DNA from: Morinoia aosen
Lineage: Eukaryota; Arthropoda; Malacostraca; Amphipoda; Talitridae
DNA length: 64,000 bases
Assembly: GCA_030386875.1 (NCBI GenBank)
Contig: CM059557.1
Coordinates: 55,568,514 to 55,632,513 of the forward strand
Direction of reading: 5' to 3'
Position 1 is the first letter of the stretch; every line of letters begins with the position of its first letter. The notes under the pieces are model-generated. The model saw only the letters and a program-made list of their open reading frames with translations, had not been told where the DNA came from and did not search any database. The position numbers and the translations under genes are program-made. Of this stretch, positions 1-64,000 are shown in pieces.

Positions 1-780
1 AAGCCATGCGTGTTATTATACAGTACATGAGCGAACACGTCTGGTCATAGATGACAGCGGTCAATAATGTACGATAAAGCACTTATATAAGTTAATTGCG
101 CTGATTTCAAAAAATAAATTTGCTCCTTGATTATTCAAAGAACGGAACACGTGTGTTTAGTGCATTTATATATCAGGTTTCTCACCCTATTGAACTACAT
201 AAATCTTTCACTCACATTTGAACACCGAACAAATGTATCCACCTTAATAATATACGTCATAAAAAATAATCCTTTTGCGCCCTTGCGGTTGCAAAACTCA
301 TACTTCCAAGCACTTCCAGCCATTCAAAAAATATATATCTACATAATTTAAAATAAGAGAAAATCAATATTTTAAACAAATAAAAAATAGAAAAGACATA
401 ACGCTCATTTTTATACAGGATTGAATTATTCTTCAAATTCAGCGCCGTTGACTTGACGGCTTACAGTAAATAAGTTCAAAGAGTATCAGTGTATTTTGCA
501 CGTTGAAAGTCAATTTACCTAAATGCTCTTGCAAATTGAGGAGTGAGATAAAGGTAGGAATGTTTATTCTGGGCTTATTTACACCCATTTCCGTTGAATA
601 AAGCAGGGCAAGATTGAGTCACCGATTTCTATCACGATAGATGGCATAGTTGACAGGCCTAATTTAGAACAATCTCATTTGTGACAATTTTATTAAAAGC
701 GTACTCATCTTACATCAATAAAATATTTCTTTAGTAAATGTCCTTTTATATTCAGCTTCCTGTGAGCTGGTAGGCACACT
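1..780. other. Non-coding AT-rich flank
   Basis: I see no gene, RNA gene or recognisable repeat here. The only open frame is short and low-complexity, without coding-like composition. The sequence leads directly into the tandem array that begins near position 782. Confidence 0.6.
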
Positions 781-781
781 A

Positions 782-1434
782 TGTACCATTGATCGAATTC
801 CCAGTTCAGTAATCACTGTATTCACTGGTACCATTGATCACTAGTACCATTGATCGAATTCCCAGTTCAGTAATCACTGTATTCACTGGTACCATTGATC
901 ACTAGTACCATTGATCGAATTCCCTGTTCAGTAATCACTGTATTCACTAGTACCATTGATCACTAGTACCATTGATCGAATTCCCTGTTCAGTAATCACT
1001 GTATTCACTGGTACCATTGATCACTAGTACCATTGATCGAATTCCCTGTTCAGTAATCACTGTATTCACTAGTACCATTGATCACTAGTACCATTGATCG
1101 AATTCCCTGTTCAGTAATCACTGTATTCACTAGTACCATTGATCACTAGTACCATTGATCGAATTCCCTGTTCAGTAATCACTGTATTCACTAGTACCAT
1201 TGATCACTAGTACCATTGATCGAATTCCCTGTTCAGTAATCACTGTATTCACTAGTACCATTGATCACTAGTACCATTGATCGAATTTCCTGTTCAGTAA
1301 TCACTGTATTCACTAGTACCATTGATCACTAGTACCATTGATCGAATTTCCTGTTCAGTAATCACTGTATTCACTAGTACCATTGATCACTAGTACCATT
1401 GATCGAATTCCCTGTTCAGTAATCACTGTATTCA
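782..1434. repeat. 61-bp minisatellite, about 11 copies
   Basis: The GATCGAATT core recurs at exactly 61-bp steps (795, 856, 917, 978, 1039, 1100, 1161, 1222, 1283, 1344, 1405). Each unit contains the 16-mer ACTAGTACCATTGATC twice, once before and once inside the copy boundary, so the unit itself arose from a smaller duplication. Variants are graded along the array. The first two copies read CCCAGTTC where later ones read CCCTGTTC. Early junctions read GGTACC where most later ones read AGTACC. Two adjacent late copies (1283, 1344) share GAATTTCC. This pattern fits growth by local unequal exchange. No coding frame is apparent. Confidence 0.97.
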
Positions 1435-1703
1435 GTGTTATGAGAGTAGCAGTGTAACACCGGCACTCGCTCACAGTATATCCGATCCTATGTTAATACT
1501 TTTTTTGTAGTTATTCAGTTTGAAGAAGAACGACGGAAAACCCAAAATCAGTGTCTTCGTTCCTGTTTTATTTTTGTCAACACAAATAATATAATGCCTT
1601 CCTGACGTCATTGAATATGGGGATATTAAAATGATACATATAAAATCATTATTGTTTAGCAAAATCATCAATTAACTAATCATTAAAATCACTAAATTAA
1701 CTA

Positions 1704-1845
1704 ATGTTGCCCTAGAAGTCGCTGAACTTGTTTGGGCCTACAGGTAGCTATACTCTAGTTTGACTATTGTACTAGACTTGAGAAACATTCTACCTCTGTA
1801 TCACCTGTGGTAAATAAATTGTTTAAATAAATTGTTTAAATTGTT
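1704..1845 (+). repeat. Dispersed repeat, copy A (retroposon 3'-end type)
   Basis: One of four related copies in the window (A here; B at 2,873-3,028 minus; C at 7,768-7,846 minus; D at 45,376-45,515 plus). Shared blocks include GCCCTAGAAGTCGCTGAAC, CAGGTAGCTATACT, CATTGTACTAGA and TCTGTATCACCTGT. Copies A, B and D continue into a TAAATAAATTGTTTAAA-type tail; in A the tail is reiterated three times. Variable 5' extent with a shared short-repeat 3' tail is typical of 5'-truncated non-LTR retroposons or SINEs using a LINE tail. No coding remnant is visible, so the family is not named. Confidence 0.8.
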
Positions 1846-2872
1846 TAAATGTTCAGACAAGGAATGACTAGCAGTCTCTGATGACCACAAATTGACTCTT
1901 AAAATCAAATTTTGCAAGGATTTTAAGCAAATTGTAGTGCAAAAACATGCACTCCATGTAGCTAACGCAACGATTAAAATTTAACAGCTTTAATTCAATA
2001 CAATTTCTACAAAGTTATGAACAGTTACAGCGAATGTACTCTGCTTAGCAACACGTTTGAGTAAGTAATACGATATCATCCAAAGAGACTCATTAAGTAA
2101 AAAAGATTATAAATAGTGGCTAAAGAGGAAGTTCATAAATGAAAAAGTGCAGCCGCCACTCGCGCTCTGAATCATGTTGTGCGAGTGAGAAAATTTCACG
2201 CGACTTTTGTGAATATTGCGTCATCTTTGCAAACGCTCGGACTTTTGGCTGCTTCAATTCGACGAAACTTTCAGCTTATTTGCTTTTAATCGTAAATTCA
2301 CATTTTCATTCAAATATTTCTTTTACATCAATGACTTTGAAATGAACGTAATACACGTTATTCTCCTGCAAATTTTACGAGATATCTTCAAGAAATCCTG
2401 ATATTTCGTAAATACTTCAATTAAAGTAATCATCCAATTAAAAGTAGAAATTTAAATTAGTTATGCTCATGTAACCTCACTGTGACACAGTTTTAATCGT
2501 TTTAATCGTTTAAAGAAATCAAAACGAAGACGTGTTTTTTCTAACTTCTTTATCCCTGTTCCAGAATCATTTCATAACACGTACATTCTGCATTTGTGAT
2601 TTGTATGGACAATTTTTTTAGCTAATCTATTTATGTGTCAATGAAATGTTTGCATTAGGCTTTTGTCAACTGAGAACTGCTCCAACAAAGTTTTCGACCA
2701 CATGTCGACGCGCAAACTCGTCAAAGTGATCGCAGCGTACTAAAGGGTAACTTCAATGAAATAAATATCGGAAATATGATAAATCATTATACGCTATGTA
2801 AAGAATTTCAGGTCCTTTGGGTGCGTAAAGGGTAGTTCGAAAAGACGCATTCTTATGCAAGCGGCTTCTGTA
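1846..2872. other. Non-coding interval
   Basis: No supported gene. Short open frames around 2,139-2,400 overlap one another in different frames and match nothing I recognise. AT-rich unique sequence between two copies of the dispersed repeat. Confidence 0.55.
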
Positions 2873-3028
2873 ACAATTTGGAAAAAAAAATAAACAATTT
2901 ATTTACCACAGGTGATTCAGAGGTAGAATGTTCTAGTACAATGGTCAAATTTGAGTATAGCTACCTGTGGGCCCGAACAAGTTCAGCGACTTCTAGGGCA
3001 TCCTATCATCACGTTATTCTAAGGTGTA
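2873..3028 (-). repeat. Dispersed repeat, copy B
   Basis: Read on the minus strand this matches copies A and D: GCCCTAGAAGTCGCTGAAC, then CACAGGTAGCTATACT, CATTGTACTAGAACATTC and TCACCTGTGGTAAATAAATT, followed by a T-rich tail. Its 5' side also carries CCTTAGAATAACGT, shared only with copy C, so the family's full unit extends further 5' than copies A and D show. Confidence 0.8.
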
Positions 3029-3271
3029 CAATAATGTTTAACCTAGTTCACTTAACCTAGTTTCGCATTAGACTGATCATTGAGATAATTAACTCGATAT
3101 TTTATGCTGTATTTTACAATATAGGTCAAATCGGCTATATTTAACAGTATGTTCGATAAAACTATTCAAGAGCAGACTGAAGATCGGTTACGTTTCCCAA
3201 AGCAAGTTACATTATTACATTATCATTAGTTACATGAAGGAGGCAAGATTTGACATGGTGATCTTACACGA

Positions 3272-6200
3272 CTAGTATTCTGATAGGAAGTGAGACTCAA
3301 GATGTCTTTTGAATACTTTGTGCGAATTACATTTACGGGTCTCCGCTGGTATAGAGTTCCAAGTTTTGGTTCCAACTAAGAGTATAATGTGTTGCGACCG
3401 GGCCTTTGAAAAGTAAGGAATCATGAATTTACTTCTATTTCGGGTTAAATGGTCGTGATGACCAGTTTGCGCAGTCAATAATTGTCTTAGGCTATTGTCG
3501 CCATCATTTCTTAATGTTTTGTAAATGAAATTTCAGATGGAGTTTTTGCAGAGATCCGAAAGTTTAAGTATTTGTAAATTTTTGAAAGAATCATCTGTGT
3601 GAGCATTATATTCTAGGTTTTTTACCGCTCTGACAGCTCTTTTCTGCAGGGTAAAAATTTTGTTGGTTTTATTTTTATCAGTTCCGTGCCATGCTTCTAT
3701 TCCGTATTGCAAGTATGGAGAAATGAGCGTTCGGTAGAGCATTTGTAAAGCTGTTTCAGGCAGAAAATTTTTAACTTTATTTAGGATTACGATGGATTTT
3801 GATAATTTAGAACTAATATGAGTGATGTGCTCTTTTAAGGTCAGATGTTTATCTATTATGATGCCCAGAAACTTACATGAGTTGGTTTCTTCGATTTCAC
3901 CTTCGCCAATTTTAATGCATGGGAGAGATACATCTTTCTTGTATGAGAATGTAATATAATTTGTTTTTTCAATATTAATTCTTATTTTATTAGCTTTGAG
4001 CCACGATGAAACCTTATGAAGTTCATTATTTATACTCTCCACAATTATAGCAGGATTTTGGTTCGGGAGGACCGCAGAAAGCGTACTGTCATCGGCAAAA
4101 AGTATGAATTTGAAGAATGATGTAGATTTTACAATATCATTGATAAAAATAAAAAACAGGAGACGCCCAAGAACAGATCCTTGTGGAACTGCATGGCTTA
4201 TTGTCTGTGGGTCTGATTTTGCGTCGTCAATGACAACGTATTGCTTGCGATTTGTTAGGTATGATCTGAACCAATCATGCGCAATCCCTCGAATGTCATA
4301 ACAGTGTAGTTTCGAGAGTAGTATTTTATGGTCCACACAATCGAATGCTTTTCGAAAGTCAAGAAATACAGAGAAGACAGGCTTTCCTTCATCTATGTTA
4401 GAATAGGGGAATTGTAAATGATTTAATATAGCCTGTGTTTTTGATTTTTTAGAGCGAAAGCCGTATTGTTTATCGTAAAGAAATGATTTTTGTTCAAAAT
4501 AAGAGTACAATTTTTCATACACAATTTAAATTATTCATGAGGGCGTTTTTAGTGGTAGTACGGAGATAGGTCGATAATTGTTTACACAGGTTTTTTCACC
4601 GCTTTTAAAGATAGGGGTTACTCTAGCAACTTTGAGGGAGTTCGGGAAAGTGCCTAGTAAGAGAGACTGGTTAATAATATTTGATATCATTGGGGCTACA
4701 ATGTCAGCAATAACTTTAAGAACTTTTGTCGGAAACGTTTGTAACCCACTCGTTTTATTTTTCATGTTGTTTATGCACGTAATTACATCGGAGGAGTTTG
4801 TAGGCGTAAAGAAAAAGGAGTTGTGTCCTCGAATATGATCCATAAATTCCAGGTGATCAGTAGGTTCACTTGGAATACCATCAGCTATAGTTTTCCCTAC
4901 GTTTACGAAGAAGTTGTTAAAGAGATTAGCAATATCTTCCTTCTCATGGTATTTTACATTACCTTGAATAACATATTCAATTTTCTTTTTATCGGCATTA
5001 TTTGGTTTACAGCAAGAGTTAAGGAGATGCCAAGCCTTTTTAACGTCAGTTTTGAATTGAGTAAACTTGAGCGTAAAGTAGTTCTTTTTTGATGTTCTTA
5101 TCTGGTTTGTTACATAGTTTCTGAATAGGTTATTTGTTTCTCTAGATATTCGCCCTTCGCAAAGAAGGGCTAGGTACGCTTGACGTTTCTTTATATTTAT
5201 CACGATGTCTTTTGTAATCCAGGGCTTTTGTTTATTTTTCGGGGTAACTGTACGAGTTACAATTGGGCAACACTGATTGTATGCGGTCATTATAGTTTCA
5301 GTCAACTTTACTACTGCTTCATCAATGCTCGTAGTATTATTATTTTGTTGAGAGATGTGCAATGTAGGCATTGATTTTTCTAGAACGGTGCGCTTTCTTC
5401 AAGATTTGATTCGTTTATTTTACGGTATGAGTAAGTTTCAGCCCGTGCCTTGGTGCAAGCAAAATAGACATTTTTCTTAATAAGAAAAACTGGGAAGTGA
5501 TCTGATAAGTCTGAAGTAATTATTCCAGCAAGAAAATCACTTGGGTCTGTCATAAAGATATTGTCAAGCAGCGTAGCACACTCTGAGGTTATTCGTGTAG
5601 GCTTTGTAATGATCGGAAGGAAGGATTGAGACTGAAAGGTTGTTAGGAAATTAGCGATTGGTTCATAGATTTCATGTTTCAGTAGATCATAATTGAAGTC
5701 ACCGCATATTATTATGTCATTGTATAAGGACCTGTTGGACATAATAATATAAGGGCCTGAGAAATAATACGAATCAGCTCATTCAGGAAGGATATAGGAC
5801 ACGCTGTAGGAGGCCTATACACCGTTCCAAGCACAATGCGTTTACCATCTCTAGACAGTTCTACGAAGAGTGATTCTATATGATCCTGATTCATTGTTGC
5901 ACATGCTATGGTTCTCGAGTCTATGTGGTTAGATATATATGTGCTGATGCCTCCGCCCCGCTGGTTTCTTCTTAGCGAATGGTAACTATGATAATTTTCA
6001 AATCGAATCATGTCTTTAGTCGAGTCATCTAGTCAGCTTTCAGTGAAGCTAATCACGTCTAGGTTATATTTAAGTTCAGTAATAGTACATTGTATCTCTT
6101 CCAATTTTGGATAGAGTGACCTACAGTTCCAACACAGGAGTGAGAAATCTCGGTCAGTTATTCGTATAGTTTCGTTGAATTTTGATATATTAGTATACCT

Positions 6201-6418
6201 ACACTCTTGAGAGCCGTTTAGGTTTGGATATATTCTGTTCAAATGATTGAGATCTGGGTCGATATCCTCGAATATCTCAGGGTAGTTATTAAAATTAGTA
6301 AACAGTAAGAAGTAGGTACTATAGAGCTTAAAACGAAATACAGAGTCAAGCTTTAAGGGATATTCCTGTCTAAAAAAAACTAGCTTATGAAGTACGAGAG
6401 CATAGAGTATAAAAAAAA
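3272..6418 (-). pseudogene. LINE ORF2: endonuclease-reverse transcriptase, broken
   Basis: Endonuclease: LLCWNCRSLYPKLEEIQ and VISFTES near 6,030-6,150, RGGGISTYI near 5,940, LGTVYRPP near 5,810, GDFNYDLL near 5,700, and the terminal SDLSDHFPVF near 5,490. Reverse transcriptase: RVTPIFKSGE and NNYRPISVL (about 4,560-4,620), YGFRSKKSKTQAI (about 4,450), FSVFLDFRKAFDCVDH (about 4,340), AVPQGSVLGRLLF (about 4,170) and the catalytic FADD box (about 4,090). A family C-terminal block (HLTRNRSKF to WNSIPAETR) ends at 3,272. Damage: TGA replacing the usual Trp after FTES (about 6,030), frameshifts near 5,740 and 5,375, two in-frame stops at 4,523-4,537 and a TGA near 3,530. RT segments on either side of the 4,530 break are in the same frame. 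The open frame reaches about 6,418, but the true start is uncertain. Confidence 0.92.
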
Positions 6419-6843
6419 TCTAGTGCGAGTACGTAAGTACACATAAACTCTGTCCATGAGCGAATAATATTGGAGTTCAATATCACAACATTGGTGTAAA
6501 CAGATTGCTGCATGAGGGCGTTTTTACAAGTTCACATACAACAGGTAATAAGTTTGAAAGATTGTAACGACAATGATATAATCAGTTAATATGGTTTACG
6601 CGTAATAATAACTTTAGTGGTAAAAAAGAAAAAATTCACAGTAACATTGGGAGGTAAAAAATTACTGATTGCGTTGTTTCAAAAGTTCACACACAGCTGT
6701 CATAAATGTTTACAAACACATCTGTTATACATTTGAATAGTTTCAGGTTAAACTAACATCAAGTTGAGGGTAAACTGACATGATACCTAATCGAGGTTAA
6801 ACTAACACGAAACTGACATATCTAATTTAGGGGATCACCTAGT
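6419..6843 (-). other. LINE inter-ORF spacer
   Basis: Non-coding spacer between ORF1 and ORF2 of the LINE. Around 6,740-6,825 it holds a loose tandem repeat in which GGTTAAACTAACA-type and AACTGACAT-type blocks recur. A 16-bp segment near 6,505-6,520 (CATGAGGGCGTTTTTA) is also present at the broken RT site near 4,535-4,550. Confidence 0.6.
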
Positions 6844-7445
6844 CTAGTCACCCATGACTTGCTTCGATGGCATATTTAGTTGTTGCATCAGGTATTGCTC
6901 GAGGTCATCTGGCGTGTTGATCTCGCGGTGTCTTGAATCTTGGTTTCCGGGGTTAAATATGAAGATGTTTCCATCCTGTGTTCTTGGGATTCCAATTTTA
7001 TCCGGGAATTTCCTTTTGGCCATCCTCAGAATGTACATGGTGTTAGCTCGTGAAGGTATGAGGTATTCATTTATGAAGAAGAACTTTGGTTTCTTTTCTC
7101 GGCAGGCGTTGAGAATTTCACGTTTTTTGTTATAATGTTTTAGTTCAAATGTAATGTTTCTTTTATCTACGTTCCCAGTTACTGGTTTTTTCCCCATTCT
7201 AGTAGCTGACGTGATGTCAGTGTCGGAGAGGTCAATGTTGGTCTTGTCCTTCAGGAGCTGGCAGACTGTATCCTTACAGATTTCGTCAGCGTGAGATTGC
7301 GGTATTTCCCTTCCAGAAATGACGAGAGTACATTTTTTGTCTTCAATGTCTCGGCGCTGATCATTTTTTTCCAACCGGTCGAGGCGGGAGGTTATGCTAT
7401 CTATTTTCTCATTCTGTTCTTCGAGAAAATACTTAAAATATAGCA
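6844..7445 (-). pseudogene. LINE ORF1 protein, 5'-truncated
   Basis: About 200 residues ending at a stop just after VMGD. The N-terminal visible part is a short coiled coil (EEQNEKIDSITSRLDRLEKN). Next is an RNA-binding-like region beginning TLVISGREIP, then TRMGKKPV, then NEYLIPSRANTMYILRMAKR and DGNIFIFNPG. This layout (coiled coil, RRM-like core, C-terminal domain) is known for ORF1 nucleic-acid chaperones of L1-like and Jockey/CR1-like elements. The frame shown is intact, but the 5' portion is missing: sequence before the coiled coil is AT-rich and not protein-like. It lies immediately upstream of ORF2 on the same strand, supporting one element. Confidence 0.8.
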
Positions 7446-7767
7446 TTAAAAAGCAAATTTTAATTACACACCTCAATTTCACCAATTATGCTCTATTAAA
7501 ACATTGTAAGGAAGAAAAACGATTCAATGAAGGATATTAAAATCTATCAAATACAAGAAATCAATTGAAGAATTATTGCACGCTATAACGTAAGCTATGA
7601 ACGACTAATAAAACATAAAACTTCAAACTTAACCCAAAAATTTTGAAAGCATCCTTGCATGCGTGGTATATCTCAGCGTCACTTCTTCACATTGATACTT
7701 TCGCTCGACACTGCACCAGCACAAGACTCATGTGAGCGAACAGCAGTGCTTGCCAAGTTGGGCTCTG

Positions 7768-7846
7768 TTTACGATAGCTTCCTGTGGGCACGAATATGTT
7801 CAGCGACTTCTAGGGCAGCCTACCATCAACGTTATTCTAAGGTCAT
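7768..7846 (-). repeat. Dispersed repeat, copy C (truncated)
   Basis: Minus-strand match to the dispersed repeat: CCTTAGAATAACGTTGATGG, GCCCTAGAAGTCGCTGAACA, then CCCACAGGAAGCTAT, where similarity stops. It lacks the tail part seen in copies A, B and D. It shares with copy B the 5' extension CCTTAGAATAACGT. Confidence 0.72.
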
Positions 7847-8471
7847 GACATATAATAAAGAGTTTGGAATTAGTGTTTTACAGCTATGGAATCCTGACAT
7901 TTTATTAAAGTAATGTAATTGTTAATTATTAAAGAACGCTCAAAAATGTCTCAAGGAATGCGAAAATTTAACTCACACTTCTCATTTGAATTCCGCAATT
8001 CAATGACCGGCTTCAAAGGCTAGATATTCCCAGCTTTTTAGTTTATTATGGTAAAAGTCCTAAGAAATCTGAGAATATGCTTACTCCGATGGTGCATGAA
8101 ATAAATACGTTACTATTATAAAAGGACTGTGTCGAAATTCGTTCCGTGTACACATTCTGCAGGATAATTTGGACGAATGCATCTATCACAAGTCTGGCAA
8201 AACACCTTCAAAGAAATAGTGTTCAATACAACGAAGTGAGCTTGCGTTGCTGATGAGCCGCTGTGCATTTCTACGACTGGCTAACATGAAAGCCTAGCTC
8301 CAAATTCCAGTATTTCTTTAATTTATGTTCGGTTACCCATTCATTCGGGTCGTTATTGACTCAACTTTATTTGGATAGATGCTCCCGATATCGTTGAGGT
8401 GGCGGTCAGTTTCTCACTCGGTGCTGCTGATCATAACAGACTGTCGATAAGCATGTCGAGTGCCGTGTTCT
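7847..8471. other. Non-coding interval
   Basis: No supported gene or repeat. A CTGATGAG string near 8,253 was checked for a hammerhead core and does not have the required partner sequence. Confidence 0.5.
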
Positions 8472-8586
8472 CAGTCTAACTTTTTCGCCACCTGCATGAA
8501 TGTTTTTCGCCGCCCAAGTGATTTAAACGATTAAATCGCTTAGGCGGCGAAAAAACTTGCATGCAGGCGGCGAAAAAGTTGGACTG
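8472..8586. repeat. 115-bp near-perfect palindrome (foldback/MITE or hairpin RNA)
   Basis: The left arm (8,472-8,526) and right arm (8,531-8,586) are reverse complements separated only by ACGA. The arms pair along about 55 bp, with four single-base differences and one 4-5 base internal disagreement. Each arm contains TTTTTCGCC twice. All four single-base differences are transitions, two of which would be G-U pairs in a plus-strand transcript. This is either a minimal foldback transposon or a locus able to give a long hairpin RNA. There is no coding frame across it beyond a palindrome artefact. Confidence 0.93.
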
Positions 8587-9774
8587 TGTTCGAGTCTTGC
8601 TCTTCAATACTGATCGACAAGAGCGCTTACAGTACTGCGTGGATGTTGTTTCTCGTATTTTCATGGCCCATTAAAATTCCTCAACGTGTTGGTTATCTGT
8701 GAAGTTTCCCGATTCCTCCCTGTGACCGCGTTGCTGGTTCGAAAGAGAGACAAATCTTGGAGTCTGACCGTAAAGGCCAGGGCATGACGAGCGGCCCTCA
8801 GCTTATCGGCCCGAGCGTGGAATTCAAACTTCGAACTTTGAGACTTGTGTATTCTCGTCCAAAGTTTTGCTCGCAGGATTACGCAGTTGTTCAGGAATCG
8901 CGTAATCAGCAAACCTGAGACACTTTCGAGAGTTTAGCTCCTCTGCGAAAGCGACTCGAATCACTTTTAGGGAAATCATTCTCTGCCTCTTGGAATCATA
9001 GGGCGTCTGTTTTCTCGCCTGTCCAGCGAAGGAACAGAGGGTGCGCGTATAGTTGAATCGTTGGAATTTCTCTGCTAAATATCAGGGAGTTATTTTTGTA
9101 CTCGGTAGTTTCTCACTGGCAGGATAAAGCTCATTCGATTTTGGCCTTCAATCGATCAATAATTGGTATTGCAAATCTACCTCGACTTGAGGAGCAGAGT
9201 TAATTTTTGTTTTGCTTGAAAATTCCATTTGTTTTTGAAAATTTTATCAAAGCCGTTTTAACTAAAGTCGTAAATTAGGGCTTAGAATAAAAGCAATCTT
9301 CCCCTACCTGTCGAACATTACTTTATAACTACAATACAAAAAAAATCTTTTGTTTTGAAGGAATCTCGTTGAACTATTCTCTTCCCAGAAAGAAAAAGTT
9401 TCGAGTATTTATTCATCTATTTATTGTATGGGACTCGCGCACACTTAAATACACAAAAATTAAAATATTTGAGGGCTATTGTTGCGAGATGGCTCTCAGT
9501 GAATCAAGCCATTAAAATATGGTTGTTCTTTTAATAAAACTAAGATTACATGAAACCATTGTGCAAATCATCGGAGTTAACGAAACTTCATGAGGTGCAA
9601 GGCGCATTCAAGAAGTAAGTTGTCCATACCTCCAACAGATAGTGGCAAACGTTTTTGGAAGTCTAGCCCGCGTGTACGAGAGAAAAAATGACGAGTATCG
9701 TATGCGCTTAGTACAACTGCCTGATCCCTCACAGTGGCACGAGTGTAGCGAATGAAGATGACGGCTCTTTTTAT
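8587..9774. other. Non-coding interval with one open minus-strand stretch
   Basis: Nothing recognisable. On the minus strand 8,661-8,912 is open for about 83 codons with somewhat GC-rich third positions, but it matches no family I know and has no clear splice or start context. I do not call it a gene. Confidence 0.5.
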
Positions 9775-10135
9775 ATCCCTCGGTTTGGTCTGTGATTGAG
9801 TTTTTCAACACACAAAACCTGCTATGGATCGATATCCATCAACTATGTAAAATGTATGAACTGCGCATCGCGAGCAAGTTGAAAGTGCGATGCCGTTGCT
9901 CTAGCAGGAAATTCTCAGCAGTTCGTCAAAATGCGCATGATGTTGAGCTTAGTGCGCAGCCATCCTGTGCCACGAACGATCTTGGTGAGCTAGTGCAGCA
10001 GCGCATTTTTGAAAATCGTCATTTTACGATTACGGAACTCGGAAGCCACTTCCTAAGCAACCATGCTCAGTAGCGCAGCGTTAAGCGTATCACCACAAAG
10101 TTGCACGTGACTGTTAAGCACTGGGGCCTTTCACA
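9775..10135 (+). pseudogene. Mariner-type transposase, N-terminal DNA-binding fragment
   Basis: Translation from about 9,785 gives VIEFFNTQNLLWIDIHQL, then RQNAHDVE, then a second helix-turn-helix block LVQQRIFENRHFTITELG near 10,000-10,050. A weaker continuation follows past a TAG at 10,071 (VKRITTKLHV). The order matches the paired helix-turn-helix N-terminus of mariner-family (IS630/Tc1/mariner) transposases, where a first HTH containing DIH is followed by a GRP-like linker and a second HTH of the form NRRFTI-EL. The catalytic D..D..D region does not follow and I found no terminal inverted repeats, so this is a decayed, truncated fragment, a different family from the mariner at 47.9 kb. 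Confidence 0.75.
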
Positions 10136-13100
10136 GGTGGAAGATTTCTCGGCTCCGGGATACGAATGTTGGTTCCACTGTATGAAAAAAGTCGCAATTC
10201 TGGTGGGGAATATGATGAGGAATCGTGCAACGTGTGTTGCATCAGCTGCTATAATTTTTTTCTCCGAAGATATTATATTTTTATGCTAACAACTTACAAC
10301 GCCTTATATAAAGGTTGATTAACTTTTTTGGTTTGCTTAACAGGTCCCATTTTTACTGTTCTAAATGTGTTGCGTTCAATCCTTGCATTATCACACGCAC
10401 CTAACACGTAATTCTCTTAGTTGCGTGTTCAACTCATTAGGAGTTAACTCCTTTACTTGCCAGCTTGAAGTGCGGACTCTTCATCATCCTGCTTCCAAAC
10501 TTATTTTAGCTTGCAACTCTTCTTGGATGAAGACCAGTTCACTGAGAATTGAGTTTCGATTAAAATTTAAAGTTATTCTGGCAAACATAGTCGATAGAAG
10601 AAAGTTGACTGTTAAAAATAGGAACCAGAAGTGAGAGTACTCAAGCGTTAGCAAAGTGCGTTCAGAGCTCCGACGTTTCACCATGAGTGGGCTTTCCAAA
10701 CAGCGTTCCATATCGTCTTGCTAATCTTTTACGCAGTCTAATGGTAATTTTTTCAATGATAAGCAGTGATAATCTTCCAATGCTCTCCGATCCCTAAAAA
10801 AATGAAATAATTTTCTATCCATATTTAAAGGTCGAAACGAAGAGGATTTTTTTAAAGTTTCATTTATTTCCGTTTTCTACAACACTCAGCCATTTCACAA
10901 ACCTAATTTTAATAACATGAATAATGTAAGAATGAATTCCTCAACTCAGGCATAATGAATTGCGACAGAAATGAGCCATGCTAGAATGAAATGGGGCCTT
11001 TGCTGACCTATCGCGCACGTGAACGAAGTTGGTTCCGAAAATATCTATACAGCAAACGGCCGTCCTTCGGGAATGTTTTTGCTATTCTGTGATGAAAGAA
11101 ATTCAATTCACTGGTACTTGACTTTCGATTTGCGACGTTCGATTTGCTTTCATGACTTACTGAAGAAATGAGTTCCCCATTGAGAATAAATTTCCTTAAG
11201 AATTCACCGGGCATTACGTTCTTAAAATCCCTCCCAAAGAGTTATCGAGCCTAGAATTTGCATGGAGCTTCGGCAAGCTTTGCGGGCTTGTGCTTGTCGT
11301 CCAAACTGGGCCGAAGTTGGCCGATTTACGGCGCGGAAGGTCGCGTTAGGGCCCCAACTTCGTCGCTTTTCGGGAGCGGCGCAGCAGTCCCACGACCGAC
11401 CGAAGGACACTCATTCTCGACGTTGGCTCTGTTCGGAAACCCTGACGGTAGTTTGCGTCACGAAGTGCGCTATTTGTTGCCTTTTTCTCACTTTGAGATC
11501 AGCGAATCGTATAGGAATGTCCAATTTATTTCATCCTGATCATTTACATGAATATTGCCTACCACTAACTCTGAGATATCTTCCAGATCGTGAAAACACT
11601 CGTAATGCAGCCGACGACAATCTTTTCCGAATGATAAATGCATTGCAATCATTGGAAATGTATAACGTAGTCCCAACGTCTTCTACAAGCATACTTGAAA
11701 CGTTGTCGCGCCTGCATTTCTATGACACCATTTGAAAACATACCTGCTGAATTTTTCCAGACAAGTATGGTTAATTAGTAACTAAAATTACTTGATTATC
11801 TGTTAAGAGTAGGGGCGGTCTTCAAAAAGGTTTTTGAAGATCGATTCCAATCACGATTTCCGCATCAAAGTGTTCATTTCTTCTTGTTATGTCCGAGGCA
11901 ATAAGTTGACTGCAAGTTTTATTTGGACGTTAAAATGTGGGGGCGAAGAAGCTTTACTGCGGAGGGAATAGCTCCTGCCGTCTGCATTCTGATAGCATTC
12001 TTGCACCAGGAAGTATGTCGAGCATCTGTGGCCCGTGGTAGAGCTCCGAAAAGGAGTTGCTGTGGAATGAAGAAGATGCAGTTACCAGTTTTATTCAACG
12101 CCCCACAGAAAATGGTCTAGGACAAATGACAACACGCCGTGTTTGTGTAATTATTGCAGGTTCAGGCGACGTTTTTTGGAATCCTAACAAGGGACGAAGG
12201 CTATGTACGTTGGTTAATAGTGTAAGGAAAGACATGCTTTCTTCTAATGAGTAACTGCTGCTGAGGTTTTCATAGTGTTGTTTTAGTATCAACTTCGCAC
12301 ATGTTCTCAAAGTGCCATGGCTATAGCAATTGAACACGGGAGATTTAGCTTGGAACGAGGCTCGTACATCGGTACTACAGAGGAGCAGGGGTTACTGTGT
12401 CGGAGGTTTTCTCTTTCTCCCCAAATGAAAGTTTTACTAAAAAAAAAAGAGTTTTGTTTGTTCCGGGCAATTTTCTCGGAGACTAAAGTGAAGAACAGCG
12501 TGTAAAACGTCCAGCGGCTTAGCCACAGTACCTACATTTTGTAATTAATTCTGCCCGTGCTTTTATTTCGCAGCCGCATGCCGGCCAACGTGCATGCACA
12601 TTTCGTCCGCATTCCGGAAACTTTCGAGAAATATACTGCTTAGATACGGTAATGCGGAGAATTTAAAGAGGGCACACAATTTTAATATGTATTCAAGAAA
12701 CAATGTGCAAATTCTACATTCCCCTAATTTCCATGTATTATGGGCTTCTGCTATCTTTGTTATTAATAATAGAGAACCAATCACGCATTCGCAAAACTTT
12801 CTTAAGTGGATTGACCTGATCGAAGTCTGAGTTTTATACTTGGTTTTGACTAGCACGTCATTTTCTTAACTTCAGACTTGCCTGTCAAAAACTTACGAAG
12901 TCGACAAACCAGAACGTTCTGTTTGATTAGGAGGGTCAGGGCACGAAGACAAATTTTGTCTTCATGACGATTTAATTGAGATAGGTTTTGAATGAGGTAA
13001 ATGCCTGTTATTTTTAAGGAAAATTTTATTCACTGGTAATCATTGTAAAAGTCTTGGGTAATAGTTACGAATAAATACAAAAGGAGCAATTGCGCAGCTG

Positions 13101-16100
13101 TATTCTTTTTTCTGAAGAAATTTAAAGATTTTTTATTCTTGATAGAGAGACTATATTATTCCATTAGCCAGGCTTTTTTACTAACATTAACAGGATTTAG
13201 CGTTGCGTTTTCGTTGATGAAGCATTAATAATTAAAAATGTTTACTAAAATAACGAAACCGCGGTCATTGAGTGACGTTATTTGTAGCATTTATTACGTG
13301 ACATCATTGCTGTAATCTACATTGTTTTGTTATTTTTATTACACAGACGTACTTTTTCGGGCCCCTCAAAATCCTCTAAAATGTCTGGAAAAACCATCGC
13401 TGGCTATTGAAGTCCGATAATTGGCGCAGAAGGCCAAAGAAAACGCTCGAAACTGGAAAATCGCTCATCACACCCGAGTGTAAACACCGCCAGAGCAGAA
13501 TTGTTCTTTTTAGAACCACCTTCTTAAGTTCACGTTCAGTTTTGCTGACTCTTTCGACGGGAGAAAGAAGCATTGGTACAAGTTGAATGTTATTTCGAAT
13601 CAATGTTATTTTCATTATTTTGTAGAAGAAGACACAAGATAAGCGAGGGCAGTTTGTCACTATAAAATACAAGAGCATATACATCAAAATGACAAATACT
13701 TTAGAGTCGCGATAGATGCAAGTTTTGACAGCTCTGCTCACAGCTTTTTGATAACAAATACTGACTAAGCCAGAGCACGACATAGAGTGTCATGCTGGAA
13801 AGGGAAATTCATCTTTTTCTTTTCAAAATGAATCAGTCACGAAAATTGTGACTGATTGAAAATTGTGACAACAGAAAAATAAATATATTAATTATTGCCC
13901 TGTACGCTTGTTACTTGGGCAGTCCAGAAACTCCTGTGGTACGTTTCAACACGACGAGCTTCTCTGCCATGCCTCTCGTCGGATTTAGAAGTCGTGCGTG
14001 TAATATTTCAGCGTTTTCATGTTCTATAAATTATGGCCTCAGACTTCTCTCAGTATCAATTCACTGGACCTTTGAATTAATTTCATGTTGGGAGTCAGGC
14101 TTGATTTCTCAAGAGAATTTGACCACACTGACGCTGTTGTCCGCCACGTATGAGAATCAAATTATTCCACAATGTGCATGAGCCAAGCAAGACCATTCTG
14201 GGCAGATATCTTCTGGCTCCGTGGTTTCGTAATTTCACTGCAGGATATTATTTAGTAATGAGTTGTACGTGTAAAGTATCTTCATTTATTTCTTTTTTTT
14301 CTTGGAGAGAAAAAAGTTTGCGGTGAGAGGTTGGCAATGTACAGTAATGGCTCAATGACGAAAATTAATCATTATATACATTCCGCAAGAAGTAATTCCA
14401 ATAGTTTCGCGAAAAATAATTTAGAAGGAATTCCAGTTTTAGATGCACGTAAACCTGGTGTAATATTAATACTAGCATTAGCAATGACGCCAATAAGTCT
14501 CGCGTTGCATACGTACCAGTGCAGTTTCCATGCATTCAGAATGCCTTCTATCAGTAACTGTCAAGACCAGCTCTCAGATCGTCAGCCTCTGCTGACGAAT
14601 GCATCCAAATTCTGTCACACGCATGTATTGAGTTTCGATCATCCACAGATGAATGCCTCTTGCTGGAGGACGTACGTCTTGTTTAGTTTGTGGAGCGGGT
14701 CGACCTCTTCTGAGTACTGAAATGCTCTAACGCGGGCAGCACAGGGGGTACTAATGCTAACTTCGCTAGGATGAAACTCCTCGCGTGAGGTGAGCCAGGG
14801 AGGCAAAAATGAACTGAAGGACATGAGATGGCAGATTGATCATACTCTGGTTGTACAAATACAAATATTATATGAGCGTAGCGAGCTCGAACTTTTCCTG
14901 GAAGGGATCAATGCATATCTGGGTTGTATTCAGTTGCGTAATCTCGGTTGCACATCGTTGTTTTATTCGATTATTTTTCCTTTCATTTGTGCAATTTGAT
15001 CACGTGGGCTAGTTAAGCTTGTTAACACAGATAAAGTCTTACATTTTTAAAAAAACAACCTTGCATCATGTTATCTGTATTAATATTTAAGATGAGTTCA
15101 ACTATCTTAATTTCATTACTTATTTTAATTGGAAAAAGGGTATCTATCGGCAGAAATCAGTACCATAAAAATAAAAGTAAACACGTTGGCGTACATACTA
15201 ACTACACAGGCAACAAATGGGTGTATCTCACAGTATCGTAACCGTGTTAAAAAGTAGGGAACATAGTAGTTTATTTGGATCATTAGCTGCCATTGATTTA
15301 TAAGTTCTTTATGCCAATTACTTTGATGATTCTAGAATGAGAATTTTTGTGCAGTAGAGAAAGTTTTGAAATTGACTAAGCGGCGTCTGTGAATTTTATG
15401 CACGAGTAGAATATTCAAATGCGAGGTGTGATAAATGATCAACTAATTCATGCTAGTTGAAAAATCAGCACCCATACATCTGAAAATTTAAAACCATGTG
15501 ATTTGTTTAAATATCATGTGATTTGTTTTTAAAATCTAGGGATTTTGTACGAAATTTTTCTGAAAAGATAGGAAAAAAGATATTTGTCTTAGTAACATTT
15601 CGATATGAACGATACTTTCCCCGAGAAAATGGGAAAATATCGAGTATTCGGTCTGATATTTGAGCATCTTTCGATCATGGTAACACTCAGATTCGTGTTT
15701 TGTACTACTGACCGAAATGTACGCATAAAATTTCAGGTGAATAAAAAAAGCGGCCAATTACGTGACTCTGCTTAGATATTTTAGGCATAGTTTGGCCTCA
15801 AATATCCTGCAGTAATTGCTCCCCCGTTAGCAATTCCCAAGCCTGATTGTTTTTTCCAGTTGCGACGTACCTTGCAGCTCCTCATTTTCTACTTGTTTTC
15901 AAACTTACTTTAGTATTTCTTCCACATTTCAACCCATTATTCCAGAAAAACTTCAGGATGGGCTATTTATGACCAAGCTTCTAAAATAAAGATGAATTGC
16001 TTAATAGGTCTACAATTCATTTGGAATACATGATTCCCTACTGGCTTAAAAAATAATTGTCTTAAACAGTTAGGAATTCTGTCCTGAGGGAAATTGGAAA

Positions 16101-18841
16101 CGCTAAAAATTCTCTGAGCTCCCAAATGACAAGAAACAGCACCCTGGACGAAAAAAGAAATGGGCTGACATGTTTAATACAATAAATGTGTAAGCATTTT
16201 ATTTTAGATTCCTACTTAAATATCAAAAGGCGATGTCATCTCGTTTTGCGTTAAAATTTAACGAAGTTAATTTTCTTGATAGTCATTCAGAGCCATAATT
16301 CCTTTTCATTTCAACCTCGTCGTTGGCAACTTTTGCAATGAAAGTGTTTCATTTTCACACAGTTTTTTTTATTGTTTCTCATGGCATTCATAAGGCTGAA
16401 AATGAAAATAGCTTTTGCTCATCTCTATTTCCAATCTTTTACCTAAAATTAAATTTGAAGCAAACATATCCGGCAAAAATGAGAGATCTTACCTGCTGTA
16501 TTTTGTTCATTGCCCTTTTCTAACAATATAATCAAAAGTTAATGGAAATTACAAACGTAGCTCGACCTTTTTTACATTTAGTTTATTTTTCATGTTACCA
16601 AACCAAAATAAAACGTAAATTGAGCAGTAAACTCATTTAGTCTAACCTCGTGCAAGTGGCTAGTACTAGTGATCGAATCTTGATACGAATGAGTTCAAAT
16701 TGCATCATTTTTACCTTGGCTCAATAGCAATTCCTTATCAGTGACATTAAATAGGTGATATAGCACTCTGGAGTAATAGATTACATCCATCTAATTAGAT
16801 CCAAACATCTAAACCTCCAGCAATGATTTTCATTCGTCTGACCAGTAAGAGCAACTCTGTCTTCATATAGTTTCTTTTCTCTCTATGCCGTTGCACGCTT
16901 CAACATTTCCAGCTAGCAGCCTCTCTATGGTGCCCTAACTGCAGTTAATTGCCTGTGATCTGAGGCTTTGAGAAAGACGCCGTTTGACGCTCGTCACTTT
17001 AGTCAGCACCTTTGATAAGGACGAAGCTTGCCTTCAGAGGCCCAATATGCCTTTGTTGTGAGGAGCGCTGATGGATTGTGATCGTACTTCAAAGAAGCCA
17101 TTTCGATACGTTGACATCTTCACGAGTGCTTCGGTGTTTGCCGAAGCTTCGTACTGGAATGGCACGGCATACATAATCTCCGAAAATGCGATCATTGATC
17201 AGCTTTGCAGAGTGATTGATGTTAGTTTCGAGCATAGCTTCGTGTGCTACAATAGAAGCGTAGGAATCAATTGTACAGCACGACGCCGACTCACTCGATT
17301 AGAGTGATAGATTTTCTACCCTTGAAACCCAATTGAAACAATTGATTGTGTTCAAAATGTTCTGACAATTCTAACGATAATAAAGAATTATAAAAGATGT
17401 TTTGTTGGTGGTGTTAGATTATTTCAACCTGAAACGAACGTCCGTTGAGGCTTTTGAATGATTTGTTCCATGCTTATTCGTCAGTCCGTTTGTGATGTTC
17501 ACCTTCAACAAAAATTTAAAAAGTAAAAATACTTATCTTCCGCAAACGATGAATACTCCCAGGTTTAAAATAAAAAGAATGAAATGAAGAGAAATAGATT
17601 TGACAAAGAATGAAGTGAATTGGAGCGCAATGGATTATATTGGAATAATATAAATAAATTGAAAGAAAATAAAATATATTTTAGCTACACGAGCGAGTTG
17701 AGAGGCCGTTTCCTTTGTTATTACTCAACTTTTGTAAAGTTGAAACTATCATGCACAGGCATCAGAGTAGGAGAGGAGAGATGACAGTCGCATTCATAGT
17801 CCTCAATGTTCATGCAAGGCACCAGTACACTCGCTTTTATACAAGAGAGCGGCTGTTTCAGAAATGTGTAGTCCCGTGATTTGATAGTTTGTCCACACGG
17901 TCAGATGTGTAACTTAAAACTATTATTTGTTCAGTTTAAAATTCATGCTGGTTGACGTTACGAATGCGTGAAGCACGTACTATCATACACAAAAAAATGT
18001 ACAAAAAACAAAATATATACAACAATTCAAATGAGAATAAGGTGGATATTTTTCTCATCTTCAGCAGTTTTAGAGTTCGTGTCAAAGCTCGATTCAGATT
18101 TTTGAAAAACTGGGAAACATTTTACTTAGCAATGACCAAAATTATTTTTGAATGTTTCCTTTGTGCAAGCAAAGATAATGTTTTCTGGCCGCTAATAGTA
18201 TGATACATTCTGAGAATTTAGATGGAATGAAATTAAGAGCTTGTGCTGTCTCGAAAAATGTTCCCATTAAATTTTGGTCGTCATTTCTCATATTTTCTGA
18301 TATTTTCATAATCGAAAAGTCCTTCTGAGGTGAACATTCAAGTCATAAAGGTTCCTGACTTCTCGATTTTATTTGTTCATGAGATGTTAATGTAAGCAAT
18401 TGAAGAGACCGATGATTTATAAGGTCACGAAATACTAGAACTATTGCGTGTTTCACGCTGAGTTCTCTTCTTTTCATAAGTGCTTCGTCGTAGTCGGGGG
18501 GGCACAGGAAAGTTGAATCCAGATGTGGTCGGACTAATGTTAAATTGAGTAGTTGTACAGGATTATGTCCTTAGAACTGTTGAAAAAATTAAATCGAATT
18601 GTTTAAAAATTGAATTCAAACAGCTATGAGCAGAGAATTATATTCTCTCTCAATCACAACATTTTTTTCCACTTGCTTGCTTTCCTTTAGTAATAATGAA
18701 AAGATCTTCTGTTCTTATCTAAAGCTCTCTTGCTTCAAAAGCAGTACCATTTATAGGACGCAGAAAGCTGATAAGTTCCAACGGGCATCACTAAAATATG
18801 CCAATACTAGAGCACAATTGTCAGGTTTTGGTTCATTTACA
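10136..18841. other. Long non-coding interval
   Basis: About 8.7 kb without a supported gene. It contains scattered short open frames of no recognised family (for example 13,376-13,783 minus and 14,331-14,720 plus) and a CpG-dense patch at about 11,258-11,460. A 78-codon frame at 17,071-17,307 also lacks a match. Small palindromes occur (GGAGTTAACTCC near 10,439; a 7-bp-stem hairpin near 17,128). Composition is consistent with intron or intergenic DNA. Confidence 0.5.
11258..11460. other. CpG-dense, GC-rich patch with overlapping open frames
   Basis: An isolated stretch much richer in G+C and CpG than its AT-rich surroundings. Three overlapping frames are open across it, one of them running 157 codons to 11,735, but none shows a recognisable motif. 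A block of about 60 bp near 11,304-11,365 (core GATTTACGG, GGTCGCG, GGGCCC) resembles 20,258-20,315. It could be a promoter or first exon, or an old dispersed repeat; the sequence alone does not decide. Confidence 0.35.
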
Positions 18842-19105
18842 AAATTCTGAAGAGCTCTGTTTTGAGAGTTATTTTGTCTCGCTCGGTCAACTCCCTGTGG
18901 CAGCTTCGAGTTATTTACGAACTTTATGACTTTACTGATAATTTCAAGGTCTCGCTCGCGGATGTGGATGATGAAGAAGAGCCGACCTAAAACGCTTCCA
19001 TGAGAGACTCCTTGTGACAGGTCATCAAATTCCTGATCAATTCCTAACTCTAATCGACCAACTATGTGTATGCGACCCGCGAGTCAGTTTCGTAGTCACG
19101 GCAGT
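18842..19105 (-). pseudogene. CR1/L2-type LINE reverse transcriptase fragment
   Basis: Minus-strand reading, upstream to downstream: LRN, stop, LAGRIH, then SQGVSHGSVLGRLFFIIHIR, then KVIKFVNNSKL. This corresponds to the RT segment WLRNWLAGR ... SGVPQGSVLGPLLF ... KFADDTKL of CR1/L2-type elements, where PQG has become SHG and the catalytic FADD box has become FVNN. One stop replaces the expected Trp. It is short and old, and belongs to a different family from the LINE at 3.2-7.5 kb, whose box is FILFADDSTL. Confidence 0.78.
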
Positions 19106-19687
19106 TGCGTAACGCGCGCTGAACTGAAAACTGAACTGAATTTTCTCTGAGACCACAGCTACATTGAGCTGCAATAAAAAATAAATTCAATGAAAATTTT
19201 TATGAATATACAAGAAGTGAATTTTTCATATACCTAGGTGGTAATGGGCTTAGTTCATTTAGTCCCGAAATTCTGGTACAAATTTGTCTCTTCAATTATT
19301 GTCGCTCTTATACCGCACAGTACACAGCGTGACTTGCGTCAATTTATACTTTGTACGCTGGGACAATGCAATCTAAAGAATAAATGCACAGAAAATTTGG
19401 ATTTGAAAAACTTACGTTAGTCTGTCATGGAGTAAAAATGGCATGCCATCATTTTCGAATGATCAATAATATGAAGGAAGGCTAATCGAAATTCCTGATT
19501 CCTTTATGCACTCTCCGTTGATCAAAGATAAAATGTTCAACATCCACGTCAACTTTGAAAATTAAAAGTAGTAAGTTTCTTTTTTTCAATAATAGTAGTC
19601 TAGCTTTCATAGCCCTGAACCGTTCAAATACCATTTTGGTCACAACCAGCTCATGTCTTAACAGTTATTGCCCACGTGACCTGAATC

Positions 19688-19824
19688 AGAAATCTTAACT
19701 CATCAACCGTTCCGACATCTGACGCAATCGAAGAATCAGCTATTTGCAATCTTAAATAGAAATCTTAACTCATTAACCGTTCCGACATCTGACGCAATCG
19801 AAGAATCAGTTATTTGCAATCGTG
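19688..19824. repeat. 70-bp tandem duplication
   Basis: AGAAATCTTAACTCAT starts at 19,688 and again at 19,758. The two copies are almost identical through CCGTTCCGACATCTGACGCA and GAATCAG(C/T)TATTTGCAAT, indicating a recent local duplication. Confidence 0.95.
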
Positions 19825-21325
19825 ATGATAGCTTGAGCAGATATTCAAACTCACGAGCCCCTTTTCTGTACCCTGAGTCGGGTTCAGTCCTTTGCTTAGT
19901 AGTTGTGTTTTTCTGCTCCTACTCTGCTGCCTGAGCGTGATTTGTGTCTGACAGCAAACGACATCTATCTTGGGTAGCAGCTCGAGAAAAGGGTCACTCT
20001 GCTCTTTCCTGTTGCCATATTCTCTTGTATTCTATTCTAACTGCACTCACAGTATGTTTTAAAGTGGAATTTCCTCATCACGAGCAATTGCTATTTGCGA
20101 GCCAACAACACAATGATTCAAATCTTTGGAGTCACTTTATCTGAAATAACCAAGGCGTAATTCTCGAGTCGCAGCCGTCCTCCTCAATATAAGGTCTCGC
20201 TAAACTGATAAAGCAGCGCGTCAGTGTCCATTGTTCAGAACAAAGACGAGAAGCAAGCACCAGAATTGGGCTGCTGGAGGTCCGAATTTACGGTGGGCAG
20301 GTCGCGCTGGCCCGCTCTGATGTAGGTGCGCACATAGACTTGGAGTCCTGTGTATTAACCAGTGTTGCAGGCCCTCTTTGTGCGGCTCTCTTCTTTAATG
20401 GACGCGGCACCCATCAGCCCTTGGTTGTACGGCCCTTCTAAACTGGAATGTATGCTGAGTAGTACAACGTTGTTAATGATAACAGAACGTTGTTACGTTT
20501 CGAATTATTGCTATTATACATTTCATTACCGGGATTCCGTGTTCATCTCTTGGTTGAAGTTAACGTGTCGTAGAATAAAGTGCATTATTATATTCATCAG
20601 TGCTGTAAGAAATTTAGTCTGAGGGCAGATGGGCATTGTGGTCAAAAAAAAAGGTAAAATGTGTGCCTCTTTTTTGTATAGTACTTTTCTAATTGTTACT
20701 AAAGCGTCTTTGGGTTTATAATATTTATTTGGAGCTTTGCCAGCAACAAAGCGGTAATTTGACTCAAACAACCATTAAAGTTCTTTGAATGGGGAGTAAA
20801 CGTATTAGAAATGATTTTTAATTCTAAAAGAAGGCTTCTTTACCTGAAACTTGAGTAGTAGTAATAACATAAGCCACTCAAGGCCTACAAAGTAGAAGTT
20901 CAAAATAGAAATAATAATTCAAGTTCAATTTTTTTTTTCAACTCGAAATTCGATCGCAACTTCATGGCTGACTCGAGCAAATACTCAGAGCTGCCCATTA
21001 AATCCTTATTTTTCAATCACTGCCTTAAGTTGAGACTTAATACGCTTATGAAGGGAGGCTTAAGAAGTTGCAAAGAAGAATTAGATCTGTAGTGAGCGCA
21101 CAGCTAAGTTCTGGGGACTTAAAAGCCTTTTCGTATTTGGCCTTCGCTCAAATATCATAGAAACTCAAATAGAAACTCCTCTTCCGTGAAGGGGGAAAAT
21201 TTGTTAAAAAACTACATTGAATATAGCGAGCGGCTTTTCAGCATTTCACTCTGTTATATTTCATATTCACACATAAACTTTGTCTCAATACGAATTTGAG
21301 GGTACTTAAACCTACTGATAATTTG

Positions 21326-21398
21326 TGTGGGTGGGTGTGTGTGTGTGCATACGTGTGTATTTATGCGCTTGTACGTGTTTGCGTGTATTTGTGTGCAT
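21326..21398. repeat. GT-rich simple repeat
   Basis: Alternating GT tracts (GTGTGGGTGGGTGTGTGTGT and continuing GTGTGTATT-type units) form an imperfect microsatellite. Minus-strand open frames here are simple-repeat artefacts. Confidence 0.85.
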
Positions 21399-22369
21399 AA
21401 ACGAGTCATGGTGGGCGTCAGTTTAACTCGTTTTTGAATGAAAATATGCTTGGTTCTAGGATTTTCCAAAAAATGTACGTCTATTTGTTTTATTTTTCTT
21501 CCTGCTCTAAGTTTCCCATTTTGGTTTCAGGTATTAGCCCGGAAGATAGAATTTTGAAATTCCAAAATGCAGGCAATTAGTAGTATCTTTCCAGTAATCG
21601 AAACCATCGGAAACATAACAATATGTGTTATCATCATGGGCACTATTTCCGCTGGTGTTAAAATATTTGAGGGTACAATTATGCACAGATAACGTGATAT
21701 AAAGAAGTTTCTTACCATTTACGTGTTGGCAAGTTGAGTTGAACTTAATTTTCATTTATCTGCCTGATTATTTTCCTTAAGTGCTTTTGATATACATCAT
21801 ATTTTTTCGATTTATTTGGCTGCAATTGAAACGGGAAACTTGAACATTATTTTAGAGTGCCCTCAATTTTTAAATATGTTTTAGCTGCAGTTTATTCATG
21901 CACCAAAATTTGAAATACTGGAAAAAGCACGCGATTGAAAATTGATGCCAATCTGTCATTCACGAGTACCCATCGGGCATTATTATAAACAGCATCTAAA
22001 TACCTGAGACCAAATGGCCCATTTCAGAAGAAATGTTTCAGAAATTATGGAACATATTTGAAAAATAATAAACTTGCATTTTTTCCTTGTGATCAACAGG
22101 TGATAACACAAGTACTTCACTCACAGATAGAGTTGTTCTACAGTTTCCACGCCCCTGCCTAGCTGTGGCTGCTTAATGGGATAACTTGTCGAGCCTTTTA
22201 GTTTGGTGCCAATTTTATTCGTAACTTTTTCGGTTAGTGATTGAGTATTATACACAGCGTTGTCCTCTACATTCAAGTGATATTTCATCTATAATGTTAT
22301 ATGTATAAAAAATGAATAAAAAATAGAAAAAACTAAAAAAAGGACAGTAACTTTCATATTAACTATTAT

Positions 22370-22595
22370 TTTTACTCAAAGAAGAGAATTAAAGAACGAA
22401 CGTTTCGACCTCTAAGGTCATCTTCAGCATCTGAAAAATTGTTTAATAACATAAATCATTTGCAAAACATTTGAATATTAAGAAGCTATTTGTAATAGAT
22501 AGAAGGATTGCGTGTCGTTTGAAACTGGCTTGTCTTTCATGATAAAAAGCGATTCTAGAATACGAAGAACTGTTTGATTTGTAACGTATATATTT
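22370..22595 (-). mobile_element. Penelope-like element 3' end (C-terminus plus 3' UTR)
   Basis: On the minus strand, 22,595 to about 22,480 reads TVLRILESLFIMKDKPVSND followed by TQSFYLLQIAS and a stop. This is the C-terminal tail that follows the GIY-YIG endonuclease in Penelope-like retroelements, and it parallels the FNEQDRILESLYI tail of the PLE at the right edge. After it comes a 3' UTR with GGTCGAAACGTTCG, typical of PLE terminal sequences. Nothing upstream of the tail remains, so this is a 5'-truncated copy. Confidence 0.82.
22395..22431 (-). ncRNA. Hammerhead-ribozyme-like fold in PLE 3' UTR
   Basis: Minus strand: GATG, CTGAAGA (fits CUGANGA), U, GACC-UUAGA-GGUC hairpin, then GAAACGUU and CGUU. 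The last four bases can pair with GAUG (two Watson-Crick, two wobble pairs), and ACGU is a self-complementary stem III as known for PLE hammerheads that work as dimers. One base (U) too many lies between CUGANGA and stem II, so activity is doubtful. The same arrangement with a different stem II sequence occurs at 62,731-62,771. Confidence 0.45.
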
Positions 22596-22856
22596 TAATA
22601 TTACATATATTTTTAGTATTATAATGTACTAGTTATATGTATAGATATTTGCATTACATGATTAAGACCTCACCCCTAAGTTCAATTCGTAAGTACCTAC
22701 AATCACCTACTATTTCACCAAGCCTGTTTTTATTAATAATAAAAATTATTTTCAAACATTAGAGCTCCAACTGCCGCTTAGTTGGTGAGCTCCAGCGACG
22801 CTCACAGCACACAACGCTTGTGTACTTTGCTTGCCGTAATTAGGCTTAGCTTTGTA

Positions 22857-22860
22857 CACA

Positions 22861-22896
<36 letters not shown>
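22857..22896. repeat. (CA)n microsatellite
   Basis: An almost pure CA tract of about 17 repeats, preceded by one ACACACCC interruption. Confidence 0.97.
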
Positions 22897-22897
<1 letters not shown>

Positions 22898-25040
22898 CAG
22901 CGTATCGGCCATTTCTTGGGACAACACGAGCCTAACGAGGAGCAAAAAATATCGTATTTGTTTTGATGTCGTGGCCAGAGTACAAAAGGCTTGAGGCGGG
23001 ACTGGAATATTCCTCTGTTAAGACCTAAAAAATGGTTATATAAGGAAATCTATTCTGAATTATGTCCAGTAGATAGAATTTTTTGAGAGATAACATTACA
23101 CTTTCACATAATTTCTGCCTGGTTCTCATCTTGCAAAGTAATCATTTTTTCGTACTAATAGCCCTCTCCTTCTCAAAAAATCGAAAATTTTACAAACCTA
23201 AGCTGAATTATTCGCTGGCTATGAAATTCAAAGTTTCTTTATTAAGTGAATGATCTAAACTTATGCCCAACCATCACAATGTTTGTTCATCTTCATAAAG
23301 TTCCGAGATGCATCTTTTTGTGAGGGGTTATCGCGGGTTTTGGAGCTCCCTCAGTGTGTCAGGTCAAACATAAAATTTCAACTGACGTGGCAGAGCGCTA
23401 CCTGGAAGCAAAGAATCTATTTCGATTGACATCGAGAGCTGGTTCTTTTATAGTTAAGACTGCGTCTACCAAATTGAATCCCTTTGGCACGTCTCCCCTC
23501 ATAAAAAACATGCGTTCCGGACATCTGTGCATGCACTTCTTCTCGACCGACATCGTTCTGTCTTTACAGAGCCATTTTTGGTTGAACCTATCCCGAAAAG
23601 TTGCGTGATAAAATCGATGAAAAAGTTATGTTTTGAAAGAGGTTCATTGCAGTTGTAAATTTTCTTCGGAATGCGTCACTTGAAAGAAGCCTGTCAAAAG
23701 AAACAGCATGCACTTAAACCTTGGCAATGCCACGGGAAGCGTGACTTTCCGGTGGGCCCACGGGACTTCAAGAGGAGAAGGAAATTCAGATTCTGTCCGC
23801 GCAATCTTGAAGTGAGATTCTTCCTCCTTCTGGAGAAAGTGCACTCCTTCCTTGCCCTCGGGTGCTGACAGATATATCGCTCAGCCGTCTCTCACTCCCA
23901 CTTGGAAAAGAACTCGGTTTTGCGTTCGCTCAAAGTCTTACAAAAAGGAGCGACTCCCGCTCTTAATGCTACTCCCTGGAAGGCCTGAGGTCCGTGTGAA
24001 ATAAAAAGAAATCTTCTATTCCACACCGCATTCCTCGTCTTAGAAATCGACACCGTGCTCGATTTGTGAGAAGCTATACTGCCAGTCAGTGTAAAAAATA
24101 ACAAAATTAAGAAATCTAATTCACCAAGTCAAATTTTACAATCGGTTGATGTGGAAATCTTTATGGCTCATCGAAGGTTGAGCGACTGGCTTGTTTTAAA
24201 ACAGCTTCAATAATAAAAATTTCCGCGATAATTAATGAAATATTAGCTACTCACAGGAAAGTTTGATAAGACTGAACAGAATGAGTAGTGCAAAACATAA
24301 AGTTAAGATAATAATTGTTAAAAAAATATGGTAATTAAAAGCATCATGAATATCATTATCATGCGCTAAAAGTATTTACACAAAAACTTAATTAATGGTT
24401 CGAAATGAAGGACTTGTTAGAAAAGAGTAAATTCAGAAACTAATTCTAAGCAGATTTAAGCGTGAACCTCATTGATATCTCCGATGCCATAGTTATTTGT
24501 TAAGGTTAACTCACATTTATATCGTTTTCCATCTTGCATTATCACGTTACATGCTGCGTAACTTGAGGCTTTGTACGTCGATAGATTAACTGCATTTTTG
24601 TAAAAAATGGTACATTAATGCCAATACTCAGTAGTTATTCATAACGATGGATAGGTATGTTAAATTATTAAATAAACTTTCAAAAAATAAAAAAATAAAA
24701 TAAAGCACCGAAAAAACTAAAGTTTCAGTAAAAGTACTTTAAACTTAACATTACACTCGTGAAAGCAAGTAGTAAGCTTAATAAAATGTTCCAATTCAAT
24801 AATGCAATCGCCCTAATAATACGATATGAACAAGTGACGTTTCACGCTCATTTCTTGTAAGTCGTGGCATATGAGTGAAGTTTTTGGGTCTGATATTTTA
24901 ACTGATTTTAGAAACAGAAACATATTCATACCCACATGTAAAAACCCAATTTTGAATTTAAATACAATGGTTAAATTTTACCAACTACCCGTTGTATTGC
25001 AAAATTAAGACTTTAACTAAAGCTTGCATAGAACCTTCAA

Positions 25041-25335
25041 TAACCGTAGGTTTTAAAAGTTTTAGTTTGAGTAACCATCTCTCAAAAATTAAAGAACTTT
25101 GATGAAAGGAAACCAAGCACACGTAATAATCGTATTCTCGGAAACAGCAGCAGAGCAACAACTGCACGATCGCGACTATGTCTTTACTGGATCACCGTAC
25201 GCTTTAAAAGTTCTAAGTTGAGTAACCATTTCTCAAAAATTACAAACTTGAATAAACGAAAACAAGCACACGTAAAGATCGTATCTTCTGAAACAGCAGC
25301 AGAGCAACAACCGCACGATCGCAACAGGATCTTTT
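25041..25335. repeat. 149-bp tandem duplication
   Basis: Two diverged adjacent copies share TTTAAAAGTT, GAGTAACCAT(C/T)TCTCAAAAATTA, AAGCACACGTAA, GAAACAGCAGCAGAGCAACA and GCACGATCGC. Matching points at 25,117 and 25,266 give a 149-bp period. Minus-strand open frames over both copies are translations of the duplicate, not two genes. Confidence 0.93.
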
Positions 25336-28300
25336 GGGAGGTCCTTGTTCTGAATTGTGTTGAGAGGGCCAAATCCCTGGAGATCGTCGGGATCGTGAGA
25401 GCTGTGAGCGGGTCTCGTCATAACGTTGTTTCAGGTTCGGCTGGGCGGAGACAATTGGCTTAAGACGTCTTGCGTCCGCGCATGTTTGAAGGGACTTACA
25501 CACACGCATTGGGCATGGATTAATGCCTCGCTGGAGGTATCTTGGGCATCCCGAGGTGTGAGTGACAATCCGGTTTACGTGAACCGCTTGGTGACTTCAT
25601 GGAAGCGAATGAGCAGCTAACGAGATCTTGTCAGCTAGGGAGCGTATGTGTGTGAACGTGTTAAGAAGTTTAATAGGTAACTTGAATGTTATGCAGTAAC
25701 GGTGGGATGTCAACTTGTTAACATTATTTAGCAACGCAAATTTCTTCATGATAATATGTATAATTTTTCGAAAATTATACAAAAATAGGTATTTTTGTCG
25801 TAATTTTTATCGTTGTAGGATGTTCAAATATTCCTCTCGAAGTTCCTTTGAGATAGTTTTTAGTTACTGGGTTGGTTTCGCAAGTGTCTTTAACTATAGC
25901 GAATATAGGGGATTGTGAGCACTGGAGTAATTTTTCTAATTTCTACCTCACTATCTTGAATATAATTAGATTTGATGCAGAAATCTGTCATTTTTCTAAC
26001 CAAGAAAGAGAGGAAGTTAATTTTCAAACCATTGCCTTATGGACAACCATACTGTTTATAAATCCAAACTTTTGTTTTTCCTAATAAGTGAAGCTATTAA
26101 TAACAGGTTAGTAACTCAACATCCCGTTTCAAAATGACCCAAAAGCCTCAATTTGCTATTTATATACCTGTGCAACTCAGCAATGACTAAGAAGACGACT
26201 GACAAACAACACAAATGTTCTAAAATTGTGATTGGTTATATCCCAACCTATTTACTGCAAAGAACTGGTCCAATAGTTCGGAATGGTTTGAGTGCAGGGC
26301 GGAAAAATGCGTAGGGAAATTAAATATCGGAAATCGACAATGCTGATGATTTGATTCCCGGAAATTTAGTAAGCATTTGACAATATTGAACTCTCTTCAT
26401 GCAAATGGTTAAACACATACTCGTAGATAATGATCTTTGGCTAAAAAATAGTTGACTGTGACCTCTGTCCTCACTCTTGAGTTTTCTAATACTGTATATT
26501 TGTCAAATTCATCACTTGCTGCGGATAAAGTTTCTCTAAGCCTACGGTAAAAATTCCACGTGCACTTAAAAATAATCATAATCAATCTTACAAACTCTTA
26601 AATTACTCAAATGGGGTTATCTTTCAGACGCTTGAGCTCTCAATTGCTTTGACTGCACGCATTCCATTACGTCTTAAATTCACAGAAAAAAATTACATTT
26701 ATAAGTGGGTCCCATTTATTTCTATGAAAATTTGCTAAGCTTTCAATTATTGCCTGTAAAAATAACGATAAAATAAAAAAATCCACTGCGTAGTCTTTTT
26801 CACAGCTAATAAAATTCAATTCTCATGATATACTAGAGACCAACAAGCAGCCTGTGCAGCTACAACATTCGTTAATCCAAACATGAAGTCACCCTGCACT
26901 CCTTGCCCCGAAACTTCGCATCGTTTGAATCCTTGCGGTACAAAAGTTCAGCCTGTATTGTGCGCTTGAGTTGAATTATTTTGGCTCTATTTCGTGGCTA
27001 CATTTAGGACAGGAAAAATTGGCGGGCACCCAAATGCGAGCATCGACTTCTGCGTAAAAGATGAGGGCCATGAGTCTGCAGGATTCTCTTAAATAATCCT
27101 CAAAAGAAAATTCCCCGGCCTTTCCAATTAGGGGCAGCTTTTATCCCAATGTATGGCTGGCATGGAAATTATTCGGCATTCTGTTGAGACGCGTGAAGAT
27201 GAGGGACGGTTGCAATAATTCCTGGCCCAATCAACACTGCTGTCTTACATGAAAGAATCCCTGACAACTCGAATGTAGAGGAGAAAATGATGTTAGTTAT
27301 TACGTGTCATAACAGAAGGTTACTTTACTTGAATTATTCGCTATCCAAAAATTAAAAAAAAAAGATATGCTCAATAGAAGTAGTTGTTTGACTAAAAATA
27401 AGCGTTTTGTAACAGCATCAGATCTTTGAAATGCGGAATGTGATCAATACTAGGATAGATAAGTCAGTGCCCTCCTAACCACAGCGGTGTTCCGAACAGA
27501 GAAAGGCAGCATTCAGCATGAAGCTAAAGAGAACGGGGAACCTATAACACAAGGTGGGTTTCCACAAATGGCCTCTTGCAACACATAGGAACAGCCAGTT
27601 AGGAAAGGAGTTTATGAAACAAGATATAAGTCGAAGATGAGAGTCAAAGGTACTGAAAAAAGGACAGAGGTGGACCGACGAAACATTCCTTTGTGAAACA
27701 AAAATCTATTCCATTTAATCTAACATTTAGCACGTGACCTCACATCTCCCTCCCGTGCGAGCGCTAATTTCCGTCGAAACAAGTTTGATTTCGCTGAGAG
27801 TTATGATCAATACTCCGCTACTCGCAGAACGCAAACAAAAATTTCAATCAAAACGTTTGCCAGCCAGCATTGAAAAATCACAGGATAAAAGTAAGCTGTC
27901 ATGCACTTCCCGATTGAAGAGGATAACTTCAATGAAAAATATGAAATCGATGTCGGTATCCGCAAATCACACATAATAAACTCCTAAATGATCGATATTG
28001 ATATTTAAATTGAAAGCTGAAACTATTTCTTTGTGAGAATCTAAAAGATATCTAAAGTAATATTTTGAAAGTTGACTTTTTCCTTCAAAGTGGAAGTGTA
28101 TGTGAGCACTACTGTGTAATAAAAAATTGATGAGCACAAGGGGAAATGATCGACCATCACCAATTCATTTTGAGTCTCCATGCTTGCTCCTTGACGTGGC
28201 TACACAGTAATGGCGTCACACTACTGGTCATAACCATGGGGCCAGTTTTAAAGCAATTGACTGGAAGTAAATGAATGATTCTGAATGATTTCCATCAAAA

Positions 28301-30991
28301 CTTCGGTGATATGTGTGAGTGATAAAAAATAGCATATGGGGTTTGCTAAAGTATATAAGGTTCTGAGATACATTTATTGGACTTGCTTAATTGAACTTCT
28401 TGATGTAACCGTAAATTAAAGAAGGGAGGTGCAGTTGGAGCTGGAAAGATCAGACCTGTTGTCCAGTCAGATATCAGTGATAGTGTCTAATTTTGAGAGT
28501 TTTTCCGTCACACTGTTGAACGGTGCAAAGACTCTTGTTGTAACAGACGGTTTTATACGACCTCGCCTCGAATAGGATCGAAATGACAAGTAAAATGGAG
28601 TATAAAAAAATCATGCAGTTTATTTGATCCGGTAATAAAGTGAGTGCACAAAGCTGCTAATATTGCAAGAAAATGCGGGAGCACAATATTCACTAAGTTT
28701 AAATAATCTGATGTAATTGCTCAAGCTAATTCTGGGATGAAATAAAATCGACTCTATTTTGTTTACTGTTGAATCAAAAATAATTAAAAACTAACTTCTA
28801 TACTTTGTCATTTAACTGTAAAATGAAGTATCATTGTACATATCTTCGGATTTTTAAAAGCCTTCTTAGCTCTGTTCTATGAAAATTCAGCGATAGTTTT
28901 GAGCTAACTTAATTGCACAGATCTGATTCATCCCAAATTGTACGAAATTTACGACCATACCTGTGACGTCACGATTTTTACGAGCAGGCATGCAGAAATA
29001 GAAGGTGGTGTCATCACCCACGGAACGATTTTGATTTAATGATTTACTATTTTCTCTTTGGCTTCATAGTGCAAGTTTCCCTTTTGCTGACCGCCACTGA
29101 AATTTGATGCACGGAAAAATTGGGACGCCAATTCCAGGCGTGTTTGGCACACATTCCAGCCCCAAATGTATGGAGTTACTGAGCCAACAGCAGTCGAGAG
29201 AGGGGCGAGAGCACCAGGCTCGGGAGGCAGCGCAAGCAGAGCCTCTGGCACAAACACCCGCGTAATGGACGCCAGAAATATTTCTTAGTTTTGTTTTCTC
29301 ACCTTTTATAAACAGATGCACAGCTATAGCGACTGAGGTACCTACAATGACATCTCAAACCTTCGGTTTTTGAAGTTTGCCAGGTGAAAATTTTGGACCG
29401 AAGATTGTTCATGAAAAAGTATATTGATTTTTCAGGAGAAATTCTGTATTGTCAGTGTTCACTATCAGCATCTATCTGAAAATGGCTCTTAAGTCGAATA
29501 ATTTTCTCTGACGGCCTTGGTGAATTGAGGTTTGAACTTAATTTAATTTATTTTAATATGGTTCAAAAATCGAAGATTGAGGATTAAAATTCGTAGTAGT
29601 TTTAGTTGATGCCAAAGTAACGCAATTATGACCTTTTCAATATACAGGAAGTAGTTTGATACGCATATCGTACATTAGAGGCCGCAGCAGAGTTACTCGC
29701 AAAATGATTCGTCTTGTAAATTTTCAGTTTCTCCTGAAGAATTATTCCTAAAATAACGATTGGTGAATATCAACGCTCCACATTGGAAGTGAAAAATTAA
29801 AACTCACCATACCACAAAATTTATTACGTCAAGCTTTCAGTTCAAAGTTTAACAATCTACTACAGATTCAGATTCGTATGGAACTATTGGCAATTATGTT
29901 CGTAAATAACCTTTTTTCCCTTAACGAATCGAACAGCAAATTATAAATCTGTAACATATAGAGTAATTTAGTTTTATACATTTATTCATCGTAATATTCT
30001 CGACGGGATTCTGACTTAAAACGTCTTAGCTCTCTCAGTGGCTCCAGCCAAGGGAACTGCTGCCGGAGTAGAAAATACCACGAGTTGAAGCCCTCGCGAA
30101 GCAACGCCAAATGGGGCACAATGAATGGATTGCTACAACTTAAAAGATAATTCAACATTTATTTTGTGAAATATCAAAGCATTCACTCTTTTACATTTCC
30201 TAAGCATCAAGGCTCACAATTCTCAAACTTTATTCTTGTTAATCAGTGAACGCTCGTTGAGTTTTACCTGTGTAGAGAAAAGCAGATATTTTATTTTTTG
30301 AATTCACCTTGAAAAAAGTAGCTTGTCGAGAGTAAATTAAACAACGCAGCAATCTGTTGAAAAGTTTGAAATTGAAACATGCATTCCAAACTACCTTTCA
30401 AATTTAAAAAATTAAGTTATCAGGTAGTCTTTGCGAGAAATTCTTTGAATCAGATTCCACTCGCCGTTATTGCCTCCACAGTCGGGTAGAAATATTAAAT
30501 GCGCAGTGCTCGCTGAGGAAGCCTCATTTACGAAGAGTATTTTTTTATGTTCTTTGTTAGCTGCAGATTAACTTGAATGCACAGTTTATTCCTTCGGGTT
30601 TTGTGATCTCCGTGTGAACTCTTAAAAGCAATTTTGTTTGTGAGAGTTTTATCTTTGATCCATATAAATAATGCTTAGCGATGTGCCATCACTGTAATGG
30701 GTTGTATTATAGGTGATGCAAAAATTTTGAAAATCCAATAACGCCAAAGAGAATAATCTTTTATAAGCACATTGACAAAGACTCGAGTCTATAAGCTTCA
30801 CAAAACATTTGACAGAGAAGCGTTTACTAAAAAATCAACTGTAATACGTAAGATGCTGCGGAGAATATCAGTAAAAAAACAGGAGATGACAGACAGTTCT
30901 GCAGGATGAGGACTGGTCGACTACAGTAAACACATCTAGTAAAAATTCAGTTCTTTTTCGACAGAAGGGAAAGCCGATTGTAAACAAAACA

Positions 30992-31160
30992 GGAGTGAGA
31001 TTGGGACGTTTTGAAACAAGAAGATCCGATGCTAAGAATGTTATCCCTACGCACAGAGATGAAAAATTCTAAACATGGTCGGAGGGAGATTGGGACGTTT
31101 TAAAACAAGAAGATTCGATCCTAAGAATGTTTTCCTTACTCACAAAGGTGAAAAATGTTT
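30992..31160. repeat. 89-bp tandem duplication
   Basis: GGAG(T/G)GAGATTGGGACGTTTT starts at 30,992 and at 31,081. The copies continue to match through AAACAAGAAGAT(C/T)CGAT, CTAAGAATGTT and GGTGAAAAAT-type sequence. Confidence 0.93.
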
Positions 31161-32839
31161 TTGCAGCTGAGGAATAATATGGGTAGCGGTAATCGAGCAA
31201 TGGAAAACAGCTATATGAAAAACGCAATTAAGTGACTCAAAACGCTTAAAAAACGTAGGCGTCGTATGTTCTTGAGAATAAAGTAATAATCAGCGTTTCT
31301 CAATTGATGTAAAACACCATTGACATTCAGTGAAAGGAATTGGAGTGGAAATCCACAGTTTTTCCACTGAATTTTTGAAGGCTCATTTTTTCTATTCATG
31401 AAAATGTTATTTGAGTGAGCAAAAGGTTTTCCTCCTTTTTGGATCCGTTTTATCGTTTGAGAGAGATCACTTGTTATTTGTACGCATCGTATGCTCTCAC
31501 GGCTCACATAAGTTACAGACAAATTAATCTAAAAAATTCAAGGGCATGAAATCCGCTGTAGAATAGAGCGAAATAAATTGGTTTGTTTCCAAAGTGCAGA
31601 GTGTGAGCGTGAACTTTAGACGACAATTTTCACAAATCGGCCTTTACAAGGCATTTTCATAAAGATTAAATTGCTTTTAGCTTTTGCCCATTTTGCTTTA
31701 AAATAAATGCAAAAACTTAATTACCGACTCTGCAAAGGGTATGCACCCTGTAGGGATTAAAATTATTCATATGAATTTTACAAAATTACTTGCAAAAAGT
31801 GAATCTTGTCCGTTGATCGTAAAATGTGAGTTTTCTTTAAGGTTTGAATACTTAGTTGGTAGCCTTTGATAACGACATCAATAATTCATCAAACTCATTT
31901 CCCTTCTCGTTCAAAACTTTCAAAGTTTATCATGTACTCTGAAAAAACCATTGATAAAAATTAAGAAGTAATAATTGAGTCTGTTTAGTTTGCAAGTAAA
32001 AAGTTTCCCCGAACTTACTGATAATATTTTTATGGTATTTCTATGATTATAAAGACAGTCTTCTTCTGCACGTCAATCGCGCAGTACAGAAATGACCGCC
32101 TCAGATCCTTGGCCTCGAGCAGCCGAACACAACACTGCAGATGGAACACTCGTACTATTCTTCAGTATACGCCCTTAGGAATATGTATAGGCAAATTTAA
32201 TGCTTGTAAAGAAGAGGTAGTTGTAATTGGAAACACGCTATCCAACACTGTAGTTTTACTGCAAGTATCACGTAAATTTCCCTTCACTTGCAGAGTTACA
32301 TCCTTTTTCAAGATCAAACTCGATTTTAATAACAAAATTTTTACGTTACTTTAGAGCAGGAAATTGTTGATTTTTATTTGCTGAAGTGTGTCTTCGTTTA
32401 ATAAAGTTGCTGTTTAACATTGTTTGTTAGTGCAACCTGTAGAACTATGTAATATTATTACCACTGGTATTTATTTCCGGAATATTTATGAAAATGTAGA
32501 GCACTTGCTGTAATAATGTAACATTTTTGAGCACTTTTAATTCATCTGTAGCTGAAAAAAATTGTAGATTTTCATAACTTCAAGGTTTCCTTAGAGTTAA
32601 GTAATTTTTTAATGAGTTGTTTATTGATTTTCTAAGCTTGTATTGCGTGTTGTAGCGCTGCTTGTGTTAATAGCGACAGTTGTGCTGGGCTTTTGCTATT
32701 GTTCTTTTAATTAACTTGTAACATTTGAAAGTTAATAACAATACGTTCTAGTTCTCCTTTTTTTGAATTACAAAAATAAAATCATGAATGTATGGTACAG
32801 GAGCGCTAGAAGTTCAAGCTTAAAGGCTAGAGGTATATT

Positions 32840-34310
32840 TTGAGGAGAGTAAGAAAATGTTTTTGAAAGAGGTGAAAAAAATTGAGGTGATGAAGCGAAA
32901 GAGCGTAGAGTGAAAGATGTGGATGAAGTGATGCGTAAAATGCTGCAGTCAGTAGACTTTAGGCACAGTATTTGGAAAAATTATTGAACGTGGATGATGA
33001 TACGTAGGTAGTGACTGAGGCGACTGGAGACGGAAGGAGAATGCCAGTGTTAAGGGAAAATAATGATGAATTATTGGTCCCGAGAGTAGAAGTGGAGCTT
33101 GTCCAGAAAGAATGCGGTCATATAAAGCACTGGGGCTGGACTGCGTTCCAGTTGAGTGTTTGAAGGAAGACGATGTGACAGTGATTGATTGGTTAGTGCG
33201 GTCGTTGAATTTGTGTTTTGTAATAAATACGGTGCCGATGGGTTAGAGGAATACGTGTGCGATTCAGCTGAAAAGAATTAAGTGGGATAGGGGTTAGCAC
33301 TCTAATTCATGGGAAACAAGCCTGTTAAATGCGGTTCGTAAGGAATATAGCAGGGTACTAGCGAATGAGAGAGTATGAGAGAGTAAAAGGGAAGTATAAA
33401 AGAAGAGGATCTGTGTGATTTCCAGTAGGGTAGAGTCTGTGGATCAGATTTTCACACTGTAATAGGTAAGTGAAAGGTATCTAGCGAAAGGGAGACAGGT
33501 ATTTTAGTTGTTTATCAGTCTTGATAAGGATTATGACAGAATTGATCGCAAAGCGTGGCAGGAAGTGTAGTGAGTGTATGGAGAGGAAATTTAGCTGCTT
33601 TAGTCTGTAAGGAGTTTTTATGTCAGTAGCAGAGTTTGTGTAAGAGACGGTATGATGTAGTGAGTGAGTGAACTTGCGTCAGGTGCATTTAATGTACCCT
33701 TCGATATTTAATATGTATATGAGTGGATTTGTGCGAAAGATGAAGGCAAAAGTGTTAAGTGTGAGCTGGAACTGTCGTATGCACAGGGAACTGGAACTGT
33801 CGTATGCACCACAGCTGACGATTCAGCTGACACAGCTGACAACTTTGCAGACGATTCAGCGTTGGAGAAGAAACTTTCCAATCTGGCACGGAAGAGAAAC
33901 TGTGTCTACTTGTGGAGGAGTTTGTTGTCTGATTAAAGGAAGCACAGTGTGAATGTAAATAAGAATAAAGTTAAGAGGTGTTCGAGAGAGTGGGTTTGGC
34001 TAAAATGAATGTAAGCTTGAATGGAGGATATGTTAGAGGACGTGAGTCGCTTCGAGTATTTGGGAGCGCATGTGGGCGGGAATGGTGTAAGATGAGGTGG
34101 TAAAAACTAGGGTGAGAAAAGGTACCAAGCGTGGGTAGATTTGAAGGTTGTTTTGCGCAATAGGTGCCTGAGTATAAATGATACGAATAGATTGTATAAA
34201 ATTGTTGATGTGCGGACAGTGTTGGCAGGATCTAAAATATGGGGCTTAGAAGCGGCTTAGTTTGAATTTAGTTTGAAAATGTCGGGCTGTGATGAGTATT
34301 GTTTTGCAAA
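32840..34310 (+). pseudogene. RTE-like LINE reverse transcriptase, heavily decayed
   Basis: Plus-strand translation in shifting frames follows a familiar animal LINE RT. From 5' to 3': RVKDVDE near 32,910; GDGRRMPVLRE near 33,030; KALGLDCVPVECLKE near 33,140; SRVESVDQIFT near 33,430; SLDKDYDRIDRKAW near 33,520, equivalent to the DLEKAYD box; FADDSALEKKLSNL at about 33,850, the catalytic box; and LRNRCLSIND followed by WGLEAA near 34,160-34,250. Many stops (TAG/TGA) and frameshifts break it. The endonuclease is not visible, so it is 5'-truncated. Between 33,765 and 33,865 short duplications (CTGGAACTGTCGTATGCAC twice; CAGCTGAC three times) precede FADD. The RTE assignment is by resemblance. 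Confidence 0.85.
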
Positions 34311-35689
34311 GTTATGAAAAGCCGTGAAAATCTTACAAGGCTGAACATTTGTTAGGGTACTCCGTTCTTGTGCAGATTATTACTTTGAAGTATGAAGCTT
34401 TTTTGCACTTAGTGATTAAAATGGGACGCTTCTTCATGAATCGAGAATTTAAAATTGGTAAATGGCTACCAGATGGTGACATTCGTATCAGCTTTGTAAA
34501 ATTTTTAATTGCAACCATGTGAGTTTCCCCGACATTTTTCAGCATCTGAGATTGAGAAAGTGAGGGCTTAATTTCTCAAAATATTGATGTAAATTTGAAA
34601 TTTCATCGAAAGTATGCTTTCTTGCAAAATTGAGCAAATATGAATGATAAAATATCAATGATTTTGGTGCATTGAACTTTATCAGGAGATTTTATTCAGT
34701 TGAAGACCGAATGAGGTCACCTAAAAAACAATGCCTCCATGCTTTATATCAGAGCCATATTTCTTATCCTGATCGCAAGAAGTTTAAACAGTATTTATGT
34801 GCATTGCTGAGCATCACCTTCTCGATATAATTCCGAAAAGGTGAGTATCGTAGTAGTGTAGAAGCCTTTTATTGCTTTGTTGTTTGGGTGAGCATATTCT
34901 CAGTATCATCACCCTGACACATCAATATTTTGCCCAGGACGGTATGCCATGTAGTGTAGTGAGTACAACTTAAGCTTGAAATGCTTGTTTATTGCTTTTT
35001 TTAGGCTGTGTAATTCTAGTGTACGTAATACCTGCAGTATCTCACCCTATGCTTCTAATTTTCATGCTTCTAAACGCCGCCGCCGTCCAACCGTACGTAC
35101 CTCATGCACGCTTGTACGTGTGCTGGATCCCACAACCATTTCTGAAACTCATGTATATATGTTATATATATATATTTATATATACCGTGTTCACAAGTTT
35201 CACTGTAATCAACACATTTAATCAATGTTATTTATGCATATATGCTTGATAATTTCTCTTAATGAGTGTGCTTGTATTTTTCTTCGCTTTGATTGTGTGC
35301 ATTTCATTCTATTCAAAATTTTGGGTGAATTTTGTTTGTTGCATTTCAATTCCTGACACTTGGGACGTAATTAATATGGCTACTTCGAAACAATCGTTAA
35401 AACCCGTCGAACATTACGCAATGATTGTTTGATACTACAAAACTCATTATTTGTTTTCGCCTTTGACACATAATTTATAAAAATTCGTTTTGTCCTTCGC
35501 TGTGTAAAAATAACTAAAATAACGTTAATTCGCAATTGCGTGAGAGAATTTGATTTTTTTATCTACGAGAATGATTTAATAACGAGCGTTTAATTTTTCT
35601 CCGCCCTACAACAAGCTACCATAATTTTTTAATTTTTGCCTAATCTTATTCAAAACCTTCACAATTGATAAACACCACCGCGTGTTTTT
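34311..35689. other. Non-coding interval
   Basis: No supported gene. A short TA repeat lies near 35,155-35,190. A GC-richer stretch near 35,075-35,140 has an open frame but no recognised product. Confidence 0.5.
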
Positions 35690-36245
35690 ATGCTGCTGAG
35701 CAACACTTCCACCGACTCCCACGTTTCTTCCTATTTACTGACTGAAACATATACATCAATATATATATTATCACTATGTTACAACAATATATTATATTAT
35801 AACAATATATTATTTTTTTATCAATATATTGTATTGTTTTACTACATGTGTTATACATCAATATAACACACATATCTATCTTCCTACTCGTTATTTGAAC
35901 GCATACTAACACACATCACGCGTTATACTAAACATTGACCAAACTTTCCATTATACAACTCGTGTGTTCCTATTTATATACTGAAACCTACATTAAAACA
36001 ACACGTGTATCACTATATACTGATTACAATTTACATCAACATAACAAGTGTGCTACTAATTAATTACTAAACTATCATTAATACAACACTTGTGTTATCA
36101 ATTATTGACTTCAACTTATTTTAATACAACACGCGTGTTATTATTTCCTGATTATATTGTATAATGATATTATTTAATGATTTTCTGGCAGCACAACACG
36201 TGAGTGTCTAATTACGCACTTGAACTTTCACTGACACGCCACATT
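35690..36245. repeat. Degenerate tandem array, unit about 42 bp, with CACGTG-type palindrome
   Basis: From about 35,940 to 36,245 successive units each begin near ACAACACGTGTGTTA-like sequence (variants AACTCGTGTGTTCC, ACACGTGTATCAC, ACAAGTGTGCTAC, ACACTTGTGTTAT, ACACGCGTGTTAT, ACACGTGAGTGTC) and continue into TATATACTGA-type and ACATTAATA-type sequence. Spacing is about 41-43 bp over most units, with one longer unit. The left half (35,690-35,930) is more AT-rich and less regular, with AACAATATATTAT inverted tracts. The repeat is old, but the palindromic centre is the best-kept part. Confidence 0.8.
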
Positions 36246-36274
36246 TGTGCTTTTATTCTCATTGGCCTCATTAG

Positions 36275-36379
36275 CCCCGAGATCGGAACTTGGACAACTA
36301 CGGCTTCAGAGATTTCTTCCGAGACGTCAGGTCCGACATCAAGAAAATCGTGAAGGGGTCCGAAGAGAACGCCGAGTAG
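36275..36379 (+). CDS. Candidate 3'-terminal exon of an unidentified gene (34 codons)
   Basis: A short stretch that stands out by strong G/C preference at third codon positions in AT-rich DNA. It reads PRDRNLDNYGFRDFFRDV followed by RSDIKKIVKGSEENAE and TAG at 36,377-36,379. It is preceded by a pyrimidine-rich tract ending in AG (TTTTATTCTCATTGGCCTCATTAG, split here as TTTTATTCTC and ATTGGCCTCATTAG) with a possible branch point CACTGAC about 45 bp upstream. An in-frame TAG sits exactly at the proposed splice junction, so splicing would be required. The product would be a charged, helical C-terminus of unknown family. The opposite strand is also open in one frame, so the orientation is not certain. 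Confidence 0.35.
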   Translation, partial: PRDRNLDNYGFRDFFRDVRSDIKKIVKGSEENAE

Positions 36380-36500
36380 AAAACTGCAGATCGTAGTTTT
36401 AGTATTATTGACAGGAGGAAATTAGAAGTTCGATGGAAAGTGGAAGTGAGATTTAAGTCGTGAAAGTGAAAGTACTCGACATGAATAAGATAAGTACTAT

Positions 36501-36664
36501 GAGATTCGATAGGTCTCATATTATTAGGAGGTTATAGGCTAATATAAGTGGCTCACTTGTATTAATTTTGCAGATATATCTTTGAGATTCGATAGGTCTC
36601 ATTATTAGGAGGTTATAGGTTAATATAAGTGGCTCACTTGTATTAATTTTGCAGATATATGTCG
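36501..36664. repeat. 83-bp tandem duplication
   Basis: GAGATTCGATAGGTCTCAT starts at 36,501 and 36,584. The copies match through TATTAGGAGGTTATAGG and AAGTGGCTCACTTGTATTA to TTTTGCAGATATAT. The second copy lacks two bases (ATTATTAGG against ATATTATTAGG). Confidence 0.96.
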
Positions 36665-39600
36665 TAATAATATAGCATTCGTAGAGCACTTATGAAATTA
36701 TTATAAACGCAAAATATCGTCATTCAGCCTGCCTTTTTATCTCATTTTGAAAACTTTTATAGAAATTAATATTGATTTTCTTTGATAGCATTCGTAGCTC
36801 AATAATTGTGTACGTATTACAGAAATGTAGAATTTTTCAAGTTATTCCACATGTCAATAGAGTTATTTTGATGGTAGGTGTGGTTCGCAGGAAATAGTTT
36901 CTTTCGTTTGATCATAAAAGATAAATGTTAAAAGATGACTCGCACCGCCTACATTGCACTATATAGAGCAGCTCTCAGGCAGGTCTGTGTTGCTGTTGCC
37001 AATGCAAGAAATTATCCCGACCACCTTACAGAATTTCGTACTTCTGGAAAATGTCTCAAAAGGGAATATCGAAATAAAGGTACGGGATTTATGAAGGAAA
37101 TAAGCAGGTGCAAGGATGTTGAACTAGGGAGGGTTGGAGTGAGAACTTACAAATAAAATTTCGGACTCCTCTGCCATTTTAGTACAAAATCATTTTCACG
37201 AGTGACCGAAAAATAATTTGCATCATAGGAAAAACATTTTTGAGTGTTGACTGGTCACTGAAGGCTGATTTGAAGACGATAAGTGGAAGAGGTCTCTATG
37301 GGCAAAAATATTTCTACCGTAAAATCAGGACTAGCTGTCATAAATTAATATAAGAATATAAATTTCGAACGTCACGGTCAACGTGTTCAACGTTGGTCAG
37401 CGTCACGCAGCCCAGAGATGTCAGACCTCCGTTTCCGAGCACACCTCGGCTTGCAGTGCTCTGAGTGATAGCGAATAAAATAGAAAGACCCAATGGTAAG
37501 TACTCGTCATGAATCTATTACAGAGTTCGAATAGATCTCAATAGAACTTCCCTTTTTCTTGCTTGCCAAATGCGTCTTGTATTCCAAAAAGGGATCTTAG
37601 GTTTCCCTAATGCAATTCGCGAATCGATCCCGCACGTGTTACGACAGGGAGAATTTCTCAATTAGAGCTTCACCATTGGAAATATCTCTATAATTTTTTT
37701 GTCAAGTGACATATTTTAATATGCAATAGATGAGGTAGATATTACAGGGTGTAATAAGAGACAACGGCAATGACATTTCTTAGTATTATAAGTAGGTTTG
37801 GATCCCTTTTACTTTACTTATTATACGAGGGTATGGATCCCTTTAAAACAGTGCTATCATTTACTTACTGACGTGAAGGAAATGAACTCTTCAAGTACTG
37901 TCCTCAAGAAGAGCTCACAGAAACTGTACGGTATAATGTTTCCACTGTAAGTATCCATCATGCAGTTATTTCAGAGCGGTAACTGAAAAATAGATTTCAA
38001 AGTTGCACGTGAGGTAAATTATAGAGACTATTTTTTGCTTTGTAGTGTAAAATATTTGCCTGTTATTGAAATTAATTGGTTATACTTTCCATACTATTTA
38101 TTCTTTCCAAATGAATACAAAGTATTTAGCAAAAAAACTTGTTGCTTGTTTCATCCCACTAAGGTAATTTGATTTCGAAAACTTCTCAATGGAAGGGGAT
38201 TGGGAATTCGAGGGATGAAAAATGATCACAAACAAGTAATCCATGTTTTGGGTCAACTTTCTGTGTGAATGCCTGCCTCATTTCCATGAAGTGCCGCGCA
38301 CTGTCAGTCTCTTTTGCATTTCTATTGAATACTCTTTTTAGAGCTATTTACAGTTGGGAATCTCAAGAACTGAATAAGTGTTCCACTGTCCTTTTTGTTA
38401 AGGCTAGAGTAACGAGGCTGAAGCTAAATGACAACACACAGGGAGGCCGAAATAGAGATAACTGAAAATTATAAGGAGTTCGCTCACGCGTTTTGTACGT
38501 TAGTTTTCAAAACTGAGCGTACCTGCACGAAAAAAAGAAATATTTCTCATCTTCACTTGAAATTGTGTTTCCAAAATCCATTACCATTTTTGGGCTAAAA
38601 TATTCCGACGTGTTCTGCTGCGAGCACATCGGCAGGAGCTTTTCTACTCCTACAAAAAAAGCCAAAGTGCAAATGACTTCCATGTTTTTTATTTAAAAAA
38701 GCTACCAGAAAAGCCGGAAAACCATAACATGATACGCATGCTCTGGAGTACTAGGGTAGGATGGAGCTCAGTGCTCTCGGAGAACGCGTATTTAATTGCT
38801 ATGCTAACATAAAGGGTCATAACCGAGCTTGTTATTTCAACGAACTCTTTCGTACGAGCAGAAGATGCCAACGTTTTAAATTTCGTCCACCATTTCCCTT
38901 CAGATATTTTATTTCTATGAAATCTTAGCGTGTTTTTTTTTAAGAATGAACTGAACTGTTGCACATTCTGTAAAACGCTGAAGTCACTGAAAATTCCACA
39001 CGTGAATTTTGAATGTGAGATTAATATTTATTTCACGACTAAACATGTGGGCTAAAATAGTTTTGCTTATTTACAAATGAACGTTACAGCATTTATGTTC
39101 GGACATACCAAGCTACTTTAGAGGAACGTGAAAATGAGGAAAGAATTAAGCAATTCTCATTTAATGCCGCGACTTATTTGCAGCAAGCATTACCACCGAT
39201 ATCGACTGATCACTTGTGAATGGAACTTAAGTTCGCGTTATAAATTATTAATTGCTTTCAACTATTGAGTAGGGGATATTCTTTTAGTAAGACACATTCA
39301 ATAAGCCATCCAATGATTTCTACCCTCATTTTTGGAGCAATCCGTTGTCTGCAGTACAGTGAGTGATAGCATACTAAATAATGAAGGAGCCAATGATGTG
39401 TACTCATCAGTAATTTCTAAGTAAAATGGGTCCTTGGTTTTTAATTCCTCTTGCATTCAAAATACGTCTTGTGTTTCGAAGAGGGTTTCAGATTTCCCTT
39501 AAAAGCTATCGTATCGACTGTGTAGAATTGAAGCGCTGCAATCTCTCTATCAAAGCTTTACGATCTGGAACTACCTTTGTAACAGTTTACGATACAACAA

Positions 39601-40497
39601 AGTTAGTGCATGTGTTCCAGCAGCAGGAACCAAACTTCGGTTGGCTGGATGCATTTAAAGGTAAAACCTTACAAATTCAAGAATAGTTCGCAGATGGGAT
39701 CCGAGACCGAGCTGAGAAATACTTTTGAAGTTCAAAACTTCTCAAACGAAACAATGCCAGTGATGATCCATTCGAATGGGAAACCCAACGCACCCAAACC
39801 AAACTTTACAAGTTTACATTCACGAAGACTGAATGATGCTTTATAAAAACGACAGAAGTGGAATTGATGTTACGGAGAAAGGTGATCATTTAGCCAACGA
39901 AGGTCAGTTTGAGATACCATTTTTTAAACGATGGGTAGCAAGCTTTGCTGCAGGGAATCTTGGAGATCAAACCCATTGTTTGAGCAGAGAGACAAAACGA
40001 TCACTCAATTTACAGAGGCGACTTTCATCACTCATTTCATTGATATCGCTTACTTCCTGAATGAAGGCATCAAATAGCTATGTGCATCCATGAGCGGGAT
40101 GCTATTTCTTTCGAACTCAATGAAAAACCTTCATAAGCCGATTTTGAGTTATAATCGCAGCTATAGGACACTCGTTCTAGGTAGTTCTAGCGCTAGGAAA
40201 GGATGGGCTTTCCGGAAACTCGAGGAAGAAAAGTTAGAGGTCGAAAACATCACGGATGGAACTGTCATGAGCTGCGTACATGCTCACCTTGTGTGGGGAG
40301 CTTCCAGGCGTTACAAGTTTTATTGGTTCTGCCTCAGACGATCCCATGCTCCTTGGGAGGTTTTTGACTTGTTTTCTTTGTACGTTTGGGGTTTGATCCG
40401 TTTAAGAATGCTTATGGGAAAAAGTACGATACTTACCAGCAATATTTAATAATACTTTGAAGAACAGCGTGAACTGCATTCTTACGCAGACGAATCG
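36665..40497. other. Non-coding interval with diverged local repeats
   Basis: No supported gene. A repeat occurs at about 37,450-37,600 and 39,345-39,500 (shared GAGTGATAGC, CCAATG, GTACTC, TGCGTCTTGT/TACGTCTTGT, TTTCCCT), with a shorter related piece at 37,940-37,980. Plus-strand frames of 75-119 codons cluster between 39,426 and 40,449 but overlap in different frames and match no family I know. A 73-codon frame at 36,935 contains LYRAALRQ, reminiscent of LYR-motif proteins, but nothing else supports it. Confidence 0.45.
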
Positions 40498-40499
40498 TA

Positions 40500-41587
40500 G
40501 GGTGATATGTTCACGACCCGGACAGTAAAGTGAATAATATTCATTAAAAAAAAGTTATTGAGCTACAGGAGAGATTTTGTGCTTAAAAGAAAGCTTAACT
40601 AATTACCCATCTTATGCTATGAGTTTCATATCTGTATATATCATAGTATTGGTTTTACAGCCGTTTTCAAAATCCAGAATTCTCTGTCCGGGTCGAAACC
40701 GCGTGTTCACGACCCCGACGGGGGTGTGGTCTCAACCCGGACAGATGTTTTGGTCCACCAAAAACACACTTACACCAGTGTTTTATATTTTTCTTACTAA
40801 GAACATCCAGAACATGACACTGAAAGGTGGAATAAAACAATTGGTAGCAAAATATCAATGTAATAAAAAAACAGACTCGGGCTCAACATCACGTCCGAGT
40901 CGAGACCACGTACATCATTTTTTGAAAAATTAGTAAAAAATATAAACAATTGGCCTAGGTTAAATATTTCAATTTGGAGAAGTAAATACTAATGGGAGGC
41001 ATATATTAATGCTAAAAATAATTCCCTTCCATCAATAAAACACTTCGAAAAATCACTCGGTATTTAGCCGTGGCAAACACTCATTTCCAGCCTTTTCCAT
41101 GGCTTTATCTCACATATGGTACATTACAGTTGTAAGAACTATGCAATCATTCACTTTTTAATTGGTTTTTCCTGTACACTTAATTTGCATGAATTGTTAA
41201 AAATTGTCCGAGTCGAGAACACGGCATAATTTTGTTTAGCGGGCACCCCAAACGAGTCCATTATTGTTTAGGCACTCCGTATTATCACTGATTTTATGCC
41301 AATATGGCTATATTACATAACAAAACTTATCCCAAGTCGATCACGCCTTATTCGTGGTCATGGCACAATATATTCTGATGCCGAAAATTAAGATCGCAAC
41401 CTCTTAAAATCGAAATTCTTACCTTGCTTACAAGCGGAGCGTTGGCGGGGAGGTTTGCAAATGACGTCTATTTAGGACCGCCCTCCCTCATACGTCATAG
41501 CTCTGACGTCATCCTAGGCTCAATCGTTCTTTGGTTAATCAAGACTGTCCGGATCGAGACCTTGTCCGGGTCGTGAACACATCACCC
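40500..41587. mobile_element. 1.09-kb inverted-repeat DNA element of unknown family
   Basis: The two ends are inverted copies: GGGTGATATGTTCACGACCC then GGACA on the left, and the complement with one change (A to G) on the right. A TA lies directly outside each end (40,498-40,499 and 41,588-41,589), consistent with, but not proving, a TA target duplication. A TGTCCGGGTCG-type motif recurs inside: reversed at 40,511-40,525; in a hairpin with a perfect 10-bp stem at 40,684-40,744; at 40,893-40,910; at 41,205-41,223; and twice in tandem at 41,545-41,580. Three ACGTCA/TGACGT sites cluster at 41,462-41,511. No transposase is visible, so it is probably a non-autonomous DNA transposon. Confidence 0.8.
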
Positions 41588-41912
41588 TACATAAAAATAC
41601 CAACGTTACTACTCTCAAAGTAAAGATTGTTAAAATTATTTATTGTTCTCGGATTTTAGAAGGTAAATGTTTCGAGCACCAGGCTCATCAAAAGTACAAA
41701 TTTTCTAAAAAGAACAAAACTAAGATGAATAGATCAAAATATACGGGAAATAAGCCCGGAAGTAAAAAATAATAGGACTAAAATTAGAAGGAAACTCCGT
41801 AAAATCAAGAGGCAAAGTTTCTTTAACCAATTTTAACACCTTTTACTGTTAATGATTACTCAGTGGATAATTCTTATACTTTTGTCAATAGGATTAAATT
41901 ATTCTCCCTTGC

Positions 41913-42180
41913 GGAAAAATGCGAAGTCTTTTTTTCGATTTAGAGGATCTTTTCACTTATGTCCCCATTTCTAAAACCGTAGACATATGTTTAAATATTT
42001 TGTTTACCAACCAGTTTTCTACTGTGATTGGCCTAACTTGTTCTCTTTTAAAAACTTGTAACAGCATTCTGTTTTTTATTCATTCGTTTATTTCAGTAGA
42101 AAATTGTATAAACAGGTCGATGAACTTGGTATAGGCTACCACTCGGTCCTACCTCCGCAAATATTTTTATGTGCCACCAT
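41913..42180 (+). pseudogene. PLE reverse transcriptase remnant
   Basis: FFDLEDLFTYVPISKTVDIC near 41,930 corresponds to the conserved PLE RT box FDVENLFTNVP. A second segment near 42,100-42,170, LYKQVDELGIGYHSVLPPQI, corresponds to the Y-Q-DG-AMGSPLSP-AN box, with G-M-G-S-P-L-S decayed to LGIGYHSV. The catalytic DD box that should follow is not found, and the RT core between and after these blocks is deleted or unrecognisable. Confidence 0.78.
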
Positions 42181-42741
42181 GAGACCAAATGACTGGCTGA
42201 GTGCCCCCCTCAGTTTCGTCCTATATTTATTTAATCAGAAAGATAACGATGATACTTTCATGCTCTTTCACGACCCGTTCCATTCTGCCTAATCTTTTGA
42301 TTACTTGAATTCACAGCATAGCAATATCAGGTTCATAGTTGAACAAGAGGTAGATAGTGAGATTTCCTTTTCATGCGTCTTAATTTCTAAATGAGATAAA
42401 TTTTTTTTAGCCTCTGTTAACCGAAAATTGATTTTTACGGTACTCGGTACAAGTTTTTAGTTTCACATCTAATCTCTTTGAAATTAATAGCAATAAAACC
42501 CTTTAAAAAAACTTTAATATATGCTCAAATTACAATTTACTCCACAGTGAATTAATTCTCTTTTTTGCGGAATTTTTTCACGAGCAATGATTTTCCTGCT
42601 GGCTTAGTACATTCTTGAATAAAACGTTTTTTGCATTTCAAATATAGCTCACCAGCCAATTTCTTCGATAGTACAAGAAACAGATTCAATTTACCTATTT
42701 TATACTTTGGGCCTAAATCTTAACAAATGAGAACAGAGGTT

Positions 42742-42995
42742 GTCAAAATTCTTCACTCATATAAACCTGATGTTGATTTAAGAATTATCCTTACGAACAA
42801 ATTTACTAAAGAATATTTTTTTAACTACAAAGATAAATAACCTTCCAGCATGCGTCGCTCTCTTGTGTATGAATTTCGTTATTCAGAATGTGCGTCCAGC
42901 TATGTAGGCTCGACCTGCAGAACTCTGGGCATCAGAGTAGCGGAACATCCTGGACGGAGCAGCCAGACTGGAGGAATTCTCGAACTTTTCGGTGT
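42742..42995 (+). pseudogene. PLE GIY-YIG endonuclease remnant
   Basis: The frame reads ILHSYKPDVDLRIILTNKFT near 42,755, a stop, then PSSMRRSLVYEFRYSECA and SSYVGSTCRTLGIRVAEHPG near 42,860-42,970, then RSSQTGGIL. The segment VY-F--C--C-SSYVGST-R-L--R--EH is the GIY-YIG endonuclease start of PLEs. The second cysteine-type positions and YVGST are retained. The catalytic part past RSSQTGG fades out, and a stop interrupts the linker. Confidence 0.88.
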
Positions 42996-43345
42996 GCATC
43001 CATAGTGAACAGTGTAGCTCCAGTGTTCAGTGCAGTATTTTACCATTTTAGCTTCAGCCAGCCATCAGAATGATTTAAAAATTTTAGAGTCCTTATACAT
43101 TTAACTTAAGCCACCTCCTAATGAAACTAATAGTGCCCACCCTTTGTACATAGTTTCCTCTTGATTTTAGTAGTAGTAGTATTTTTTACTTCCGTGTTTA
43201 TTTCGCGTATATTTTGATCTATTCATCTTGGTTTTGCTCTTTTCAGAAAATGCACTGGTGCTTGAAACGTTTACTTTTTTAAATCCGACAGCAATAAATA
43301 ATTTTAACGATGTTGGCTTTGAGAGTACCAACCTTGGTATTTTCC

Positions 43346-45375
43346 GTTAATAATACTTATCTAGTAAATAAAAGCTTGCTTATTTCACCATTGTTATGGT
43401 TTAAGTGTGGTTATTAGAAGGATCCTTTAATTCATGAAATAGTGAGGATAAAACCTGATATCCAGTACTGAAAAGCTCAGTTTAAAGAACACGTTTTTAC
43501 AAGTCAGTGTTGGAGCACTCGAGACGTAGAATATTTCGAAACATATCTGTAAATAGAACATATTTATTCAATATTGATGTTTTTCAGAGCGATTTCTTAT
43601 ATTTCTACAAATGTTGGATGCTAGAGATTGTTTTTTATTTGGAGGAACCTGAAACCTTTCATACATTGTTTTTTCTAATATTTTACGACGAATGCAAAGA
43701 CGCCATGACGATAACCTCCCGTCGAGGTTATCGCCAACTTATTTCAGACACTTGGCTTGTTTAGAGGAATTTTGGCTGAATTCTTGAGCGTTTCATTTCC
43801 TAACAGAAACAGCACGGGCCCTCACTACGAAGTCTTGAATTCTTGATTATTTTATACGACAGGAGTTCGCTCTTAACCACGAGAACACGATCTCGAAGCA
43901 GGTTTTTTTAGCTCGTTGAAAGACTCTCACTGATCTCTAACTGCGTGTTGTACACGTAATGAAAAGCGTGCTGGTTAGTGTCGCTTTTCGTCAGTTCCTA
44001 CCTAATTATAAGGAAAAAGAAATGTTCATTGAACACTTTGACTGCGATGCGAACCACCGGTGTATACGGAGGAAATTTTCATGGTGCTGCTCTTCGATCA
44101 GCAGTCACTCAATTTTCAGAAATCCTTATTTAGAGCTAAATGAAGGCACTATCAAGTTAAGTTGGCTTCTTTCAAATTTGCTTACTACAATTGAATTTAA
44201 GTTTGAGTGAACACTGAGCTTCATTTTAAACCCATTGCGGCCAACGTGTTAAATGAATATCACAAATATGTCGTGCTTGGTGAAAATCTGCCAGCAACGA
44301 TTATGTGAAACATGACTGAGATTTCTTTGTAACAGTGAATGAACGTAGAAGGACTTTTCTTTTAGTTTAAACTTTGAAGGAAGCAGTCCGCTGCTTCTAG
44401 GTAGAAGCAGAGCGCCTGTTATTCGACCGAAAAATTAGAAAATGAAGCTTCTAGATTCACTAGAATCTTCTCACGTACGACTGAAGCTGGCAACGTGCCT
44501 TTTGAATTTCAGGTCGAGCAGTCCTTTCTGTGTTCACTCGAACTCTGTCATTTTTAAATTTAATTCTACAAAGGAAACTAAAGGCTAGTGAAACCAATTA
44601 CTTCTAAAGCTTGAGGTGATATTGGTGGAAACTGCAGGTCACCCGAATATGCATGATAAATGTCGAGAGAAAGCTCGGTTCTGCTCAGAATTCTCTCGTC
44701 GAGAAGAATGACACGCGAGGTTTCAAAGCAGACACTGTTCGCTGCAATGGAGCTTTGGAACATCAGTTCTACAAGGAAGGTATTCATTGAAAGCAAAGTC
44801 AAGTAAGCGGTCTGCACCAGTGAAATTTCGCTCTAATATCTGCTGTGCAAAAGTGGTTTTGTCATATCACGAAACGTGCCGCCATTAGAAGCGAAGAGAA
44901 AGTAAATTCCGAAGTAAACTCGGCATGAACTGAATTGGGCTTCGAAATTTCAAAAAATTTGCGTCGATGTAGCGACGTCTTTGGCAGCGTACATCCTTCT
45001 AAGTTGACTTGACTTCGCTACGTGTCGTAGCAAGTAAAGCAGCCAAGTCAGTTCAAAAGAACTTACGCTCTCAGTCGTCCTTCTACGACGACCCCAATTG
45101 CTTGAAATCCGAACTCTGGTGTGCTCACCCTCACTCACTGGGGCATTAGAGGGATGTTCGCATACTGCGTTTTGTAAGCCCTAGAAATGGGGCCTGAACC
45201 CATCGAATTCGCTTTACATTTGTTTCTAAGTCGCTATGAAAAAGACAACTTGCAATGTCCCATGGATAGCTAGATAATCAATTCAATATAACTCATCTTT
45301 AGATTTTTGTCCCTGAAATGACTTTATCATCAATATTGAAAAATTCCATAATGGTAGGAAGCAAAGATAGAATAG
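43346..45375. other. Non-coding interval
   Basis: No supported gene. A perfect 10-bp stem, 5-base loop hairpin (CGATAACCTC / GAGGTTATCG) is at 43,709-43,733. Short open frames at 44,578-44,817 and 44,950-45,138 (minus) match no known family. Confidence 0.5.
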
Positions 45376-45515
45376 ATGCCCTAGAAGTCACTGAAATTAT
45401 TCGGGGCCACAGGTAGCTATACTGAAATTTGACCATTGTACTAGATTTATGAAACAATCTATCTCTGTATCACCTGTCGTAAATATTTTGTTTAAAAATA
45501 AATAAATTGTTTAAA
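45376..45515 (+). repeat. Dispersed repeat, copy D
   Basis: Matches copy A along its length: GATGCCCTAGAAGTCACTGA, CCACAGGTAGCTATACTG, CCATTGTACTAGA, TCTCTGTATCACCTGTCGTA, ending in AAATAAATTGTTTAAAA. It lies more than 37 kb from the other three copies, which shows that the unit is dispersed rather than a local duplication. Confidence 0.8.
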
Positions 45516-47167
45516 AAGCACAACGTTATTTTATAAGTTGGCTTCGTTCATGAAATGCTTATCTAAAAAAATTACACCTTAATTGTCCTAACTTACGTAA
45601 TAAAACCCCTTGTATCTGGTTCAGATTCAACTTTATCGAATACTGCAATTATTCAACGATTTTTCATTCAAACCAAGACGTAATTTTAAGACCAACCCAT
45701 ATTTTACTGTGAAGGAGATAGGCATTACGCACAAGGGTTTTTTATGTCCATTCTTTCATTTGTTCACGGCTTTTCTTGCAAGCATACAAACACGAGTCCC
45801 TTCATCTAAAATGTTTTCTGTAATATTTCTGATTGAGCTACGAGACACGAATGGGCTGCTTCAGCCACGAGTAGTTTTTGCGTAAGCCGATTACTCCTTT
45901 GTATTCTTGCGAACCTTTTTGGTTCAATATTACGTGCAAATAAACAATTCAGTGCTACCTTTAACACAAAGTCTGGTGAGGAAGATTACGATCTTGTGAA
46001 GAAGAACAAATACGTCGAGGGCGTCCAGGCTTTGTCGCGTGTCAGCCTGAGGCGCTGTGAAGCTGCGTTTGGTCAGAAGGAGATGTAATATCACGCCGCA
46101 AATACAGACATATTTGACAAGATTGTTCCAATATTCAGTGCCGCGATACTCTTACAAAGGGGACGTTATCCAGGCTCTACGTTTAAATGTTCAGTATTTT
46201 TTACAAAGCAGATTCGTAATTGATCGTCGTTCATTTAAGCTACATGATAAATTGAACTGTATAAAATTTGAAAGAATTAAACGAACTGAAGGTGTAAATT
46301 CTCAGGCAAAAGTTTGAAGGCATTCAAAATCACGTAGGAGTTGCATAAAATAGATGGAAATGAAGTGTTTAAAAACTGAGATAATTTAAAAAAATGACAT
46401 CTCACGCGAGAATGTATTTCGAATCCTCTTCATTACCAGTTTTATTGAAATGCGGAACTTAGAAGACCCAAGTAAGTTGACGGTTCAATAACAGTTAAGT
46501 GCAAACGCAGTTCCGCTCACTACTAGGAAACCATGTTCTACGACCGTATACTATCAGAGACTAGGAAAACACGGACTTCAACGCGAAATTGCTGATTCAC
46601 AAACTGAAAGACAAGTCATTTCGTTCCAATACTTTCTTTCCCGAGCGGAAAAATAGAAACTTTGACATTTTCTGGAGTCAAGTGTTTGAAAAGTTGAAAT
46701 AAGTTTTAACTTTTGGTTCAGTAAATGTCGGACCGAGTTAAGGCAACGACGAAGTGTTGCGTAAAGTTATCTTGGGACCCGAGCGCCATTTCTGCGCAAG
46801 TGTTGGCCAAGAGTTGCTAAACTAAGCCGATATTTGTTCTTGTAACCGTAAAACCAAACTGACCCTCACCGAGGAATTGCTGCATTTCTTCTATTCTTTA
46901 AGCGATAGACTTCGAGCTTGATAGCAGTGTAAGATAGCTGTTGCAGAAGCTGACAGAGCATGTAGTAAATACCAGCTTGAGTGTGGCTTTTAAGAGGCGT
47001 GCAAAAATTAAATGAAACAACATCATCAGCCAGCTTTAGGATTTGTTTTTATTTTTGTTGTTGCCTTGAATGTCCTATGAAGAAATCAGTAGGCGGGGTG
47101 GTATAAAATGAAAATGCTAGACGATTTATTATACGCTCTTCTTTCCCGATCTCTAAGTAACTCTAAT
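45516..47167. other. Non-coding interval
   Basis: No supported gene or repeat. Plus-strand frames at 45,610-45,885 and 46,057-46,317 have no recognised motif. The sequence runs up to the TTAA before the Harbinger-type element. Confidence 0.5.
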
Positions 47168-47309
47168 TTAAGGCCCGTTTACACCGGGGCAACGACAGGG
47201 TTGAGCAAGCGCTTGACGCGCGCTTGCTGCAGCGCTTGACGCCCACAACTATTCACACTCATTTTTTTGATACACGCGCGTGACGTGCGTCATCTAGACA
47301 GCTGTGAGG

Positions 47310-47539
47310 ATGGATGTGAGTGAAGAAGAGATGTTGCCAATTATTTTAGGGTGTGCTGCTGTGAAGAGAAAAAAGGTAGGCATCACTGCATTTGGGTTAA
47401 AAAATTGTTGCTGAGAAGAGACGATAGGGGTTCATACACTTTCATCTTCAGAGAACTCTCAGTTGAAAATAAATTGGATTTTCAAAATTATACAAGACTG
47501 CATTCAAAATTTGCATTGAGTTCAATTGTTATGTATTGA
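47310..47539 (+). pseudogene. Harbinger-type transposase N-terminus, frameshifted
   Basis: ATG at 47,310 reads MDVSEEEMLPIILGCAAVKR, then leaves frame. A shift of one frame at about 47,376 continues as IWVKKLLLRRDDRGSYTFIF, then RELSVENKLDFQNYTRLH. This corresponds to the N-terminal segment of HARBI1-like nucleases (WVHP-L--R---G-Y-TL--EL--D---F--Y-RM). The catalytic DDE nuclease domain is absent, lost in the internal deletion. The best-kept residues are W, the RR pair, G-Y, REL and F-NY-R. Confidence 0.7.
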
Positions 47540-47909
47540 AGGATGACTACTTGAAGGTTGGCGAAACAATCATTTTTCTATTTTGTTTATTAAATCCTTT
47601 CAAAACAAATCTATTGTAAAATCAAAATTTGATTTGAAAAATACCCATCACATTTCCACTTCATTTCAATATAGAAAAAAAATTATAATGAATAAGTGTA
47701 AAATGGTAGAAATTGTTGACAAAATTTCCATGAAAAAGCAGAGATACACGTAATTCCAAGTAATTGTATTGCAAAATGTACCTAAAACACATAAGCTAAA
47801 TTGAAAAGATTATTTTAAATACATAAATGGCATGAGCTCTGTATAGTTCAATTAAGTTTTCTATTAGAGAGTTAGACCATACAAATGTCGTGTTGCTATC
47901 CAAAGTGTA

Positions 47910-48846
47910 CGAGGCCTGTCGAAAAAGTATCCGACCTTAATTTTTCCCGCGCAAAGTAGTGATTCTAAGGCGGCGCCACTGTGCACGGTGGAAGGAGGAA
48001 TCTTAATGCGCATGCTTGACTTTTTTCACCGCATTCACTTGGGCCACTCACTAGCTGGGGGTCGCCAAGTAAGGTGCTGTTCTAAGTGTTTGTCGGATTT
48101 AGTTTTCTTGCAAGATGACTGAACGAATTGAGCAAAGACACTGCATCAAATTTTGTCAAAAGCTTGGTGATTCTCAAATTGAAACAATTCGTAAGATTCA
48201 GCAGGTGTTTGGGGAAGATGCTATGGGTGTAACACAAATTAAGGAGTGGATCAACCGATTCAAAGATGGCCGCACATCAGCGGAGAGTGAGCAGCGTTGT
48301 GGCAGGCCCAAAACTTCTCGGAGTGCAGCTGTTGTTGAGAGGGTGCGAAATTTGGTGATGGCAGATCGTCGTTTGACCGTGCGGGAGATTGCCCAAGAGG
48401 TTGGAGTGAGTAAAGATTCTGCACATGCCATTTTGACCAGACATGTGGACTGCGAACAACTGGCACTTGCATCACGACAACGCGCCCGCACATTCATCCC
48501 ATTTGATCCGCAATTTCTTGGCCAAACATGGAATTACGACCGTTCGCCAACCTCCCTACTCTCCAGACCTGGCTCCTTGCGACTTCTGGTTGTTTCCAAA
48601 ATTGAAGACACCACTGAAAGGATCCCGTTTTGAGAGTAGAGAAGAGATAATGCGGAACGCGACGACAGAGCTGAACACCATTCCAAAAGAAGACTTCCAG
48701 AGGTGTTTCCGGCAGTGGAAGGATCGGTGGGCTAAGTGTGTGGAAGCACAAGGAGCCTACTTTGAAGGGGATTAGGGTCCCAACCCCGTCAGGTTGTTGA
48801 AGTATTTTTTCTGGCCAAAGGTCGGATACTTTTTCGACAGGCCTCG
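47910..48846 (+). mobile_element. Mariner transposon, internally deleted
   Basis: Perfect 29-bp terminal inverted repeats (CGAGGCCTGTCGAAAAAGTA followed by TCCGACCTT; 47,910-47,938 and 48,818-48,846) are flanked by TA on both sides (47,908-47,909 and 48,847-48,848), the mariner target duplication. Length is 937 bp, against about 1.3 kb for a full mariner; the difference equals a deletion in the middle of the transposase gene. It lies wholly inside the Harbinger-type element, so it arrived later. The identical repeats indicate a fairly recent insertion. Confidence 0.97.
48115..48775 (+). pseudogene. Mariner transposase with central deletion and frameshift
   Basis: The N-terminal part starts at the ATG at 48,115 (MTERIEQRHCIKFCQKLG) and contains both helix-turn-helix domains (IKEWINRFKDGRT and LTVREIAQEVGVSKDSAH) joined by GRPKTSRS. 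After about 110 codons the sequence jumps, at about 48,440, to NNWHLHHDNAPAHSSHLI in another frame, continuing through PPYSPDLAPCDFWLFPKLK to a stop at 48,773-48,775. The spacing from HHD to PCD is 34 residues, the mariner D34D pattern. The first catalytic Asp (in the TGDE region) lies in the deleted stretch of about 350 bp. No functional transposase can be made; the ends could still be mobilised in trans. Confidence 0.95.
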
Positions 48847-49056
48847 TAAGCTGAAGCACTAACGTACACACTACTTCACATAACCACGGACAGCAGCCGA
48901 CTGAGTGCAGCGCCTGTGTTGCATGAGGCAGGGCGGCTGTGAATCGCTAGCTGGTCAATCGCTCGGATGCCCGCCTGAAGCGCACGTAGCTGCTGCACAG
49001 AGGGGCGGTGAGGCGCTTGACGCTCGTGTGACGCCCCTAGTGTAAACGGGCCTTAA

Positions 49057-52000
49057 CGAGAATGTATTATACTATAAATTTATCAGCGAGTTACGATGTA
49101 AAAGTTCAATGCATGTTGAAAAAATTTAATTCACTGCCGCTAGGAAAAAGATTACTAAAAATTTGACGAGCTTAGGTATTTATCTCCAAAATCTGAATAT
49201 TTAAAGTTCCACTGTGACATTTTTATGAAATTATCCTTAATACGAGTATTGGACCTATAGGAATTTGTTATAGACTCATGAAACAATAGAGAAGAGTTGT
49301 CACGTTCTCATACTACCTAGGATTTTCGTTGTCCCACTAATTATTTTCAATCGCTGCTTTTCATCCTTGAAACGAGGAAATAGAGAATGAAACTTTGAAA
49401 CTTGTCCACACAATGCATATGAGATGCTAATAGCCAAGTATTCCAAATTTTGAGCTATTTTCCAAGATATTCAAAAACAGTATTGTTTATTTACTTTTCG
49501 TTACATACATTAGAAAGATTCGATTGGTTTTTCGCTCCTTACGAGCCACGATACTTCAAATAAAATTGTATTCGAATTCATTCACATCAACAAACAGTGC
49601 TTGTTTCCAGTTTCTTCCACACGTTTAATTAATTACAGCAATCGTTATTACATACGAGTAACTTATCATTCCAATGCGTCTTGAATTAAGCTTTACATCA
49701 CAAATAAAAATGGAGTAAATCTATCTAAGTGGTCGAGGAATTTTTCCTATGGTTCATTAACGGGCTTCCCGGTTGTTAGTAAATGTAATCCAGAAGATTT
49801 TCAACTACTTACCGGATACGTAATTTAGAATTTACTACTTTTCTCTTTAATATTACCTTCAAAATAGGGCTATTCCTTTCTCAATTCAATTGCCTGTAAC
49901 GGTGTCATAGATTCATTCACCTACTGCACTGAAATTAAAGTACAAGGCATATTATTCAATGAGACGCTAGGTGCTTCCCCATTCAACCCAACTTCGGACA
50001 GGCTTCAACGTTAAGTGTCCCGTATTCAAAGATAATGGACCCAGATCTCACGATATTTAAGGATTCATCTGCGAGAAAATGAAGCCTTGACTTTGAAATG
50101 ACTTCTGTAATTAGGTCTGAGAATATTTCCTCGATTGGCGAGAGTTTTTGCCCTCTCGTCACATGCATCTGTCTCCGTCAAAACTGTGTTTGCTGAAAGC
50201 CTCTGTGGACATAAGCATTCAGAAACTTTGCTCGACTTTTGAAACGAGCCAATTAAAAAGTTTGGGGAAAGAAATGCGATTTATGAAGATTCTCAGAGAC
50301 ATAACGAGTTTCAATTGGGAAGCTCATATCACTGAGCCTGCATAGGCTGGCCAATGCAAGAATCTACGTCAAATTCAACACGTGGGGCTCATAGTGAAAA
50401 TATAAACTTGAGAGTAACATTATAGTGCTTCAAAATTTCCTTGAACGAATTTCAAAGAAACAAACTCATGTAGCGAATTGCTTGAGTTATTTTGACTAGA
50501 CGTATTTCATTGCAGAGAGACTAACTCCGTTTAAGTATTATATTTTCAAAAGCTAGAAAACACGTTTAGAAGCTCACAAAAATAAGTTGCTGCTGATGAT
50601 GGTCACTGCTTTCGTTGGTAATATTTAATTTTATTATTTGCTTAACGTAAGCGATTATATACGGAAAGTACGTGAAAACCAGATGAAAAGCATTTTCAGC
50701 TCTCTCGTATCTGCTGAATGCTTTTACTTCACAGCACCTGGCACATTGGTGAGTTGTGACCCCGAGGTTTGTGGAGAAACTTTTCTTTGACGTGCAACAT
50801 TGAATCAGGCAGAGTTTGGTACGGTAAGCAGTGCACGCTACATGGCTTCCCTACTCACCTGGCTTCGAACATTTGAGGAAATTTGATCATTTCTGGAATG
50901 TATGGCACTTTTCAATCTGACAAAATTTCATACTGCAAATATATTACAGCAGTGTTTTCAGTGTCAGTCTGGACTTCCTGAGACAAGATACAGAAGGGAC
51001 AAAACCTCCAAACATTTTGACGCGTTAGTTTTCAAGGACAGAAACATTTGGCACCAAATGTATCATATTGTTGATTTAAAAAAATCTGAAAACAAATCCA
51101 GCACGCAATGTCAGGGCAACAAATTGAAAATTTAATCGTCAAAAAGGGAGGAAAACTTGAACATAATACAAATTTTGAAAGGAAATAACCAACACATAAT
51201 GGATGCTCAACTAAAACGTATGACCCAAAATACTGATTTCAACAGTCATGAGAAAAGCATGTCTCTTACAGGTCATTTTCCCGCTAACAATAGAATTACT
51301 GAATTTACGGCACGAGGAGTCCGACTCAGTTCCTAGGTACGCATTACTTGCGGCGACTGAAGCTCGAGGATGATGTGCTCAGCGAATTTGAAAATCACAT
51401 GGTACAACAATTCAACTAAGCTTTGTCATGTATGCAACACATCGGCTTATATGTAACGCATCGGCTAAATATGTTTTTTTTTTGAAAAGAATGAATAAAG
51501 TTATCAAAATATTTCGTTTCGTGAAATAACTGCTAACTTTTCCACAAACCTCTCGAGAGCACATTTCATTGCAGCCTTTTTGAAAATAATTTTGGGCTCT
51601 TTCAAGCGTAAAACTATGAACACTCTAGCTCTCAGATTTTGAATTAATAAATGAAACTGCAAACTTAAGTTTGAGCGCGGGGTAATAAATTAATATTTTT
51701 CAGTTTATCGTTATAAAACAGAAGCCAATTTTTACAGTAGTCTATTGATGGATGTAATTTTACTGCGACGTGAAACCGCGTAAACAAGCAGCCAATTCGG
51801 CGGATTATAACTGGTTATATTTACGTACTCGCGGGAAATCATGAACTGCCATGCGATAATAATAAGACCTCTCTATCTTATCAGACGAGCAGCAAGGATC
51901 ATGTCCGTAAATATAATATGATTGTCGAAAATCTCACAATCGTGATTAAAATAAAGAACTCAAGAAGAGTACGAGGGAATAATCCCTCCTTAAGAAGACA

Positions 52001-53119
52001 AGGATTATTAATATGGGAGAACCGATTCCTTGTTCTTATTCCTCTGACTGCATGTGTGGCTGCTACCATTTTGCTGATGTCGAGGGAAGGAAAGATAGGC
52101 AAATAAACGATCTTGTTTGTGTACAAGTTTTCTCCCAATTTTGGGAGTTAGTGTTGAGCTGGAAGCAAAGCTTCCCATCGAGCGCTGCTTAACGGTTATT
52201 ACAGGGCAAGTATCGGGAATTTAAGCCTCGCAATGAACTTCTAAGAAGATTAGATCGTTCAGCGGAGATTTGATGCCACGGCTACAATGCACGTCGAGTG
52301 CCGTGGATCCCTGGCGAGTGCTGGGAGCCCTCTCCAGCAACCACTCAACTTTTCGCCTCTGCATGGTGTTGGGAAGTGCGATGAAGTAGAAACGTGCCTC
52401 TTATAATGTTAAAAAAACCAGGACGGAGTGCTGATGGTTTATTTATGATGTTTTCAGAATGGATCGAAATTGTGTCCGGGGTTCGACGCGCTGCTTCCGG
52501 GATTTGGAGAGGGTTATATCGGGTTTCAGGAAATAATTTTGGGCACGATACGTCGTTTAAATCCCGTCGTAGACCGCAGTCTAGTGATCAGGCATAACAT
52601 TGAAGCAGATGTTGACCGTGCAGATCGTTAAGAAACATATTTCTAAGCATATTTGGTAATTAACGTAAGAATTTATTTTTTTGAGGATACACTTGAGAAG
52701 GATTTTCCAAGCATGTTCCAGTATTGAAGATTTTATATCTGGAATGCCAAAAAATTAAATATATTAATTGTGAAACCTTTTTATAATGTCGGGAATTAAC
52801 CATTAAAATGAGCAATAGCTCAATTTTCCCGAAAATGAGCAATTCCAATTTTGTTTTTAATAATTACTAACATTATTTTTCGCAGTTTATTATTTGACAG
52901 GAAAATTCAATTAATGGGCTTCTGTCGGTAAGTATAAAAGGTTCATAGTATATTATTCTGTTTGATTGATGTCTGTGGTTGCAAGTTTCATTTTTTTAAC
53001 CTTGTTTTAAATCGCATTCCTCTTTTTAGAATGAAAAAACGCACATGGTTTGAAAATATTGCAATACACATTCTTCACACCCATAAAATATCAGCAACGA
53101 GCACATTTTCACGGCAGGC
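49057..53119. other. Non-coding interval
   Basis: No supported gene. Two spots have weak exon-like character only. One is 51,271-51,360, preceded by a TGTCTCTTACAG-type acceptor and open in one frame for about 33 codons. The other is a GC-richer block at 52,260-52,420. Neither product is recognisable. Confidence 0.5.
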
Positions 53120-53225
53120 GGTAATCTATGTGTATATATACATATATATATATATTATATATATAATATATATTATATATATAATGTATATATATATGTA
53201 TATATATAATATATATACCGTATGG
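53120..53225. repeat. TA-rich simple repeat
   Basis: Nearly pure TATA/ATAT sequence from TGTATATATACATATATATA onward. Open frames with runs of Y and I across it on both strands are artefacts. Confidence 0.95.
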
Positions 53226-53794
53226 ACCCCTAAAAGAAGTAAACCACACTTTGAATGTTAATGAATTTTGAGTGAAGGAAGATAATTTAATTCTGTTTTT
53301 TTTGTATAAGGTAGAGAAAAAGGTTTTCCCTAAAAATACCAAGTCACGATAAAATTGGTTATATCAGCAATGAGCTGAATAATAGTTGTAAAAATGTGAG
53401 TTGCGCATGACATTTTAATGAGGTTATAAATGCAGCAAAATTTAAAGGGCCATTGTAATATTCTAAAAAAAGAATTATAACGAGAGCTTCGATCACGAAA
53501 TCTCTGTTCAACTTATTTCGAACTTCCTTTAAGCTTTTTGTTCCCGCGTAGACGTTGTTGATGAAATGCGTTGCTCCTCTGTTAGTTGCGTAACGATGGG
53601 CTTAGTCACTTGAAAATTTACACTTAATGTTAAATTTTCAGATGACTTGGACGTTATTTATACTCAGACTTAGAGCTTCGTAATTAGGATACATATTTCT
53701 TGTGTAATGTAGCAAGTGAAACTGAAATTGCTTAATCATAAGTTATTAACTTTTAAAGTTGGGTTTCTTTCGTATCGTCCAAAGGGTATGTACA

Positions 53795-54000
53795 TTTATG
53801 TATATATCTACACACACATATATATATATAGATATTTATAAATAAATACATATTTTTATATATATAAACATGTATTTATATAAACATATATATGTATCAA
53901 TAAAATAGACAAGTTTATAGATATTTATATATACATGTACATATATACTGTATATTATATGCAGATTTGTGCATGTATATAGATACATATAAATTTAAAA
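53795..54000. repeat. TA/TATACA-rich imperfect simple repeat
   Basis: Interrupted ATATATAT, ATACATAT and GATATTTATA tracts over about 200 bp. No coding content. Confidence 0.9.
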
Positions 54001-55956
54001 ATCCGCGCATCTGTACTATAAAAATAAGAATGATCCTGCACAGGTCTCATGCTCTCCTACAAGTGTTCGCTATATTAATATTTTTTCAATGGCGGCCCGA
54101 GAAGGATGGCGCACGAGGACCGTGAAGCAGCTGTTCCGTCCTGATTAGAAGGAACCGATAGTCTTAGCCGTGCGTGTGTGGCATACTCCTACATGTGTGA
54201 GAACAACAACTTTTTCTGTTTCAAATCATCTGTTTTATGCACGAATATCCGAACGCTAAGCATAAGTATCTAATTTCGATTTCACTGAAGAAATTTTTTA
54301 CACAGTTTAACCCTTAAAATTTTGATCTCACTGAAGAAATTCTGTACGCAGTTTAACCCTTAACTGTTTCACGTCTCATATACTGGACGCTCAATAAAAA
54401 AGCTCATGTATTTCATTTACGTTACATTTTTCCCAGCCTAGTGCCAATTTCCTCGCTGTTCCGCAGTCGGTAAAAACATGGCGTCTGTGCCAGTGTAATA
54501 ACGGGGGTTCTAATAATGGTAATATGAGCGAGCACTTTTGACGGTTAAGGGTTAATTAACGTTAGTAACTTAGTTTAGGTAACGAGTAAGTTTGCCCTGC
54601 CGTGAACACTTATGTTTTACACTAAAAATTGAGTATCACGCATGGAGGAAATTCACCCAGAAGTACCGTAAGAATAAAATTCATGTGATATATAGATATT
54701 CACTACATAGATCTTGAGCACATATTGTGAATGCCCTCTTTAGCTTAGAACGTGATGCACGTAGACAACTTCAGGCTTGTGTGGGAGTTTGAAATTATAT
54801 GTTTTTCGGGTAGAGCAGAAATAAATTGGGGCACTTGGATTACAGCTACTTAGACGGAAATAACCTTGACTTGAATCTGTTTTCTTCTGGAAGTGATTTT
54901 GAGGTAAAACTTCACACCATCTTGATTTAAAATTTACTTTTCGATGAGCCAATAATGTGGAACGAATCGGTTATGATCAGAAAAGCAGTTGTCCATTTCA
55001 TGAATAGGTCTAACATCATCGACGCTAAGGCTCTTCAGTTTTTTGGGGCTCAAGGCTGTCTTATTCCTTGTTCAGCCTGCATGGTCGCAGTGCAAAACGA
55101 TTAAAATCCCAACATTATGTTTCTAATCTTTCGTAAATCAGAAGTAAAGTTCTAGTACATAAGTAAAGTTAAGAATGTTTAAGGAATGCATACCAAAAAT
55201 ACTCTACTTTATAATTATGCAATTTTGTGCGATAAATTATTGCAGAACGAACAAAGTGTTGGGAATGAAAAGCCTCTCTTGGTGCACAGTTCCTATAATG
55301 CGTATCAAAAGCAGCCCTTTTTGAGCGAATGTTCAATCGCGTTATCGAGTGAAAGACTTTTTGAGGGAAAAATTAATCATGTTATATGGAAATAAGATTT
55401 TTTTGAGAATAATTGATTATGACTTGGAGTGCAGAACTATGTGATCTCTGTCAAATGTTTGAAGGTCGAGGGAAATATTCCAGAGAACTCCCAAGACATT
55501 CGTGCATGGTTGTTTTTATGAACTGCACGTTTTTTTGTGGAATGCTAAGCACATGTTTCGAATAGCCTCCACTGGTGAGTCAAGCATGAGATATCGATAA
55601 AAGTCTCATACTTCACTGTGTAAAAACAATGAAATTTACCTCAATGTAGTTTCATTTTTATTTCTTTTATATTTATTTCCTTCGAAATCAAGCGAAATTA
55701 ATAATACCTACTTTAATAAACGACAGCAGGCAAGACTTGAATTTTTTATCGCGCTCGTGCATATAATTTTAGAAGAAATTTTATCCAAGAAAACCAAAGC
55801 CCTCCTAATGCTTTTCTTTCTAATACCGTCTCTAATTTACTCTAAAATGAATAAAGTTTCCTCTCAGTTCAAGATTAAGATGCCCTTAAATTGATGCGCA
55901 AAAACGGCATTACAGTATTTCAAAGTGTTAGCGTAGTGAAGTTCAAATAGTTTGAG
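54001..55956. other. Probable intron upstream of the IQ exon
   Basis: No coding exon recognised. It contains a 46-bp tandem duplication at 54,274-54,362 (TCACTGAAGAAATT and CAGTTTAACCCTTAA blocks twice). Since the IQ exon begins at a splice acceptor, at least the right part of this stretch should be intron of that gene; how far left the intron runs is unknown. Confidence 0.5.
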
Positions 55957-55983
55957 CTAACGATTTTATTTTTATTTTTTCAG
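55957..55983 (+). other. 3' splice site before the IQ exon
   Basis: Branch-point consensus CTAAC at 55,957-55,961, 22 bases before the AG, then an almost pure T tract and CAG at 55,981-55,983, followed by G. An in-frame TAG at 55,948-55,950 closes the upstream frame, so the reading frame of the following exon must be joined by splicing or start within the exon. Confidence 0.85.
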
Positions 55984-58900
55984 GAAGGCCAGATACCTCC
56001 AGCAGCAGCAGCAGAACAAACTCCAGAGCCATCGTGTACGTCAACATTAGGTCACAGAAACTTCACGTCTCCTGAGAGCAGCATTTGTACAGGAAACGAT
56101 GACGAAAGTCAAAGAAGCCATCGAAGTGCGGAAGGAGATCCTGTCGTAGCGGACCAAGAAGACCAAACAACGGGAAGCACAAATTCAGAAAATGGGGAGC
56201 TGCCTAAAACTGGGACTTTTAAAGAGGTTCTTAGTGAGGCCGGCAACCGGGCCCCTCTGACGCGCCACGACAGAACAAGTCCGCCTCGATGCTTCAAACT
56301 CGAGCAGAATCATTTCTTTGAGAGTGAAAGCCATCGAAGTGTGGACATGGAGCATTTCCGAAAGAACGTGGCGAGCATTTTATTCTTGCAGAGTCACATA
56401 CGGCGATATTTGGCACAAGTTAAATCGAGAGACATAAAACCAAACGCACGGAACCCAGTTGCCTCGAATGCCAAAGAGGTCCAGGACAAGTCACTCTCTT
56501 ACAGCGCTGTCAAAGCCGCGACTAAGATCCAGGCGGCTTTCAGAGGGTTCTTGGTGAGAAAGGAACTGAATTTAAGGCGTGATAAAGGTTTCAAGACACA
56601 GCTAAACGCGAAGAAACTTTCTCCCAGCGAAAGCGGGACAGAAGAAAAGGCGAATGAAAATTTCTATTTCAGTCACTGTGACTCGTTCACTCGCTTGGCG
56701 TCAGCTGTCATTAAAATTCAAGCAATTTTCAGGGGGCGTAGAACTAGAAAATCTCTTGAAATCAGGCTTCCTACTGAGCGAAAAAAATCCAAGGGATCTA
56801 AAAGACGGAAAAAAGGACACAAATTCTCCTCGGTTCAGGAGTCGGCGGCTATTAGAATTCAGAGTATTTTCAGGGGCTATCTAATTAGGAAGAAATTAAA
56901 CAAGAGCCATTATAACAGTAATGGTAATGGAGCTCAGAAGACCTCGGCCCAGACGACGCAGCGAGACACCATCAAATTTGAGCCCCAAAACTTGCTTGGT
57001 CAAGAGCTGGCTGCTGCCTTGGTCATTCAGAGAATTTACAGAGCGTATTTACTTCGTAAAAATCGGTGCCGGAGCCTTCAAAATGAAGGTGTTCCTAATG
57101 GGGGCTTGACATTGGGACTCGAGACAACAAATGAAGCGGCCGAAGAGATTGCAACAAATAATGGGATTTTGAGGAGCACTAACGGCTTCCTGGAAAGTGG
57201 AGAAGTACTCTCAGAAATTCGAAATGACGAAAAAATCGGAGTAATAAAAACTTTGACTTCCTATTCAGCTGTTGAACTACACCGAGACAAAAGTGAGATA
57301 AAATATGGGGCAGGGGGAGACACGAAGGAAATTCAGCAAAATGGAGAAATGCCTCTTGATGATGCACACGGCAGAGACGCAACTGTTGTCAACCCAACCA
57401 CAGTTTTTAGGCAGCCTGAAAATTTACATTCTGTTGAAGTTTCGGAAGCTCCGTTTGATTCGATGGAAGCGACTCGAAGTTTCAATGACGGATCCTTAGA
57501 GTTGAAAATGCTTGAAAAGGCGGCTGTTACTATTCAGTGTCTCTTCAGAGGACATAAAGTCCGGCGCCTCTTTCAACGCAAAGAAAAACTCCTAGGCGAT
57601 GTACGTGGTCCCGATGCAGATTCCTCGCAGGTTTTGGGCACGAAAGTTGGGCAAAGTTTCTCTCCTGGTCATGGCCTAAAAAACCACGGAAAGGAAACAG
57701 AAGAGGCCGTTATTATTCAAAATTTTTATCAGGATAGCGAAGCCGAAAAGAATGAAAATGAAACCATGCGAAAGTTTGGGCAGGAATTTTCTAAAGACCC
57801 GAATGCCGTTGTGGCCGTTGTAAGAATACAGAGAAGTTTCCGATTACATCATCGGCGAGTGCAAAATATTCGAGGTCATGCAAAAAAGTCCAAATTAATG
57901 GAGATAAACTATGACTCTCACTATAAAAATGAAGGCAGAATTACTACCATGGTTGAACTCGAAAACGAAAAGGATTCCGATATTCCAGGGTCATCTTTCG
58001 CGGCCACTTTGTGGGCAGCTCGAGTGATACAAAAATACTACAGAAAATATCGAGAATGCAAAATAGAACGAATGAAGCTCGATATTTCCGTGGAGAAAAA
58101 ACGGCAGGACGTCCAGATAAGGGAGCTTGATATCAAAGAAGCCGTGACGAAGATACAAGCTTGGGTTCGGGGACACTTGGTGAGGAAACGCTTGTGTAGA
58201 AGCAAAGGATTTCTTCAAGAAAATACTGAGCTTTTGAGAGCAGTACTGAAAATTCAGGTACATTTCAGAGCTTATAGAGCACGTAAACGCAAGGTTGAAT
58301 TAGACTACACCCTTGAAATCGACCCTAAGAATTCTGAAGAAAATAAGGTCGTGAACGTTGAAGTTACGGCAAACGAGAATGACGCTCCCTCTAGTGGATT
58401 TGCTGAGAGAGATGATGAGAGATTGAATACAGCTTATGACGGTCAGAACTTAGAGGGTCCTGAATTGAATCTAAAATTATCTGAAAAAAATCAGAGAATT
58501 TCATTGAGCGAAGATAAATTGAAAAGTCAAAATTCAGGTATAATGAAACTTGATGAAGCAGCTCGAGTTCTTCAGATGCATTTTCGCGCATTCAAGAAAA
58601 GGAACAAATTAAGAACTAATCTTTTAGAGACGCATCAAGTTGATGCAGCAGATGATGCCGTGCTTCTGGCTGCAGTTAAAATTCAAGCCACCTTTAGGGG
58701 TTATAGAACTAGGCAAAAGCTAAACATCACGAAAGAAAAAAGTGGTAATTATATTAAAACACCCAATGAAAATCAGATGGGATTACTAACTGCAGTAACT
58801 GTCATTCAGAAATATTATCGCCAGTATGCACGCAAAAAGCACACCTCAAAAGAAATTTCAAGCGATAATTTTACTGGCGCTGAAAGAGGGCAGGCAGGAC

Positions 58901-61380
58901 ACACACAACCACAACATTTGAGAGCATATAAAATAGACAGCAATGAAGACGACTTTGAGATGGGCATTGCGAGTCAACCCGTTACGCAAATGACTTCCCT
59001 CCCTAAGGAGATTAATAAATACAATGAGCCATCTCTCAACGATAATAATTTAGAACAAAATAACGTATTCATGGCTGAGAAATTAGATGCTGAATTAGAT
59101 GTTGAATGCTGGCCGTCCTCTGATGATAGAACTTTGGAAACAGAAAGTGAAAACCAACTTCCTTCTCATCTCAGTGCGGAAGAAAAAAAGAGAGACTGCC
59201 ATTCAGATTTAGTGGACAAAGAAAAAATTTGTGACGGCGTTGTTGTTTCTATGGAGACAGAACGAAATGACGACGGAAATGACTGCTTATACACGAGCAA
59301 CGAAGATTTGAAATCAGAACAAGAAAGAATGCGTGAAACAACTTTCCTGTGCACAACAGCTGAAGGTTCAGATAGTAGCAGCATGAATAAAGACGGAATG
59401 GAAAGTGATGGGAAAATCATTCATGCGCCCATCCTAAAAGGTAGAGACAGCGACACTTTTATGAAAGAAGGAGAATCCAATGCAGGAAGTTCGGATCAAA
59501 TGCTCTGTTCGCAAGCTGCTGAAAGTGTAAACACTCATTTCACAAGAGCTCATCTCACTGATTTGAGGCAAGAGCAGGCAGCACAGGTGTTGCAAGCCTA
59601 TTTTAGAAGGCTTATAGCGAGGAAAAACCTTCAAAGCAGACGGGCGCACCACAATGAGAATGCGCCCGGTGCAAACGCTCGCAGCCCCGCGTTTGATCAC
59701 GAAATGGTGAAAGCCGTAGCTCTGATTCAGAAGTGTTATCGTGCGTATAAAAAACGGAAATCTGGCTCTCAAGAATCTGGGAAAAGCGAAAGTTTTCAGG
59801 ATGAGTCAGTTTTGCGTTCAGTGATCAAAATTCAGGCCGTTTTCAGAGGATATAAATGCAGGAAAATGGCTTGTAAAAAACAGTTAATTCACGGAGGAAA
59901 AGCAAAATTAGGTTGTGAGGAAACAAAGATTCTTCGAGCTGTAACTTTACTTCAAAAGTTCGCTCGAGGATTTTTGACTCGTAAAAGACTTAAATCTTGC
60001 GCAAAAACTGATGAAAATCAATTTTCAGGGTGCGCTCTAAGGAAGAACTGTGAAATTGTGCGAAATGTAAGCAAAATTCAAAAACAATGCGGAAAGTACA
60101 AATTCAAGAAGCTTTTTAATGACGAAAATTTCGCTGGCAGTTATCCTGGCGCTCCTGATGAGTCTGAACAGCAGGCTGTATCTCCTATTGAAACTTGTGT
60201 TCTTCGCCCTGAAGCCAAGTGCAATGTTACAGAAGAGTCGTTAGGGCTTGAGAATTTGAACCTTTCCGAAGAAGCCATCAAAGCAGTGATCGCAATTCAG
60301 GCCTGCATACGAGGATGGCTGGTCAGAAAACGGAATGGAAAAGGTGTTAGGAAAAGAAGTAACTATGAGGGGGAGAAATTGCTTGCTCATGATGCTCGCG
60401 TTCTGGAATCGGTCCTGATGTTGCAGGCGTGTTGCAGAGGCTTCATGGTTAGAAAGAAGCTCATGGCTTCTGGATTTGCGACGACAATAAACAGAAAAAA
60501 GTTGCAGGACGAGATTGTAAAGGATATCTCCCGTAATGATCACCAAATTGTAAAGTCAGTAACTACTATACAAGCCTACTTCAGAGGACACTTGACTCGA
60601 AAAAAACTTAGAACTTCTCAATCGAAAATTGGAAGCCATGAAAATGATTCGCCAAAAATAAGGGATGGAGAAATTGCTGATTGCAATTACCAAATGGTGC
60701 AATCAATCATCATCATTCAGGCGTACTGTAGAGGATTTTTGGCTAGAAAAAGACTACAATCTCTTCGTTTGGAACTCGAAAAAGGCAAGAATCAAGTTGG
60801 AGGAGTTCATGAGAGTGAGGACCTCTCTCATGATGAACGTATTATAAAATCAGTTACTATCATTCAGGCATATTTCCGGGGCTTCCACGTCAGGAAAAAA
60901 TTAAGAGAGTCTCGACCGATTTCAAAAATTGACCAAAGCTCCGTAATATCGGTGAAGGAGAGTGAAATTGTACGCTACGATTATCGAATGGTCAGGGCAG
61001 TCACAAAAATTCAAGCATATTTCAGAGGATACTTGGCGAGGAAAAGAATGAAAGAGTCGCAGCCAGAATTGGGAAACTTTGAATGTTACGAACAGAAAAG
61101 AAGCGCTGATCAGGAGGGAAATTATGATGATTGCTTTGTAAAATCGGTCACAATCATTCAGGCGTATTTCAGAGGGCATATGGCACGGAAGAAAATGAAA
61201 GCCTCAACTGATGTAAACGAGAATTATGAGAAAACTAAAGTGGATGTGTCTGGCACCAAAACCCCATTTTTCGATGACCGTGTAATTAAATCTGTCATTA
61301 AACTCCAGGCTTTTTTCCGAGGGCATCTCGCTAGAAAAAAAATCAAAGCACACAATTTGTTAATCAAAGCACAAAATTGA
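55984..61380 (+). CDS. Large multi-IQ-motif (calmodulin-binding type) protein, 3'-terminal exon
   Basis: The frame is open for 1,799 codons without interruption. The first ATG is at 56,341 (1,679 residues), but 119 in-frame codons precede it back to a splice acceptor, so the N-terminus probably lies in earlier exons. About 26 IQ-type motifs are visible. Counting from that ATG, their hydrophobic-Gln cores are near residues 17 (weak), 63, 126, 173, 229, 398, 496, 563, 605, 638, 744, 781, 822, 1084, 1129, 1164, 1204, 1246 (weak), 1319, 1361, 1410, 1459, 1508, 1557, 1606 and 1655. Many fit IQxxxRGxxxRK (IQAAFRGFLVRK, IQAYFRGHLTRKK). An acidic, Ser-rich stretch near 845-1075 has none. IQ motifs bind calmodulin or related EF-hand proteins, often without calcium. 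Spacing of 35-50 residues in most of the array differs from the tighter arrays of ASPM and myosins; no motor, calponin-homology or other domain is seen. It loosely resembles neuromodulin/igloo-type IQ proteins, but orthology is unproven. Confidence 0.92.
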   Translation, partial: EGQIPPAAAAEQTPEPSCTSTLGHRNFTSPESSICTGNDDESQRSHRSAEGDPVVADQEDQTTGSTNSENGELPKTGTFKEVLSEAGNRAPLTRHDRTSPPRCFKLEQNHFFESESHRSVDMEHFRKNVASILFLQSHIRRYLAQVKSRDIKPNARNPVASNAKEVQDKSLSYSAVKAATKIQAAFRGFLVRKELNLRRDKGFKTQLNAKKLSPSESGTEEKANENFYFSHCDSFTRLASAVIKIQAIFRGRRTRKSLEIRLPTERKKSKGSKRRKKGHKFSSVQESAAIRIQSIFRGYLIRKKLNKSHYNSNGNGAQKTSAQTTQRDTIKFEPQNLLGQELAAALVIQRIYRAYLLRKNRCRSLQNEGVPNGGLTLGLETTNEAAEEIATNNGILRSTNGFLESGEVLSEIRNDEKIGVIKTLTSYSAVELHRDKSEIKYGAGGDTKEIQQNGEMPLDDAHGRDATVVNPTTVFRQPENLHSVEVSEAPFDSMEATRSFNDGSLELKMLEKAAVTIQCLFRGHKVRRLFQRKEKLLGDVRGPDADSSQVLGTKVGQSFSPGHGLKNHGKETEEAVIIQNFYQDSEAEKNENETMRKFGQEFSKDPNAVVAVVRIQRSFRLHHRRVQNIRGHAKKSKLMEINYDSHYKNEGRITTMVELENEKDSDIPGSSFAATLWAARVIQKYYRKYRECKIERMKLDISVEKKRQDVQIRELDIKEAVTKIQAWVRGHLVRKRLCRSKGFLQENTELLRAVLKIQVHFRAYRARKRKVELDYTLEIDPKNSEENKVVNVEVTANENDAPSSGFAERDDERLNTAYDGQNLEGPELNLKLSEKNQRISLSEDKLKSQNSGIMKLDEAARVLQMHFRAFKKRNKLRTNLLETHQVDAADDAVLLAAVKIQATFRGYRTRQKLNITKEKSGNYIKTPNENQMGLLTAVTVIQKYYRQYARKKHTSKEISSDNFTGAERGQAGHTQPQHLRAYKIDSNEDDFEMGIASQPVTQMTSLPKEINKYNEPSLNDNNLEQNNVFMAEKLDAELDVECWPSSDDRTLETESENQLPSHLSAEEKKRDCHSDLVDKEKICDGVVVSMETERNDDGNDCLYTSNEDLKSEQERMRETTFLCTTAEGSDSSSMNKDGMESDGKIIHAPILKGRDSDTFMKEGESNAGSSDQMLCSQAAESVNTHFTRAHLTDLRQEQAAQVLQAYFRRLIARKNLQSRRAHHNENAPGANARSPAFDHEMVKAVALIQKCYRAYKKRKSGSQESGKSESFQDESVLRSVIKIQAVFRGYKCRKMACKKQLIHGGKAKLGCEETKILRAVTLLQKFARGFLTRKRLKSCAKTDENQFSGCALRKNCEIVRNVSKIQKQCGKYKFKKLFNDENFAGSYPGAPDESEQQAVSPIETCVLRPEAKCNVTEESLGLENLNLSEEAIKAVIAIQACIRGWLVRKRNGKGVRKRSNYEGEKLLAHDARVLESVLMLQACCRGFMVRKKLMASGFATTINRKKLQDEIVKDISRNDHQIVKSVTTIQAYFRGHLTRKKLRTSQSKIGSHENDSPKIRDGEIADCNYQMVQSIIIIQAYCRGFLARKRLQSLRLELEKGKNQVGGVHESEDLSHDERIIKSVTIIQAYFRGFHVRKKLRESRPISKIDQSSVISVKESEIVRYDYRMVRAVTKIQAYFRGYLARKRMKESQPELGNFECYEQKRSADQEGNYDDCFVKSVTIIQAYFRGHMARKKMKASTDVNENYEKTKVDVSGTKTPFFDDRVIKSVIKLQAFFRGHLARKKIKAHNLLIKAQN
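60385..61363 (+). repeat. Seven 147-bp (49-codon) IQ repeats within the CDS
   Basis: The codon four before each IQ core falls at 60,406, 60,553, 60,700, 60,847, 60,994, 61,141 and 61,288, every interval being exactly 147 bp. Each unit reads roughly acidic lead-in, D-x-R-x-V, KSVTIIQAYFRGHLARKK, then a variable Ser/Glu-rich linker. Core segments are similar at the protein level while linkers have diverged, yet no indel has accumulated. The preceding IQ motif (60,280) is 126 bp away, outside the regular array. Confidence 0.95.
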
Positions 61381-61517
61381 AGTATTCGAATAAGCCGAAA
61401 TAATTTTGAGATCTCGCTTGATATTCGTAATGATTTCTCAGTATTAAAAGGTAATGTGAGTGATGAACGAAGTGAGAAAATAATCTGAAGACACTAAATC
61501 TACTGAACTTAGTATGC

Positions 61518-61523
61518 AATAAA
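61518..61523 (+). promoter_or_regulatory. Polyadenylation signal AATAAA of the IQ gene
   Basis: First AATAAA after the stop codon, giving a 3' UTR of about 150 bases. Two further AATAAA hexamers lie in the 21-bp duplication at 61,761-61,802. Confidence 0.7.
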
Positions 61524-61760
61524 ACTTCTTGTAAATATTGAATTTAGATCATCTAATCATCGTCTATCCAGAAGAAGTCAAGGTCAAACACGAAGTGAAT
61601 CATCGAGTAGTAGGGTTAGTCGCTGAGATAAATATTTTTGTTCGGTGAAATCATAGGTGTTTATTTGATAGATACGACGGTACACTTTCTGAAAATATAG
61701 CACGAGTGTTAACGCGCTTCTGCACTCACTGGGTATGATGTACTCTCACACGCTGGTTAA

Positions 61761-61802
61761 TGCACAGTGCAATAAATGAAATGCACAGTGCAATAAATGA
61801 AA
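61761..61802. repeat. 21-bp tandem duplication containing AATAAA
   Basis: TGCACAGTGCAATAAATGAAA occurs twice head to tail. Each copy has an AATAAA that could act as a distal polyadenylation signal. Confidence 0.9.
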
Positions 61803-61854
61803 TTGAATGAAGTATCTTTGTATTCTGTTCAATTGCTTGATACTATTCATTATA

Positions 61855-62104
61855 AAGAGTGGCGCGAAATGAACGCTTGGATTTGACCGTTCTTTTTGCG
61901 GCACCCTGGCCGTTTTAGTAAGAGAGGCTTAAAGTAACTCGCTATCCAATCTTTTTGGGTTCAAAACTCTGCGCTGCAGGCTATTCTGTTGCTTACCTGA
62001 ACTCAAGATTTCCGTTAATAAACTCTGGCAGCGAGGAATTTGGTTTACTGCATGAGTGATTGTAAAGAACGGTCTGATTCGTGCGTTCTTTTTGCGCCAC
62101 CCTG
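61855..62104. mobile_element. MITE with Tc1/mariner-type ends
   Basis: The right end reads, on the minus strand, CAGGGTGGCGCAAAAAGAAC; the left end has the same with a few changes (AGAGTGGCGCGAAATGAACG), so the two are inverted. TA adjoins the right end, and TA is two bases from the left match. A third copy of the end motif, inverted, lies at 61,887-61,908, giving the left end an internal palindrome. At about 250 bp with no coding capacity it is a MITE. CAGGGTG-type ends with TA target sites are common in Tc1/mariner derivatives. Confidence 0.75.
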
Positions 62105-62730
62105 TACTTTGACGATAGTTTTAGACGCTGAAAACTAGTGGTGGTTGTTTGAATATTTACTCATATTGCATAAAATCACGCATTAAAATAACATGAAACA
62201 CTGCTAGCGTAGATTAAATTTTGAAATTTCAATGTTTGAAGTATTTTCGAAAGACAGATTTGCTCAGATTTAAAACTTTTCCAATTTGATATTATTTTCT
62301 GTGAGCTTAAACAGAAATGTCATTGATTTTCAATAGATTGCGAATCAGAGTAGATCACCAAATAGTTAAAAACGAGTATGCGTTCCAACTAAATAGAGAT
62401 CAACGCTTTATAGGAGACGAGTAGGTTCACGTAGGTTCCTCCGCCTATTAAAATTGTCGGAATCCCACGCAGTTTGAATAAATTACCTTACATACAGGCG
62501 TGAAATATATAGCATAGGTGCAGGTATATAACAGGAAACGAGGATAGGTAGTACGCAAATGATGGCACTCTGACAACTCGATACGTAGAAGCAAGCTAAC
62601 TAGTGAGGGGACAATGGCAATACTAGTCACTAAATAACATGAGTATCATAGTAGTACTTATAGGGCGATTCTTAGGGAATCTTATTCTCAAAATAAAAAG
62701 AAGAACAAACGTTATGAAGAACATTTATTG

Positions 62731-62771
62731 TAGCAAACGTTTCGGAATACGAGTTATTCCATCATCAGTGC
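62731..62771 (-). ncRNA. Hammerhead-ribozyme-like fold in PLE terminal repeat
   Basis: Minus strand: AGCA, CTGATGA, T, GGAATA-ACTCG-TATTCC, GAAACGTT, TGCT. AGCA pairs perfectly with TGCT (stem I). GGAATA pairs perfectly with TATTCC (stem II). ACGT is self-complementary, as in the short stem III of PLE hammerheads that act as dimers. The invariant CUGANGA and GAAA elements are present, and a cleavage site would follow ACGUU. The single extra U before stem II departs from the standard core. Confidence 0.55.
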
Positions 62772-62935
62772 TGGAAGAAATGAAAAGTAATTTTCAGTCA
62801 TGCATAAAACGGATGTCTGAATAGAAATACCAAGCAAAAAAAAAACGCAAAAAATAAAAATAAATTCTTTTCTACCGACTAGAATACCACACTTAAGCGT
62901 TTAGGCAATATACACGGTACATACAGGCGTACATA

Positions 62936-63030
62936 ACCATACACACACAACACACTCACACACCTACACATTTATATATATACACACATACACACATGCA
63001 CTACATGCACACACACCAAGCACACCTCAG
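62936..63030. repeat. CA/TA-rich simple repeat
   Basis: ACACACAACACACTCACACA and following CACATACACACATGCAC-type sequence form an interrupted CA microsatellite inside the PLE 3' region. Confidence 0.9.
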
Positions 63031-63041
63031 CATAACGCAAG

Positions 63042-63189
63042 TTATGAAGTAGGGGCTACAAATAATTTTGTCGCGCTGAAATCGTTATTAAGTGAAGGTT
63101 TATTTGTGAAAATATAAAGAGATTCTAGAATACGGAGGTCTTGTTCATTAAAGGCTTTGCATAGAATAGAAAAATTTGACATTTTGAAG
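63042..63189 (-). pseudogene. PLE C-terminal tail, inverted copy
   Basis: Minus-strand frame with FKMSNFSILCKAFNEQDLRI then LESLYIFTNKPSLNNDFSA. It matches the plus-strand tail at about 63,880-64,000, apart from small changes. Only the C-terminal segment after the endonuclease is present. Confidence 0.85.
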
Positions 63190-64000
63190 GGTGATTGGAA
63201 TGGTGAAATACCTTTATTAGATGTCATGGTATGCAAGTCTGATACTAAGTTTATTTCTTCAGTTATAGAAAGCCCACATTTACCGGTCTTTGTACAAATT
63301 ATTTTAGCTGTGTCTACAAAGGTTATATTAAATCGTGTGTGAAAACTTTATTACATAGGGCCTATTGCATCTCGAGCACGTACCAAATATTACACAATGA
63401 ATTAGAATATCTGCAAAAAATGCTTATGCGTAATAATTATCCAAAATATCTTGTTAATCAAATAGTCAGAAAATTTCTAGATAATAAATTTTTCCCCCCC
63501 CCCTCCTGTAACCTTGACCGTACCGAAACAGAAAATATTTATTGGCCTTCCATTCCTAGGTTACCTGAACAGTGATTTTCAACGAGAGTGTCTAGTCCTT
63601 GTGCGAGCCTTCTTTACAGCGGTTGACGTTCATGTTTATTATAAGAATACTTTTAAGATATCGTATTTTTTAACAGGAAAGAGCAACAGGATGAGTGCCT
63701 GGAAAGTTTTTGTTTATGTTTGTATGTTTGTGATTGCTGCCAGCAATCGTACGTTGGAAGCACTACCCTCCAACTATTTATCCGTCACAGCCACATTCAG
63801 GTTTTTCTCATATTACCGGCCGCCCATCTGCTTGTCCCCCTCAGTCCGCCATTTGAAACCATTGCGATAGTTCTAATCACCCTTTCAAAACGTCAAATTT
63901 TTCGATTCTGTGCAAAGCATTTAATGAACAAGACCGTATTCTAGAATCTCTTTATATATATTCACAAATAAACCTTCACTTAATAACGGTTTCAGCGCAA
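63190..64000 (+). pseudogene. PLE reverse transcriptase C-terminus and GIY-YIG endonuclease, frameshifted
   Basis: In order: NGEIPLLDVMVCKSDTKFIS (the LPFLDV block after the RT catalytic core), then, after a one-frame shift near 63,262, YRKPTFTGLCTNYFSCVYKG and KTLLHRAYCISSTYQ. A connector with GLPFLGYLNSDFQRE follows near 63,542, then the endonuclease start CDCCQQSYVGSTTLQLFIRH near 63,725-63,785, then, in another frame, HPFKTSNFSILCKAFNEQD and ILESLYIYSQ. CxxC and YVGST are retained. Frameshifts and stops make it non-functional; the sequence leaves the window before any 3' UTR. Confidence 0.88.

Follow-up and report, generated by a model that had tools for sequence, protein, structure and literature searches.

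Even spacing of seven C-terminal IQ units in a predicted multi-IQ protein of Morinoia aosen probably reflects an old tandem duplication

The last seven IQ motifs encoded by a gene of the amphipod Morinoia aosen follow each other at intervals of exactly 147 bp, and this even spacing is probably explained by descent from an old tandem duplication that has acquired few in-frame indels. The gene was detected in a stretch of 64,000 nucleotides (GCA_030386875.1, CM059557.1, positions 55,568,514 to 55,632,513), hereafter called the window, which is located on contig C2 of a genome assembly comprising 1.99 Gb in 29 contigs. The analysis shows how far descent alone explains exact repeat spacing once the local in-frame indel rate has been measured, and it gives a clear number for orthologues to beat.

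The seven units are located at the C-terminal end of an open frame of 1,809 codons on the plus strand (55951-61380) that we take to be the final coding exon of a protein with multiple IQ motifs. The open frame begins just 5' of a polypyrimidine-AG acceptor, and the first exon base after this acceptor, as read from the sequence, is position 55984, giving a predicted exon of 55984..61380 (+) that ends with the stop codon TGA at 61378-61380. A candidate polyadenylation signal AATAAA is present approximately 140 bp 3' of the stop codon (61518..61523, +). A search of the whole frame with the Pfam profile PF00612 yielded a score of 321.4 bits, above the Pfam cut-off, and 21 IQ stretches over positions 56341-61377. 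The profile scan placed a presumably older, irregularly spaced IQ series at 56356..60345 (+), with intervals of 47, 63, 47, 225, 98, 109, 33, 106, 37, 303, 45, 35, 40 and 115 residues, followed by an interval of 42 residues directly before the seven-unit array. The upstream intervals thus span 33-303 residues, and none of them equals 49, even when three further degenerate IQs (codons 358, 951 and 1375) that split some of the long intervals are considered. The exactly spaced run is the best part of a longer, irregular IQ series. No Pfam match to a calponin-homology domain was obtained in the plus-strand frames of positions 26650-56351.

The sequence surrounding the gene carries remnants of mobile elements, including a LINE-type reverse transcriptase recognized by eye in the translated frames and a broken mariner-type transposase at about 48103-48650 whose HTH_48 and DDE_3 parts lie in different frames. 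Two repeat copies that are LINE-type by eye (window 2873-5302 and L013:5113-7542) are 94.6% identical over 2.4 kb, which suggests fairly recent activity. Just downstream of the IQ gene, a large inverted repeat involves positions ~62685-64000 and L013:1-388, the latter matching window positions 63070-62685 at 92.8%; it is perhaps a foldback DNA transposon. Additionally, a 61-bp tandem repeat of 10.8 copies with 98% matches was found at window positions 777-1434, and a long Ala/Glu/Asp repeat is encoded on the plus strand of L012 (~4400-6100), about 45 kb upstream of the window.

The IQ motifs of the seven units have their first codons at positions 60421, 60568, 60715, 60862, 61009, 61156 and 61303, corresponding to 60421 + 147 x n with n = 0-6, and all six intervals measure exactly 147 bp or 49 residues, which confirms the periodicity described in the initial annotation. 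PF00612 recognized seven stretches over 60379-61377 with an E-value of 1.2e-46. Each unit is composed of a 27-residue IQ core (alignment columns 4-30) and a 22-residue linker (columns 31-52). On the plus strand, the six complete units occupy positions 60379..60525, 60526..60672, 60673..60819, 60820..60966, 60967..61113 and 61114..61260, and the truncated unit 7 (61261..61377) consists of the core and a short tail, followed by the stop. By eye, a 21-bp direct repeat of about 1.9 copies was recognized in the coding tail 3' of the last IQ (61341..61379, +); it is absent from the output of Tandem Repeats Finder at score 50 and is probably a small in-frame duplication of seven residues. The periodicity is equally apparent from the self-similarity of the array, since the identity at codon lags of 49, 98 and 147 amounts to 0.50, 0.50 and 0.53, compared with 0.305 at the next best lag and a mean of 0.27 across lags 20-159, and no other strong lags were seen. 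The highest lag identity in the upstream codons 180-1440 is just 0.296. The possibility that the IQ at 60295 marks an eighth copy shortened by seven residues was rejected, as the respective alignments are ambiguous. Likewise, a hidden IQ inside the linkers was considered, 49 being close to 23 + 27, and the profile scan detected none above 4 bits between the IQs of the array.

The linkers are strongly diverged, as the initial annotation had stated, with 35.1% nucleotide identity and a pooled dN of 1.28 compared with 0.35 in the cores, but they are not unrelated. An in-register, gapless comparison of the six linkers (15 pairs) yielded 347 identical bases, compared with an expectation of 278.8 (SD 13.5); the resulting identity of 0.351 compares with 0.282 in codon shuffles (z 5.1), and none of 20,000 shuffles was as high. 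This result does not depend on a single linker, as z remains at 3.5-5.1 when any one of the six is dropped. Linkers trimmed to columns 33-48 still gave 0.364 versus 0.312 (p 0.0006), with the left half being significant alone (p 0.003) and the right half (columns 41-48) non-significant (p 0.075). Apart from this right half taken alone, the units are similar along their whole length including the linkers, as is expected of a duplication origin. Register 0 was the best of 25 gapless codon shifts, and the gain obtained by allowing gaps was 14.8, below the 23.1 found in shuffles, which does not suggest hidden compensating indels. Linkers separated by three units show the highest identity (0.409), but the same value is attained in 13% of relabellings, and a three-unit block duplication was rejected.

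With respect to codon positions, linker identity is strongest at position 1 (0.403 versus 0.282), followed by position 2 (0.339 versus 0.303, p 0.07) and position 3 (0.309 versus 0.261, p 0.03). The greater likeness at positions 1 and 2 than at position 3 (0.40, 0.34, 0.31) suggests that the linkers are not free of selection, and the difference in dN indicates that the cores are conserved at the protein level and the linkers little. In the trimmed linkers, position 3 is non-significant (0.292 versus 0.269, p 0.22), a test that, taken strictly, leaves room for convergence of the linkers. The 22 codons following 17 upstream IQs displayed a weak in-register signal (0.288 versus 0.276, p 0.008) that may represent the edge of the core, and no signal was detected between the array linkers and these upstream flanks (0.285 versus 0.280, p 0.14). 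Since the linkers are above chance in register, the spacing is most simply understood as the legacy of one duplicated 147-bp ancestor and not as something that each unit reached separately.

The duplication appears to be old. Synonymous sites are saturated, with a pooled pS of 0.766 in the cores and 0.783 in the linkers, and the units are 40-60% identical in a comparison in which unit 7 extends beyond its stop. They are thus not the recent near-identical copies that the initial annotation had named as evidence against its view, and the low synonymous divergence of a recently homogenised repeat was not found. Continuing homogenisation, which had also been proposed and which would maintain equal unit lengths through gene conversion or unequal crossing-over, is consequently very improbable. 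The observations in its favour are an excess of identical codons at shared residues (0.431 versus 0.371 expected from codon usage) that is marginal at p 0.048, and the similarity of the linkers of units 2 and 5, which are the closest pair with 33 of 66 bases. Neighbouring units, however, are no more similar than distant ones, and a different picture is offered by a young array elsewhere in the genome: in the ASPM-like frame described below, a block of 11 units of 27 residues has a mean nucleotide identity of 90.5% (lowest pair 71.6%), evidently the result of a recent and local expansion of the IQ domain. Within its own gene, the seven-unit array is nevertheless probably the youngest part, because its cores are 52% mutually identical compared with 30% among 15 upstream cores, a likeness that exceeds every one of 20,000 random sets of seven drawn from the 24 cores. 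A tree of the 24 cores (27 columns), in which 14 of 21 inner branches are unresolved, leaves the array ungrouped with six label changes, a number as low as that in 281 of 500 shuffles.

The in-frame indel rate of this genome was calibrated with a sample of 324 kb in 27 sequences, comprising the window and 26 stretches of 10 kb. Dispersed repeats were paired if their alignment spanned 150 bases or more and their identity did not exceed 97%, and pairs less than 5 kb apart on the same sequence were excluded. The 92 pairs contained 4309 mismatches and 427 gaps, of which 52 had a length divisible by three, which corresponds to 0.0121 in-frame indels per mismatch (bootstrap 0.0088-0.0155), the pairs being non-independent as they come from few repeat families. 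Two alternative gap costs lowered the rate to 0.0065 and 0.0096. An earlier calibration set of 330 pairs was discarded, since it contained tandem arrays, including an Ala/Glu repeat in L012, that inflated the rate; in one identity band, it reached as much as 0.076 multiple-of-three gaps for each mismatch. The corrected linker distance of 1.68 substitutions per site between pairs translates into approximately 333 accepted substitutions across the six linkers on a star tree. Accordingly, 4.0 in-frame indels are expected on this tree (P of none 0.018), 2.0 on a tree of half that length (0.13) and 1.3 on one of a third (0.27); a rate of 0.008 combined with the shortest tree gives 0.9 (0.42). On central assumptions, with about one to four events expected, the absence of in-frame indels is only mildly unexpected, and the statement that diverged tandem repeats normally collect them was too strong. 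With saturated synonymous sites, neutral substitutions could exceed 333, and selection against changes of length would then gain in favour; 495 neutral substitutions lead to 6.0 expected in-frame indels (P of none 0.0025), and in the extreme case of 495 substitutions and a rate of 0.018 to 8.9 (0.0001).

These longer trees form part of the case for spacing selection, the alternative in which a 49-residue step fixes the distances between bound calmodulin or other EF-hand partners and linker indels are removed. It would also account for the lack of net length change in six of six intervals despite saturated synonymous divergence, and it is in agreement with the ASPM-like gene of the same genome, where 52 of 53 intervals are exactly 23 or 27 residues and where IQ arrays can evidently be length-constrained; that 49 is a whole number of heptads is a matter of arithmetic only. 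If true, this would make the protein an IQ scaffold in which flexible linkers serve to measure distance. On the other hand, the upstream intervals of the same exon include none of 49, and even spacing is therefore not needed throughout the protein. Moreover, proline or at least two glycines are present in five of the six linkers, unlike a rigid rod, an interval of 42 residues adjoins the array, and the probable 7-residue duplication follows the last IQ. Selection on linker length, as suggested in the initial annotation, is possible, but it is not required by the expected number of indels, and we regard it as a conceivable but rather unlikely addition to descent. A narrower version, in which the seven C-terminal units act as a length-constrained calmodulin ruler with 22-residue linkers that vary in sequence and not in length and with fixed 49-residue steps, is more doubtful still, and with it goes the proposal that the array would constitute a spacing class distinct from that of myosins, ASPM and IQ67 proteins, whose IQ arrays are contiguous. 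A constraint at the DNA level tied to nucleosome length, finally, is scarcely credible: it has nothing beyond the number 147, which follows from the coding unit as 3 x 49, whereas linker conservation peaks at codon position 1, a protein-level signal, and codons 180-1440 of the same frame lack such a lag.

In the preferred explanation by descent, tandem duplication at the 3' terminus of the gene would have copied a segment of 147 bp (49 codons) from an exon that already encoded multiple IQs, until seven units were present. The 27-residue cores would then have been held by selection for binding of calmodulin or a related EF-hand light chain while the 22-residue linkers drifted. The exact period would have been carried over from the founding unit. 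Its survival would be explained by the low number of in-frame indels that this genome acquires for each substitution, and the sequence or length of the linkers may in addition have been under weak purifying selection. The protein would most likely represent a multivalent scaffold for calmodulin or light chains, resembling beads on a string.

Among solved structures, the array profile matched 18 distinct sequences at E-values up to 0.01, including myosins; the best matches were a CFAP91-domain protein, RSP23, FAP305, Sp17, DRC9/10, IQCG and neuromodulin/neurogranin. The matches to IQ proteins of axonemes and sperm are centred on the IQ core, with some of them extending to unit position 38-44, and a separate search yielded one match, an RSP23 chain (E 6e-5). 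Membership in the Sp17-like proteins, which combine RIIa and IQ domains, was rejected, as the four RIIa matches in the genome include none on contig C2, a search that could miss an intron-split domain. A home-made RIIa consensus scored at best 19 in the window, in a minus-strand stretch with a stop, versus 17 in one shuffled control, and 27 in a low-complexity stretch of L012. Pattern matches to the array were obtained in the viral contig and genome contig sets, none of which was confirmed as a relative, and literature searches with other aims returned no 49-residue IQ repeat.

In myosin lever arms, calmodulin or light chains are bound by tandem IQs, which are contiguous with a short period; the profile matches between myosins and the array are weak, and no motor domain was matched in the plus-strand frames scanned (26650-56351). 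In the plant IQ67 domain of IQD proteins, several IQ motifs are precisely spaced; the domain, with three motifs and separators of 11 and 15 residues, is described as plant-specific (PMC1368998), and the array differs in lacking these separators. The closest parallel in spacing was met through two weak matches of the array search (E 0.04 and 0.10), which led to a second IQ-rich frame on contig C15 of the same genome (20 Pfam stretches; L038:696-5000, minus strand, within G000:C15:48517300-48522300). We take this frame to be ASPM-like from its IQ pattern, and its 53 IQ intervals comprise 26 of 23 residues, 26 of 27 and one of 50. The number of IQ repeats in ASPM varies between species (PMC374243). 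As the 40 older units of the ASPM-like frame share a mean nucleotide identity of 39%, both arrays are large, exon-coded IQ series with exact spacing despite strong divergence, and such spacing is ordinary at deep divergence where IQs abut and not unusual in itself. The gene in the window does not show the 23/27-residue periods of ASPM: ASPM-like units measure 23 or 27 residues without an extra linker, whereas the array described here combines 27 and 22 residues to 49, and only the last seven IQ units of the gene are regular.
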